NCBI GenBank assembly: GCA_016937255.1
Contig: JAFGWG010000071.1
Location: 1-50,935 of the forward strand
From: Bacteroidales bacterium
GTDB taxonomy: Bacteria > Bacteroidota > Bacteroidia > Bacteroidales > DTU049
DNA length: 50,935 bases
Direction of reading: 5' to 3'
A program made the position numbers and the translations under genes. The notes under the pieces were generated by a model that saw only the letters and a list, made by a program, of their open reading frames with translations, searched no databases and was not told the origin of the DNA. Below are positions 1 to 50,935 of this stretch, piece by piece; positions within the stretch are counted from its first letter, which is position 1, and each line of letters opens with the position of its first letter.

Positions 1-456
1 CATAATTTGCCTCAGCGAATTATAAAAACTATCTGTGTGCATCTGTTATAATTTATTCAATCTGTGTAATTTGTGTAAATCTGTGTTTAAAAAGCCCTGA
101 ACACAAAAGACTTATTTCATATTGATTATTGAAAACACAGATTATTCAGATTACTCAGATTTTTTTAAATCACATTAATACACCAACAATTCACACAGAT
201 AGAATCAGGCAAGCCTGATTCGGAGTTTACTGTTTTCATAATTTGCCTCAGCGAATTTTAAGACAATCTATGTAAATCCTGCACCAGTGGCGTTTACGTC
301 ATACAGTACTGAATTTGAAGTACAAGCCAATGCAATAATCTGTCAAATCTGCGTCCTCACGCCGTGCGTGACAGGTCTGCGATCCAAAAAAATCACGGTT
401 TTATCCTATGATTATTTCTATCTAAGAATTGGGGGGATCTATAATAAATCATCCAA
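1..456. repeat. Intergenic region with short repeats
   Basis: No credible gene is seen here. A 21-bp direct repeat beginning CATAATTTGCCTCAGCG lies at 1-21 and 237-257. A perfect palindrome with 8-bp arms (AATCAGGC-AA-GCCTGATT) lies at 203-220. The words ATCTGTGT/AATCTGTG recur at about 30-88 and appear inverted at about 133-170, so the stretch could fold on itself. Such T/G-rich words are common between genes in Bacteroidota. The region lies downstream of the minus-strand sigma operon, and no clear terminator was found in it. Confidence 0.5.
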
Positions 457-1686
457 TCACAACCCCGCACTCTGTTTTATAAGTGGACTTTTGTATAGTC
501 TGCGGTATTCATCGCCGGAATAGTCTTTATAGATGAAAAAGAGTTCGTTTGCGTAAACCTTAAGCTTTTCAATATGGGGATAGCCCTTAAAAGTGTACGT
601 TTCACCTGGTAACCCACTGTTGATATCGATTTCAATTAATGCATTTTTGCCGTTGCGTATTTCTCTGCCATAGAATTTCTTATAAACTTCATCGTAATAA
701 ACTTCATCTTCCATTTTATTCTTGTACGAATACTGCATTTCAACGCTTTTAATTTTCTCGCCTTCGTAGGTATAAAACTCAATTTCTTTGGTGATAAAAT
801 TGAAAGCCACTATGCTATCTTCAAAAAAATACATTGGAACCTGCACTGGCTTATATACTATCTTTTCGGCAAAACGCTGATCAAATTCATTATTGTCGAA
901 AAAACCACCCCAGCTCATCCGGTCAATAGCTTCCTCATCAACAAAAGTAAACCACTCGTGTGCACTGTCGCTGGGATTGCTTTTTAGAAAATATCCCAAT
1001 GCCTGATTACGATAATAATGGTAAGAAAAGATTACACTATCGCCAATAGATTCTACCCAATGACTTTGTGCTTCGCTAAATAGTTCGGCATCAAAAGGTT
1101 GGGAGAAGAATACAGTGTCGCCAAAATTAAAAATCTGCCAAGCTTCCTCTTTAGAACCATAATAAATATTGTTGAGGGGATCTTTAAATAGGGAAACTGG
1201 TCTATCTATATCTGCCGATGCACCAATATCACCGTCCATATTCATAAAAATCAACCTGGGTTGACTGCTTTTTCGCATTTTATTTGCAGTAATAACTATC
1301 TGGTCGTCCCATATCTCATAATCGGTAATAAATAAAGGAGTATCGGGCATGAGGCAAATCACTGGTTTGGAGTATATGCTAACAGGTTTTATATTGTATG
1401 TTTTCGGAATCATTACAATATTGAGAAAGTCTTTTTTTGTATCTGCTGTAACCGTGTAACTATCAAATTTAATATGACTAAAAACAAGAATATCGCCATG
1501 GTTTACTTCGCTGATTGTGAAATATCCATTGGGATCGCTGAGAAATCCTTTGGTTGTTCCCTGGATACGAATGTGAGCACTACTAATTCCTTCTCCTTCA
1601 GTAGATATTACCCGTCCGCGAATATTTTGGGCATTGAGTAATACCGTAGATAATAAAAGGATCAGAAATGGTAGAGCTTTATTCAT
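457..1686 (-). CDS. Exported protein with N-terminal carboxypeptidase-regulatory-like domain
   Basis: A 409-residue protein. Residues 1-19 form a signal peptide ending LLNAQ. Residues about 21-95 match the carboxypeptidase-regulatory/CarbopepD_reg-like beta-sandwich: a GRVIS start, then TTKGFLSDPNGYFTI and a closing beta strand. The remaining 310 residues are beta-rich with regularly spaced aromatic residues and could form a propeller, but I do not recognise a family. It is the last gene of the sigma-factor operon: its ATG overlaps the stop of the TPR/anti-sigma gene by 8 nt, indicating translational coupling. It is probably periplasmic or outer-membrane associated. Function unknown. Confidence 0.75.
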   Translation of the reverse strand: MNKALPFLILLLSTVLLNAQNIRGRVISTEGEGISSAHIRIQGTTKGFLSDPNGYFTISEVNHGDILVFSHIKFDSYTVTADTKKDFLNIVMIPKTYNIKPVSIYSKPVICLMPDTPLFITDYEIWDDQIVITANKMRKSSQPRLIFMNMDGDIGASADIDRPVSLFKDPLNNIYYGSKEEAWQIFNFGDTVFFSQPFDAELFSEAQSHWVESIGDSVIFSYHYYRNQALGYFLKSNPSDSAHEWFTFVDEEAIDRMSWGGFFDNNEFDQRFAEKIVYKPVQVPMYFFEDSIVAFNFITKEIEFYTYEGEKIKSVEMQYSYKNKMEDEVYYDEVYKKFYGREIRNGKNALIEIDINSGLPGETYTFKGYPHIEKLKVYANELFFIYKDYSGDEYRRLYKSPLIKQSAGL

Positions 1687-2836
1687 GATCGTGAAGTTTC
1701 AATAGCTTTTTTGCATCTTTTGAGTAAAAATTATTTCTTGATGAGATTAATCTGAAAATAGAACATGCTTCTTTAGTATTGCCCATATTAAGTAGAGAGT
1801 TGGCAATAAGCCATTCAGCATCAGTAGTATAGGCCATAAGAGGGCTTTTCATTGCTTTTTCAAAGTAAGGAATAGCCATAGCAAAACTGCCCCGTTCGTA
1901 ATACATATATCCGGTATAGAAGATAATATTTTCATCTTTTGGATACATATTTTCAAGTACTTTAAGCTGACGTTCTGCCTCAGGATAATTTTGTTGTTTA
2001 ATCATGAGTAAAGCAGAGGCCAAGTACTGTTTGTATGGAATAGTATCAATGGTAATCACTTGATCATTCAATCCTCCTTTTTCTTTTTCAAGTTCAGAAG
2101 CATATCTTGGACTAAGGCTTTTATTCATAGCTATACTGGGTGCGTCGAGATCTGTGCGCAGCATATCGTAATCCACAATTTTATAGTCATGAACCCAAAG
2201 CCATGGGAGTGCAGCTACCTGGCGGTCTTGAGTCGGAGTGCTTAGTCTTTCAGCTTTTTTAGAATCCATTTTGTCTACACAACTTTCATCATCCAAATCT
2301 GCTGACCCTGTAGTAGTGTAATATTCATATTGATTTGAAGATAATGAGGAGTTAGTTACTGGTGTCATTCGAGTATTTGTGCTTCTATTATCTACAGAAG
2401 TTTCTTCACGATCAGTTATCAGATTAGTTTCATTGGCCTCTTTAAATCCTTCTGCTGCGGCATATTCTTCTTGATTGCTGATTAGAATAGTGTCGTCACT
2501 ATTGGCTTCTTCACTTGCATCAGGCTCTTGCATAATTTGTTCAGGAGTTTCATTATTGGCATGTTGCATATACATTTGGTCGGGTTCGTTCTGAAAGAGT
2601 AAGGTGGAAACGGTAATTACAGATACTGTGGCTGCTGCGCCAATAGATCCTATAAGCCATTTGCTTCCGGCAGGGAGCCATGCCCACGACTTCCCGAAGA
2701 TGAAGATGCTGAAGCGTGCTTTAGTGGAAAACCATTTTATGCGCGCTTTTGGAAACTGTTCCCATCCCTCCATAGCTTCCTCCAGAAAAGGATCCCTTTC
2801 CTTGTCGTTTTCCGGTATATTTTTTGACTTGTTCAT
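1679..2836 (-). CDS. Putative transmembrane anti-sigma factor with periplasmic TPR domain
   Basis: 385 residues. The cytoplasmic N-terminus carries the DPFLEEAMEGWEQFP segment typical of Bacteroidota anti-sigma proteins. One membrane segment lies at about 58-81. A long, low-complexity acidic/Ser/Thr linker spans about 85-200. The C-terminus (about 265-380) has TPR-like helical repeats (YPEAERQLKVLENMYP, GSFAMAIPYFEKAM). It starts 4 nt after the ECF sigma stop codon, so it is the natural partner that would hold the sigma factor at the membrane, with the TPR part sensing or scaffolding in the periplasm. The sigma-binding role is inferred from gene order, membrane topology and the N-terminal motif. 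Confidence 0.72.
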   Translation of the reverse strand: MNKSKNIPENDKERDPFLEEAMEGWEQFPKARIKWFSTKARFSIFIFGKSWAWLPAGSKWLIGSIGAAATVSVITVSTLLFQNEPDQMYMQHANNETPEQIMQEPDASEEANSDDTILISNQEEYAAAEGFKEANETNLITDREETSVDNRSTNTRMTPVTNSSLSSNQYEYYTTTGSADLDDESCVDKMDSKKAERLSTPTQDRQVAALPWLWVHDYKIVDYDMLRTDLDAPSIAMNKSLSPRYASELEKEKGGLNDQVITIDTIPYKQYLASALLMIKQQNYPEAERQLKVLENMYPKDENIIFYTGYMYYERGSFAMAIPYFEKAMKSPLMAYTTDAEWLIANSLLNMGNTKEACSIFRLISSRNNFYSKDAKKLLKLHDHE

Positions 2837-2840
2837 GTCT

Positions 2841-3392
2841 TTACAATTTAATCATGTTGCGCAGATTTCTTTTCCCGTTTTGAATGTGGCTTTTTATCTC
2901 TTTCCAACTATATCCCGTTTGGCTTTCAATTTCGTTGTACGACAACTCTTTGAGATAAAATAATTCAATACACATTCTTTGTTCTGCTTTTAATTCCTCA
3001 ATGGCTTTCGAGAGTGATTGAAAATGAGTTTCTGTATATTTCTCTTCTTCGTCTTCTTTCATTTCCAGCTGTGAAACTTCAATTTCGCGAACTACTTTTG
3101 AGCCTTTTCTGAGTTTCATTAAACATTCGTTTTTGGAAAAAGTATATAACCAGCTTTTGAATGTTCGAACCTCATAGTCTCCTAGTTTTTCGAGCAGCTT
3201 TTTGTAGATATGCATGGTCATGTCCGATGCTTCGTCTTCATCTTTCAAGTACTTCAGGCATAAACCCATTACCAGTTTTGCATATCTGTTGAACAATACC
3301 CCAATCAGAGAGGGGTCTCCCGTTTGGGAGAAGCGAGAGACTACTTCCTCGTCTGTCAGTTTGTGGGTTTTATTGTTCAATATAAGCTGCAT
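2841..3392 (-). CDS. ECF-type RNA polymerase sigma factor
   Basis: 183 residues, normal for an ECF (sigma-70 family group 4) factor. Sigma region 2 covers about 20-90 (LFNRYAKLVMGLCLKYL, then the DEDEASDMTMHIY helix). Region 4 covers about 130-180 with a helix-turn-helix (LSYNEIESQTGYSWKEIKSH). It directs RNA polymerase to a dedicated promoter set, which the sequence does not identify. It lies 6 nt after the plug-domain gene and 4 nt before the putative anti-sigma gene, so all are probably co-transcribed. Confidence 0.9.
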   Translation of the reverse strand: MQLILNNKTHKLTDEEVVSRFSQTGDPSLIGVLFNRYAKLVMGLCLKYLKDEDEASDMTMHIYKKLLEKLGDYEVRTFKSWLYTFSKNECLMKLRKGSKVVREIEVSQLEMKEDEEEKYTETHFQSLSKAIEELKAEQRMCIELFYLKELSYNEIESQTGYSWKEIKSHIQNGKRNLRNMIKL

Positions 3393-3398
3393 GCGATA

Positions 3399-4139
3399 CT
3401 AATTTCCTTCGTTTTTCAATCTTTTCGATTCTTGTTGAGCAACCCAATCAAAATAGCTCATGGTTTCAACAACAACAACACCTCCGCTATAATCACCGTA
3501 TTTTGAAGGTACTCCACCAGTGTACACCATAATGCTTCCAATGGCCATTGATGGACACATGTTTTTAGAGTCGCGCATTCTGATTCCGTCGATATAATAA
3601 ATTGCATCTCCGTTTCTTGAACCTCTGAAATAAACTTCCTCGCGGTCATCACTTACCTGTATCTCTGAAGACATAACAGCGAGTATTCCGTTTAGATCTC
3701 TTCTTTCAGGTATTTGATTGGTCTCAATATTGTTCATTGTTTTAGGTAGGCTTGGGTCAACTTCTCTAATGTCATCACCATTAATTACTAATGTGCGCAG
3801 ATTAATTCCTTCTGCAAGTTTAATATCATCTGCAAAAGTAATTTTTTCTTGATAAACGCTTACACCGGCAAGATCTGCTGTGCTCCAACCTGTCATTTGA
3901 GCGGTTACAACATATTCGCCGGCAGGTACCGGTTTGATAGTATAATTTCCGTCAAGGTCAGTCGTTGTGCCAATTAGCTGATCTCCGTACTTGACGGATA
4001 CCGTTGCAAATGGTACCGGTTTGCCTGTTTCGTTATTAATTACTACACCTTTAATGGTGCCGCCTCCCTGTGCTGACAGGAAGATAGAAATGAGCATGAA
4101 TGCTGCAAAACTTGCTAGGGTTAGAATAATTTTTTTCAT
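3399..4139 (-). CDS. Carboxypeptidase-regulatory plus TonB plug-domain protein lacking a beta-barrel
   Basis: 246 residues from the MKKIIL start at 4139. An ATG 30 nt further upstream is in frame, but the signal peptide clearly begins at MKKIIL. Domains: signal peptide (about 1-23), CarboxypepD_reg-like domain (about 27-115, with IKGVVINNETGKPVPFATV), then a TonB-receptor plug-like domain (about 130-225) with VYFRGSRNGDAIYYIDG and a YGDYSGGVV ending. A normal TonB-dependent receptor would continue for 500 or more residues of barrel. This one stops after a short charged tail with no sign of a frameshift or barrel remnant downstream. It leads the ECF sigma operon. It may be a signalling or adaptor plug rather than a transporter; that is inference. 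Confidence 0.75.
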   Translation of the reverse strand: MKKIILTLASFAAFMLISIFLSAQGGGTIKGVVINNETGKPVPFATVSVKYGDQLIGTTTDLDGNYTIKPVPAGEYVVTAQMTGWSTADLAGVSVYQEKITFADDIKLAEGINLRTLVINGDDIREVDPSLPKTMNNIETNQIPERRDLNGILAVMSSEIQVSDDREEVYFRGSRNGDAIYYIDGIRMRDSKNMCPSMAIGSIMVYTGGVPSKYGDYSGGVVVVETMSYFDWVAQQESKRLKNEGN

Positions 4140-4298
4140 AGCTTTCTGTTTTTTGAAGTATAGATGCACAGGTACTTAATATTTCACAAACTATATGCAT
4201 TAAATTAATGATTTCTATCCCAATGTTCTTTTCTTATAAGTTATCGGTCAATTTTAACGGTTTTTCGGCAATTTTTTTCGATTTTATTAAAGGTGTTT

Positions 4299-4329
4299 TT
4301 TGTAGCTTATAAAATAATCATTATATTTG
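4299..4329 (+). promoter_or_regulatory. Bacteroidota-type promoter for the XRE/S24 regulator
   Basis: TTTG at 4299-4302 and TATATTTG at 4322-4329 are separated by 19 nt, matching the TTTG/TAnnTTTG consensus. The start codon is at 4344, so the leader is only a few nucleotides long. Confidence 0.7.
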
Positions 4330-4343
4330 CTTAAAAAATAATC

Positions 4344-5147
4344 ATGTTGTATATTTCAGCTAATCTTAAATTCTTAAGAAAGCGTAAAGGGCTTACCCAA
4401 GATGACGTAGCTTCTTCATTGAAGCTTAAAAGATCAACATATAGCGGGTATGAAAATGACGTAGCTCAGCCTGCTCTAGATGATGTAATTCGTTTGGCTG
4501 GTTTTTTTAATGTTTCAGTGGATTTACTATTGCAAACAGAAATATCTCTAATTGGGGAATCTCAATTACTGGAGTTGGAACGTGGGATGGATCCATATAT
4601 TCGTGGAACGGATATCAGGGTGCTTACCAGCACAGTTGACGGAAACAATAATGAAAATATTGAGTTGGTTAATGAAAAGGCTAAAGCGGGTTATAAAACT
4701 GGATTTGCCGATCCTGAGTATATTAAGGTTTTGCCAACCTTTTCTTTGCCATTTCTTTCAAAAAGTAAAAAATATCGTACTTTTCAGATCAGTGGCGATT
4801 CAATGCTTCCAATTCCTGACAGGGCATTTGTAACAGGCGAGTTTGTTCAAAACTGGAATATGATTAGGGATCGCCAGGCATATATTCTGCTTACTCTAGA
4901 CGACGGTATTGTGTTTAAGGTATTGGAAAATAGAATTAAAACAGAAGGTAAGCTAATTCTTTATTCATTAAATCCTTTATATAAACCCTATGAATTGGCA
5001 GTGAATGAAATACGTGAAATATGGCGTTTTGTTCATTATATAAGTAGTGATTTACCTGAGCCCCAATTGCCTCAAAATAAGCTTATAAAAACTGTTGCAG
5101 AATTGAAAAACGACGTGGAGCATATTAAAAACAAAATCAGGCTATAA
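4344..5147 (+). CDS. LexA-like XRE-family regulator with S24 peptidase-type domain
   Basis: 267 residues. An XRE-type helix-turn-helix lies at about 5-65 (GLTQDDVASSLKLKRSTYSGYE). The C-terminal half is an S24/LexA-like domain. It has an Ala-Gly pair at 115-116 in the cleavage-site position before GFADPEYI, a likely catalytic serine in GDSM (Ser153) and a likely general-base lysine at 192 (FKVLENR). This architecture suggests a repressor removed by RecA-stimulated or spontaneous self-cleavage. The gene is divergent from the sigma operon and has a good promoter with a very short leader. Its C-terminus overlaps the convergent secreted-protein gene by 6 nt. Its target genes are unknown. Confidence 0.85.
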   Translation: MLYISANLKFLRKRKGLTQDDVASSLKLKRSTYSGYENDVAQPALDDVIRLAGFFNVSVDLLLQTEISLIGESQLLELERGMDPYIRGTDIRVLTSTVDGNNNENIELVNEKAKAGYKTGFADPEYIKVLPTFSLPFLSKSKKYRTFQISGDSMLPIPDRAFVTGEFVQNWNMIRDRQAYILLTLDDGIVFKVLENRIKTEGKLILYSLNPLYKPYELAVNEIREIWRFVHYISSDLPEPQLPQNKLIKTVAELKNDVEHIKNKIRL

Positions 5148-5861
5148 AACGGTTTTAATACTTTGACGCTCATAAGCTGTTTCCAGTACAATAATGCACG
5201 TGCTCCCTTTGTCCAAAGTGAATGAGCTACTGTGGTTGAGTCCGTTATTGCTTGATCCACTCCAAATACCGAGTAAGCGTCCATCTAAAGAGTAGATATT
5301 AACGCTAGTACTGATATCTGCATTCGATTTCCAAATTGCAGTAAGGTTGTTTTGATCTTTAATGATCGTAAAGTCCGTAATATTGCCGCCCCCTGTTTTC
5401 ATATCAATGCTTTTAATTGCCATTAGGTGTGTTTTCCCGTCGTAGTCTGTTTGTGTGAGTTTAACTATGCTGCCTTTGGGATAAATTAGATCGCTCTTAG
5501 TTCTGTAGTATCGGGGTGAGTTTGAATTTCCTGCTGCATTTATGTTCTCGGTTTTTTCAATTTTTCCATTTGGATATTGAATTGAAATATTGAAATGAGA
5601 AGCATTGGTTTCGCTCATAGTGGCCCATTCGAAACAGGTGCCTGAAGCTTCTGATATTATAGAAAAGTTAATCAACTCACAAGGTAAGGTGTAATTGCCG
5701 TCTCCAGTCCAGTTGTCTCCGTTTGCATAGCAGTTTTCATCATAGGTAACATTTGGTACGTAAGCCCAATATGGCTTTAAAGTGTCGCCCGAGTCTTTTT
5801 GAGAAAATGACATCAGAGAAGTAATAATAATTATGGCGGTGAGAATAATTTTGTTTTTCAT
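5142..5861 (-). CDS. Small secreted protein with possible C-terminal sorting tail
   Basis: 239 residues from the MKNKIIL start at 5861; an upstream in-frame ATG at 5903 would put 14 non-signal residues ahead of the hydrophobic core. Signal peptide about 1-21 (ends MSFSQ). The mature part is Asn/Thr/Ser-rich. The last 70 residues (VNIYSLDGRLLGIW, closing with IIVLE and KTVL) resemble the beta-sandwich tail of proteins exported by the type IX secretion system. The central part is unrecognised. It converges on, and overlaps by 6 nt, the XRE/S24 gene. Confidence 0.7.
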   Translation of the reverse strand: MKNKIILTAIIIITSLMSFSQKDSGDTLKPYWAYVPNVTYDENCYANGDNWTGDGNYTLPCELINFSIISEASGTCFEWATMSETNASHFNISIQYPNGKIEKTENINAAGNSNSPRYYRTKSDLIYPKGSIVKLTQTDYDGKTHLMAIKSIDMKTGGGNITDFTIIKDQNNLTAIWKSNADISTSVNIYSLDGRLLGIWSGSSNNGLNHSSSFTLDKGSTCIIVLETAYERQSIKTVL

Positions 5862-5996
5862 CTTGTGTGCGGTTTGTTTTATGATGATGTAAAGATCGCA
5901 CATGGGAGGTCCGATGAATAGGGGGAAAATACAGTTTCTGATATGGGGAAGAATACGTTATCTTTTCTTATATTACCCCGAAAAGTACCTATTTAC

Positions 5997-6004
5997 TATC
6001 TTTG
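5997..6004 (+). promoter_or_regulatory. Promoter -7 element upstream of yjbQ
   Basis: TATCTTTG fits TAnnTTTG and lies 15 nt before the yjbQ start codon. No TTTG is found at the expected upstream spacing, so only the -7 half is supported. Confidence 0.5.
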
Positions 6005-6019
6005 TAAAAATACTTGTAA

Positions 6020-6430
6020 ATGACAGAAGAATTTGATGTTCAACTACCTGCGTACAGTAGAGGGTTTCACCTGATTACTGAAAGTATAAAGAATGAAATG
6101 GGTGATTTGCCTAAAAGTGGTTTAGTAAATATCTTTATTCAGCATACTTCGGCAGCATTAACGATAAATGAAAATTACGATCCTTCAGTAAGGGAGGATA
6201 TGGCTGCCATTAGTGATAATCTGGTTCCAGAAAATGCATCCTTTTATACGCACACCATGGAAGGCAGTGATGATATGCCGGCACACTTTAAGGCTAGTAT
6301 AATGGGCTCGTCTATTACCATTCCAATAAGAAATGGGCAATTGGCTCTTGGCACTTGGCAAGGGATTTACCTGTGCGAGTTTAGAAATAGGGCAGGTGGA
6401 CGGAAACTTCTTATCTCAATATTATCCTGA
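6020..6430 (+). CDS. yjbQ: YjbQ/UPF0047 family protein
   Basis: 136 residues, the usual length of the family. It contains the signature IQHTSAALTINENYDP at about 45-61 and the closing GTWQGIYLCEFRNR segment. Members have weak thiamine-phosphate-synthase-like activity in vitro, but their physiological role is not settled. It is a single-gene unit with its own -7 element. Its stop codon directly abuts the stop of the convergent minus-strand gene, with no space for a terminator between them. Confidence 0.9.
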   Translation: MTEEFDVQLPAYSRGFHLITESIKNEMGDLPKSGLVNIFIQHTSAALTINENYDPSVREDMAAISDNLVPENASFYTHTMEGSDDMPAHFKASIMGSSITIPIRNGQLALGTWQGIYLCEFRNRAGGRKLLISILS

Positions 6431-6685
6431 TTACATTCTAAAATACATTTTCTGTATTTCAATGTCTTCATGCTTAAGAATTTCAGCCTCAAAGCTTGAT
6501 ATTTCAGCATCATTGCCCGACATTTCAAGTAAAACTATCCCAAATGGTGCATCTACGCTTTCATTTGCATTATGAAGGCCTAATCTAGTTTTAATCAAAC
6601 CACCATATTTTAGAAGGGTTTTCTGGAATTCCGGAATACAAGATGATTGGGAAGGAATTTTTACGCCAAATATGATTTTTTTCAT
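6431..6685 (-). CDS. Small TM1266-like (ACT-fold) protein, last gene of hydG cluster
   Basis: 84 residues. The beta-alpha-beta pattern (KKIIFGVKI ... LLKYGGLIKTRLGLH ... FGIVLLEMSG ... DIEIQKMYF) parallels the other two small proteins of this cluster and the TM1266 family, named 'iron-only hydrogenase system regulator' and built on an ACT/ferredoxin-like fold. It starts 11 nt after its neighbour. The role of these proteins in hydrogenase maturation or regulation is not known. This copy is the most divergent of the three. Confidence 0.7.
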   Translation of the reverse strand: MKKIIFGVKIPSQSSCIPEFQKTLLKYGGLIKTRLGLHNANESVDAPFGIVLLEMSGNDAEISSFEAEILKHEDIEIQKMYFRM

Positions 6686-6696
6686 GTTACCAATCT

Positions 6697-6954
6697 TTAA
6701 TAGTTAAACTCTATGTCCTTTACTTCAATGCCGCCAATTTCTTGTAAGTCTTTTTCAAGGTCGGGCCACAGAGAGTGGTCGCCAGTTAGAGTCAATACAA
6801 TCATGCCTACTCTCGAATTTTTGGCTTCGCTTAATTCGTGAGTTCCAAGGCGCAGGCTAATGATGTTTCCATATTTTGATAGAACACCCTGCGTTTTACC
6901 TGCTTCCTTAATACGATCCTTTATCAGAATTCCAAGTACTTTATATTTTACCAT
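6697..6954 (-). CDS. Small TM1266-like protein downstream of hydG
   Basis: 85 residues with the same layout as its neighbours: an N-terminal strand YKVLGILIKD, a helix ending LSKYGNIISLRLGTHE, a strand GMIVLTLTGD and a final VKDIEFNY strand. It fits the TM1266/'hydrogenase system regulator' family. It follows hydG by 12 nt and precedes the third copy by 11 nt, so it is almost certainly co-transcribed and translated at similar levels. Confidence 0.75.
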   Translation of the reverse strand: MVKYKVLGILIKDRIKEAGKTQGVLSKYGNIISLRLGTHELSEAKNSRVGMIVLTLTGDHSLWPDLEKDLQEIGGIEVKDIEFNY

Positions 6955-6966
6955 GATTTTCGATTT

Positions 6967-8397
6967 TTAATAATACAAATCTCTTTCTCCGGCTTTCACT
7001 CTTTCAACTCTGTCGCGCAAATCTTTGGTGTCGTAACCTCCGTCTTCGAGACCTTTGAGTTCGCTTTCAATATTCTCCCAGCCTTTAACTTTGGTGTCGC
7101 TAGCAGCATAATCCATGAGATATTCTGCCAAAGTTAGAATTGCATTAGGAGTGCAGAATCGTTTTATAAATCCAGGGACAGAAAATTCCATGAAATGCTC
7201 ACCTGTTCTTCCTTTTCTATAGCAAGCTGTACAAAAGGATGGCAGGAAGTTTTTTTGAAGCAGCTCATCAATAACTTCATTAAGTGAACGACTATCGGCA
7301 ATATGAAACTGTTCTTTATTGAGATCCTGCTCTTCATTTAATGAGTCGCTATATGAACCAAGTTCGAGCTTAGTGCCTCCATCAATCTGGCTAACGCCAA
7401 AGGCAATGACTTCATCGCGAACCTGTGGCGTTTCACGAGCAGTAAGAATCAAGCCGGTGTAGGGAACAGCTAGACGTAGAATAGCAATCAAACGGGTAAA
7501 CTCTTCATCGCTTACTTGATATTTTGGGTCGAGATTCAAACCCGCTGCATCTTTAATACGAGGAAATGATATGGTGTGTGGCCCAACATTATAAACAGCT
7601 TCAAAATGGTTGGTGTGGCGGACCAAACTCATTACTTCAAAACGCCAATCGTAAAGTCCAAAAAGTGCACCAATGCCAACATCATCAATTCCTGCTTCTT
7701 GGGCACGATCGAGAGAAGTTAATCTCCAGTTATAATCTGATTTTTTTCCTGCCAGGTGATATTTCTTATAGGTTTCCTCATGATAAGTTTCCTGAAAGAC
7801 TTGATAAGTTCCAATGGCTGAGTCTTTTATTGTTCTGAAGCCTTCAATATCGAAAGGGGCTGCATTGATATTTACCCTTCGAATTTCTCCTTGCCCTTTC
7901 TTTACACTATACGTAATCTTTACTGTTTCTGCAATATATTCAGCAGAATAATCGCGATGTTCGCCGTAGACTAGAATTAGCCGCTTATGTCCATTATCCT
8001 CAAGAGCTTCAACTTCTTTAATAATCTCACTCTCATCAAGTGTTTTGCGAATTGCTTCTTTATTTGTAGAACGAAAACCACAATATAAGCAATTGTTGCT
8101 GCACTTATTCCCTATATATAATGGTGCAAACAAAACTATGCGATTGCCATATACTTTCTCCTTTAGTTGGCGAGCTCCCTCTTTAATTTCTTCAATCAGT
8201 TCAGGACTATCGGCATTTATTAACGCGGCTGTTTCTTTTAAGGTAAGTCGTTGCTTGCTGAGTGATTTAGCAATAATCTCACGCACATAATCCTTGTCGG
8301 CTTTGGTATTATCGATTAGATCCCAGAGTTCATCGGGGTCGATAAAAGGCTGCATCCGCAGATCTTCAATTTTGCATTTTTCCGGATAGAATTTCAT
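6967..8397 (-). CDS. hydG: [FeFe] hydrogenase maturase HydG (radical SAM tyrosine lyase)
   Basis: 476 residues, full length for HydG. It cleaves tyrosine to p-cresol and dehydroglycine, providing the CO and cyanide ligands of the H-cluster through an Fe(CO)(CN) synthon. The radical SAM Cx3Cx2C motif is at C99, C103 and C106 (GNKCSNNCLYCGF). The C-terminal auxiliary-cluster motif Cx2Cx22C is intact (FCTACYRKG ... RFC). Both together distinguish HydG from ThiH. It sits in a four-gene run with small TM1266-like genes on both sides. hydE, hydF and the hydrogenase itself are not in this window. The preceding stop codon is 11 nt upstream. Confidence 0.93.
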   Translation of the reverse strand: MKFYPEKCKIEDLRMQPFIDPDELWDLIDNTKADKDYVREIIAKSLSKQRLTLKETAALINADSPELIEEIKEGARQLKEKVYGNRIVLFAPLYIGNKCSNNCLYCGFRSTNKEAIRKTLDESEIIKEVEALEDNGHKRLILVYGEHRDYSAEYIAETVKITYSVKKGQGEIRRVNINAAPFDIEGFRTIKDSAIGTYQVFQETYHEETYKKYHLAGKKSDYNWRLTSLDRAQEAGIDDVGIGALFGLYDWRFEVMSLVRHTNHFEAVYNVGPHTISFPRIKDAAGLNLDPKYQVSDEEFTRLIAILRLAVPYTGLILTARETPQVRDEVIAFGVSQIDGGTKLELGSYSDSLNEEQDLNKEQFHIADSRSLNEVIDELLQKNFLPSFCTACYRKGRTGEHFMEFSVPGFIKRFCTPNAILTLAEYLMDYAASDTKVKGWENIESELKGLEDGGYDTKDLRDRVERVKAGERDLYY

Positions 8398-8408
8398 TTT
8401 TGCGTTTT

Positions 8409-8660
8409 TTAATGAATGTCACTTAATTGCAAAGTACGAACCTTCACTCCATGCAATCTTCCCATCTTCCCAGTTAGAGAGTTGATGGTATTTGCATCAC
8501 TTTTGATAAAAAGAGAAATGAGTTGAACGTTGTCCTCGCTGATATTTAATCCCTGACGTGAAAGTATGATATCACCATGCTCGCCCAGCAAAGTATTTAT
8601 GCGCGGAACCTGTTGACGGTCGTTGACCAATATAATGATTACTCCAAGTTTCTTTTCCAT
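8409..8660 (-). CDS. TM1266-like putative hydrogenase system regulator
   Basis: 83 residues and the first gene of the hydG cluster. The pattern (KLGVIIILVNDRQQVPRINTLLGEHG, then ILSRQGLNI and the closing VKVRTLQLSD) fits the TM1266 family of about 80-residue ACT-like proteins found beside [FeFe] hydrogenase maturation genes. It has a promoter with TATCTTTG at 8748-8741 and a Crp/Fnr-like palindrome further upstream, so it probably heads the operon. Confidence 0.8.
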   Translation of the reverse strand: MEKKLGVIIILVNDRQQVPRINTLLGEHGDIILSRQGLNISEDNVQLISLFIKSDANTINSLTGKMGRLHGVKVRTLQLSDIH

Positions 8661-8740
8661 AAGAATAATGGCTTATAGATCAGATTATTCAGGGCACTTT
8701 GGTTTGAATTAATCTTGCCTCAGTGTTGTTAATACGTTAA

Positions 8741-8769
8741 CAAAGATAGAGATAATTTATATAATGCAA
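8741..8769 (-). promoter_or_regulatory. Promoter of the hydG cluster
   Basis: On the minus strand, TTG (8769-8767), an 18-nt spacer and TATCTTTG (8748-8741) resemble the TTTG/TAnnTTTG consensus. The predicted start of transcription is near 8735, giving a leader of about 75 nt. Confidence 0.6.
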
Positions 8770-8790
8770 TACTTTTTTGCCTTAAATATT

Positions 8791-8806
8791 ATGATAGTTA
8801 TCATGG
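8791..8806 (-). promoter_or_regulatory. Probable Crp/Fnr-type operator upstream of hydG cluster
   Basis: ATGATA-GT-TATCAT at 8791-8804 is a perfect palindrome, followed by GG. Read on the minus strand with its flank it is CCATGATAACTATCAT, matching 13 of 16 bases of the site at 10123-10138 beside the Crp/Fnr gene. Its centre lies about 62 bp upstream of the predicted transcription start, the usual place for a class I activator of the Crp/Fnr family. Confidence 0.55.
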
Positions 8807-8824
8807 ATGGTTTGGGTGTGATTC

Positions 8825-9376
8825 CTAGATAAGCGATTCCACCTTCTCAATCAGGTGGTCGGGAGTATACGTTCGCCAATCTATGTCAAGAATATCGTCG
8901 TTAAAAACAAGAAAACGGTCTATCCCTGCATTTTTAAATTCAGTAATGACATGGGGTAAAAATCCTATGCAAACAATATATCCTCCATCACTATCCTCAT
9001 GCCACTCTTCGTAATATAATTCATCGGAGTAGTGAAAATTTAGTACATTTTCTCCAATAAGAATATAGTTTTGAATTCCCTTGCTGAGCATTAATTCAAT
9101 TATATTTCTTTTCAGAAACATGATGTCGTTGTAGAGGCAGTCGTTCCACTCTCCTATTAATTCAATAATGGCAACGGACTTTTCATAATCTACAAAAAGA
9201 ATTTTAAGGTATAAAGTATTCGACCCAAATTCATCCCATTGTGGGTGAATATAGTAATTGTAAACCGTGTGGCTAAAGTAGATGTCACTATATTCCCGAC
9301 CTTCAAAAGGGGAGTGTGTATCATTTTCGCTGGTGTATAAGTGACGCCAGCTATAGAAAGGTTCAATGTCGTGCAT
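8825..9376 (-). CDS. Unrecognised cytoplasmic protein, co-transcribed with Crp/Fnr regulator
   Basis: 183 residues, rich in Tyr, Trp, Asp and Glu, with no signal peptide or membrane segment. I do not recognise a family. A central alpha/beta pattern (YEKSVAIIELIG, a helix FLKRNIIELMLSKG, a strand NYILIGENVLNFH) and a C-terminal IDRFLVFNDD suggest a compact mixed fold. Its start lies 3 nt after the Crp/Fnr stop codon, so the two are surely one transcript and may share a process. The hydG operator lies just past its stop. Confidence 0.6.
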   Translation of the reverse strand: MHDIEPFYSWRHLYTSENDTHSPFEGREYSDIYFSHTVYNYYIHPQWDEFGSNTLYLKILFVDYEKSVAIIELIGEWNDCLYNDIMFLKRNIIELMLSKGIQNYILIGENVLNFHYSDELYYEEWHEDSDGGYIVCIGFLPHVITEFKNAGIDRFLVFNDDILDIDWRTYTPDHLIEKVESLI

Positions 9377-9379
9377 GGT

Positions 9380-10099
9380 TTATCCGTGATCGAAAATCAT
9401 TTTAAGTCGATCGAAATCAATAATTTCAATTTCTTTGCCATTGATTTTGATGATGTCTTCTTTACGGAATTCACTCAGTATTCGAATTACATTTTCAGTA
9501 GTCATACCAATAAGCTCTGCAATTTCCTTTCTGGAAATGGGCAATTCAAAAATATGAGATTTGTAAATACTTAGAGAGAAATCGAGTAGAGTCATGGCTA
9601 TGCGGCCTCTAAGATTTCTGCTATTGTGCTTAATGAATTTATCAATGATGGCGTCAGAAGTTTTACTGGCTTTTTTAATGATGCCCAAGGCAAAATTTCC
9701 GTGTTTTAGCGTTAAGTCAATAATCAGGTTAAGCGGAAAAATACAGATTTCAGTGTATTCGAGTGCGGTCATTGTATACGCATACTCTTTTTCATGGAAA
9801 ATGGTGAGCAGATTTATATAATCGTGCGGTTTCGCAATAGTAATAATGTAATTACGCTTTTGATCGCTGACCTTTGATAGTTTTACAAGACCCGATTTAA
9901 TGTAGAAAAAATCACTGATAGGAGCACCCTGTTCAATTATAATTTCTCCTTTTTTGAATTTTTTCTCTTTTTTAACTTCACAGAGAACATCCGCATCTGT
10001 TTCAGGAACATGGGCAAATATAAGATTGCGCAATACGCAGTTTTCACATTGGCAATCAGACTTCATTTTACTAATAGAATGTGCAATTGATTCTGGCAT
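9380..10099 (-). CDS. Crp/Fnr-family transcription regulator with FNR-like cysteines
   Basis: 239 residues. An N-terminal extension has C16, C18 and C21 (SDCQCENC), followed by a cyclic-nucleotide-binding-type beta-roll (about 45-130; KKGEIIIEQGAPISDFFYIKSG), a dimer helix, and a winged helix-turn-helix (about 187-217; ISRKEIAELIGMTTENVIRILSEF). C119 sits about where FNR has its fourth cluster ligand, so an oxygen- or NO-sensitive Fe-S cluster is plausible though not proven. It is divergent from the sulfur operon, with a palindromic site 24-39 bp ahead of its own start codon. It probably controls itself, the sulfur operon and, through a matching site, the hydG cluster. Confidence 0.85.
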   Translation of the reverse strand: MPESIAHSISKMKSDCQCENCVLRNLIFAHVPETDADVLCEVKKEKKFKKGEIIIEQGAPISDFFYIKSGLVKLSKVSDQKRNYIITIAKPHDYINLLTIFHEKEYAYTMTALEYTEICIFPLNLIIDLTLKHGNFALGIIKKASKTSDAIIDKFIKHNSRNLRGRIAMTLLDFSLSIYKSHIFELPISRKEIAELIGMTTENVIRILSEFRKEDIIKINGKEIEIIDFDRLKMIFDHG

Positions 10100-10121
10100 A
10101 TCTGTATGATATTTATCAGTT

Positions 10122-10138
10122 CATGATGATTGTCATGG
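10122..10138. promoter_or_regulatory. Probable Crp/Fnr operator in the crp/sqr divergent region
   Basis: CATGA-TGATTG-TCATG (10122-10137) is a perfect inverted repeat with 5-bp arms. The 16 bases ATGATGATTGTCATGG match the hydG-cluster site at 13 of 16 positions. It lies about 40 bp upstream of the -7 element of the sulfur operon and 24 bp from the regulator's start codon. Confidence 0.55.
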
Positions 10139-10169
10139 TGTTAGCTGTTAAATCACTATCAACATGACC

Positions 10170-10185
10170 TACATTTGCAAATGTA
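10170..10185 (+). promoter_or_regulatory. Sulfur operon -7 element inside a perfect 16-bp palindrome
   Basis: TACATTTG at 10170-10177 fits TAnnTTTG, and the start codon is at 10202. The full TACATTTGCAAATGTA is self-complementary, so it could also be an operator or a -7 element reading the other way. No TTTG lies at the expected upstream distance, consistent with dependence on an activator. Confidence 0.55.
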
Positions 10186-10201
10186 ATCAATTTATACATT
10201 A

Positions 10202-11437
10202 ATGAAAAAAATAATCATTCTCGGAGCAGGTACAGCAGGTACCATTATGTTGAACAAACTCAGAAAGGCTTTGCCCAGAGATGAGTGGGATATTACCATT
10301 ATCGATCAGCATAAAACACATTATTACCAACCGGGTTTTTTGTTTATTCCCTTTGGAATTTATAATCGAGAGGATGTAATTAAAGCAAAAGCCGATTTCT
10401 TTCCTTCAGGAGTGAATGTGATTTTTGATGAAACAGATAGAATTTTACCGAAAGAGAATAGCATCTTGATGCAGGATGGAACGGTACATAAATATGATTA
10501 CTTGATTATTGCCACTGGAACTCAAACACGTCCGGAAGAGACTCCAGGATTAAAAGATAAACTTTGGTATAAAGAGATATTTGATTTTTATACGCTCGAA
10601 GGGGCATTGGCATTGCAAAATTTTATCAAGCGCTGGGAAGGTGGGCACCTTGTGATGAATATTGCCGAAGTGCCTTATAAATGTCCAGTTGCGCCATTAG
10701 AATTTGTATTTCTTGCCGATGATTATTTTACCAAAATTGGAATAAGAGATAAGGTGAAAATTTCTTATGTTACTCCAATGTCGGGGGCATTTACCAAACC
10801 TCGAGCTACCAAAATGCTGAGTGGGTTGTTGGAAGAAAAAAATATTGAGGTTATTCCCGATTTCTATCTCGAAGGGGTTGATAATGATAAGAAAGTGATA
10901 CGCTCCTACGATGGTCGTGAAATTGCATTCGACTTATTAACTATTGTTCCTGTAAATATGGGAAGTGAGATTATTGAGCGCAGTGGCATGGGCGATGATT
11001 TGTTTTTTGTTCCTACCAACAAATATACGCTCCGCAGTGAGCAGCATGAAAATGTTTTTGTACTAGGCGATGCAGCTAATATTCCTACGTCTAAAGCTGG
11101 ATCGGTTGCGCATTTTGCAGCAGATATTTTGTTTGAGAATTTAATGAGTGTCATCGACGGCCGAGAAATGCATGCGAAATTTGACGGACATGCCAATTGC
11201 TATATTGAAACAGGTGGAGGTAAAGGTTCATTAATTGATTTCAATTATGAAACCGAGCCCCTATCTGGTACATTTCCTCTACCCGGTATTGGTCCATTTG
11301 GCTTATTGAAGAATACGAGGATGAACCATTATGGGAAAGTGATGTTTCGCTGGATTTACTGGCATATCTTATTGAAAGGCAAAGAGATGCCCATTGATCC
11401 ATTGATGAGTATGGCCGGTAAATGTAAAAACTGTTAA
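10202..11437 (+). CDS. sqr: Sulfide:quinone oxidoreductase-like flavoprotein
   Basis: 411 residues. The N-terminal FAD-binding motif is GAGTAGT (8-14), with a second dinucleotide motif LIIATGTQTRPE at 101-112 and the FAD-binding VLGDAANIPTSKAG at 287-300. Two cysteines typical of sulfide-oxidising members are present: C161 (EVPYKCPVAP) and C333. The C-terminal amphipathic segment (LLKNTRMNHYGKVMFRWIYW) is typical of membrane-surface SQR. A CxxC pair ends the protein (C408, C411). It would oxidise sulfide to polysulfide and pass electrons to quinone. It is the first gene of a four-gene operon with sulfur-relay proteins, which supports this reading. The exact substrate and acceptor are inferred. 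Confidence 0.8.
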   Translation: MKKIIILGAGTAGTIMLNKLRKALPRDEWDITIIDQHKTHYYQPGFLFIPFGIYNREDVIKAKADFFPSGVNVIFDETDRILPKENSILMQDGTVHKYDYLIIATGTQTRPEETPGLKDKLWYKEIFDFYTLEGALALQNFIKRWEGGHLVMNIAEVPYKCPVAPLEFVFLADDYFTKIGIRDKVKISYVTPMSGAFTKPRATKMLSGLLEEKNIEVIPDFYLEGVDNDKKVIRSYDGREIAFDLLTIVPVNMGSEIIERSGMGDDLFFVPTNKYTLRSEQHENVFVLGDAANIPTSKAGSVAHFAADILFENLMSVIDGREMHAKFDGHANCYIETGGGKGSLIDFNYETEPLSGTFPLPGIGPFGLLKNTRMNHYGKVMFRWIYWHILLKGKEMPIDPLMSMAGKCKNC

Positions 11438-11447
11438 TTCCAAAGCT

Positions 11448-12023
11448 ATGAGTGAAGTACAACATAGAATGGATGGCCTCGAGCAAAAAATGGATTTGAT
11501 TCTGGAATATCTTCAGGAACAACGCCAGCAACGTCAGGTAATGGAAGATTTAGTTCAGGATGTGTCTATTGTTAGTCGCGATGCATTTAAGTACGCTGTA
11601 GATGAACTTGATAATCAGGGAATTTTGATCGATGGAGAACAAGTGAAGCTGCTGGTTTTTCGTTTTTTGAAAAATCTTGACAATATCAGTAATCTGCTTG
11701 AAACCCTCAATAGCATGAGCGATTTGATGAAGGATGCTATGCCTGTGGTAAATGAAATAATATTGGATATTACCCAAAAACTGTCCGAATTGGAAGAAAA
11801 TGGGGTGTTTGATTCATTACGATTAATTGCAGGCCATGTAAGTAATCCTGATTTGCTCCGACGTGTAGAGCACTTAACTGCTGCGCTATCGCAGGTAAAA
11901 CCAGATGAGAAACTTGACGATAAATCACTTTGGAAGATATTTAAAGACTTGAAATCTAAAGAAGTACGCAGCAGTCTATCGTATCTCTTAAGAGTTGTAA
12001 AAGCAGCTAAAAAATTGAATTAA
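11448..12023 (+). CDS. DUF1641 family protein
   Basis: 191 residues, helical and charged, starting 10 nt after the SQR-like gene. The central part (about 70-120; LKNLDNISNLLETLNSMSDL) matches the DUF1641 pattern. The N-terminus is a coiled coil rich in Gln and Glu (about 5-32), and no cysteine is present. DUF1641 proteins often sit beside SQR-type flavoproteins and formate dehydrogenase-related genes. A structural or docking role for the flavoprotein is a reasonable guess only. Confidence 0.75.
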   Translation: MSEVQHRMDGLEQKMDLILEYLQEQRQQRQVMEDLVQDVSIVSRDAFKYAVDELDNQGILIDGEQVKLLVFRFLKNLDNISNLLETLNSMSDLMKDAMPVVNEIILDITQKLSELEENGVFDSLRLIAGHVSNPDLLRRVEHLTAALSQVKPDEKLDDKSLWKIFKDLKSKEVRSSLSYLLRVVKAAKKLN

Positions 12024-12043
12024 TAATTGAAAAAACAGATAAA

Positions 12044-12355
12044 ATGGAAACAAAAAACATTGCCGGTAATTCAGTTTCGTTCACTGAAGACGGCTATATG
12101 AGCGATATGAACGAATGGAATGAAGATATAGCTAAAGAATTGGCTAAGGAAGAAAATATTGAATTGGGCGACTTGCATTGGAAATTATTGAATTTCCTGC
12201 GTGAAAAGCATGCTGCTGGAGTAAGCTTAACCATAAGAAGCGTTGGGAAAAGTAGTATTGTAGATATTAAAGGTTTTTATGGACTTTTCCCTGGTGGACC
12301 ATTAAAACTAGCAACAAAAATTGCAGGATTGCCAAAGCCGGCAAGTTGCGTTTAA
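12044..12355 (+). CDS. DsrC/TusE-family sulfur carrier protein
   Basis: 103 residues, the usual length. The family pattern is clear: a GYMSDMNEWNEDIA start, then LHWKLLNFLRE, and the C-terminal arm GGPLKLATKIAGLPKPASCV with a penultimate cysteine (C102). The second cysteine of dissimilatory DsrC, 11 residues earlier, is replaced by Thr, so it is TusE-like and would carry persulfide on C102 but not form the DsrC trisulfide bridge. No dsrAB genes are seen. It lies between the DUF1641 and DsrE2-like genes, pointing to sulfur transfer downstream of sulfide or polysulfide oxidation. Confidence 0.85.
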   Translation: METKNIAGNSVSFTEDGYMSDMNEWNEDIAKELAKEENIELGDLHWKLLNFLREKHAAGVSLTIRSVGKSSIVDIKGFYGLFPGGPLKLATKIAGLPKPASCV

Positions 12356-12370
12356 TAGAAAGGATGAATA

Positions 12371-12883
12371 ATGAATGCAAAAACAAATGAGTCACCTTTA
12401 AAAAAGGTTTGTATTATTTGTGCTAAAGGAAATCTTGAAGATGTTTATGCTTCTTTGGTGATGGCTAATGGCGCAGTAATGGAAGGTATGGAGGCTAAAC
12501 TGTTTTTTACTTTCTTTGGGCTTGATGCCATTACAAAAAAAGGAAACAGAATGAATAAACTCCATACAGCTACAGTAGGTAACCCTGCATTAAGATTGCC
12601 AAATGGCTGGCGTGTTCCAACATGGGTTGGTAGTATTCCAGGAATGGAAGCTATGACATCATCTATGATGAAAAAAGGAATGGATAAACTCGATATTCCC
12701 CCTGTGGATGAGTTTTTGGAAATGATTACTGCCGGTGGTGGCGAAATTTATGCTTGTAAGCTTGCAATGGATATGTTCAAATTAAAGAAAGAAGATTTGT
12801 CTGAACATGTAGAGGGGGTTTTAACTGTTGGTCAGTTTTATGAATTGGCAGGTGGAGAGAATACTCAAATTATTTTTACCTAA
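12371..12883 (+). CDS. DsrE2-like (DsrE/F/H family) sulfurtransferase protein
   Basis: 170 residues. It starts with a strand and cysteine pair (VCIICAKG, C14 and C17), continues with the DsrE-like helix-strand pattern (VYASLVMANGAVMEGMEAKLFFTFFG), and ends with EIYACKLAMDMF (C129). The last is the conserved cysteine region of DsrE2-type persulfide carriers. It is the last gene of the sulfur operon, followed by a strong hairpin terminator. It probably passes sulfane sulfur to or from the DsrC/TusE-like protein. The partner and direction are inferred from gene order. Confidence 0.8.
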   Translation: MNAKTNESPLKKVCIICAKGNLEDVYASLVMANGAVMEGMEAKLFFTFFGLDAITKKGNRMNKLHTATVGNPALRLPNGWRVPTWVGSIPGMEAMTSSMMKKGMDKLDIPPVDEFLEMITAGGGEIYACKLAMDMFKLKKEDLSEHVEGVLTVGQFYELAGGENTQIIFT

Positions 12884-12912
12884 AACTAAATCTCAATTTG
12901 GTTTAACCTATG

Positions 12913-12941
12913 AAAAAAAAAGCGCCATCTGGCGCTTTTTT
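12913..12941. terminator. Bidirectional intrinsic terminator
   Basis: AGCGCC-ATCT-GGCGCT stem-loop (12921-12936) flanked by an A-tract before and a T-tract after, so it can work on both strands. It ends the sulfur operon (plus). Its T-tract runs into the stop codon of the convergent DUF3108 gene (minus). Confidence 0.85.
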
Positions 12942-13758
12942 AATATTTTGAGTTTATCGGATTTCTAAGATTTTCGTATTCAACCAGTTCAAATTTTACT
13001 GTTCCAATAAGAATAGAACTTTTTGCATAGATTGGTATACGGTTGTCATCGTCGGTTACATATATAGTTAATGGGTATGCTTCTCCAAAAACAGTTCCTA
13101 CCAATACTTTAGGCTTGAATGCCATACAGCGATATTTTCCTATTCCAATCTTTACTTTCTTCAACCCTGTGTAAACCAATGTCGTTGAAAAAAGACTGTC
13201 TTCAAAAACATAAGGAATGGTATAATTAATTCCTGGAGTAAGACCACTGAGATCCATTGTACGAGCATAATATCCTGCGGAAATCATGTCCTGGGTATAT
13301 GCTGGAATGGTGTAATTCACAGAGTTTCCATTCTTATTGTTTTTATACTGAGCAACTCCCGAACTATGATTGAAAATAATATCCTGATTGGCTTCGTAAT
13401 TACCTTCTTTAGCACGACGCAGAAATAACCATGGCATCATCGACTGTTCATCAATATAAGAATCAAAACGATCTTGTACATAGATAGCCCAATCCCATTT
13501 TTTAAATGTTGCGCCAGATGCTACTACATGAAAACATGTACGACTTCCAATGGTTTCAGTTTGAGGCAGGATTTCAAATGTAGCGTATGCTGCTTTAATT
13601 TTGCCAGTAATGAACGAGTCGAAATAGATTACATACGTAAGCTTTTCCCCTTTCTTAAAGGCCTTGTTATTAACCGTACGATATTGAGCATCAGCTGATT
13701 TTCCAATGAAAACAGCAAAAATCGCAAACAGAACCGAAATTTTAATAAAGCGTAACAT
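12940..13758 (-). CDS. DUF3108 domain exported protein
   Basis: 272 residues. Signal peptide about 1-24 (ends SADAQ). The rest is the DUF3108 beta-rich fold: FKKGEKLTYVIYFDSFITGK near the start, YEANQDIIFNHSSGVAQYKN in the middle and IPIYAKSSILIGTVKFELVEYE at the end. Such proteins are periplasmic or outer-membrane associated and of unknown function in Bacteroidota. Its start is 2 nt after the stop of the small membrane protein, and its stop overlaps the shared terminator. Confidence 0.85.
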   Translation of the reverse strand: MLRFIKISVLFAIFAVFIGKSADAQYRTVNNKAFKKGEKLTYVIYFDSFITGKIKAAYATFEILPQTETIGSRTCFHVVASGATFKKWDWAIYVQDRFDSYIDEQSMMPWLFLRRAKEGNYEANQDIIFNHSSGVAQYKNNKNGNSVNYTIPAYTQDMISAGYYARTMDLSGLTPGINYTIPYVFEDSLFSTTLVYTGLKKVKIGIGKYRCMAFKPKVLVGTVFGEAYPLTIYVTDDDNRIPIYAKSSILIGTVKFELVEYENLRNPINSKY

Positions 13759-13760
13759 AA

Positions 13761-13994
13761 CTATATATTTTGTTGTGTGTTTTCTTTTTGTTTTTTAGGA
13801 TCCTTATAAAAGGTGTCTCCAAGTAACCAACCAATAATCAATCCCCATGCCAAAGTAGAGTATGGGTTTGAAGTGATTGGGCAGGAACCACTTGTGCAGC
13901 CAATTTTGATATAGTAAATATATCCGGCAACTGCTCCAAGCAACATGCCTATTACAGCTTTCCAATTAAAAATACGAATCAATATCTTTTTCAT
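13761..13994 (-). CDS. Small membrane protein with GCxSGxCPI motif (DUF6132-like)
   Basis: 77 residues from the MKKIL start at 13994; an ATG 18 nt upstream is less likely. Two hydrophobic segments (about 13-30 and 46-62) flank a conserved-looking loop IGCTSGSCPITSNP with C33 and C38. This looks like the DUF6132 family of Bacteroidota. The two cysteines and the exported thioredoxin gene 68 nt upstream suggest a thiol-linked role, which is only inference. It is tightly spaced with the DUF3108 gene (2 nt). Confidence 0.7.
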   Translation of the reverse strand: MKKILIRIFNWKAVIGMLLGAVAGYIYYIKIGCTSGSCPITSNPYSTLAWGLIIGWLLGDTFYKDPKKQKENTQQNI

Positions 13995-14062
13995 ATGCAG
14001 AAAGATTAACAAATGTAGTGATTTTCTAATTTGAACGATGAAATACCCAAAAAAAGAGATGA

Positions 14063-14455
14063 TTATTCTTCTTTTATATAAGGGGAAAGCCTTTCCATTA
14101 ATTGTTGTAAGCTTTGGTAACCACTTTTACGGTCCATCGCTTTTCCATCAACAAAAATAATGGTGGTAGGAATATACTGTATGCCAAACATTTTTGAGAG
14201 TGATGGATTTTTGTCAGTATCCACTTTTCCAAATTTGACTTTGCCTTGCAACGAATCGGCAATTTGCTCAATTACTGGATTCATTTTCTTACACGGGCCA
14301 CACCAAGTTGCCCAGAAATCGACCATAACCACCCCACTGGATATGAAATCGTCGAAGGTTTCAGTATTTAAAATTACAGGTTTGGTTTCCTGTGCAAAAC
14401 TTTGGGTACTGCCTAAAACGACAGCAAGTATAAAAACAAAAAATAAGTTTTTCAT
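14063..14455 (-). CDS. Exported thioredoxin-family protein
   Basis: 130 residues from the MKNLFF start at 14455, which begins the signal peptide (about 1-22, ends SFAQE); the ATG at 14479 would add 8 residues. A classical thioredoxin fold follows with the active site WCGPC (51-55), the FWATWCGPCKKMNP helix start and the cis-proline region YIPTTIIF. Apart from the export signal it is thioredoxin-like in length. It probably works as a periplasmic thiol-disulfide reductase or oxidase. It lies 68 nt upstream of the cysteine-containing membrane protein gene. Confidence 0.9.
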   Translation of the reverse strand: MKNLFFVFILAVVLGSTQSFAQETKPVILNTETFDDFISSGVVMVDFWATWCGPCKKMNPVIEQIADSLQGKVKFGKVDTDKNPSLSKMFGIQYIPTTIIFVDGKAMDRKSGYQSLQQLMERLSPYIKEE

Positions 14456-14546
14456 AATAGGAGTTTTGGGAGAACTCAATCAAAATATGTTCCAAATTGC
14501 ATATGTAACGAAATATTTTGCCACTTATTTGAGGTTTGGCAGAATT

Positions 14547-15716
14547 TTATGATTCGTAGCTGCCTTTTTTTAGAATTTCAGTGTTTTTCATCATCCACTG
14601 GCCGCGGGCAATGACATGAGTGATTTTCTGATCTTTAAGCACTACAATATCAGCATCAGAACCTGCTTTCAAGTGACCTTTATCCTGAAGTTTGAGAATG
14701 CGTGCCGGATTAGATGTCATAACCTTTATGGCTGTTTCCAAAGGAATATTCTCATCATTCACTGCATCTAGAATTTCGCGAATATTGGCATCTGGAGCAC
14801 CCATCTCCAATTTAATCAGATTGCCTTCTTCGTCAAAACCGGGGAGAGAACCGCCTGCATCAGAGGTAAAAGTGATTTGTGAAATATCGATTCCTGCTTT
14901 CAATAGCATCGCCAGCGATTTCGAAGGCTTTACTTCATATTCCGGAAAATATGGATATGAACTACTGGTAATGTCAACCAAACCACCTTTTTTCGCCAAT
15001 TCTATTGAGCTTTCTAGAGTATAATCGTTTCGATTACAATGCGTTGGAAGGAATTGGGTTAGCTTAAGCATATTTTTGCTGCGCTCAATAACTTCATACA
15101 AAGGAATAAAAGGATCTTCTTGATCGCCTAAGTGAATATTTATAATGCCTGCTTTCCCACCTAACATTCCGCCTACGCGTGCATGTTCGGTAAGACGCAG
15201 CAATTCATCAGTACTGGGCCATGAGGAGCGGTGATCGCTAAGTGCAATTTCTCCAACACCTGCAACTTCTTCAATCAACGCAATATCGCGGCCTACATCT
15301 CCAAAAAAAGTTGGAGTAGGAACCTGATAAGCTCCGGTCCACATCCATGCGGAAATTCCTTCGGCTTTAAGTCCTTTGGCTTTCATAAGCACAGATTCAG
15401 GATTACGAGTCAAGCCGTCTGTTCCAAGGCAACCTATTACGGTGGTAACACCGGCTTTGATGAAAGATGAAAGCTGCATTTCGGGTGTGCGGGTTGCTGG
15501 GCCGCCTTCGCCACCAGCACCGGCTATATGCACGTGTGCATCTACTAGTCCGGGCATTACTATTGCGCCTTCCATATCGAAGACTTCGCATGAAACCCCG
15601 TTGGGAGCATTAATAGAATTGGCAATGGCTACTATTTTTTCGCCTGCTATAAGAATATCCTGCATCCCAATGGGATCGGGACTATATACCTGACAATTTT
15701 TGAGTAATTTCAACAT
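14547..15716 (-). CDS. iadA: Isoaspartyl dipeptidase (beta-aspartyl-peptidase)
   Basis: 389 residues, full length for IadA of the amidohydrolase superfamily. It cleaves beta-aspartyl dipeptides left by protein damage. Metal-binding motif DAHVHIAG (H61, H63), the IadA-specific GGEGGP loop (68-73), further histidines in INIHLGD and LPTHCNRN, and the catalytic aspartate in TSDAGGS are visible. The C-terminal small domain ends GHLKAGSDADIVVL. It has a TAATTTTG -7 element just upstream and appears monocistronic. Confidence 0.92.
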   Translation of the reverse strand: MLKLLKNCQVYSPDPIGMQDILIAGEKIVAIANSINAPNGVSCEVFDMEGAIVMPGLVDAHVHIAGAGGEGGPATRTPEMQLSSFIKAGVTTVIGCLGTDGLTRNPESVLMKAKGLKAEGISAWMWTGAYQVPTPTFFGDVGRDIALIEEVAGVGEIALSDHRSSWPSTDELLRLTEHARVGGMLGGKAGIINIHLGDQEDPFIPLYEVIERSKNMLKLTQFLPTHCNRNDYTLESSIELAKKGGLVDITSSSYPYFPEYEVKPSKSLAMLLKAGIDISQITFTSDAGGSLPGFDEEGNLIKLEMGAPDANIREILDAVNDENIPLETAIKVMTSNPARILKLQDKGHLKAGSDADIVVLKDQKITHVIARGQWMMKNTEILKKGSYES

Positions 15717-15734
15717 CTTGAGTTAATTAGACTG

Positions 15735-15742
15735 CAAAATTA
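15735..15742 (-). promoter_or_regulatory. Promoter -7 element for iadA
   Basis: TAATTTTG on the minus strand (15742 to 15735), 18 nt upstream of the iadA start codon. No matching upstream TTTG is seen. Confidence 0.5.
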
Positions 15743-15794
15743 CGGAATTTGTACGAGAAAATATTGGGTTTATTTATTAAGGAATGTGATTTTT

Positions 15795-15950
15795 AGCAGG
15801 TTTGTCTTGCAAGATTTCAGCCTCGTGCGGTTGTAAAACCTTGAAGGTTTGTACGTGGGGCGAGGCTTCAATGTTGCAGGGGGAGTTTCATGGTTTACAA
15901 CGCTTGAATGTCGCTCATACTTCGCGACGATTCAATGTTGTAGGGGGTGT
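15795..15950. repeat. Structured intergenic repeat region
   Basis: Contains nested inverted repeats: GCCTCG (15820-15825) with CGAGGC (15861-15866), enclosing AAACCTT-G-AAGGTTT (15836-15850). Then comes a long imperfect hairpin (15896-15942, arms TACAAC.../...GTTGTA). A 17-bp direct repeat TTCAATGTTG[C/T]AGGGGG lies at 15867-15883 and 15931-15947. It may be a small interspersed palindromic element or a terminator region for the TonB receptor gene, which ends at 15957. Confidence 0.5.
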
Positions 15951-15956
15951 TTTCGA

Positions 15957-18323
15957 TTAGAAATCAATCTGCACAGATCCCATGAAATTTATGGGTGACT
16001 GTGGGAAATAACCATCCATAACAGCATGTTCGCCACTATAATAATATCGGTAAACCCATGCATTGTTTTCGTATTCTTCGCTGAGAATATTAAGGATTGC
16101 GAGACGGAAAGCAATTCGTTGAACGAATTTGGGCTTAAGTGTATACTGCAAATGAACATTATTTACAAAATATGGATCGAGCGATCGTTCTTTTGATGCG
16201 GTATTGTCTATATATTGACGTGACACATATTTGCTGCTCAATAAAATGCTGAGATTTTTCACAGGCTTAATTTCAAAGCTATTGCTTAAAATGATTGCAG
16301 GAGAGAATGAAATATCGGTTTCAGGATAAAACTCGCTCACTTGTCCCCATGTATCCCAATCATCGATATAGGCTGTGAAATTCTTTATTTTATTCATGGC
16401 AAAAGTGGTAGAATTGTTCCATTTTAGCTTTTTATGAATCTGCCAGGCATTGATTAGCTCTACTCCTGCACGATACGATTCGGGTACATTTACATAAATG
16501 GGCGCACCTACAGAATTAATTTCTCCGGTAAGAACCAGCTGATCTTTATAATTCATATAATAGAAATTGACATTTGAACTAACATTTTCACTTTGATAGC
16601 GATATCCAACTTCGTAGTCGGTAAGTCGTTCAGAACTTGGTTTTTGTGCTGAATCTGCATCAACAAGCATATAACGGTTGGGTTCACGGTTAGCCATTCC
16701 TACATAGGCGTAAAAGCTATGCTTCTTCATTTGGTGAAAAATTCCGATTTTGGGGTTGACAAAGAAATACTCTTCATCGATAGCGAGGTTTTTCTTGTCA
16801 TCTTCATCTCCGTTCACGGTTTGGGCAATTCTACGACCTTGAAGATCAGCGCTAATAGTTGTATTTTCAAACAGCTTATAATTGGCTTTTAAGTAGAGAT
16901 TCTGATCGTCTTTTGTGCCATTATTTCTGTAATATTCATGATTAATATCGCTGTTTCCTGCAAACTGCATCCAAATAATATTGCCAAAGTGATTTCCTGC
17001 ATAACGATTGATTCCGCCGCCGAAAACAATGTCGAGTTTCTTTTTCGAATCGTAATTGATATTGAAAATGCCTCCGTAAAATGAATTATCCATCCATTTG
17101 CGGCGAATTAGGTTTGTACTTTCGAGGGTATCACTTCCAATAATGGGGTAGGGAATAGCATAATCGGCAAAATCGTCATCGTTCCTGTATTGTTCATAAT
17201 ATCCGTTTCCATTTATCAAGAATAATGTTGCAGAGGAACTCCAATTGCGATTATGTTGATTGGATATGAGCAAATGATAATGATCTTGCTGATAGTGATC
17301 GATTTCATTTTCGTAAGAATATGGATTATAGGTTCTATTGGTTTCGAGAGAGTCTTTGGGAATACCAGACCAGGCTTGATAAGTGTCTTCGATCCCGCTC
17401 ATAATCAGCGCCCGTATCATGGTCTTTTCGCCATAATATCCGCCATTGAGGTAAATGGATTTAATATCGGTATAGGCACGATCTACATATCCATCGCTGT
17501 GCAAAAGAGAGGTTCTGCCATCGAGTACCCATTTTCCGTTGATTAAGCCAGATCCGAAAAGTAGGGTTGACCCATAGGTATTATACGAACCAAAACGGGA
17601 ATTTAGTTTGGCATACGCATTAGGGTTGAGTTTGATGGTTTGGATATTGATGCTCCCTCCAAAGGAAGCCGCTCCGTTGCTGGAAGTTCCCACACCACGC
17701 TGAATTTGTATAGATTCGGAACCTGATGCCAAATCGGGAACATCGACCCAATAAACTCCGTGAGATTCGGGATCGTTATAAGGAACGCCGTTGATACTTA
17801 CATTAATGCGATTTTGATCGGTGCCGCGAATGCGAAGTCCAGTATAGCCAAAGCCGGTTCCAGCATCACTTGTAGTGGTAAGCGAAGGAGTCATTTCGAG
17901 TAGAATGGGCATGTCTTGACCGGTGTTAATTTGCTCCAGTTCAATTTGTACGATATTGGTATAGGTAATGGGTGTATTTTCACCTTGACGTACGCCTTTG
18001 ATAATAATTTCATCGGCAATTGTTTCTTTCAACTTTAGCTTAATAATGAGATCTTTTGTTGGGACTTTATCTAGATTAAGCTCAACGGTTTGATATCCTA
18101 CGTAGCTGATAATCAGTGTGAGAGGAAAAGATTTTTTGGTTCGCAATGAAAATATTCCATCAGAATTACTGCTGCAGCCATTCAAGCTGCCCTCAACATA
18201 AACATTTGCACCTGGAAGAACTTCGTTGGAAGATTGATCAACAATTTTTCCATTAAGTTGTGTCGTTTGGGCATAAGAAATGAGGCTGACACAAAAAGCC
18301 AAACATAAGAATAAGGTTTTCAT
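15957..18323 (-). CDS. TonB-dependent outer-membrane receptor under TPP riboswitch control
   Basis: 788 residues. Signal peptide about 1-18 (ends SYAQ), CarboxypepD_reg-like domain about 22-105, TonB plug about 115-235 (LRIRGTDQNRINVSINGVP, GTSSNGAASFGGSINIQT), then a beta-barrel ending in the terminal phenylalanine SVQIDF typical of outer-membrane proteins. The TPP riboswitch in its leader points to thiamine or a thiamine precursor as the imported compound, as for known thiamine-regulated TonB receptors of Bacteroides. No inner-membrane thiamine transporter lies beside it here. Confidence 0.9.
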   Translation of the reverse strand: MKTLFLCLAFCVSLISYAQTTQLNGKIVDQSSNEVLPGANVYVEGSLNGCSSNSDGIFSLRTKKSFPLTLIISYVGYQTVELNLDKVPTKDLIIKLKLKETIADEIIIKGVRQGENTPITYTNIVQIELEQINTGQDMPILLEMTPSLTTTSDAGTGFGYTGLRIRGTDQNRINVSINGVPYNDPESHGVYWVDVPDLASGSESIQIQRGVGTSSNGAASFGGSINIQTIKLNPNAYAKLNSRFGSYNTYGSTLLFGSGLINGKWVLDGRTSLLHSDGYVDRAYTDIKSIYLNGGYYGEKTMIRALIMSGIEDTYQAWSGIPKDSLETNRTYNPYSYENEIDHYQQDHYHLLISNQHNRNWSSSATLFLINGNGYYEQYRNDDDFADYAIPYPIIGSDTLESTNLIRRKWMDNSFYGGIFNINYDSKKKLDIVFGGGINRYAGNHFGNIIWMQFAGNSDINHEYYRNNGTKDDQNLYLKANYKLFENTTISADLQGRRIAQTVNGDEDDKKNLAIDEEYFFVNPKIGIFHQMKKHSFYAYVGMANREPNRYMLVDADSAQKPSSERLTDYEVGYRYQSENVSSNVNFYYMNYKDQLVLTGEINSVGAPIYVNVPESYRAGVELINAWQIHKKLKWNNSTTFAMNKIKNFTAYIDDWDTWGQVSEFYPETDISFSPAIILSNSFEIKPVKNLSILLSSKYVSRQYIDNTASKERSLDPYFVNNVHLQYTLKPKFVQRIAFRLAILNILSEEYENNAWVYRYYYSGEHAVMDGYFPQSPINFMGSVQIDF

Positions 18324-18333
18324 TTTTGTTTTT

Positions 18334-18381
18334 TTAATTACTTAAAACAACCAAGGGGTAGAATGCTGTTTTAATAATTAA
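18334..18381 (-). promoter_or_regulatory. Leader hairpin and possible switching helix between riboswitch and start codon
   Basis: Inverted repeat of 15 bp with one bulged base (18334-18349 against 18367-18381, words TTAATTA and TTAAAACA) enclosing a 17-nt loop. It ends 10 nt before the TonB receptor start codon and has no U-tract after it, so it is not a standard terminator. The loop holds UACCCCU, complementary to AGGGGUG in the riboswitch P2 strand (18454-18448). Confidence 0.5.
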
Positions 18382-18385
18382 TTTC

Positions 18386-18470
18386 ACTCCCTTCGCCGGC
18401 ATTACCCGGATCAGGTTCTAAGGGTTTATTCTCAGCTCTGAAAAGAGCACCCCTGTATTGAGAACAGGGC
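18386..18470 (-). promoter_or_regulatory. TPP (THI-element) riboswitch
   Basis: The minus strand reads, in order, CAGGGGTGC, GCTGAGA, ACCCTTAGAACCTGATCC, GGGTAATGCCGGCGAAGGGA. These are the conserved blocks of the thiamine-pyrophosphate aptamer in the right order and spacing. It precedes the TonB receptor gene by about 60 nt. It begins almost at the predicted transcription start. Confidence 0.95.
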
Positions 18471-18498
18471 AAAAGTAATTAAAATTTGTGATTTACAA
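18470..18498 (-). promoter_or_regulatory. Promoter of the TPP-regulated TonB receptor transcript
   Basis: Minus strand TTG (18498-18496), 18-nt spacer and TACTTTTG (18477-18470), matching TAnnTTTG. The riboswitch starts immediately downstream. Between here and the rpmA terminator (18499-18687) I see no gene or clear signal. Confidence 0.6.
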
Positions 18499-18687
18499 GG
18501 AATGATACCGCCCCGCTATCAAGTTTCTTATATAATTCACTTTGTTTTTATATTAAGATTTATAGACAGGCGGCATTATCTAAACATTTCATTACAATTA
18601 TCTTGTTAGTGGTTTAGTATGATTTATGAATTATAATTGAGATGGTGAATATTGTGAGTTATGAAATAAAATTCTCAGTAATTGAAA

Positions 18688-18714
18688 ACAAAAAAAAGCC
18701 GCAAAAAGCGGCTT
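18688..18714 (-). terminator. Intrinsic terminator after rpmA
   Basis: On the minus strand, AAGCCGC-TTTTT-GCGGCTT (18714-18696) is followed by an unbroken T-run, just after the rpmA stop codon. Confidence 0.85.
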
Positions 18715-18741
18715 CAAATTTCTTCTATGGTGTGCAGGTAA

Positions 18742-18996
18742 TTATTCGTTAACAATAGAAACGATAGACTTATTGTCTTTCACCTTGCGGAATTCCACGT
18801 TACCGTCTGATAATGCATAGAGAGTGTGATCTTTACCCATCCCTACATTGAGACCAGGAAAGTGTTTGGTTCCTCTTTGACGAACAATAATGTTCCCTGC
18901 TTTGGCTAATTGTCCGCCGAAAATTTTGACACCCAATCGTTTACTTTCTGATTCACGACCGTTTTGCGAACTACCTACTCCTTTTTTATGTGCCAT
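18742..18996 (-). CDS. rpmA: 50S ribosomal protein L27
   Basis: 84 residues with the universal N-terminus [16 protein letters not shown] and the conserved [20 protein letters not shown] core. The N-terminal tail of L27 reaches the peptidyl transferase centre. It follows rplU by 25 nt, the usual rplU-rpmA pair, and is closed by a strong terminator. Confidence 0.98.
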
Positions 18997-19021
18997 GGTA
19001 TAATGTTTTTAAAAATTCAAC

Positions 19022-19624
19022 TTATTTAAGAGCATCAATTAGCTCAGCTTTTTTCATTGTAGAATAACCACTAATATTTTTCTCTTTGGCAAGTGCTTTT
19101 AATTCAGCAACTGTCATTGAAGAAATATCAACTGCTGCTTCTTTTTTAGGAGCTTCTTTCTTCACTTCTACTTTGGCTTCAGTTTTCACTTCTGCTTTGG
19201 GCTCAGCTTTTTTGGGAGCTTCTTTTTTCGGGGCAGCTTTCTTAGTGGTTTTCTCAGTAGTTTCACCAATTACAGCAATACTTTTAGCCATATCACCGGT
19301 AATACTTTTACCATCTTTCATAATGGAAAGAATATTGATACGAGTGAAATACTGACGGTGACCGTTCAGTTTTTTATAGCCTTTACGACGTTTTTTCTTG
19401 AAAACAAGAACTTTATCGCCTTTTAAGTGTTCTACTATTTCGGCAAGAACAACATTTCCTTTTACTATGGGAGTACCAACTTCAACTTTGTCATCGTTGT
19501 CGATGAGCATAACTTTGTCGAACTCAACCTGCGAACCGATCTCAGCGTCCAAACGATGAACAAAAATTTTGTCAGCTTTGGAAACTTTAAATTGCTGGCC
19601 AGCTATTTCTACGATTGCGTACAT
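19022..19624 (-). CDS. rplU: 50S ribosomal protein L21 with C-terminal Lys/Ala tail and Rho-N/SAP-like domain
   Basis: 200 residues, about twice the usual length. Residues 1-103 are canonical L21 ([34 protein letters not shown]). Then follows a linker of Lys/Ala/Pro/Glu repeats (about 127-163; variants of KKEAPKK). A final 35-residue helical module ([20 protein letters not shown]) resembles Rho-N/SAP-type nucleic-acid-binding domains. The reading frame is continuous, so the tail is not a frameshift product. The tail probably adds RNA or DNA binding at the ribosome surface. It is followed by rpmA. Confidence 0.95.
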
Positions 19625-19664
19625 TGATATAAGTTTGTGTTTGTAACAAATTCAAAATGGAGTG

Positions 19665-19672
19665 CAAAGATA
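19665..19672 (-). promoter_or_regulatory. Promoter -7 element for rplU-rpmA
   Basis: TATCTTTG on the minus strand, 40 nt upstream of the rplU start. A TTTG lies 23 nt further upstream, slightly too far for the consensus spacing. Confidence 0.55.
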
Positions 19673-19702
19673 AAAACTTTTCTTGAACTAAAAAACAAAC
19701 TT

Positions 19703-20605
19703 CTATTTTTTCTTTCGTAGAGGTAATTTAAGTGGCGGGTTTACAAGAAAGACTCCTGCGATGATTACAATAATCCAAAGCAGATATGTTAATGAAAATG
19801 CTTCACCGTCAACCACACCCCAGAATATTGATACAACAGGAATTAGATATGTTATGGATGCTGCAAAGAGAATATTCACGAATTTCACCATGTGGTAGAA
19901 AATGAGTAAGGCCACAGCAGATCCAAAAACACCAAGTAATCCAACATAGATAAGGCCTTTATATGCCTCAGGATTGCTTTGCATTGTTGGTATGAAATCG
20001 GTGTAAAAAAAGAGGTAAGCGGAAATAAATATTCCGGGTATGAAAAATACAAGAGAGACCATCGGTATGGTTGGAATACCGGTTAAATATCGTTTTATTA
20101 CATTGATATTGAGAGCGTACATAACAGTTGCAATAATTACATATAGACCATACTTGAAATTGAAAGTGAGATTCTGGCCTCCGGCAATATTTAATAATCC
20201 AATTACACCAACCAAAGCAATGATAACACCTGTTACATTAAACCAGCGGGCTTTAAATTTGAAAAATGCAACGCCAATAAGCAGCGTAAATAGTGCCGTT
20301 GTGCTGTTAAGTATTCCTGCTACATAACTGTCGATACCGGTTTGAGCCATTGCAAAAAGAAATGCGGGAATGGCATTGGAAAGAGCTCCAGAAAGTGTTA
20401 ATAGCCCAATTTGTTTCCAGGTGAGTTTAAAAATATAAATAGCTCCTGGAATGGCTAGTACAGCAAATGCCATAAACATGCGCAAAGCACCAACAACATC
20501 GCTGGGGAAATACATCAGACCCTTCTTCATTAGAATAAAGGAAGAACCCCATGTTAGAGATAGAAATATCATGATAGCCCAACCCAGCCATTTATTTTTC
20601 GCCAT
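19703..20605 (-). CDS. EamA-family (drug/metabolite) transporter
   Basis: 300 residues with ten predicted membrane helices in two EamA-type halves. The N-terminal helix contains WGSSFILMKKGL, the usual start of the first EamA repeat. The second half begins near FKYGLYVIIATVMYALN. It ends in a basic tail (PLRKKK) on the cytoplasmic side. The substrate cannot be told from sequence. It follows corA by 20 nt and is probably co-transcribed. Confidence 0.85.
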   Translation of the reverse strand: MAKNKWLGWAIMIFLSLTWGSSFILMKKGLMYFPSDVVGALRMFMAFAVLAIPGAIYIFKLTWKQIGLLTLSGALSNAIPAFLFAMAQTGIDSYVAGILNSTTALFTLLIGVAFFKFKARWFNVTGVIIALVGVIGLLNIAGGQNLTFNFKYGLYVIIATVMYALNINVIKRYLTGIPTIPMVSLVFFIPGIFISAYLFFYTDFIPTMQSNPEAYKGLIYVGLLGVFGSAVALLIFYHMVKFVNILFAASITYLIPVVSIFWGVVDGEAFSLTYLLWIIVIIAGVFLVNPPLKLPLRKKK

Positions 20606-20625
20606 CTTTTAGTAAATACTGGTTG

Positions 20626-21621
20626 TCAGAGCCATTTCTTTCTTCTGAAAAACCAAATGAGTAACATTAAAATAAAAACCATGCTTATCATAATAAGGTA
20701 AAAAGCATGTTTGTGTGTTCCAAATGGTAAATCAACATTCATACCATAAAGACCAGTAATAAAAGTTAGAGGGAGAAGGGTTGTACTTATAAAGGTGAGC
20801 ACTCGCATAATTTCGTTTGTGCGATTTGCCTGCATAGAATCGAAAGTTTTGGAGAGACCTTCAATAATTTCTCCATCATCTTCAATAAGGTCCCATACTT
20901 TTTGATAGTAATCGAGTATATTACCCCAGTAATCTTCCATGTTTTCGATAAAACCTTTTATTTCACCACTTTCAAATTTATGGAAGAGTCTCAATTGCGG
21001 CTTAAACGTGGTGTTGAGCAGAATAACATTTTTTCGGGTATATGAAATTTTCTCAATTGCTTTTTCAGGTTTCCGGTTAAACATTTCGCGGCTGATATTA
21101 TCAATCTCATTGTCAATTCGTTGCAGCAAAATAAGGGTCTCCTTCATGAGAGATTCTAAAATACTATATAGCAGTGAATCGGAGGTGCCTATCAAATCTT
21201 CTGTTCGATTTTCCTGAATGGCTAGTTTGGTGCTATTGAAAAGTTCTTTTATAACCCAGTGCGAATTTCCTATCGTGATAATATAATCGCTGCCCCAGAA
21301 GATTTTTGCTTCTTTGTTTTTTACGAAACGGTTAATTTTATCGAAATAAGGGAAATGAAGTATTAGGAAGTAATAATCATCGTAAATGTCAATTTTTGAA
21401 CGTTGCGAGCGAGCCCGGCAGTCTTCAATATCGAGAGGGTGAAAGTGGAATTCGCGCTGTAGGAAATCCAAATCTTCATCACTAGGATGAAGGATATGAT
21501 ACCATTTGATTGTTCCCAACCTGATTTGTTCAATCATGGGCAGCCCTCCTAAACATTGATTATTGACAATTTCTACATCCCGTGCAGATTTTTTACAAAG
21601 ATAGAATTTTTTTTTGCTCAT
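20626..21621 (-). CDS. corA: CorA-family magnesium/divalent cation transporter
   Basis: 331 residues. A long cytoplasmic N-terminal domain is followed by a helical stalk and two C-terminal membrane segments. The signature YGMNVDLPFG (GMN selectivity motif) sits at the end of the first membrane helix, and the protein ends in a basic RRKKWL tail. Length and layout fit CorA, an Mg2+ (or Co2+/Ni2+) channel of the inner membrane. It is the first gene of a two-gene unit with the EamA transporter. Confidence 0.92.
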   Translation of the reverse strand: MSKKKFYLCKKSARDVEIVNNQCLGGLPMIEQIRLGTIKWYHILHPSDEDLDFLQREFHFHPLDIEDCRARSQRSKIDIYDDYYFLILHFPYFDKINRFVKNKEAKIFWGSDYIITIGNSHWVIKELFNSTKLAIQENRTEDLIGTSDSLLYSILESLMKETLILLQRIDNEIDNISREMFNRKPEKAIEKISYTRKNVILLNTTFKPQLRLFHKFESGEIKGFIENMEDYWGNILDYYQKVWDLIEDDGEIIEGLSKTFDSMQANRTNEIMRVLTFISTTLLPLTFITGLYGMNVDLPFGTHKHAFYLIMISMVFILMLLIWFFRRKKWL

Positions 21622-21814
21622 GAGATTGAATGTAGGGAATATAAATAATTGAATATTTCTATAAATGCGTCTTGTTGCTACTATGCATGAGTTGCCAAGT
21701 ATTTTTACCTATAAGAGATAGGGTGTTTTCTCATTAATAAATGGAATAAAATACTTGTGTTCAGGGCTTCATTACTATATACTTTGGTCGAGTAAACCCA
21801 AAAAATCCATCATC

Positions 21815-24800
21815 ATGAAAAAATCTATTCATTATTTAATGTTAAGTTTTTGCTTGTTATTTGCACTGCCACTTACTTCTTTGGCTCAAGTGCATATTGG
21901 AGCAAGCGAGTATTCAACTGTGAAAGCAGCTTTTGATGCTATTAATGCCGGAACACATACCGGTGCAATTACAATCACTTTAAGTGGTAGTACTTCTGAA
22001 ACAGCAAAAGCACAGCTTAATGCCAGTGGTTCGGGTTCGGCTAGTTACACAAGTATTCTGATTTATCCTACGGTTAGTGGTGTAACAATCTCCGGCAATT
22101 TGTCTGACCCAATTATTTATCTTTATGGTGCAGATAACGTAACCATCGATGGTCGTGTAAACCAAGCCGGGTCTATGGATATGGTTATTGAAAATATCAG
22201 CACAAGTACATCTGCCTGTGCTTTGTATTTTAATTATGATGCTTGTAATAATACGATTACTTATTGTGATATTCAGGCATCAACCGGATCAAATAATACA
22301 TTTCCGGATTCAGGCACAAGAGGTGTGATATTCTTTGGCTCATCAACATCGGCTGTTGGACAAGACAATAACACTATTTCTTATTGCAATATTGGACCCA
22401 GTGGCAGCAATCTGCCGAATTTTGGTATATTTTCTTATGGTTCATCTACTGCGGGACGTGAAAACAGCAATATTACAATAGATCATTGCAATATTTTCGA
22501 TTACTTCTATAATTATTCAGGTGGTTCATCAAGTATAACTTTCGATGAAGGCATTTATTTGTATTATTATGGAAATGATGAGTGGAATATTACCAATAAT
22601 AGTTTTTATCAGACAGCTACACGAAACAAATCAAATAACACTACCAGTAATAATATTGGTGCAATCTTTATTCGCTGTGGAGATGGTCATGTGATTGAAG
22701 GCAATTATATTGGCGGATCTGCACCCGAATGTGGTGGATCTCCAATGACTTACACCGGAAATGCATATGAGTTTCATGCAATTAAAGTTGCAGGGGATAT
22801 TGCCGATGTAAATGCTATTCAAATAAACAATAATACGATAAAAAATATAAGCTTCACTACAGGAAATACAAATAGTAGTACTAATAACAGTGTTCCACGT
22901 TTTTCTGCACTGCATTTTGGGAAAGGAAGAATTTCATGTTCGAACAATACTATTGGATCAACAACAGAGCAGGGAAGCATATATCTTGAGCAAACAAATA
23001 CAACATTTTCCATGTATGATATTTGGGTGCCGGCTGCATACAGCAATTATACTGTATTGGTTGATAAATGTAATCATAACACCATTGCAGGTATTACTAT
23101 GGATGCTCCGAATTTTGATGCCAAGGGTATTCATGTAGAATATTATTCTTCAAACTCAATTGATAGTTTGTGCTATAATACAATTGGAAGTCTTACTCAG
23201 AGAGACAATTTTCAGATTGCACCCAATACACCATCTGTTACAAGGTCATATTTTAGTGCAATGTATTGTGGTGTACCAACAAATGGATCGCATTTGATTA
23301 TTGGAAATACTTTTGCCAACATTACCTGTGGTCCCGGAGGAACCAGTTCTTTATCATGTATTAGCGTGTCTTCAACAAATGCAACTATTGCTGAGAACAC
23401 CATTATTAATGTAGAAACTGAAAACGCAGGGGCGATATATGGTATTACCGGTTCTGGAGCTGATCCCGAAATTTATGGCAATTTCATTGCTAACCTTGGT
23501 AGTTCAACAAGCAGTAGTAGTAATTATATTATTGGTATTAATAATGAAATTAGTAGTGGAACATCAAATATTTATAATAATGTAATCTCTTTGGGCCTCG
23601 ATCTTGATGGAAATTCATATGAAAATCGTGTTTTTAGTGGAATTAAAGTTAGATATGCAGCAAATGTTCAGTTTAACACTGTATCTATTAAAGGAAATTG
23701 TACCAGTTATAATAGTTATGCTTATTATGATTATTACAATTCTTCCACAAGATACGTGAAAGACAATATTTTTAGCAACGAAAGAGCCAATACTTCTGGC
23801 TCTGCAAAGCATTATGCGGTTTATTATTATGGTACCGGTGGCTTGAATTCTGATTATAATAATTATTATGTATCTGGAACCGGAGGAGTACTGGGGTATC
23901 TGTCAGGTGATCGTACCACTCTTGCTGCCCTTCAAAGTGCAACCAGTCAGGATGCAAACAGTGTAAATCAGAATCCGAATTTCTACAATTCAAACGGAAA
24001 TTATGCTTCAGATTACATGTTGCTTAGTGCACTAAATGGAAATACTGTAGCCGGAATTACAACAGATTTTGGAGGTATTAGCCGTAACCCCACACCAACT
24101 ATGGGAGCCTGGGAATATAAAGCATTTATATGGGTGGGTACCTTAAGCACAGATTATGGAACAGCCGGAAACTGGCAGGATAATGAAGTGCCACCTAGTG
24201 GTGCAAGCATTGAATTTGCTGCAAGCCCTGTAAACCATTGTATTTTAGATCAGGACAGAATTGTAGCCGATATTTCCAACGATCAGACTACATACGATCT
24301 CTTGGTTAATGGACACAGCTTATGTGTTCGTGGACAGCTTAACTTTACCAATGATGCGGAAATAGAAGCCAGCGCATCGGGTTCTACTGTAAATTTCTGC
24401 GGTTCACAGGCTCAAACTATTCCTGCCAATGCTTTTTATAAGGACACAATTTATAACCTGAATATTAATAATTCGGCAAATCTTACAACTAATTCCGATC
24501 TTCATGTACAAAATGGTATGACATTTACCAATGGAAAACTGATTACCGGATCCAATATGCTTGTGCTCGAAGATGATATTAATCTGTCAGGTGTTTCATC
24601 AGATTCTTATGTTGTTGGTACAGTTCGTAAAAAAGGCAATGATTCTTTTGTTTTTCCTATTGGAAATGATTCAATTTATGCGCCTATAGCCATTTCTGCA
24701 CCAGCCGTAAGCTCCGATATTTTTACTGCAAGTTATTTTCATGCCAATCCGAATCCTTTATACAGCATTTCTTCTCTAGGCACCGGAATAGATCACGTAA

Positions 24801-25582
24801 GTTCCAATGAATATTGGATACTTGATCGCACAGGTGGTTTGTCAAATGTTGCGGTAACGCTTACGTGGAATGAATATAGCGGCATAAGTGATTTAGCTGA
24901 TTTGCGTGTTGCAAGATGGGATGGAAGCGAATGGAGTGATGAAGGTAATAGTGGGACCAGTGGAACTACTGTTTCAGGAAGTATCATAAGTAATACAGTG
25001 ACCAGTTTTAGTCCATTTACTTTGGGATCTTTCACTTCAGGAAATCCTTTGCCAGTTGAGTATTTTGATATGAGTGCCGTATCTTCAGACGATGGAATTT
25101 TGATTGATTGGAGTACAGCCAGTGAAACCAATAATGACTATTTTGTAGTAGAAAAATCATTGGATAGCCATGTTTGGTCAGAAATTGCTTTCGTTCGTGG
25201 AGCTGGTAATAGTAATATGATTGAAAATTATAATGCACTAGATGTAAATCCGGTTAAAGGTTTGCAGTATTACAGAATCGCTCAAAATGATTTTAATGGC
25301 CAGATTTCATATTCGAAAACACTCTCTGCAATTTGGGAGGAAACTGTTGATGTGAGTTTATATCCAAATCCGGCTACAAATGCAATGATAATTAATTTTG
25401 CAAGCAGCGATAATGCTGTAGTGACAGTTCAAATAATGAACACATTGGGTAAGACTGTAAAAACTATTCAGCAAGTTGGTAATATGAGTTCCATAGATAT
25501 TAGTGATCTTAGTCCTGGAGTATATTATATGGATTTTCCGGGGAGCAATAATCTTAAAAAATGCAGATTTATAAAGAAATAA
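21815..25582 (+). CDS. Large secreted parallel beta-helix protein with type IX sorting domain
   Basis: 1255 residues from the MKKSIHYLM start at 21815; a longer reading from a TTG at 21755 would put 20 non-signal residues first. Signal peptide about 1-24 (ends SLAQ). About residues 40-760 are Asn/Ser/Thr/Gly-rich beta-helix coils with recurring N-N-T-I-x-Y/N units (NNTITYCDI, NNTISYCNIG, NNTIKNISF). About 765-1090 is a further beta-rich region. The last 75 residues form a sorting tail (VSLYPNPATNAMIINF, LSPGVYYMDF) for type IX secretion and surface attachment. The function could be carbohydrate binding, degradation or adhesion; no catalytic motif was recognised. A strong terminator follows. 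Confidence 0.88.
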   Translation: MKKSIHYLMLSFCLLFALPLTSLAQVHIGASEYSTVKAAFDAINAGTHTGAITITLSGSTSETAKAQLNASGSGSASYTSILIYPTVSGVTISGNLSDPIIYLYGADNVTIDGRVNQAGSMDMVIENISTSTSACALYFNYDACNNTITYCDIQASTGSNNTFPDSGTRGVIFFGSSTSAVGQDNNTISYCNIGPSGSNLPNFGIFSYGSSTAGRENSNITIDHCNIFDYFYNYSGGSSSITFDEGIYLYYYGNDEWNITNNSFYQTATRNKSNNTTSNNIGAIFIRCGDGHVIEGNYIGGSAPECGGSPMTYTGNAYEFHAIKVAGDIADVNAIQINNNTIKNISFTTGNTNSSTNNSVPRFSALHFGKGRISCSNNTIGSTTEQGSIYLEQTNTTFSMYDIWVPAAYSNYTVLVDKCNHNTIAGITMDAPNFDAKGIHVEYYSSNSIDSLCYNTIGSLTQRDNFQIAPNTPSVTRSYFSAMYCGVPTNGSHLIIGNTFANITCGPGGTSSLSCISVSSTNATIAENTIINVETENAGAIYGITGSGADPEIYGNFIANLGSSTSSSSNYIIGINNEISSGTSNIYNNVISLGLDLDGNSYENRVFSGIKVRYAANVQFNTVSIKGNCTSYNSYAYYDYYNSSTRYVKDNIFSNERANTSGSAKHYAVYYYGTGGLNSDYNNYYVSGTGGVLGYLSGDRTTLAALQSATSQDANSVNQNPNFYNSNGNYASDYMLLSALNGNTVAGITTDFGGISRNPTPTMGAWEYKAFIWVGTLSTDYGTAGNWQDNEVPPSGASIEFAASPVNHCILDQDRIVADISNDQTTYDLLVNGHSLCVRGQLNFTNDAEIEASASGSTVNFCGSQAQTIPANAFYKDTIYNLNINNSANLTTNSDLHVQNGMTFTNGKLITGSNMLVLEDDINLSGVSSDSYVVGTVRKKGNDSFVFPIGNDSIYAPIAISAPAVSSDIFTASYFHANPNPLYSISSLGTGIDHVSSNEYWILDRTGGLSNVAVTLTWNEYSGISDLADLRVARWDGSEWSDEGNSGTSGTTVSGSIISNTVTSFSPFTLGSFTSGNPLPVEYFDMSAVSSDDGILIDWSTASETNNDYFVVEKSLDSHVWSEIAFVRGAGNSNMIENYNALDVNPVKGLQYYRIAQNDFNGQISYSKTLSAIWEETVDVSLYPNPATNAMIINFASSDNAVVTVQIMNTLGKTVKTIQQVGNMSSIDISDLSPGVYYMDFPGSNNLKKCRFIKK

Positions 25583-25646
25583 AAAATAAAGCTATATGCC
25601 TGTGCTGGATGATTAGGTGATGATGGTTTGACATGCAGGTATTGCT

Positions 25647-25678
25647 CCTGCGCTCTGAAATCGGGCGCAGGTTTTTTT
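25647..25678 (+). terminator. Intrinsic terminator after beta-helix gene
   Basis: CCTGCGC (25647-25653), 11-nt loop, GCGCAGG (25665-25671), then seven T's. Confidence 0.88.
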
Positions 25679-25740
25679 ATTATAAAACATAGCCTGTTAA
25701 TAATTTATATACATATAAATCGTTATTCGAATAAAAGTTG

Positions 25741-25748
25741 TAATTTTG
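25741..25748 (+). promoter_or_regulatory. Promoter -7 element for the M23 peptidase gene
   Basis: TAATTTTG ends only 4 nt before the start codon at 25753, so transcription would start at or near the ATG and the message could be leaderless. Confidence 0.45.
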
Positions 25749-25752
25749 CATT

Positions 25753-26730
25753 ATGTTTAGGAAGAGAAATAAATATGCCATTGACCCTATCAGTCTTAGC
25801 CTTACTAAGCTTGTGGCTTCAAAGCGTAAATCCTACAGAATTATTTTGTCGGGTTTGGGCATGTCTGTATTCATTGGCGCATTAATCGCATTTTTGTTTT
25901 TCCGTTTTATTGACAGCCCAAATGAAACCAGTTTGAGTCGTGAAATTAACGATTACGAAATACAAATTCAGTTATTAAACAACAGAGCCGATCAGGTTCT
26001 TTCCATATTGGAGAATCTGCAGACTAAAGATGATCGTACATACAGAACTATTTTTGGAATGGATCCTCTTGATGCAGAACTTCGTAATGCAGGTATTGGT
26101 GGAAGTGATCAATACAAGCAATTTGATGTTGTTGAAAACGGTAAAATACTTCGCAATGCTTCTGAAAAGCTTGATTTTATCAGTCGTCAAATCGTAATTC
26201 AGTCTCAATCATTCAATGACCTTAAAAGTATTGTTGCAGATAAGGAAAAGATGTTGGCGAGTATTCCTAGTATTATGCCTGTTGATAAAAACAAAATTCA
26301 CATTTCAAGTGGTTTTGGTTGGCGACAGAATCCTTTCACACGTTCAGGTTCTCAATTCCATCCAGGAATAGATTTCGCCGGTCCAATTGGAACTCCAATA
26401 TATGCTACTGGTGACGGTGTTGTTATTGATCCTTTTGGTTCATTAACAGGCTATGGAATTGCAATTGTGATTGATCACGGATATGGTTTTGAAACCTTAT
26501 ATGCACACTTAAGCAAGCGATTGGTAAATGTTGGTGATTCTGTTAAACGTGGTCAAGTGATTGGTTATCTTGGCAATACAGGTCCAAGCACTGGCCCTCA
26601 TCTTCATTATGAAGTACATCGAAATGGTGGCAGGGTAAACCCGATCAACTATATCTATAGCGGATTTACCAATGAAGAATTTCAGAAAATGATTGAAGCT
26701 GCTGAAGAAAGCCACGAAATCCTTTCATAA
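25753..26730 (+). CDS. Membrane-anchored M23 family peptidase
   Basis: 325 residues. A short cytoplasmic start (RKRNKYAIDPISLSL) precedes a single membrane helix (about 31-52), a coiled-coil linker (about 60-170) and a C-terminal M23/LytM peptidase domain (about 180-310). Zinc ligands and catalytic residues are present: H203 and D207 in HPGIDF, H252 in AHLSK, and H283/H285 in HLHYEV, so it should be active on peptidoglycan cross-links. This architecture is common in Bacteroidota cell-wall hydrolases linked to division or cell shape. It is convergent with the giant kinase gene, 2 nt apart. Confidence 0.92.
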   Translation: MFRKRNKYAIDPISLSLTKLVASKRKSYRIILSGLGMSVFIGALIAFLFFRFIDSPNETSLSREINDYEIQIQLLNNRADQVLSILENLQTKDDRTYRTIFGMDPLDAELRNAGIGGSDQYKQFDVVENGKILRNASEKLDFISRQIVIQSQSFNDLKSIVADKEKMLASIPSIMPVDKNKIHISSGFGWRQNPFTRSGSQFHPGIDFAGPIGTPIYATGDGVVIDPFGSLTGYGIAIVIDHGYGFETLYAHLSKRLVNVGDSVKRGQVIGYLGNTGPSTGPHLHYEVHRNGGRVNPINYIYSGFTNEEFQKMIEAAEESHEILS

Positions 26731-26732
26731 TC

Positions 26733-29700
26733 TTAATTTGCAATTTTTATTATTGCTTCAAACCCTTTTTTTGGTGCACTCTTAAAATTAATGTCTCCAT
26801 TGATATTGCGAATTCGGTTTTGTAAATTGTTTAGCCCCATTCCTTTATTGGTCTTGAACATTTCATCCAGATTAAAACCCTGACCATCGTCAATATAACG
26901 AATATTCATACTATTGCTTTCGTGGGAAATATTAATAATGATCTTTTTAGCACCACTATGCTTCACAGAATTGTTAATTAGCTCACATATAGCTCTGTAT
27001 ATAGTAGTTTCGGTGAGATCATCAGCTCTATTTGGGCAAGAGCAATTATACACTACTTCAATATCATGTATTTGGCGCACTTTCTCAATGAAATATTTCA
27101 GGGCTTCAGCTACACCATAATTCTTTAAAACATGGGGACTAAGGTTATTAGAGATTTCAGTTAGTGTTCTAACGGCTTCATAAAATACTTTTTCAGATTT
27201 TCCAGCTATATCTGTAATCTTATCTGTATCTTTAGTTCTCTCCATGGCTTGCATGTATAGACGAAGAGTAGTCATAAGAGGTCCAAGACCATCATGTAAT
27301 TCTTGTGACAGACGACTTCTTTCATTTTCCTCTCCTTTAATAAGCGCATTCATTTCTTGTCGGCTAGCCATCTTGGCAGAGGTAATATCTCTGGCTGTTC
27401 CAGCAATACGAATAATTTCACCCTTTTCATTGTAAACCGGGAAGAGGAATGCATTGATCCAGATTTCTTTTCCTTGCGGTTTAATATATCTGTATTCTAT
27501 TTCTTGAGCAGGCACATTTTTATCGCGTCTGATCTTTCTAATTCTATCTATCATTATCGATTGGTCTTCTTTTTTAATATTACTCAACCAAAGTCTTGGG
27601 TCTTTTTGCAGGTCTTCAATTTTTATTCCCATTATGCTTTTAATAGCAGGGCTAACATAAATAACCTCACTTAGATCTGGACTGGTAATGAAGAATATGC
27701 TGTCGATATTATCGGCAAGTTGCATAAATCGCTCCCTACTTTCTGTAAGCTCGAGCTGTATTTTTCTTTGAAAAAGGAAATATCCGTAAAGTTCCGCAAA
27801 TCGTTTACAAATATGCACATTCTCATCTGTGAAGCCACCTGCTTTATTACATAAAATAATATAGCCTAATCTTAAGTCAGAAACAAAAGCAGGGCAGAGT
27901 AGAATATTAAAAACTTCATCTTGTTTGGAGTGAAATGGTTCAAATTCAGGAATTTCATCCATGTTGTTGAAATACTGAGAGGTGGAAATAACCCCTGTAT
28001 TGCTTTCAATAAGTTTGCAAATTGGAGTATCATACTCAGTTAGTGCTATTTTAGCGTCTTTACCATGAATGGAAGAAACTATGCAATGATCATCAAAATT
28101 TGTTGTATATTTACTAGAATTGACCACCAGATCGTCGAACGAGATATAAGATTCATCTGATTCAATAACTAAGTGTAAATGTTCAACAATATAATTTGAG
28201 ACTTCTAGTATACTCGATTCAGGATTCAGCAAATATCTGGATACTTCTGCCAAGTATGACTCTATCTGTGCTTGCTTACGAATTGCCTTTTCTGCTTCAA
28301 TCCTATAGGTTATATCGTGCATTACAATCATAAACAATTCTGGTTCTCCAAATTCATCATTAATGACTGTAATATTAAACTCAGAGGGAAGAGATGTTCC
28401 ATCTTTTTTCAAAACATCAATTCTGAAATTCGATAATTTCCCAGTAGTAAATAATTCGTCTTCTTTTCCTGAAATTAAAGATTCATGTTCATTATTCGTT
28501 AGTAACTGCGTTGCATTTTTGTCTTTAAGGTCTTTATAATTGTCATAACCTAAAAGTGTAGCCATGCGATTATTAAGGAAAACGAAATTGGTCTCCATAT
28601 TTAAAAGTGCTACTCCGTTTTGAGATGTTTCAATTAGTTTTTTATATTTCACCTCGCTCCTCTCAATGGCTTTTTGTGCTTCTACTCGTTCTGAAATGTC
28701 GCGTGTAGATCCCTGTAAACCAACAATTTCGTTTTTGTTATTATATATGGGTTTCGCAATAATTTCAACAGGAATTTCTTTTTCGTATCTGTCAACAATA
28801 TAGGTTTCCATTCGCAAAATAGGGAAATCACTCTCCTGATTGATCAGAGCTAAGGATGCTTTAGCAATGGAAATAAAATCTCTACGTACAATATGATGAA
28901 GAAATGATGTGCCTACCCATTCTTCTGGAGATTGTAAAGCCAAATCTTCTAATGCAGGACTTAGATACGTAAATCTTAATTTGCGATCCATTTGCCATAT
29001 CAGATCAATTGAGTTCTCGGCCAATGCGCGGAACTTTTCTTCACTTCGCTTTATATTAAGTTCGGCGTATTTTGCTGCAGTAATATCTGAAATAAAACCT
29101 TCAAGAGCAGTAATTTGTCCATTTTGACCAAGAACAGCCTGTCCTCTTTCTAATACCCAACGTATGCTTCCATTCTTATGAACGATTTGATATTCGAGCT
29201 CGAAACTTTTATTCTTGAATATGTGTTCTTCTATTCTGTTCCAAATATATTGACGGTATTCAGGGTGAATAACATCGCCATAAGAAATACTTTGGTTGTT
29301 TATGAGCTCATAAGGGGCATACCCGGAAAGTTCCGTTGATCCTGAACTAACAAAAAGCATGGTCCATTTCTTATCATTCAAACAACGATAAGCCATGCCG
29401 GGCAGATTTGCCATAAGGGTGCTCAGGCGCCGCTCGCTTTCTTTAATGGCATCTAAAGCTGTTTTCTGATTGGTAATATTCCTTATAATCGCGCCAATTC
29501 CTTTTTTACCATTGGGCAGAAATAAGGGGAATTTACAAACTTCAAAAGTTTGATTATCAAATTCCTCTTCAAAAATCAGAATATCATTTTTTTCTAATGT
29601 TTTACTATCACTTTTATGGCAATGCTTAGCCAATAATTTTGGCATAAGTTCGAGGTCTGATTTACCTAGTATTTCAATATTTGATTTTCCAATAAAATGA

Positions 29701-32033
29701 TCATTTGCTTTATTTGAATAAATATATTTGAAATTATGATCTTTGATAAAGATAATATCCTCGGTCGAATCCATAAAGGTTCTGAAACGCTGCTCACTAT
29801 TGAGCAAATCTTTTTCAGAATTCTTACGATTGGTAATATCATTTGCAGAGAGCAAAACAAATTCTTCTTCTTCGAGAATCAGATAAGAGGTTGAGATCTC
29901 AAAACAAAGGTTTTTCTGTCTTCTATTCACAAATGATGGAATCCATGCTTCAATTCCTGAAGCCCCTTTTTTAGTTTCAAATGTATTTAATATTGAGTTA
30001 TTTACAAGACAATCTTTACACATTGGAGTAAAACCGCAACCTTTGGGGTGGTCGAGATGATAAACACAGTTAAACAATTCTCCACATCGCTTTCCAAAGA
30101 TATCTTCTTCAGTACAATTACTAATCTTATGAGTAGAATCGTTGCTTTTTCTGATTTTTCTGTCTCTATCTATTAAAAGTACTGAAATGGGGATGCTTTC
30201 ATATATTGCAGAGAGCTCACTGAATGAATCTTTTAATTTTGTTTCAGCAATTTTTCTCTCAGTAATATCTAGAATAATTCCATTGCTCCACTCAGCTTTT
30301 TGAGGATCATCGGCAAAAGGAATTCCATTGGCATTGATATGAAGCCACCTAATTCCCTTTTCAGGATGAATAAATCTAATTTCCTGATTTAAAAGAAATG
30401 GTGGTTTTTGACCCTTATTGCTGGCTTCAATTAAAATAGGCAAATCATCGGGGTGAATATTTGCAAACCAAGCCTGAAAATTATTCATCTGCTCTTCTGA
30501 AATACCTAAAACATCACAAATTGAAGGGCTTACATGGGTGATATTAGTAGAATTATCACCCATTTTTGCATTTAAGCGATATACAACATACCCTACTGGA
30601 TTTTCAAGCAAAGATGTGAAGTGCATGTCTCTTTCCTTTAGCCCTTCTAAATTTCTACTGTTTTGAAGAGCCATGGCAGCTAATTGGCTAAACGCCTCAC
30701 TGATTTGTAAGTCATACTCGGTAAAATCACTGTCTTTATTGGCCAGACCCATTATGCCAACGGTTTTATCTGCAATATTTAACGGAGCAAAAAGTACGTT
30801 TTCGAGATGAGAATGCCCATCCGGCATAAGGTTAGCCCAGTCGCTATTCATAAAATTATTATGGCAAACTGCTTTTCCTGTTTTGTAAGCTTCGGCACGG
30901 AGCCCGCGAATTGGCATGGGTAGGGTAGGGTCAACATTACAAGGTTTACCACCTGCTTCCAGAAACAGAACTTCGTTTTCTTCTCCAGTATCACTGAGCA
31001 AGGCAACATAACCCGATTTTGCACCTATTAATTCACAAGCTGCATCAAATATTTTTCTGGCTGTTTGTATAAATTCTTCTTGTTTTAATATATAATTGGC
31101 TCCTTCAAAGAGTTTTTCCAGCTCAATCCTGCGTTGTTTCTCGTTTTTAAGTGCCTCTTGTCGCTCAAATTCAGCTTTTTTTCGTTGGCTTATGTCGCGC
31201 GACGACCCATGAACTTCTAAATGCCCGTTGGAAGTGTTAATTATTGCTTTTGCTGAAATCTCTACCCAAATGGGAGTATCGTTTTTACGAATGAGTTGAA
31301 CCTCGTGTTTAAAAACGTTTTGTTTGTCTTGAAGAAATGAATTTTTGTACTCTTCTATGGCTTTTGCAATTTCTTCTCTCGATTCTGGAATAACTGTTTC
31401 AATAAAAGGTTGACCTAAAGACTCTTCTGGTTTTACACCGCGAAGTTTGAAAACGGAAGGTGAAATGTATATAAATTTAGCCTCATTAAGGTCTATAACC
31501 CAAATAACATCTGAAGCATTTTCGGCAATGAGCCGGTATTGCTCTTCGCTTTCTTGTAAAGCTTTTTGTATAGCTTTTCTTTGATCTATTTCCTTTTCCA
31601 GCTCAATAGTTCGCTCTTTAACGGCAGCTTCAAGTTCTGTCTTTTCTTTTTCCAGCCGGTTGTGTATGGCTCTGTTTACTTCCTGAATAAGAAAGTATGG
31701 ATCGCCGGCTTTTTCTACATAAGCAAATGCCCCAACATTTACTGCTTTTTTTGCGGTATCGAAAGAACCATAAGCGGTATTGATGATAACAGGAATGGTG
31801 GCAGAAATATCTTTTATTTTTCCAATAAGATCCATTTCTGATATGCCCGGCATGCGCAAGTCGAAAATAGCTAAATCACTTTGGTCTTGTTTAAGAAACT
31901 CAAAGGCTTCTTCAAATTTTGTAAAAGCATCAATATGAAAACCTTCATCTTCAAGTATTCCTTTAATTGTTTCCAATTGAGCTACATTGTCATCAAGAAT
32001 TAAAATTCGATATGAAAGAGTTGGGGCATTCAT
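26733..32033 (-). CDS. Giant receiver-PAS-GAF hybrid histidine kinase (HisKA_3)
   Basis: 1766 residues with no membrane segment. Order: receiver (about 8-125; phospho-acceptor D58 in IFDLRMPG), coiled coil, PAS (about 160-285), GAF (about 310-460), PAS (about 470-595), Cys-rich PAS (about 600-735), four or five further PAS blocks including one GAF (about 1255-1430), then a HisKA_3 dimerisation domain with H1580 (ELHDGLGPLM) and a HATPase domain (N-box ELINNSVKH, DDGQGF). HisKA_3 marks the NarL/DegS-type kinase group, unlike the other kinases here. The Cys-rich PAS has C650, C656, C666, C672 and C675. It is the last gene of the giant operon, 10 nt after the tandem-receiver gene. Its output regulator is not seen. 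Confidence 0.9.
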   Translation of the reverse strand: MNAPTLSYRILILDDNVAQLETIKGILEDEGFHIDAFTKFEEAFEFLKQDQSDLAIFDLRMPGISEMDLIGKIKDISATIPVIINTAYGSFDTAKKAVNVGAFAYVEKAGDPYFLIQEVNRAIHNRLEKEKTELEAAVKERTIELEKEIDQRKAIQKALQESEEQYRLIAENASDVIWVIDLNEAKFIYISPSVFKLRGVKPEESLGQPFIETVIPESREEIAKAIEEYKNSFLQDKQNVFKHEVQLIRKNDTPIWVEISAKAIINTSNGHLEVHGSSRDISQRKKAEFERQEALKNEKQRRIELEKLFEGANYILKQEEFIQTARKIFDAACELIGAKSGYVALLSDTGEENEVLFLEAGGKPCNVDPTLPMPIRGLRAEAYKTGKAVCHNNFMNSDWANLMPDGHSHLENVLFAPLNIADKTVGIMGLANKDSDFTEYDLQISEAFSQLAAMALQNSRNLEGLKERDMHFTSLLENPVGYVVYRLNAKMGDNSTNITHVSPSICDVLGISEEQMNNFQAWFANIHPDDLPILIEASNKGQKPPFLLNQEIRFIHPEKGIRWLHINANGIPFADDPQKAEWSNGIILDITERKIAETKLKDSFSELSAIYESIPISVLLIDRDRKIRKSNDSTHKISNCTEEDIFGKRCGELFNCVYHLDHPKGCGFTPMCKDCLVNNSILNTFETKKGASGIEAWIPSFVNRRQKNLCFEISTSYLILEEEEFVLLSANDITNRKNSEKDLLNSEQRFRTFMDSTEDIIFIKDHNFKYIYSNKANDHFIGKSNIEILGKSDLELMPKLLAKHCHKSDSKTLEKNDILIFEEEFDNQTFEVCKFPLFLPNGKKGIGAIIRNITNQKTALDAIKESERRLSTLMANLPGMAYRCLNDKKWTMLFVSSGSTELSGYAPYELINNQSISYGDVIHPEYRQYIWNRIEEHIFKNKSFELEYQIVHKNGSIRWVLERGQAVLGQNGQITALEGFISDITAAKYAELNIKRSEEKFRALAENSIDLIWQMDRKLRFTYLSPALEDLALQSPEEWVGTSFLHHIVRRDFISIAKASLALINQESDFPILRMETYIVDRYEKEIPVEIIAKPIYNNKNEIVGLQGSTRDISERVEAQKAIERSEVKYKKLIETSQNGVALLNMETNFVFLNNRMATLLGYDNYKDLKDKNATQLLTNNEHESLISGKEDELFTTGKLSNFRIDVLKKDGTSLPSEFNITVINDEFGEPELFMIVMHDITYRIEAEKAIRKQAQIESYLAEVSRYLLNPESSILEVSNYIVEHLHLVIESDESYISFDDLVVNSSKYTTNFDDHCIVSSIHGKDAKIALTEYDTPICKLIESNTGVISTSQYFNNMDEIPEFEPFHSKQDEVFNILLCPAFVSDLRLGYIILCNKAGGFTDENVHICKRFAELYGYFLFQRKIQLELTESRERFMQLADNIDSIFFITSPDLSEVIYVSPAIKSIMGIKIEDLQKDPRLWLSNIKKEDQSIMIDRIRKIRRDKNVPAQEIEYRYIKPQGKEIWINAFLFPVYNEKGEIIRIAGTARDITSAKMASRQEMNALIKGEENERSRLSQELHDGLGPLMTTLRLYMQAMERTKDTDKITDIAGKSEKVFYEAVRTLTEISNNLSPHVLKNYGVAEALKYFIEKVRQIHDIEVVYNCSCPNRADDLTETTIYRAICELINNSVKHSGAKKIIINISHESNSMNIRYIDDGQGFNLDEMFKTNKGMGLNNLQNRIRNINGDINFKSAPKKGFEAIIKIAN

Positions 32034-32043
32034 ATTATTGAAT

Positions 32044-32808
32044 TTAGTTGCTATTTGGTTTTCTCGAATCTCCAGAAGCCTTTTTTTGTGTGAGTCTTTC
32101 CAGTAGTTTTAATGTATAATCAATCTCAAGGGGTTTTTTAAGAAAAGTATATGCATTTTTAGATACCGCCTTACGTGCAATATCCATGAATTCGTCTTCC
32201 ATGCCGGTAATCATAATGGCAATAGAGCTTGGCGTAATTTTTTTAATGGCTAAATAGAGATCGAGGCCATTCATGGATGGAAGATTTACATCAACAAAAA
32301 CCAGATCGAATTTAATTTGTTCCACCAATTCTAAGGCATTATGAGGAGAGTTTGTAGAAGTGACCCTATAGCCTGCATTTTTAAGCTTTTCAACCAAAGG
32401 CTTGGCAATATTCTCATCTTCCTCCACCACCAGAATAGCCGTTTCTTTTACTTCAGATATCAATTGTATGGTTTTTTGCATATCCAGTGGTTTGCTAAGA
32501 AAGGCAATTGCCCCCTCATCTAGTGCAGCATGTTTAAGGTCATCTACCGTATAAGCGCTCATCAGAATAACTTTTACCCCTTCTTTATGGCGTCTGATGC
32601 TTTTAAAAGCTTCTACTCCGTCAATACCGGGCATGCGAACATCCATAAGAACAATGTCATAGTCGTTTTCACTGCAAAGATTTATGGCTTCTTCTCCTGA
32701 AGCTGCTGAATGAACTTCGTAGCCTTCGTCTGCCATGATATCGGATAAAGTAAGCCTCATATTGGGCTCATCATCTACAATTAGAATTTTGTTAATTTCT
32801 GTCTTCAT
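32044..32808 (-). CDS. Tandem receiver-domain protein
   Basis: 254 residues: two complete receiver domains and no output domain. Receiver 1 spans about 5-120 with acceptor D56 (VLMDVRMPG) and K106. Receiver 2 spans about 124-240 with acceptor D173 (FVDVNLPSMNG); its acid pocket is EEDE. A short basic tail follows. It lies between the two giant kinases (6 nt after one, 10 nt before the other), so it is a likely phosphate shuttle or sink between them. Confidence 0.92.
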   Translation of the reverse strand: MKTEINKILIVDDEPNMRLTLSDIMADEGYEVHSAASGEEAINLCSENDYDIVLMDVRMPGIDGVEAFKSIRRHKEGVKVILMSAYTVDDLKHAALDEGAIAFLSKPLDMQKTIQLISEVKETAILVVEEDENIAKPLVEKLKNAGYRVTSTNSPHNALELVEQIKFDLVFVDVNLPSMNGLDLYLAIKKITPSSIAIMITGMEDEFMDIARKAVSKNAYTFLKKPLEIDYTLKLLERLTQKKASGDSRKPNSN

Positions 32809-32814
32809 AATATA

Positions 32815-35800
32815 TTATTCGTTTGGTAATTTGATTCTAAAGCATGCACCCGCATTTTTTTTGTCAATGAGTTCAATATGACCACCATGTTTTTCAATAA
32901 TTTGCTTACAAATGGTTAAACCCAAACCAGTGCCTTTTGCTTTTGTTGTGATGAGTGGTTCAAAAAATGTAAGTTTCACATCTTCGCTGATTCCAGGTCC
33001 ATTATCGCTGAAAATAAGTTCAGTAAAGTCGCTTTTTCTCTCATATTGAATTTTCACTTTTGTAGTGGTCTCAATAGATTGATCAGCATTTTCGAGTAAA
33101 TTTCTCAATACCTGCATTATCTGTACTCTGTCACAAAGCAATTCTCCTTTTCCATTAAGAATTTTTGTTTCAATTTCAATATTCAGATCTTTATAATGCG
33201 AGCCACTGGCATATTCAATTAATTCTTCCAGCATACATTCTTCTTTCTGCGGCTCTTTCATTTTTGTCATTTGCATCATATTACTAATAATGCGGTCGGC
33301 CGTACTTATTTCTGAGTCAATAATATTGAAATATTTAAGGATTTTGTCATCGTGTTGATTGCTTTTTCGTTTTAAGTAAAATGCTGCATTTCTAACTGCG
33401 CCTAAAGGATTTCGTAAGTCGTGGGCAATGGTTGCCGATACCTGTCCAACAGCTGCAAGACGGGTAGAGCGTATAAGCGCATCTTTGGTTTTATTCAGCT
33501 CGGCCTGCACCATTTCTTTTTCATGTTTTTCAATCTCGAGCAGCTTTCTTTCCATCTCACGCTCATGAGTAATATCTTGAATTACACCAAAAATTTTATT
33601 GCCGTCCTTATCATATTCTGCGATACTATGAATCATTAGAATGGCTCCGTCGGTTTGCCTCTCAATTTCAAATTCAATATCGTATTTTTCTTTTTCGTTA
33701 ATCAATAATTCTAGTTTTCTATCAAGTTCTTGTCTATACTTCTGCATAGGGATAGATTGTATATCACTCAGCATTAGTTTTTTATCGAGGGGGAAGCCAT
33801 ATGTTTTTCGGGCTCCTGCTGATGCGAATACCTCTTTTGTATTCAAATCAATGCCCCAGTTTCCAAAACCGGCTACTTCCTCAGCACGCTTTAGAGATGC
33901 TTCACTTTCCAGAATTGAGAGTTCGAATTTTTTTCGTTCTGTAATATCGGTTATCGTACCTACATAGCCTTTCAATTCACCGTCTTTTATTTCAGGAACA
34001 GCCCGCCCGCTAATCCAAACAATACGACCGTTTCGATGCAAAAATCTGTATTCGGAAGAACTGATGGTTTGGTTTTTATTTGCTTGTTTCCATCCTAGCA
34101 TGGCATGGTCGTAGTCGTCGGGGTGTATGGCTTTAGTCCATTTATAACCCATAGCTTCATCGGGGTTCAAATCGGTAAGCTCGCACCATTTCGGATTTAC
34201 ATACGTTGTTTCTCCTTTTTCATTGCATCTGAAAATACCAACGGGACTATTGTCGGCAAGTGTTTTAAATAGTGCCCTGCTCTCAAATAATGCATTTTCG
34301 GATTCTTTCTTCTTTGTAATATCTTCAACAAAACCCAGATATTCGTTTTCACTAAGTTTTACTGCCGATACCGTCCACCAACCAATGTTTCCGTTTTTTT
34401 GCAAATATTCGGTTTCGTAAACAGAATGCCCTGTGTTTTGTAATTCATTAAAAGATTCAAAGGCCTCTTTCTTTCTGTTTTCAGGCATAAGATCCGGAAT
34501 AGACATTGTCAATAATTCGCTCTCAGAATATCCCGTTATTTTTGAGGCCATTGGGGTAACTTGCAAATATTCACCCTTATTGTTGGCAATAAAAATGCCG
34601 TATGGTGCATGATTGAAATAGCTTCTTATTTTTATTTCACTTTCACGAATGGCTTCTTCCTGCTGTTTTCTTTCTGTAATATCGGCAATAGAGACTAATC
34701 CTGCATCTTTTCCCCGATACTGAATATTGGTTCCGGTAAGATAAACCCATTTGATATTGCCGTTTTTGGTGATGATTCTGAATTCATAAGACGATGTTGC
34801 TTCATTACCCTTTTGCCTTTCTTGGCCGCTTTGCCTAACTTTATCCATGAAATCTGGATGTACAAATTTCCAAAAATTCATTGAATACAATTCATCTGAA
34901 CTATAACCGGAAATTTTTTCTCCGGCAGGATTGGTATATACCCACTTGTTGTTTTGATAAATCATAATGGCAAACGGACTGTTTTCGGCCAACAGTCTAA
35001 ATTTTTCTTCACTCTCGCGAAGTCTTTCAGCCATTTCCTTCTCATTGGTAATATCGCGCGAAATAGCCAATATGCTTTGTGCATTTTCGTTTTTGTCGCG
35101 AATAAATGACGCTGTACTTTCAATCCATAGTAAACGCCCGTCTTTATGATACTCTTGTACAACAATTGTTCGGCTTCGGTCGGGGTTGGCCATACCGTTT
35201 TTTTCCAATTCCATTTCTTCGTTCAGCATTTTCAAAATACTGGCAATGGATTCTTTTGGAAAAATATCGTACACTGAAAGGTCTAAATATTCATTAACAT
35301 GATAGCCAAGTAATTTCTTTATAGAAGGACTCACATAGGCAAAACTAAGATCTAAGTTGATAATGGTAATGGTATCGGCAGTGTTTTCGGCTATTAGACG
35401 GTATTTTTCTTCGCTTTCTCTAACTCGTATTTCATTTTTCTTTAACTCAGTTATATTATGTGCAATAATAGCAATGTTTTCTTTCATCGGTACTACCACA
35501 ATGCGAAACCAAGTTTTTGTTTTCATGGTTTCACCAATATATGAATCTTCAAAAGTTATCGATTTTCCTGTTTCAGCAACTTGTATGTATGCATTCCAAA
35601 ATTGTGTTCCTTTTATTCCCGGAAATAGCTTCAGAAAACTTTGACCCACTACTTTCTGAGGATCGGTTCCGTTCATTTTTGCAACTGCCGCATTTTGATA
35701 AACCCAGGTAAAATCGATAATACGGTTCTGAATATCGCGAACAGGTTTAAAAATGGTAAAACCATCGGGTGAATTATCCTGAGCAATACGGAAACGTTCA

Positions 35801-38800
35801 TCAATTTTGCGTTTTTGCTCTAATGCATTTTTTAATTCTGTAATATCTTGATTAACAATTATCGCCGCCTGCAGTTCGTTGTCGTCATTATATACCGGCG
35901 CAGTATAATTAAGAATAATCCTTTTCTGATTATCAAATGCCTCAATTTCCAATATCTCATCTTCGGTGGTTTCACCTTTGGTAATGGTTTTATATAACGC
36001 CCATTCTTCGGGTTTCAGGTATTTATCACTGTCCATCTTTCTGGCTTTAAATACGCCATACGCACTGGGATCTACCAATGGCTCGGCTCCCCATATTTCT
36101 CTGCCTTTTTTATTGCTCCTAAAAAGTTTCCCATTTTTATCGGCAAGCCATAAACCTATAGGAAGAATATCAATAATTTTGTTTAATAGGTTTTCTCTCT
36201 TTTTTAGTTCAATTTCTGCTTTTCTCTTTTCAGTAATATCAATTACACTTCCATCAAAATACTTAATTTTACCATGCTGATCTTTAACAGCCACTGCTCT
36301 TTCTTCGAGCCATATCACTTTGCCACTTTTTGTTAGCCAAGAAGAAATGTCTTCATAAACATCATTATTTTCAAAGTGATTAACAAAAGCATTTCTATCT
36401 TCTGGATTTACGTAGCCGGTTTGTATTTGTAGCGTTTTAAGATCATTAATATTATTGTATTCAAGCATTTCAGCCAAAGCCGTATTGGCATCGAGGATTT
36501 CACCAGATAAAGTGCTTCTGTAGAGCCCAATAGGATTATTTTCGTAGAGTTTTCTGTATTTCTTTTCGCTTTGTCTTTTTTGATCTTCAGCCTGTACCCT
36601 GGCCAGTGAAATGGAAGCTATATGTGAATATGAAATTAGAAAATCGTCTGGAGTTTGCGCCGTTTCATCTTTTTGTGCAATTAATGCTGTACCAACCAAT
36701 GAACCTTCATTAATAAAGGTGATTACTGTGAAGTTTTTTAACCCTGAGATAGAACTAAAAGTTTTTGAAATAGCTTTAGAAATAGCTCCTTGACTTAATT
36801 GATGGAGAGAAATGCTGTGCTTGAGCGATGTGTGGATCATCTCATTATATGTTTCTTCATCTAATTGTGTTTCAATTTCGAATACATTTTTTCCAATTAG
36901 TTTCTCAAAGGTGTTTAATAATTTATGGTTACAATCAATTTTTACGGGGGTGAGTTTCATTTCATTTTGATCAAATCGATTAAAAACCAACACATCTGCA
37001 TTAATAAATGATTTTAAGTGTTCTAGTATTCGGGTAATGGTTAATTCAAAAGTATTTGCTGAAGTTAGTTCTGTACTAAATTGATTAAGCTTTTCTAAGA
37101 TAATATTCTTTTTTTCTATGTTTTCTTGTGCAATTATTCGCTCTGTAATATCGCGAGTTGATCCCTGTAAGCCAATTATTTTGCCGTTTTCATCGAACAT
37201 GGGTTTACCAATGATTTCAACAGGTAATTCGGATCCGTCTTTTTTAAGTATTGCCGAAGTAATGTTTGCGAATCCGAATTTCTTATAATTTTTAATGGTT
37301 CGTAGGGCAATGCGAGCCATTTTTATAAACTCTTTTCGGGAAGAATGACTCCATAATGGTGTGCCTATCCATTCCTCGGGCTCAAAACCAGTAAGTTCTT
37401 TTAGCGATGGACTCAAGTATGTAAATTTTAGTCTCAAATCCATTTGCCATATTACATCAATAGAGTTCTTAGCTATGAATCGGAATTTTTCTTCGCTTTT
37501 GCTTATCAGGTTTTCTTGGTTTTTACTATACGTAATATCTTGAGCAAGAATAGCTATGTTTTCAATCATAGGAACAACAACTATTCGAAACCATATCGTT
37601 TTATTCTCTAATTCATCAAACAATGCTTCTTCAATGGTTTTGTTTTTTCCAGTTTCTGCAACAGTTTTATAAGTTTTAAAAAAGACTGTTTTTTTATGGT
37701 CGGGGAACAAATCCAATAATCGTTTGCCAACTACTTCTTCAGGATGGGTTCCATTTAGTTTTGCTATAGAAGCATTCTGATATACCCAAATAAAATCAAC
37801 AACTTTGCCTTGTTTATCAAAAACGGGTTTAAGAATTGTAAAACCATCCGGCGACATATCCATGGCAATTCGAAAACGCTCGTCGCTTTTTCGTTTTTCC
37901 TCCTCTGCTTTTGATTTTTCGGTAATATCCTGAAAAGTGCCTTTTAATTGTGTTGTTTTTCCATCAATCACTTCCGGTTTGCACATGGTGCGAGTGATAA
38001 GATGATTTCCTTTTGCCGTAATAAATCGTAGAGTTAGGTCGTAAGGCTCTCCATTTTCTATTGCATTATTTGTCGCTTTTATTAAAGTTGGTTGATCATC
38101 TGGATGAAAAAACTCAATGGCTTTGTCTAAGGTGGGGCTTTGATCTGGTGAAACTTCATGAATTTTATATGTTTCGTCCGACCAGGTTAGTTCATTATTT
38201 TCCAGGTTTATTTGCCATCCGCCAATCCGTGCCATTTTGCCTGTATCACTGAGCAATTGGGCTTTTTCTTTAAGTTCAGTTTCAGCTATTTTCTTGTCGT
38301 TGATATCTCGGGCAAAGACCATAGCCCCATTTAACCCTTCAAAAACTATAGGCTCCCCGCTGGTTTCTACCCATACTTCAGTTCCGTCGAGTCTTAGGTA
38401 GCGCTGTTCGTAAATATTTGCAACACTCTTTCTCTCTATGTTTATTTGCTTTATTCTGTTTTTAATTTCTTCGTGATAATTGGGGTGGAAGAAATCAAAT
38501 ACATTTTTACCAACCAGTTGCAACTCGCTATCGGCTCCAAAAAGTTTTAGTGAGGCTTTGTTTACGTAGGCAAATTTTAAATTGGATTGAATGAAGATTG
38601 GAATGGGAGCATTTTCAATCATGTGCCGAAAACGCTTTTCGCTTTCATGCAATTTGTCAAGTGCAATTTGGGTTTTGGTTATATTTACAACATTGCCTTC
38701 GAAATATAATATCTTTCCGTTTTCATCGTGTATAGCTACTGCTCTTTCTTCCAACCAAATACTTTTGCCGCTTTTTGTTTTCCATTGCGATTTTCCTTCA

Positions 38801-40350
38801 TAATAATCGTGATTATTGAAATATTCAATAAAATGTATTCTGTCTTTACTGTTTAAATAACCCTCTTCAACACTAATTTTTTGTAAATCCTCTAAACTGT
38901 TGTATTCCAGCATTTTTACCAAAGCAGGATTTGCATCGAGAATTTTACCATTTGGAGTGGTTCTGTATATTCCGCTGGGTATATTTTCAAATAATTCTCT
39001 GTATTTTTTTTCGCTTTTTTCTAATTCTCTTTTAATGGATATTTCATTGGTAATATCGCGTGTTACACCATGCAACCCAATTAAATTAGACTCTTCATCA
39101 AAAAATGGAGTAACTATAATTTCGCCTGTTTTTATCTCTCCGTCTTTACACTTATAATCGAGTATTAATCGCTTGGAATAGTTTTTTGGTAATTTCTTAA
39201 TATATGTATATGCAAAAAGCTCCTGCTCAAGTGATTTTCGGGCTATTTTTGCCGATTCTTCGGTAAAACGTTCTTCAATGGTTTGATTTAGATATTCTTC
39301 TTCTGTATATCCGGTGAAATTAATAACAGAAGGGCTTACAAATAAACTCTTTCCCTTCAAATCCATAAGCCAAACTACGTCTGTGGCTTTCTCGGCAATG
39401 ATATGATATTGCCTTTGCGATTCAGCAAGCGCTTTTTCGGTATGCTTTCTAGTGCAAATATCGCGGGCAATTCCTGAAAGCTCTATGGGCTCACCGGCAT
39501 TGTTAAATATTAATTTTCCGGCATGGGCCTCAATGTAATGAATGGATCCATCGGGCCATACCACTCTGTATTCTAGTTCCTGAGGCTTTTTATTATTGAT
39601 TACCGCTAAATTCGATTTTTCAACAGTTTCTCTATCGTCGGGATGTATGCTACGACCAATAATTTCATTTAAATCACCTGATACATTTTCTTTTTCCAGC
39701 CCAAACAACTTATACATTTCATCGTTCCATTCCACACGGTTTTTTTCAATATACCATGTCCATATTCCCAAATGTCCTGCATTTTGTACTTCATGAAGCA
39801 AAGAAGCATTTCTTTCGGCTATTTCTGTAATGGCCATTTCATTGCTAATGTCGAGAATGGCAATTTTTACAAGCTCATTTTCCGGAAGACTGAATATTCG
39901 TGTGTGTATCTTGTGCTTTTTTTTATCGAGAAAACTTATAACCGTACTATTGCGCAATTTATCTTTGAAGGCTTTGCGTAAAAACAAGTATAACTCGTCT
40001 TGTGATTCTGGTGCAATATGTTTTTCAATGCGTTTGTTGCAAATAAGATTGGGTGGAATTGCCAATAAATCGCACGCGGTATTGTTAATATCTGTTACTA
40101 TAAAGTCTTTGTTTACAATAATATACCCAAGTGGCGATTTGTTGAAAAATTCTGTATAACGCTCCTTTTCCTGAAAGAGCTTCTCTTGCGTTTCAATCAA
40201 CTCTTTGTTTTGATATTCCAATTCAATCTGATATATACTCAACTCTTCTACAAGCTCTTCTAAACTCATTTGATACAGATGATTGTCTTTGCCTTTTTTG
40301 TTTTTTAGCAGTTCGAGTGCTTTTTGTCTCAGATCGTCGGCTTTGGGCAT
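32815..40350 (-). CDS. Giant cytoplasmic PAS histidine kinase (about 16 PAS modules)
   Basis: 2511 residues and no membrane segment. After an N-terminal helical segment come about 16 PAS/PAC modules from residue about 70, each followed by DIT/RDIT-type linkers. A GAF-like domain sits near the middle (about 1120-1295). The C-terminus is a HisKA domain with H2310 (IAHDLRNPLG) and a HATPase domain (DNGPGIS, GTGLGLTICK). Two PAS pairs are near copies of each other: modules 4 and 9, and 7 and 11. The kinase core closely matches that of the 752-residue kinase at 48585. It is followed 6 nt later by the tandem-receiver gene. The ligands are unknown. Confidence 0.9.
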   Translation of the reverse strand: MPKADDLRQKALELLKNKKGKDNHLYQMSLEELVEELSIYQIELEYQNKELIETQEKLFQEKERYTEFFNKSPLGYIIVNKDFIVTDINNTACDLLAIPPNLICNKRIEKHIAPESQDELYLFLRKAFKDKLRNSTVISFLDKKKHKIHTRIFSLPENELVKIAILDISNEMAITEIAERNASLLHEVQNAGHLGIWTWYIEKNRVEWNDEMYKLFGLEKENVSGDLNEIIGRSIHPDDRETVEKSNLAVINNKKPQELEYRVVWPDGSIHYIEAHAGKLIFNNAGEPIELSGIARDICTRKHTEKALAESQRQYHIIAEKATDVVWLMDLKGKSLFVSPSVINFTGYTEEEYLNQTIEERFTEESAKIARKSLEQELFAYTYIKKLPKNYSKRLILDYKCKDGEIKTGEIIVTPFFDEESNLIGLHGVTRDITNEISIKRELEKSEKKYRELFENIPSGIYRTTPNGKILDANPALVKMLEYNSLEDLQKISVEEGYLNSKDRIHFIEYFNNHDYYEGKSQWKTKSGKSIWLEERAVAIHDENGKILYFEGNVVNITKTQIALDKLHESEKRFRHMIENAPIPIFIQSNLKFAYVNKASLKLFGADSELQLVGKNVFDFFHPNYHEEIKNRIKQINIERKSVANIYEQRYLRLDGTEVWVETSGEPIVFEGLNGAMVFARDINDKKIAETELKEKAQLLSDTGKMARIGGWQINLENNELTWSDETYKIHEVSPDQSPTLDKAIEFFHPDDQPTLIKATNNAIENGEPYDLTLRFITAKGNHLITRTMCKPEVIDGKTTQLKGTFQDITEKSKAEEEKRKSDERFRIAMDMSPDGFTILKPVFDKQGKVVDFIWVYQNASIAKLNGTHPEEVVGKRLLDLFPDHKKTVFFKTYKTVAETGKNKTIEEALFDELENKTIWFRIVVVPMIENIAILAQDITYSKNQENLISKSEEKFRFIAKNSIDVIWQMDLRLKFTYLSPSLKELTGFEPEEWIGTPLWSHSSRKEFIKMARIALRTIKNYKKFGFANITSAILKKDGSELPVEIIGKPMFDENGKIIGLQGSTRDITERIIAQENIEKKNIILEKLNQFSTELTSANTFELTITRILEHLKSFINADVLVFNRFDQNEMKLTPVKIDCNHKLLNTFEKLIGKNVFEIETQLDEETYNEMIHTSLKHSISLHQLSQGAISKAISKTFSSISGLKNFTVITFINEGSLVGTALIAQKDETAQTPDDFLISYSHIASISLARVQAEDQKRQSEKKYRKLYENNPIGLYRSTLSGEILDANTALAEMLEYNNINDLKTLQIQTGYVNPEDRNAFVNHFENNDVYEDISSWLTKSGKVIWLEERAVAVKDQHGKIKYFDGSVIDITEKRKAEIELKKRENLLNKIIDILPIGLWLADKNGKLFRSNKKGREIWGAEPLVDPSAYGVFKARKMDSDKYLKPEEWALYKTITKGETTEDEILEIEAFDNQKRIILNYTAPVYNDDNELQAAIIVNQDITELKNALEQKRKIDERFRIAQDNSPDGFTIFKPVRDIQNRIIDFTWVYQNAAVAKMNGTDPQKVVGQSFLKLFPGIKGTQFWNAYIQVAETGKSITFEDSYIGETMKTKTWFRIVVVPMKENIAIIAHNITELKKNEIRVRESEEKYRLIAENTADTITIINLDLSFAYVSPSIKKLLGYHVNEYLDLSVYDIFPKESIASILKMLNEEMELEKNGMANPDRSRTIVVQEYHKDGRLLWIESTASFIRDKNENAQSILAISRDITNEKEMAERLRESEEKFRLLAENSPFAIMIYQNNKWVYTNPAGEKISGYSSDELYSMNFWKFVHPDFMDKVRQSGQERQKGNEATSSYEFRIITKNGNIKWVYLTGTNIQYRGKDAGLVSIADITERKQQEEAIRESEIKIRSYFNHAPYGIFIANNKGEYLQVTPMASKITGYSESELLTMSIPDLMPENRKKEAFESFNELQNTGHSVYETEYLQKNGNIGWWTVSAVKLSENEYLGFVEDITKKKESENALFESRALFKTLADNSPVGIFRCNEKGETTYVNPKWCELTDLNPDEAMGYKWTKAIHPDDYDHAMLGWKQANKNQTISSSEYRFLHRNGRIVWISGRAVPEIKDGELKGYVGTITDITERKKFELSILESEASLKRAEEVAGFGNWGIDLNTKEVFASAGARKTYGFPLDKKLMLSDIQSIPMQKYRQELDRKLELLINEKEKYDIEFEIERQTDGAILMIHSIAEYDKDGNKIFGVIQDITHEREMERKLLEIEKHEKEMVQAELNKTKDALIRSTRLAAVGQVSATIAHDLRNPLGAVRNAAFYLKRKSNQHDDKILKYFNIIDSEISTADRIISNMMQMTKMKEPQKEECMLEELIEYASGSHYKDLNIEIETKILNGKGELLCDRVQIMQVLRNLLENADQSIETTTKVKIQYERKSDFTELIFSDNGPGISEDVKLTFFEPLITTKAKGTGLGLTICKQIIEKHGGHIELIDKKNAGACFRIKLPNE

Positions 40351-40425
40351 GTGGTTATCGTTTAATAATTTATGACTTGAGGCTAATGATTTGAAAAATG
40401 GAATTTGTATTCATTAGTCATAGTT

Positions 40426-43400
40426 CTAATTTGGTTTAACAATTTCCTCAAAAGTAGTATATGCCATATAGGTATTTTTACCTGTTTTTAATGGATATGC
40501 ATTTATTTTAATCCACACATGTTTTTTAATTTTAGGATTGTAAATGCCCATTACTACATTCTCAATTACCTTTCCTGTTTTAAGTGCTTGCATAGATGGA
40601 TGCTGCTCGCCGGGAAAATTACTTCCGTCTACTCGAATAGATTTCCAATCAGGATCGATAGACTTTTTGCCGTTCATTTGATCTATGCTTAACCCGAGAA
40701 TTCTTTCTGCAGCCGGGTTAACTTGAGTTATTTCACCATTTTTATTCTGAAAAACAACGCCAATTTTAATGGTATTAAATAATAATTGAATACGATTTTC
40801 AGTTTCAATAATTTTATTGTCGGCTATTTCTAATTCTCTGCTATGTTTTTTTTCAATTTCTTTTTCTTTTGAGGTATTCATTATAATGCCAATAAGCTTC
40901 ATAGCTTTGCCGTTTTTTCCTTTTTTAACAACACTGCCTTTGTCTAAAACAAAAATATAATGACCATCTTTATGTTTTACTCTGTATTCGACGGAGAAAT
41001 TTTTTGTTTTTCCTTTTAAATGTTCTTCCAGTTTGCTTTGAACCACCGATTTATCTTCGGGATGAATTAATTTTTGCCATTCAGTAAAAGAATCTCCAAT
41101 TTCACTTTTTCTATATCCTAGTAATTCATGACGCAAATTACCACTTACAATATTATCGTTTTCAATATCCCATTCCCACCAGGTCATTTCGCCCACTTCA
41201 AGGGCCATTTTTAAACGAATATTCAAATCAATGTTTTCCAGTTGGGTGTTTTTTAATGAAGAAATTTCAACAAAAGTGATTAATATACCTTCGACCGCGT
41301 TTTCTACTGTACGGTATGGTTTAATCCTTGTTAAATACCAATTTCCGTCGACTGTTAATACTTCCCTGTCAATGGTATCTAATGTGTCAAAAACATGTTG
41401 TATGTCTGCATTAAAACCTTTGTAAAAATTATCGAGTGCAAATTGCTTAATTGACCGGCCAATATCCTGTTGAATTATTTTTGTAAGCTGCGATGCAATA
41501 TTGTTAACCTTGCGAATATGCATTTTTCTGTCAATAAACAAAGTGCCAGATTGGGTATTGGCGAGTAAGTTGTCTAAATCGGAATACAATTCATTTATCT
41601 CTTCAATTTTTTTAATGTGCTCTGCATTCACGGTATACAATTCTTCATTTACCGATTGAAGTTCTTCATTGGTGCTTTGCAATTCTTCGTTTGATGCAAT
41701 AAGCTCTTCGTTCGATGATTGTAATTCCTCATTTGACGTTTCAAGCTCTTCTACAGTGGCTTGTAAACTTTCACTTTTGTGCTGTAACTCCCTTTCCAAA
41801 TCATCAATTCGCTCTATGTATTGCTTATTGATATCCTGACTCTTGATTTTTACCGACTCGTCAATGAGGTTTTTTTGCTCTTTTTCAATAAATGCAATTA
41901 GAAAATATACTTCAGAGGAGCTTTTGTGAATAATTTTGCGACAAGAAATACTTAGTGAAGAGACTTCGTTTTTTAAAACATTGTCGAATGTTAGAGGCGT
42001 GTTGCTTTTATCTACGCGTCGAATAAGACCATTGATGATGACAGAAAGATCCTTGTTGAGCATTTTTAACAAATTAATGCTCATTTGACCAATTGGAAAT
42101 TGAAGGTATTTATTTACATTGTGAATGGTGTGTACAATATTATAGTTTGAGTCTGTTAAAACAGCCGGAGGGAAATAATCGCCAAGTATTTCATCGAAAA
42201 TATCTTCAAGCACCAAGGGTTTGTTTTTCGTGTTTGTTAAATAGGGATTTATACTTTTTAAATGGTAAGTGTCGCGGTGAGTTTTTGGTGTTCCAAAATG
42301 TAATATACCTGTAGGTGTATAACCTTTTTTATACGAATAAATTTTGTTTTTGCTGTCTAGAGTGTAAAAAGCATCAGAAAGCTCACCAAGCGATTCACTG
42401 CTGCCAAGAAACATGTACCCGTTTTCTTTTAGGGCGAGGTGAAATGTAGCCAATACTTTAGTTTGGCTTTCGTTGTTAAAGTAAATAAGCAGGTTTCGGC
42501 AAGAAATAAGATTAATTTTTGAAAATGGTGGATCTTGCAAAACGTTGTGCTTTGCAAAAACAATCATGTTGCGAATAGGCTCGATAATCTGGTACCCGTT
42601 TTCTTTATTTATGAAAAAGCGCACCAGCCGATCGGGGGTAAGATCGGTACTGATATTTGTGGGGTAAATACCTGTACTTGCAAATTCTATTGAGCTCGGG
42701 TCTAAATCAGTAGCAAAGATTTTTACACTTCTAATGTCTTTGTTTTCATGCATATATTCGTTTAAAATAATAGCTAAAGAATATGCTTCTTCTCCGGTAG
42801 AACATCCAGGAACCCAAAGTCTGATATCGCTGTTTTTATCGACAGCACTAAAAATTTTTGGAAAAATGTCTTTTTTAAGTTTTGCAAAAGATTCTTCTTC
42901 TCTAAAAAAGCGCGTAACCCCAATGAGCATTTCGTTAAAAAGAATTTCAATTTCTTTGTCGTTTCCGGTAAGAAACATTACATAGTCATTAATGTTTATA
43001 AATTGATTTATGCTCATTCGCTTTTCCAATCTGCGAACTATTGTACTTTCTTTATAATTGCTAAAATCAACACCTTTGTTTTCACGAATAATAGCCATTA
43101 TTTTGTCAAGACCGGTTTCGTTTTTTTCAAGAATCTGAACAATCTTTTCTTTTGTTTTAACAAATGGGTGTTTTATATAATTAATGAGTTCTTCTGCCAA
43201 TGTATTGGGAGGAGAAATAATATCGATAACGCCTGTATTTATTGATGACTTAGGCATTCCATCGAATTTTGCACTTTGATCGTCTTGTGCCATGGTAATA
43301 CCCCCGAACTCTTTAATATCTCTAATACCTAAGGCTCCATCACTTCCGGTGCCGCTTAATACTATGGCAATGGCGTTTTTATGCTGGTCTTTGGCCAATG

Positions 43401-43800
43401 ATCGAAAAAAAATATCGATAGGTAGGTTTAATGTTCGTTTTTTGTCTTGCTCTGATAGTTGAAGCTTTCGATTGAAAATACTCATGTTCATCTTCGGTGG
43501 GATAAGATAAATATGATTGCATTCAACATTCATCCCATCACTAGCCACATGTATAGGAATATTTGTATAGCGCTGCAAAAGTTCTTTCATAAGACTTTTG
43601 TAATCGGGCGATAAATGCTGAATAATAACAAAAGCTGCCCCCGGATTATTGGGTAAATTTTTAAAAAACTCTTCAAGAGCTTCCAGCCCTCCGGCCGATG
43701 CACCAATTCCAACAATCGGATAATCATTTATTACAGGCACAATTTGGTCTCTTTCTGAATTCGTTGCTTTGCTTTTATCTGAAGTTTTTTGCCGGCTCAT
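40426..43800 (-). CDS. CheB-CheR-PAS fusion protein
   Basis: 1124 residues. A CheB-type methylesterase domain (about 25-205) has the triad S35 (GASAGG), H62 (QHLSPD) and D154 (GTGSDGA) but no receiver domain. A CheR-type methyltransferase domain (about 230-495) has the SAM motif [13 protein letters not shown] (332-344) and the [14 protein letters not shown] region. Then come a PAS-like block, a coiled coil (about 655-745) built of seven-residue units around SNEELQ, and three C-terminal PAS domains. There is no histidine kinase domain, unlike many related fusions. A promoter precedes it, and the giant kinase gene follows 75 nt later. The methyl-accepting target is not in this window. Confidence 0.9.
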
Positions 43801-43888
43801 GTTTTTTAATAATTTTTTTAATCACTTGTTTCTGCTTTTGTAGAAGTAGTTTGTGTTTCAATAATAATCTTTGTTTATTTTATGTGTT

Positions 43889-43919
43889 CAAATATACATT
43901 TATATTAATATAAGCACAA
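43889..43919 (-). promoter_or_regulatory. Promoter of the CheB-CheR/giant PAS operon
   Basis: Minus strand TTG (43919-43917), 20-nt spacer and TATATTTG (43896-43889), matching the consensus well. It lies 89 nt upstream of the start codon and should drive the 17-kb operon. No other clear promoter is seen in the 75-nt gap before the 2511-residue kinase gene. Confidence 0.65.
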
Positions 43920-43957
43920 TTATTTATACATCGATTTATAGTATTTAACAAAAAAAA

Positions 43958-44716
43958 TTATTTTTGAATGTGTTTTTCTTTTAAAAAAACCAAATAAACT
44001 GGTTCCCAGTTTTTATTTTGAAACGATTTGCTTAAAAAAACTTCTACCGTAGATGTATTTTTATAATAATCGAATATGTCAAGAGTGAATGAAGGTATTT
44101 TTTCAATTTCGTTAATCAAACTAAACATTTCATTCCATTTTTTTTTGTTCTTGTCATTAAATAGGTCATTTATGTTCATTTTTAGAATATTAACTTCTTT
44201 ATTAGCAAGTAGATGTTCAAATGCTTCGTTGCATGAAATAATGTCGCAGGTTTGGTTTATAGTGATGATAGGGTCATTTGAATAAGTAAAAATGTGGTTG
44301 TATCTTTTTTCAAGATCTCTGTGCTTTCTTTCCAAATCAGAAACCCTGAAAATGAGTGAAATCTTGTCGATAAACTCGCTTATTTGTATAGGTTTAGTCA
44401 TGTAATGAATTGCACCTAATTCAAGTGCATTTTTTAAATCGCTTGCCTCTTTTTTTATCCCCGACATTTGAATTATTGGAGTATTCCTGAATTTTTCCAT
44501 TGCAAGAACTTCCTCAATTAATTCGCTACTGTTTCCGTCGGGCAGCATTACATCCATTATTATAAGATCAGGCTCTAATTCTACGATGGCATTTCTTGCA
44601 CTTGCTATTGTTGTACTGTCTCTAACGAAATAGTTTTGTGCTTCCAATAGCTTTTTTAAGGCATTCCTTAACGGTGCTTCATCTTCAAGCAAGACAATAC
44701 TTTTTGGGTTTATCAT
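43958..44716 (-). CDS. Receiver-PAS response regulator without DNA-binding domain
   Basis: 252 residues. Receiver domain about 1-125 with acidic pocket LEDE and acceptor D55 (IIMDVMLPDG), and the conserved lysine in MTKPIQ. Then a linker helix and a PAS-like domain (about 130-245; YSNDPIITINQTCDIISCNEAFEHLL). No output domain. Its ATG overlaps the stop of the kinase gene by 4 nt, so it is the natural phosphotransfer partner of that kinase. Confidence 0.88.
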   Translation of the reverse strand: MINPKSIVLLEDEAPLRNALKKLLEAQNYFVRDSTTIASARNAIVELEPDLIIMDVMLPDGNSSELIEEVLAMEKFRNTPIIQMSGIKKEASDLKNALELGAIHYMTKPIQISEFIDKISLIFRVSDLERKHRDLEKRYNHIFTYSNDPIITINQTCDIISCNEAFEHLLANKEVNILKMNINDLFNDKNKKKWNEMFSLINEIEKIPSFTLDIFDYYKNTSTVEVFLSKSFQNKNWEPVYLVFLKEKHIQK

Positions 44717-45891
44717 GTGTTTAAATTTTTGGAAAAATGTACGGTAAAAATAGTGTTTTCGTTGGGTACCGACTCGGTAATAATACTTGCTTTATGTGCA
44801 TCGAGTATTCTTTTTACAATGAAAAGCCCTAGCCCTGTGCCTTTTTCTTCACCAGTTCCATTGGATTGTTTGGTAAAAGGTTTAAAGATTGTGTCAATTT
44901 TATCCGGTGGAATACCAATTCCGGTGTTTTCTATACTCAGTTTTATTTTTGATTTTTCTTCGATAAGGGTAACAATGATTTTTGTGTTTTCGAAAGAAAA
45001 TTTTATGGCATTTCCGATCAAATTTTGTAAAACTTGTTCAATTTTCATGTCGTCGGCTTGCAGAACGCATTGATCGGAGATTGAATTGAAAACGATTTCA
45101 ATCTTCTTTTCACTTGCTCTGTGCTGTAATACAGAAATGGTTTTCTGAATGGCTTTGCAAAGATCAAATTCACGGATATTCAGTTCAACCTGTCCCGATT
45201 CAATTTTTCCGTATTCAAGTAAATCATCTACTAGGGAAAGCATGAAACTTGCTGAATCATTAATGACCTTGAGGAATTGCTTTTGAGAATCGCTGAGATC
45301 AGCTGCTTCGCACTCAACCATTTCACTATAAAGCATGATGCTGTTTAATGGGTTTCGTAAGTCATGAGCAGCCATGCTGATAAAACGGTTTTTGATTTCG
45401 TTGAGTTTATGCAGCTGAACATTCTTTTTATTTAGCTCTCTTTGTGTATTCACCAATTCGTTATTCAGCTTCGATATTTCATCGAATATTTCCTCCGATT
45501 CTTTTGAATCTTCTTTAACCATTTGCTTTATAAGTTTTCTGATTTGATTCGATTGTTCATTGTTTATGGCTTTCAATTGTTCCGACAATTCTATGGCTTC
45601 GTGATGGTTGTCGGCTCCAATAACAAGAAATTCACCGCCAATTTCCATACACATGAAATATAAATCATCAAATTCTTCATTGTATTTTAATCGCAAACGA
45701 TAATCGAAAGCCACTTTATTTTGCCGTACTTCTGTTAGCATATTTAATGCAGATGAAACGGATTCGGGTTTAATCAAACTGGTAAACATAATGGAAATAT
45801 CGCTCGGAATCATTTCGAAATCATCCTTAAACACATGGGTAATGGTTCCGTTTTCATTGCAAATAAAAGCACAACCTTTAATTTCGTTCAT
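44713..45891 (-). CDS. PAS-like sensor histidine kinase
   Basis: 392 residues, no membrane segment. N-terminal PAS-like domain (about 1-105; CAFICNENGTITHVF), coiled coil (about 100-165), HisKA with H176 (MAAHDLRNPLNS), HATPase (about 270-385; GNAIKFS N-box, TGIGIPPDK, GTGLGLFIVKRIL). It starts 11 nt after the B12-binding protein gene and overlaps the receiver-PAS gene by 4 nt. Gene order makes the B12 protein its likely sensory partner; that is inferred from neighbourhood only. Confidence 0.92.
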   Translation of the reverse strand: MNEIKGCAFICNENGTITHVFKDDFEMIPSDISIMFTSLIKPESVSSALNMLTEVRQNKVAFDYRLRLKYNEEFDDLYFMCMEIGGEFLVIGADNHHEAIELSEQLKAINNEQSNQIRKLIKQMVKEDSKESEEIFDEISKLNNELVNTQRELNKKNVQLHKLNEIKNRFISMAAHDLRNPLNSIMLYSEMVECEAADLSDSQKQFLKVINDSASFMLSLVDDLLEYGKIESGQVELNIREFDLCKAIQKTISVLQHRASEKKIEIVFNSISDQCVLQADDMKIEQVLQNLIGNAIKFSFENTKIIVTLIEEKSKIKLSIENTGIGIPPDKIDTIFKPFTKQSNGTGEEKGTGLGLFIVKRILDAHKASIITESVPNENTIFTVHFSKNLNT

Positions 45892-45902
45892 GGTTAGTTA
45901 TA

Positions 45903-46952
45903 TTATATAAATGAATTTGCGAGTTTAATAGCAGATTCTGCATCTGCAGCATATCCATCGGCATTAATTTTATTGCGGCTTTCACCCAATGCATTAATGG
46001 CATATCCGCCGATAAGGATTTTTACCGAGCCGTTTAGTTCCTCACGTACGCTTGCAATGTAATCGTTTAATGTCGACAAATGGTATGGTATGGCCACAGA
46101 AAGCGCAAGAACTTTGGCATCGTTTTCTTTTATGGCCGAAATAATACTGGGCAGGGGAGTGTTGGCGCCCATAAAATAGGTATCCCATCCATCCATTTCA
46201 AAAAAGTCGGCCACCATTCGTATTCCTATTTCGTGCAACTCACTTCCTACACTTGCCGCAACCATATTGGCACCTTTTTTCTCTGTGTCAAAAATATAGT
46301 GATATAATTGCGACATTATTTGCTGGGTTGCAGCAGAGCAATAATGCTCTTTGGCAATAGAAATCTTGTTTTCTAGCCATAGACGACCAATTTCATATTG
46401 AGATTTTTGAAAAACATTCATGTAAATATCTTTCACAGGGATGCCACTGTCAACAGCTTTAAGCACAAGATCTGATGCTTTTTTTCGATTGGCACTTAGC
46501 AATGCAGCAATGTATTGTCGGGCAAGTTCATCTTTTGGGGCAATGGCATCAATATATCTCTGCTGATTAGCAACTTCTTTGTTCATTTGTTCGATACCGG
46601 CAAAAATAAACGGGTGTATTTGGTCGTAAATATCCTTTGGAAATTCTGCCTTGATCACTTCATCTGTGCATTGCAGTGTTACAATCATTACTTCATCCGG
46701 AAAATTAAGGCCCCGGAATAGTTTTTTTACCCAAGCCACGTAATTGGTAAAAATTGCCGGATCTTGAAGTTCAATGGCTTCTGCTAAAAAAGGAATATGG
46801 TATCCGGCATCGCGAATAGAAATCATTCGTCCTTTAGATCCATAAGGTTTCCAGAATTTTGACTGCAATTTGTACTGCAATTCCACAATTTTTTCTGCCA
46901 ATAATGGGGCTTTGCCAATTAATAAAGCTCTAATATTAATATCTTTATTCAT
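45903..46952 (-). CDS. Stand-alone cobalamin-binding sensor protein (CarH/LitR-type B12 domain, no DNA-binding domain)
   Basis: 349 residues. An unrecognised helical N-terminal domain (about 1-130) precedes the B12-binding-2 helical cap (about 140-220) and a Rossmann-type B12-binding domain (about 225-349). The cap has W192 with E202-H203, i.e. the W-x9-EH motif that shields the upper ligand of adenosylcobalamin in CarH-type photoreceptors. The Rossmann domain has E238-x-H240-x2-G243 (ELHEIG), whose histidine is the lower cobalt ligand, and GWDTYFMGANTP. CarH and LitR carry a MerR helix-turn-helix ahead of these domains; here it is absent. It overlaps the radical SAM gene by 8 nt and precedes the kinase gene by 11 nt. 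Light or B12 status sensing is inferred. Confidence 0.85.
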   Translation of the reverse strand: MNKDINIRALLIGKAPLLAEKIVELQYKLQSKFWKPYGSKGRMISIRDAGYHIPFLAEAIELQDPAIFTNYVAWVKKLFRGLNFPDEVMIVTLQCTDEVIKAEFPKDIYDQIHPFIFAGIEQMNKEVANQQRYIDAIAPKDELARQYIAALLSANRKKASDLVLKAVDSGIPVKDIYMNVFQKSQYEIGRLWLENKISIAKEHYCSAATQQIMSQLYHYIFDTEKKGANMVAASVGSELHEIGIRMVADFFEMDGWDTYFMGANTPLPSIISAIKENDAKVLALSVAIPYHLSTLNDYIASVREELNGSVKILIGGYAINALGESRNKINADGYAADAESAIKLANSFI

Positions 46953-48228
46953 GTTGTGATGGGTTTTGTGATTGGTTGTGCAGAAATATTGACTCGATTA
47001 GAAATGAAGCGATATTTGCAGTCCAGAAACGCCCTTTCTGAGTCAAATGATAAGCATTTCTTTTCGGTGAAACTAAATCTATTGAAATCAGTTTATCGAT
47101 GCACTTGATTATATTTTGGGGTAGTTGCTTCACGTAGTCTTTGTTAATGGATAGTATTTCGGGAAGTTCCAATAAAGTATCAAATATAGTGAAGTTTTCA
47201 GATATTTTGAATGTTTTTGCTGCTTCAAACACTGAAATATTCGCAGTTTCGATGTATTTTTCAATATCATTAACAGTGAAGTATCTGAAAGGACCGTATT
47301 TTCCACCCGAACCACATCCAAATGCATGAATATTGGCACCTGACGAAACAGAATAAACGTATGAGCTACTGCCTATAGTTTTGCTATTGTATTGATGTGC
47401 AGTAAGTCTTTTCCAATTCAATTCTGAATCTAAATAATCATCAATAATTTTATAGAGTGAAAACTCATTCTCATGGTTTTCCGAATCGTTATTGCTGGTC
47501 GAATCTTTCTTTTTCGAGAAGTCAATGAGAGGGTATATACTGCAACCTGAAAGATCCAGTTTCTTCATTTGCTCAAGATCGTCTTGAATGATTCTTTTTG
47601 TTTGGTTTTCAAGATTATAGATCAGGTCGATGAAAACATTATCGAAATGATTTCTGACTTTTGTAATTCTCTCAATTACAGTTTCTTTAGCTGTGATTCT
47701 TCCAATAGACTTCCTTATTTCCGTGTCGAATGTTTGAACGCCAAAGCTAATTCTGTTAAACTGACTCTTTGATAAATGATACAAGTAGTCGTCTGAAATA
47801 TCGCAAACAGAACATTCAAGTGTGATTTCGCAGTTTGTTTGTAATGTATAGTGTTTGTTTATGATGTTCAGCGTTTTTTCTATATATGAAATGGGGACCG
47901 AACTGGGGGAGCCCCCTCCAAAATATACTGCTGAAATACTCTTTGAAAAGTTAATCAGTTTTGCATGCTCGATAATTTGCCTTTCCAGTACTTGAAAATA
48001 AGACTTTATCATATCTTCATTATAGTCGTTTTTTGCATAAACACAAAATGAGCATTTTTTTTTACAAAAAGGAATATGAACATATAATACAGAATTTTTG
48101 CTTTTAGATGTATTTATAAAATGAATAAGATCCTTTATTTGTGCATGTTGCAAAGGAAGTTTTCGCAAAGCTTCAGCTCTGGAGCGAATTCTGGTTTGAA
48201 AACCTATGTCTTTATTTAGTATTGCCAT
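46945..48228 (-). CDS. HemN/HemW/HutW-like radical SAM protein
   Basis: 427 residues. The radical SAM cluster motif Cx3Cx2C is at C55, C59 and C62 (FCKKKCSFCVYAK), with the GGG(S/T)P motif at 104-108. The segment RISFGVQTFD at about 159-168 is characteristic of the HemN/HemW branch. The region GCGSGGKYG (304-312) is closer to the GAGG of heme-utilisation HutW/ChuW proteins than to HemW. The family acts on porphyrins or heme: coproporphyrinogen decarboxylation, heme insertion or anaerobic heme breakdown. Which of these applies cannot be settled. It is the first gene of the B12-sensor operon and overlaps it by 8 nt. Confidence 0.82.
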   Translation of the reverse strand: MAILNKDIGFQTRIRSRAEALRKLPLQHAQIKDLIHFINTSKSKNSVLYVHIPFCKKKCSFCVYAKNDYNEDMIKSYFQVLERQIIEHAKLINFSKSISAVYFGGGSPSSVPISYIEKTLNIINKHYTLQTNCEITLECSVCDISDDYLYHLSKSQFNRISFGVQTFDTEIRKSIGRITAKETVIERITKVRNHFDNVFIDLIYNLENQTKRIIQDDLEQMKKLDLSGCSIYPLIDFSKKKDSTSNNDSENHENEFSLYKIIDDYLDSELNWKRLTAHQYNSKTIGSSSYVYSVSSGANIHAFGCGSGGKYGPFRYFTVNDIEKYIETANISVFEAAKTFKISENFTIFDTLLELPEILSINKDYVKQLPQNIIKCIDKLISIDLVSPKRNAYHLTQKGRFWTANIASFLIESIFLHNQSQNPSQHE

Positions 48229-48284
48229 ACATTCCTTTAATACTGTTACAAGAAAGACAACTAAATAGATGAAATTGAAGTATG

Positions 48285-48315
48285 TAAATATATTACTTCA
48301 AAGTGGCTTTTGCAA
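48285..48315 (-). promoter_or_regulatory. Candidate promoter of the radical SAM/B12 sensor operon
   Basis: Minus strand TTG (48315-48313), 20-nt spacer and TATATTTA (48292-48285), one mismatch from TAnnTTTG, 57 nt before the start codon. Confidence 0.4.
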
Positions 48316-48381
48316 GAATTTGAGATGAGATCTATGTTTCTTAACATAAATATATAATATGTGAAGATTTGCATATATTCT

Positions 48382-48469
48382 AAAACCTGACAGGTTTTCA
48401 TTGCACATACATAGCAAAACCTGACAAGTTTTCATCGCACATACATGGTAAACCTTTCAGGTTTCTGCG
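48382..48469. repeat. Tandem palindromic intergenic repeat
   Basis: A 31-bp unit starting AAAACCTGACAGGTTTTC occurs at 48382-48412 and, with two substitutions, at 48416-48446 (period 34). A degenerate third part (AAACCTTTCAGGTTT) is at about 48450-48464. The first unit contains a perfect AAAACCTG-A-CAGGTTTT palindrome. This is an interspersed palindrome type seen in many Bacteroidota. The rest of the 356-nt gap 48229-48584 holds only the promoter above and no gene. Confidence 0.7.
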
Positions 48470-48584
48470 AAGGGATGACAGCTTAAAGATATATTTTAAT
48501 ACTATGCTTTAAATAGTGCGAAGCGAAAGACTTTTGAAGTCTGTGGCCGGGGTGTATTTAATTAAAAACAATTCGGAGTAACCC

Positions 48585-50843
48585 TTATTCTACCGGCAAA
48601 ACAATCTCAAAACAAGCCCCGCCTTCTTTTCCGTTGCTTGCTTTAATGGTGCCTCTGTGTTTTTCAACAATCATTTTACAAATGGTTAATCCCAGTCCGC
48701 TGCCTTCGGTTTTTGAACTGATGAGTGGCTCAAAAATTTTGTTTTTCAGTGTGTTATCAATTCCGGGTCCATTGTCTGAATATCGTATAAAAAATTGATA
48801 ATTTATTTGCTTATACTCAATTGTAATTTGGGCGTTTTCGGGCTTTGCGTGAATGGTGTTTTGAATTAGATTAACAAAGACTTGCCTCAATTGAGACCTA
48901 TCGCAAAATATTTCTGCATCTGAAGAGTTGTTTATATAATGTATTTGAACATCATTAATAAATTTGCCTGAATGCAACGCATCGTTTAAAATATCTTCAA
49001 GTTTGCATTTTTCTTTTTTTATCTTTCCTTGCCGTGCAAGGGTTAAAACATTTTCGATAATTGAGTTGGCACTGATGCATTCTTCTTCAATAATATTTAT
49101 ATATTGAATAATTTGTGTATCAACATGATTGGTAGGACATTTTTTTCGAAGAATATAAGTTGCATTTCGTATCGAGCCAAGAGGATTTTTCAAGTCATGC
49201 GATATAGAGGCACTAACTTGTCCTATAGTAGCTAATTGTGTAGAACGAATCAATTCTTCTTTTGTTTTAATTAATTCTTTCTGAATTTGTTCTTTCTCTT
49301 TCATTTCATAATTGATGATACTTTGTTCCAATTTCTTTTGCTTGGTTATATCGGTAACGTGTAAGAAATAACCGCCTGGTTTTTTATCAATTAACCATGG
49401 ATTAATATTGCATTGTAATAGTATTTTGCCATTTTTATTGGTTTTGTAAAGATTATACTTTTTTACCAAATCGAAATCGAACTCAAACTCATAGGTAAAA
49501 CTATTGCCTTGCCTAATGCGAAATTTTGTTTCATTGCTTAGGTTGGGGTCGTCGAATAAATCGAAGCCGATAATTTCGTCGGGGTTGATAATACCAAAAA
49601 TATTCTGTATGGCTTTGTTAATGAGTATGCATTTACCGTTTTTATCGTATAACTCGGTTCCGATTGGCGATTGATGAAATACACTGCTAAACTTTTCTTC
49701 GCTTATTTTAAGTTCTTCAGTAATAAAATGAAGCTTTGTTATGTCTTTTGCAGCCGAAAGAGTTCCGGTTACATTACCGCTGGCATCTCGAATACTACGG
49801 CAAGTCCACGATAGCAGACGTATTTCACCATCTTGCCTTTTTTGCCAACTGTTTATTTCTATCAGATTCTCAGAACCATCAAAAAGGGGGGAAACCTTGT
49901 TGTAAATATCTTCGCTGCCATGGAAAAAGTCGGAGGCCTTTTTCCCGATAAAATCATCTCCAAAAAACTCATAAGCAGCATCATTTCCCCATGTATAAAT
50001 TTTATTTTGATTTACTTCGGCAATTATATCTGGAATCGACTCAAGAATGTCGGCAATTCGGTTCTGACTGTCGATAACAGTTTGTCGCATTCGACGCAAT
50101 TCTGTAATATCGTTGAAAGAAACAACAACGCCTTTAATGCTATTGTTATTATTGAATATGGGGTTTGTGTTGATTAAAATCCATGAGTGAGAACCATCGC
50201 TGCGAACCACTTTCATATTGATATTATGACATGGTTTTCCGGTTTCAAGTGTTACAATAGAGGGGTGTTCGTTGCTTTTAAATTCATTTTCATCGTTATC
50301 AAATACTTGCCATGGAAAAGATAGAGAAGTTTTACCAATTATTTCTTTTTCAGATATGCCAAATATATCTTCGGCTTTTTTATTCCATTTTATTACGCGA
50401 CCATCGGCAAGCTGATAAATCATGCCACAAGGTGCCGAGTAAAAAATTTGGTTCATGAAATCTTCTTTCTCTTCAACAATTGCCTTTACTTGTTTTATTT
50501 CGCTAATGTCTTTAACAATGGCTAAAAAGAGCATTTCTTTATTAAGCTCAACTTTTCTAAGCGTGATTTCCACATTAATACATTCGCCACTTTTTTTCTT
50601 GTGTCGAGATTCAAATGTCTTAAAAGACTCTTTTTTTAATAGATTCGGCCAAATTATTTCATGGTCCTTTCGAATTCCTGCATCCGGATCCATGTCAAAT
50701 ATGGTTTTGGAAAGAAGCTCCGCTTCGGTATATCCGGTTTGTTTTACTGATGAAGAATTTACTTGTAAAATGCGTCCCTTCTCATCATGTAAATACACCA
50801 TTTCATTTACATAATTGGCAATGTATTGCAGTAATTCTTTCAT
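48585..50843 (-). CDS. PAS sensor histidine kinase
   Basis: 752 residues, no membrane segment. Four PAS modules (about 1-118, 122-250, 255-372, 378-503), a coiled coil, then HisKA with H549 (ISHDLKNPLGS) and HATPase (DNGPGID, GSGLGLTICK). The kinase core is very like that of the 2511-residue kinase (shared TKxxLIRSTxLAxxGQVSAxIxHDL pattern), so the two are paralogues. It is preceded by a TTG/TATATTTA promoter and is probably complete: the start MKELLQYI begins directly at the first PAS. The ligand is unknown. Confidence 0.9.
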   Translation of the reverse strand: MKELLQYIANYVNEMVYLHDEKGRILQVNSSSVKQTGYTEAELLSKTIFDMDPDAGIRKDHEIIWPNLLKKESFKTFESRHKKKSGECINVEITLRKVELNKEMLFLAIVKDISEIKQVKAIVEEKEDFMNQIFYSAPCGMIYQLADGRVIKWNKKAEDIFGISEKEIIGKTSLSFPWQVFDNDENEFKSNEHPSIVTLETGKPCHNINMKVVRSDGSHSWILINTNPIFNNNNSIKGVVVSFNDITELRRMRQTVIDSQNRIADILESIPDIIAEVNQNKIYTWGNDAAYEFFGDDFIGKKASDFFHGSEDIYNKVSPLFDGSENLIEINSWQKRQDGEIRLLSWTCRSIRDASGNVTGTLSAAKDITKLHFITEELKISEEKFSSVFHQSPIGTELYDKNGKCILINKAIQNIFGIINPDEIIGFDLFDDPNLSNETKFRIRQGNSFTYEFEFDFDLVKKYNLYKTNKNGKILLQCNINPWLIDKKPGGYFLHVTDITKQKKLEQSIINYEMKEKEQIQKELIKTKEELIRSTQLATIGQVSASISHDLKNPLGSIRNATYILRKKCPTNHVDTQIIQYINIIEEECISANSIIENVLTLARQGKIKKEKCKLEDILNDALHSGKFINDVQIHYINNSSDAEIFCDRSQLRQVFVNLIQNTIHAKPENAQITIEYKQINYQFFIRYSDNGPGIDNTLKNKIFEPLISSKTEGSGLGLTICKMIVEKHRGTIKASNGKEGGACFEIVLPVE

Positions 50844-50863
50844 ATATTAGAATGTTGATTAGG

Positions 50864-50893
50864 TAAATATAGAAATAATATTTATATTTTCAA
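50864..50893 (-). promoter_or_regulatory. Candidate promoter of the 752-residue kinase gene
   Basis: Minus strand TTG (50893-50891), 19-nt spacer and TATATTTA (50871-50864), one mismatch from TAnnTTTG. The gene starts about 20 nt downstream. The last 40 bases of the window show nothing else. Confidence 0.45.
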
Positions 50894-50935
50894 CAGAATA
50901 GTAAATATTTCTGATGAGATAAGTATTTACTTAGA

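Follow-up and report, generated by a model that had tools for sequence, protein, structure and literature searches.

A four-gene operon encoding a photocobilin

The window, a 50,935-nucleotide stretch of DNA from a Bacteroidales bacterium, contains four minus-strand genes (43958-48228) that overlap or nearly abut one another. In order, they encode a HutW/ChuW-like radical SAM protein (46945-48228, 427 aa), a B12 protein (45903-46952, 349 aa), a cytoplasmic histidine kinase (44713-45891, 392 aa) and a protein with receiver and PAS domains (43958-44716, 252 aa). The radical SAM and B12 genes overlap by 8 nt, a gap of 11 nt lies between the B12 and kinase genes, and the kinase and receiver-PAS genes overlap by 4 nt; ORF calls reproduced the coordinates, minus-strand order, overlaps and gap given in the original prediction. 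Scanning for promoters and terminators yielded no more sites than were found in shuffles. Directly downstream (40426-43800 and 32044-40350) lie genes for a CheB-CheR-PAS protein, a 2511-aa multi-PAS kinase and a double-receiver protein, which may belong to one signalling cluster with the operon.

Pfam analysis of the B12 protein identified PF02607 at residues 144-216 and PF02310 at residues 230-342. The corresponding adenosylcobalamin (AdoCbl)-binding domain (45906-46547, minus strand) comprises a helix bundle with W192 and E202-H203 and a Rossmann part with the motif E238-x-H240, in which His240 is the axial residue. W192, E202, H203 and H240 were invariant across 82 relatives, and GRLW-type, EH and GANTP-type motifs recurred throughout, so these residues are conserved rather than matched by chance. 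The W and EH adenosyl pocket accompanies light-labile AdoCbl in CarH and photocobilins. The window genome also encodes methylmalonyl-CoA mutase, which implies that AdoCbl is used by this organism. No MerR-type DNA-binding domain was found in the B12 protein by Pfam, family-model or fold searches, as had been predicted, and a CarH-like repressor was rejected for this reason.

Analysis of the remaining part of the protein revealed a second sensory domain that the description as a CarH-like B12 sensor had missed; the AdoCbl photosensor residues and the lack of a DNA-binding domain were correctly recognized, but residues 1-125 form a phycobiliprotein-like globin, or photoglobin, domain (46569-46952, minus strand). 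When these residues were searched against the PDB as a profile, they matched allophycocyanin (E = 3.4e-8) and the globin of the SasPcob photocobilin (E = 3.3e-6). Modelled alone, the domain reached a pLDDT of 95.9, and its fold matched those of allophycocyanins and of smURFP, a bilin protein (TM scores of 0.81-0.84). The AlphaFold2 model of the full-length protein had a pLDDT of 93.8, and the best fold match to its B12 half was photocobilin 8j2w (rmsd 1.8 A over 209 columns). Overall, the closest solved structures were photocobilins, in which one receptor binds AdoCbl as well as biliverdin. In the window protein, S45-I-R47-D48 replaces the CxRD motif of phycobiliproteins. There is no cysteine at this position, and any bilin would therefore be held non-covalently, as in SasPcob. 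D48 aligns with SasPcob Asp270, a key biliverdin residue (PMC10979010), in the alignment with the solved relatives, with the numbering offset derived from Glu71-His72. It was invariant in a 58-row alignment of the domain and at least 90% conserved in the 82 proteins, in which W74 was invariant. Because its N-terminus is a phycobiliprotein-like globin, we identify the B12 protein as a photocobilin of the kind with a C-terminal B12 domain, a kind already present in the published family (PMC10979010). This assignment is well supported, and binding of bilin and AdoCbl, as well as a response to light, are predicted from sequence and structural models.

Haem-opening enzymes beside the receptor gene

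The best family model for the radical SAM protein was TIGR04107 (HutW), which scored 258.7 bits, more than 110 bits above the next model; the HemW and HemN models scored 137.9 and 132.1 bits, respectively. The curated equivalog cut-off of TIGR04107 is 400 bits, and we therefore refer to the protein as HutW-like and not as HutW. Pfam assigns it to Radical_SAM, and it contains the CxxxCxxC motif (C55, C59 and C62). A loop of GAGG type, which reads GSGG in the window, and a C-terminal G-x-FW-x-N motif are both shared with annotated HutW proteins and with homologues from Fusobacterium and Cetobacterium; the C-terminal motif is missing from the HemW rows. The sequences were too divergent for a radical SAM tree to place it among the HutW, Fusobacterium-type and HemW proteins. 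A separate HemW-type protein is encoded on another contig of the window genome. No haem uptake, HutX or anaerobilin reductase genes were identified among the scanned neighbours of the window's radical SAM gene. HutW-type enzymes open haem anaerobically to yield the linear tetrapyrrole anaerobilin, which is monitored at 445 and 795 nm (PMC10404700). By these sequence comparisons, the protein is probably a HutW/ChuW-like, O2-independent haem opener with a predicted linear tetrapyrrole product. The original prediction rightly placed this gene next to, and overlapping, the B12 gene, but assigned it no role, although it proved to be the most informative part of the operon. Elsewhere in the window, an unlinked gene (6967-8397) encodes a 476-aa radical SAM and BATS-domain protein that is of ThiH/HydG type by its domains.

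A public-genome scan recovered 319 relatives of the receptor, and the best 80 of the 319 were analysed together with the window and others. Neighbouring genes were typed by clustering and by a six-frame profile search; the latter recovered short ABM genes that lie under antisense ORFs. This analysis revealed a haem-opening gene from one of three unrelated families beside many of the 82 photocobilin loci, which span many phyla: HutW-like radical SAM at 10, haem oxygenase (PF01126) at 6 and small ABM proteins (PF03992) related to IsdG/HmuQ at 27. No haem-opening gene lay alongside the receptor at 39 of the 82 loci, and two families were never found at a single locus among the 82. Where present, the gene was upstream of the receptor gene, mostly within 15-320 nt; one of the ten radical SAM loci was divergent and about 0.8 kb away, and among the six haem oxygenase loci four were divergent and two in line. 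Upstream of the radical SAM gene at one locus (L036:11688-12812) is a glucose/sorbosone dehydrogenase-like gene, and a related fragment occupies the same place at L059.

When the enzyme labels were mapped onto a tree of the 82 receptors, 14 changes were counted compared with 36 in shuffles. Three Desulfobacterales loci, two with haem oxygenase (L071 and L072) and one with radical SAM (L082), form a single clade (support 100/99), within which L072 and L082 group together (100/95). Within this well-supported clade, radical SAM takes the place of a haem oxygenase. The L072 haem oxygenase is cut by the contig end and scored 20.3 bits, under the cut-off, and the ABM match at L084 is weak, in two pieces and at 25 bits; omitting both loci shifts the tallies by one each, and the swap then rests on L071 and L082. 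Taken together, these data reveal a three-way exchange of unrelated haem-opening families beside the receptor gene. This exchange at one locus of unrelated enzymes with like known chemistry is our main reason for regarding the radical SAM enzyme as a candidate pigment maker. Residue 47 of the bilin pocket was Arg at all ten radical SAM loci, all six haem oxygenase loci and none of the 27 ABM loci, a suggestive pattern that matches enzyme type but is confounded with phylogeny. Among the loci lacking such a gene are the two nearest relatives of the window and nine of the 18 Bacteroidales-clade loci; at such loci the pigment may come from elsewhere, or none may be used.

We also examined the genome-wide background of these genes. 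When 50 of the genomes with these loci were compared with the public HutW model, seven matches exceeded 226 bits (240-292 bits), and every one adjoined a photocobilin; the next match scored 225 bits. Among 393 genomes of the window's order, 12 encoded a full-length photocobilin and four the linked radical SAM type (560-631 bits), with a photocobilin adjacent in all four. By our own arithmetic, the chance of this adjacency is approximately 5e-7, rising to 2e-5 when the window genome is excluded; because some of these genomes supplied rows of the model, the informative result is that the search turned up no unlinked copy. Haem oxygenase was present in ten of 79 named genomes, in five of them directly beside a photocobilin; the five genomes with an unlinked copy were four Paenibacillus and one Thiotrichaceae. 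None was found in the window genome or in six relatives with photocobilin-type proteins. The window genome encodes cytochrome bd, and COX1 was not found in it. It gave no match to ferrochelatase, and its haem would therefore have to come from scavenging or from a different route of synthesis, with scavenging the probable source. A restriction of the radical SAM version to strict anaerobes was considered and rejected, since haem-copper oxidases were found in several of the radical SAM-linked genomes.

Kinase linkage and signalling output

The kinase contains HisKA and HATPase_c domains (Pfam scores of 70 and 89 bits). The receiver-PAS protein matched PF00072 at 61.6 bits and PAS_9 at 26.2 bits, just under the cut-off, and Pfam identified no DNA-binding or other output domain in it. 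In all four proteins, the hydrophobic stretches are too weak to form a membrane helix (the 19-residue Kyte-Doolittle maximum for the kinase is 1.02), and the pathway therefore looks cytoplasmic. A related kinase gene starts no more than 200 nt downstream of the receptor gene at 74 of 83 loci. In addition, one Verrucomicrobiales contig (L126, 9932-12532 and 5404-9249) encodes two divergent photocobilins fused to PAS and kinase domains, one of which also carries receivers and Hpt. The photocobilin-kinase link is well supported, and the conserved neighbourhood together with these fusions argues for direct signalling from receptor to kinase. Gene order, whose conservation the original prediction had made one of its tests, is conserved across phyla for the receptor and kinase and recurs at ten loci for the radical SAM and receptor genes; its suggestion that the signal passes by protein contact to a two-component kinase is most likely right, given this linkage and the two fusions.

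A proposed light-sensing pathway and its alternatives

We propose, with a probability of about 0.6, that the operon encodes a two-component pathway that senses light and supplies its own pigment independently of oxygen. In this pathway, the HutW-like enzyme would open haem to a linear tetrapyrrole, either anaerobilin or a relative. Within the photocobilin, the N-terminal globin would bind this bilin without a covalent link and the C-terminal domain would bind AdoCbl; light absorbed by either pigment would break the Co-C bond of AdoCbl and change the dimer state. This change would alter the activity of the kinase encoded next door, its proposed direct partner, which would in turn phosphorylate the receiver-PAS protein as the proposed phospho-acceptor. 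We infer that the enzyme makes a bilin, and likewise which bilin, its binding, the photochemistry and the direction of kinase control. A more specific form of this proposal, to which we give somewhat less than even odds, is that the bilin is anaerobilin, made from haem without O2 by the co-transcribed enzyme and absorbing near 445 and 795 nm beside the green band of AdoCbl. Bacteria of anoxic sediments could then sense near-infrared light, and the receptor family would pair with whichever of the three unrelated haem-opening enzymes suits its host.

Light might instead be sensed through AdoCbl alone, with the globin structural or vestigial and the radical SAM enzyme recycling haem iron or handling porphyrins. 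About half of the relatives have no adjoining haem-opening gene, which is consistent with such a scheme, and AbDPcob binds biliverdin poorly, with approximately 20% occupancy (PMC10979010), and the globin may therefore not carry a bilin in every case. The conservation of W74 and D48 argues against this scheme, however, as does the recurrence of three unrelated haem-opening families at one place, and the window's radical SAM gene has no haem-uptake genes beside it; we consider this explanation unlikely. Slightly less probable is a receptor that responds to the supply of B12 and of haem (or a haem product) rather than to light, and informs the kinase of that supply. Ferrochelatase was not matched in the window genome, yet this genome encodes cytochrome bd and a B12-dependent mutase, and tetrapyrroles may therefore be scavenged and worth sensing. 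A plain sensor of B12 levels would not need the adenosyl pocket of W192 and E202-H203, which is invariant in the 82 relatives.

Membership of the same superfamily, and the HemW and HemN model scores, could also mean that the radical SAM protein is HemW/HemN-like, acting as a haem chaperone or on coproporphyrinogen, and is unconnected with bilins. This is marginally less probable again, as the HutW model is better by more than 110 bits, a separate HemW-type protein is already encoded in the genome, and the C-terminal motif is that of HutW-type proteins. Matches of MtgC/MtbC corrinoid models to the C-terminal half of the B12 protein are the basis for a last alternative, a corrinoid methyl carrier of a methyltransferase system. 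We rejected this as highly improbable, because the operon contains no methyltransferase gene and the adenosyl pocket is kept; the conserved kinase neighbour and the additional bilin-type globin domain also argue against it.

We compared the operon with the closest known systems. The window protein shares with CarH/LitR the AdoCbl pocket and axial His, but it lacks the MerR DNA-binding domain and has an extra globin domain and a proposed kinase partner. To our knowledge, bilin photoreceptors obtain their pigment through haem oxygenase, which ties them to O2. The requirement of haem oxygenase for oxygen has been noted as a puzzle, given that oxygenic photosynthesis relies on bilins (PMC10151467). 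Like SasPcob and AbDPcob, the window protein has an AdoCbl domain, a phycobiliprotein-like globin, the W/EH/His residues and the biliverdin Asp (PMC10979010); unlike them, it adjoins a HutW-like radical SAM enzyme and a separate kinase in a genome where no haem oxygenase was found, and its domain order is swapped relative to SasPcob. Association of bilin-binding globins with B12 proteins and a haem-opening enzyme is published for the BBAG-2 clusters (PMC10151467), in which the globin is encoded apart from the B12 protein and both occur with an O2-dependent haem oxygenase and with pre-PcyA, whereas in the window the two are fused and the enzyme is of the radical SAM type. The CxxxCxxC motif, best family model and C-terminal motif are those of the HutW/ChuW/HmuW anaerobilin synthases (PMC10404700); in contrast to these, the window enzyme scores under the curated cut-off and lies beside a photoreceptor and a kinase, not haem uptake genes.

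The photoglobin/photocobilin receptor kind is thus already known, and the gene set, which had been predicted to be undescribed, is so in its radical SAM version only. The most relevant prior work is reportedly the photoglobin family paper of Schneider 2022; no report of a HutW-type enzyme linked to a photoreceptor was found in the literature searched, that paper lying outside the search. The radical SAM version and the three-way enzyme exchange look new; the exchange was computed here, and the biochemistry is what we infer. If the proposal is true, this would be the first known light receptor with a bile-type pigment made without oxygen. A photoreceptor supplied with bilin by an O2-independent route would establish that anoxic life can sense light through bilins, would inform the question of how bilin proteins originated and would extend the function of HutW-like enzymes past iron acquisition. 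Anaerobilin, with its bands at 445 and 795 nm (PMC10404700), is also a possible near-infrared pigment for optogenetics.

Other arrangements of the receptor were observed among the related loci, and two scans of viral contigs yielded no relatives. In a Lokiarchaeota MAG (L120) and in the anaerobic phototroph Heliobacterium (L102 and L104), the photocobilin adjoins kinase genes with no haem-opening gene beside it. Two Bacteroidales loci (L040:7593-9847 and L041:474-2669) carry a split version, in which a free B12 protein of approximately 210 aa and a kinase are followed by a 145-158 aa protein that has no Pfam match and is weakly photoglobin-like in L040. On a plasmid of Ilyobacter polytropus (L158:7824-9867), a photocobilin-like gene overlaps the gene for a GGDEF protein.
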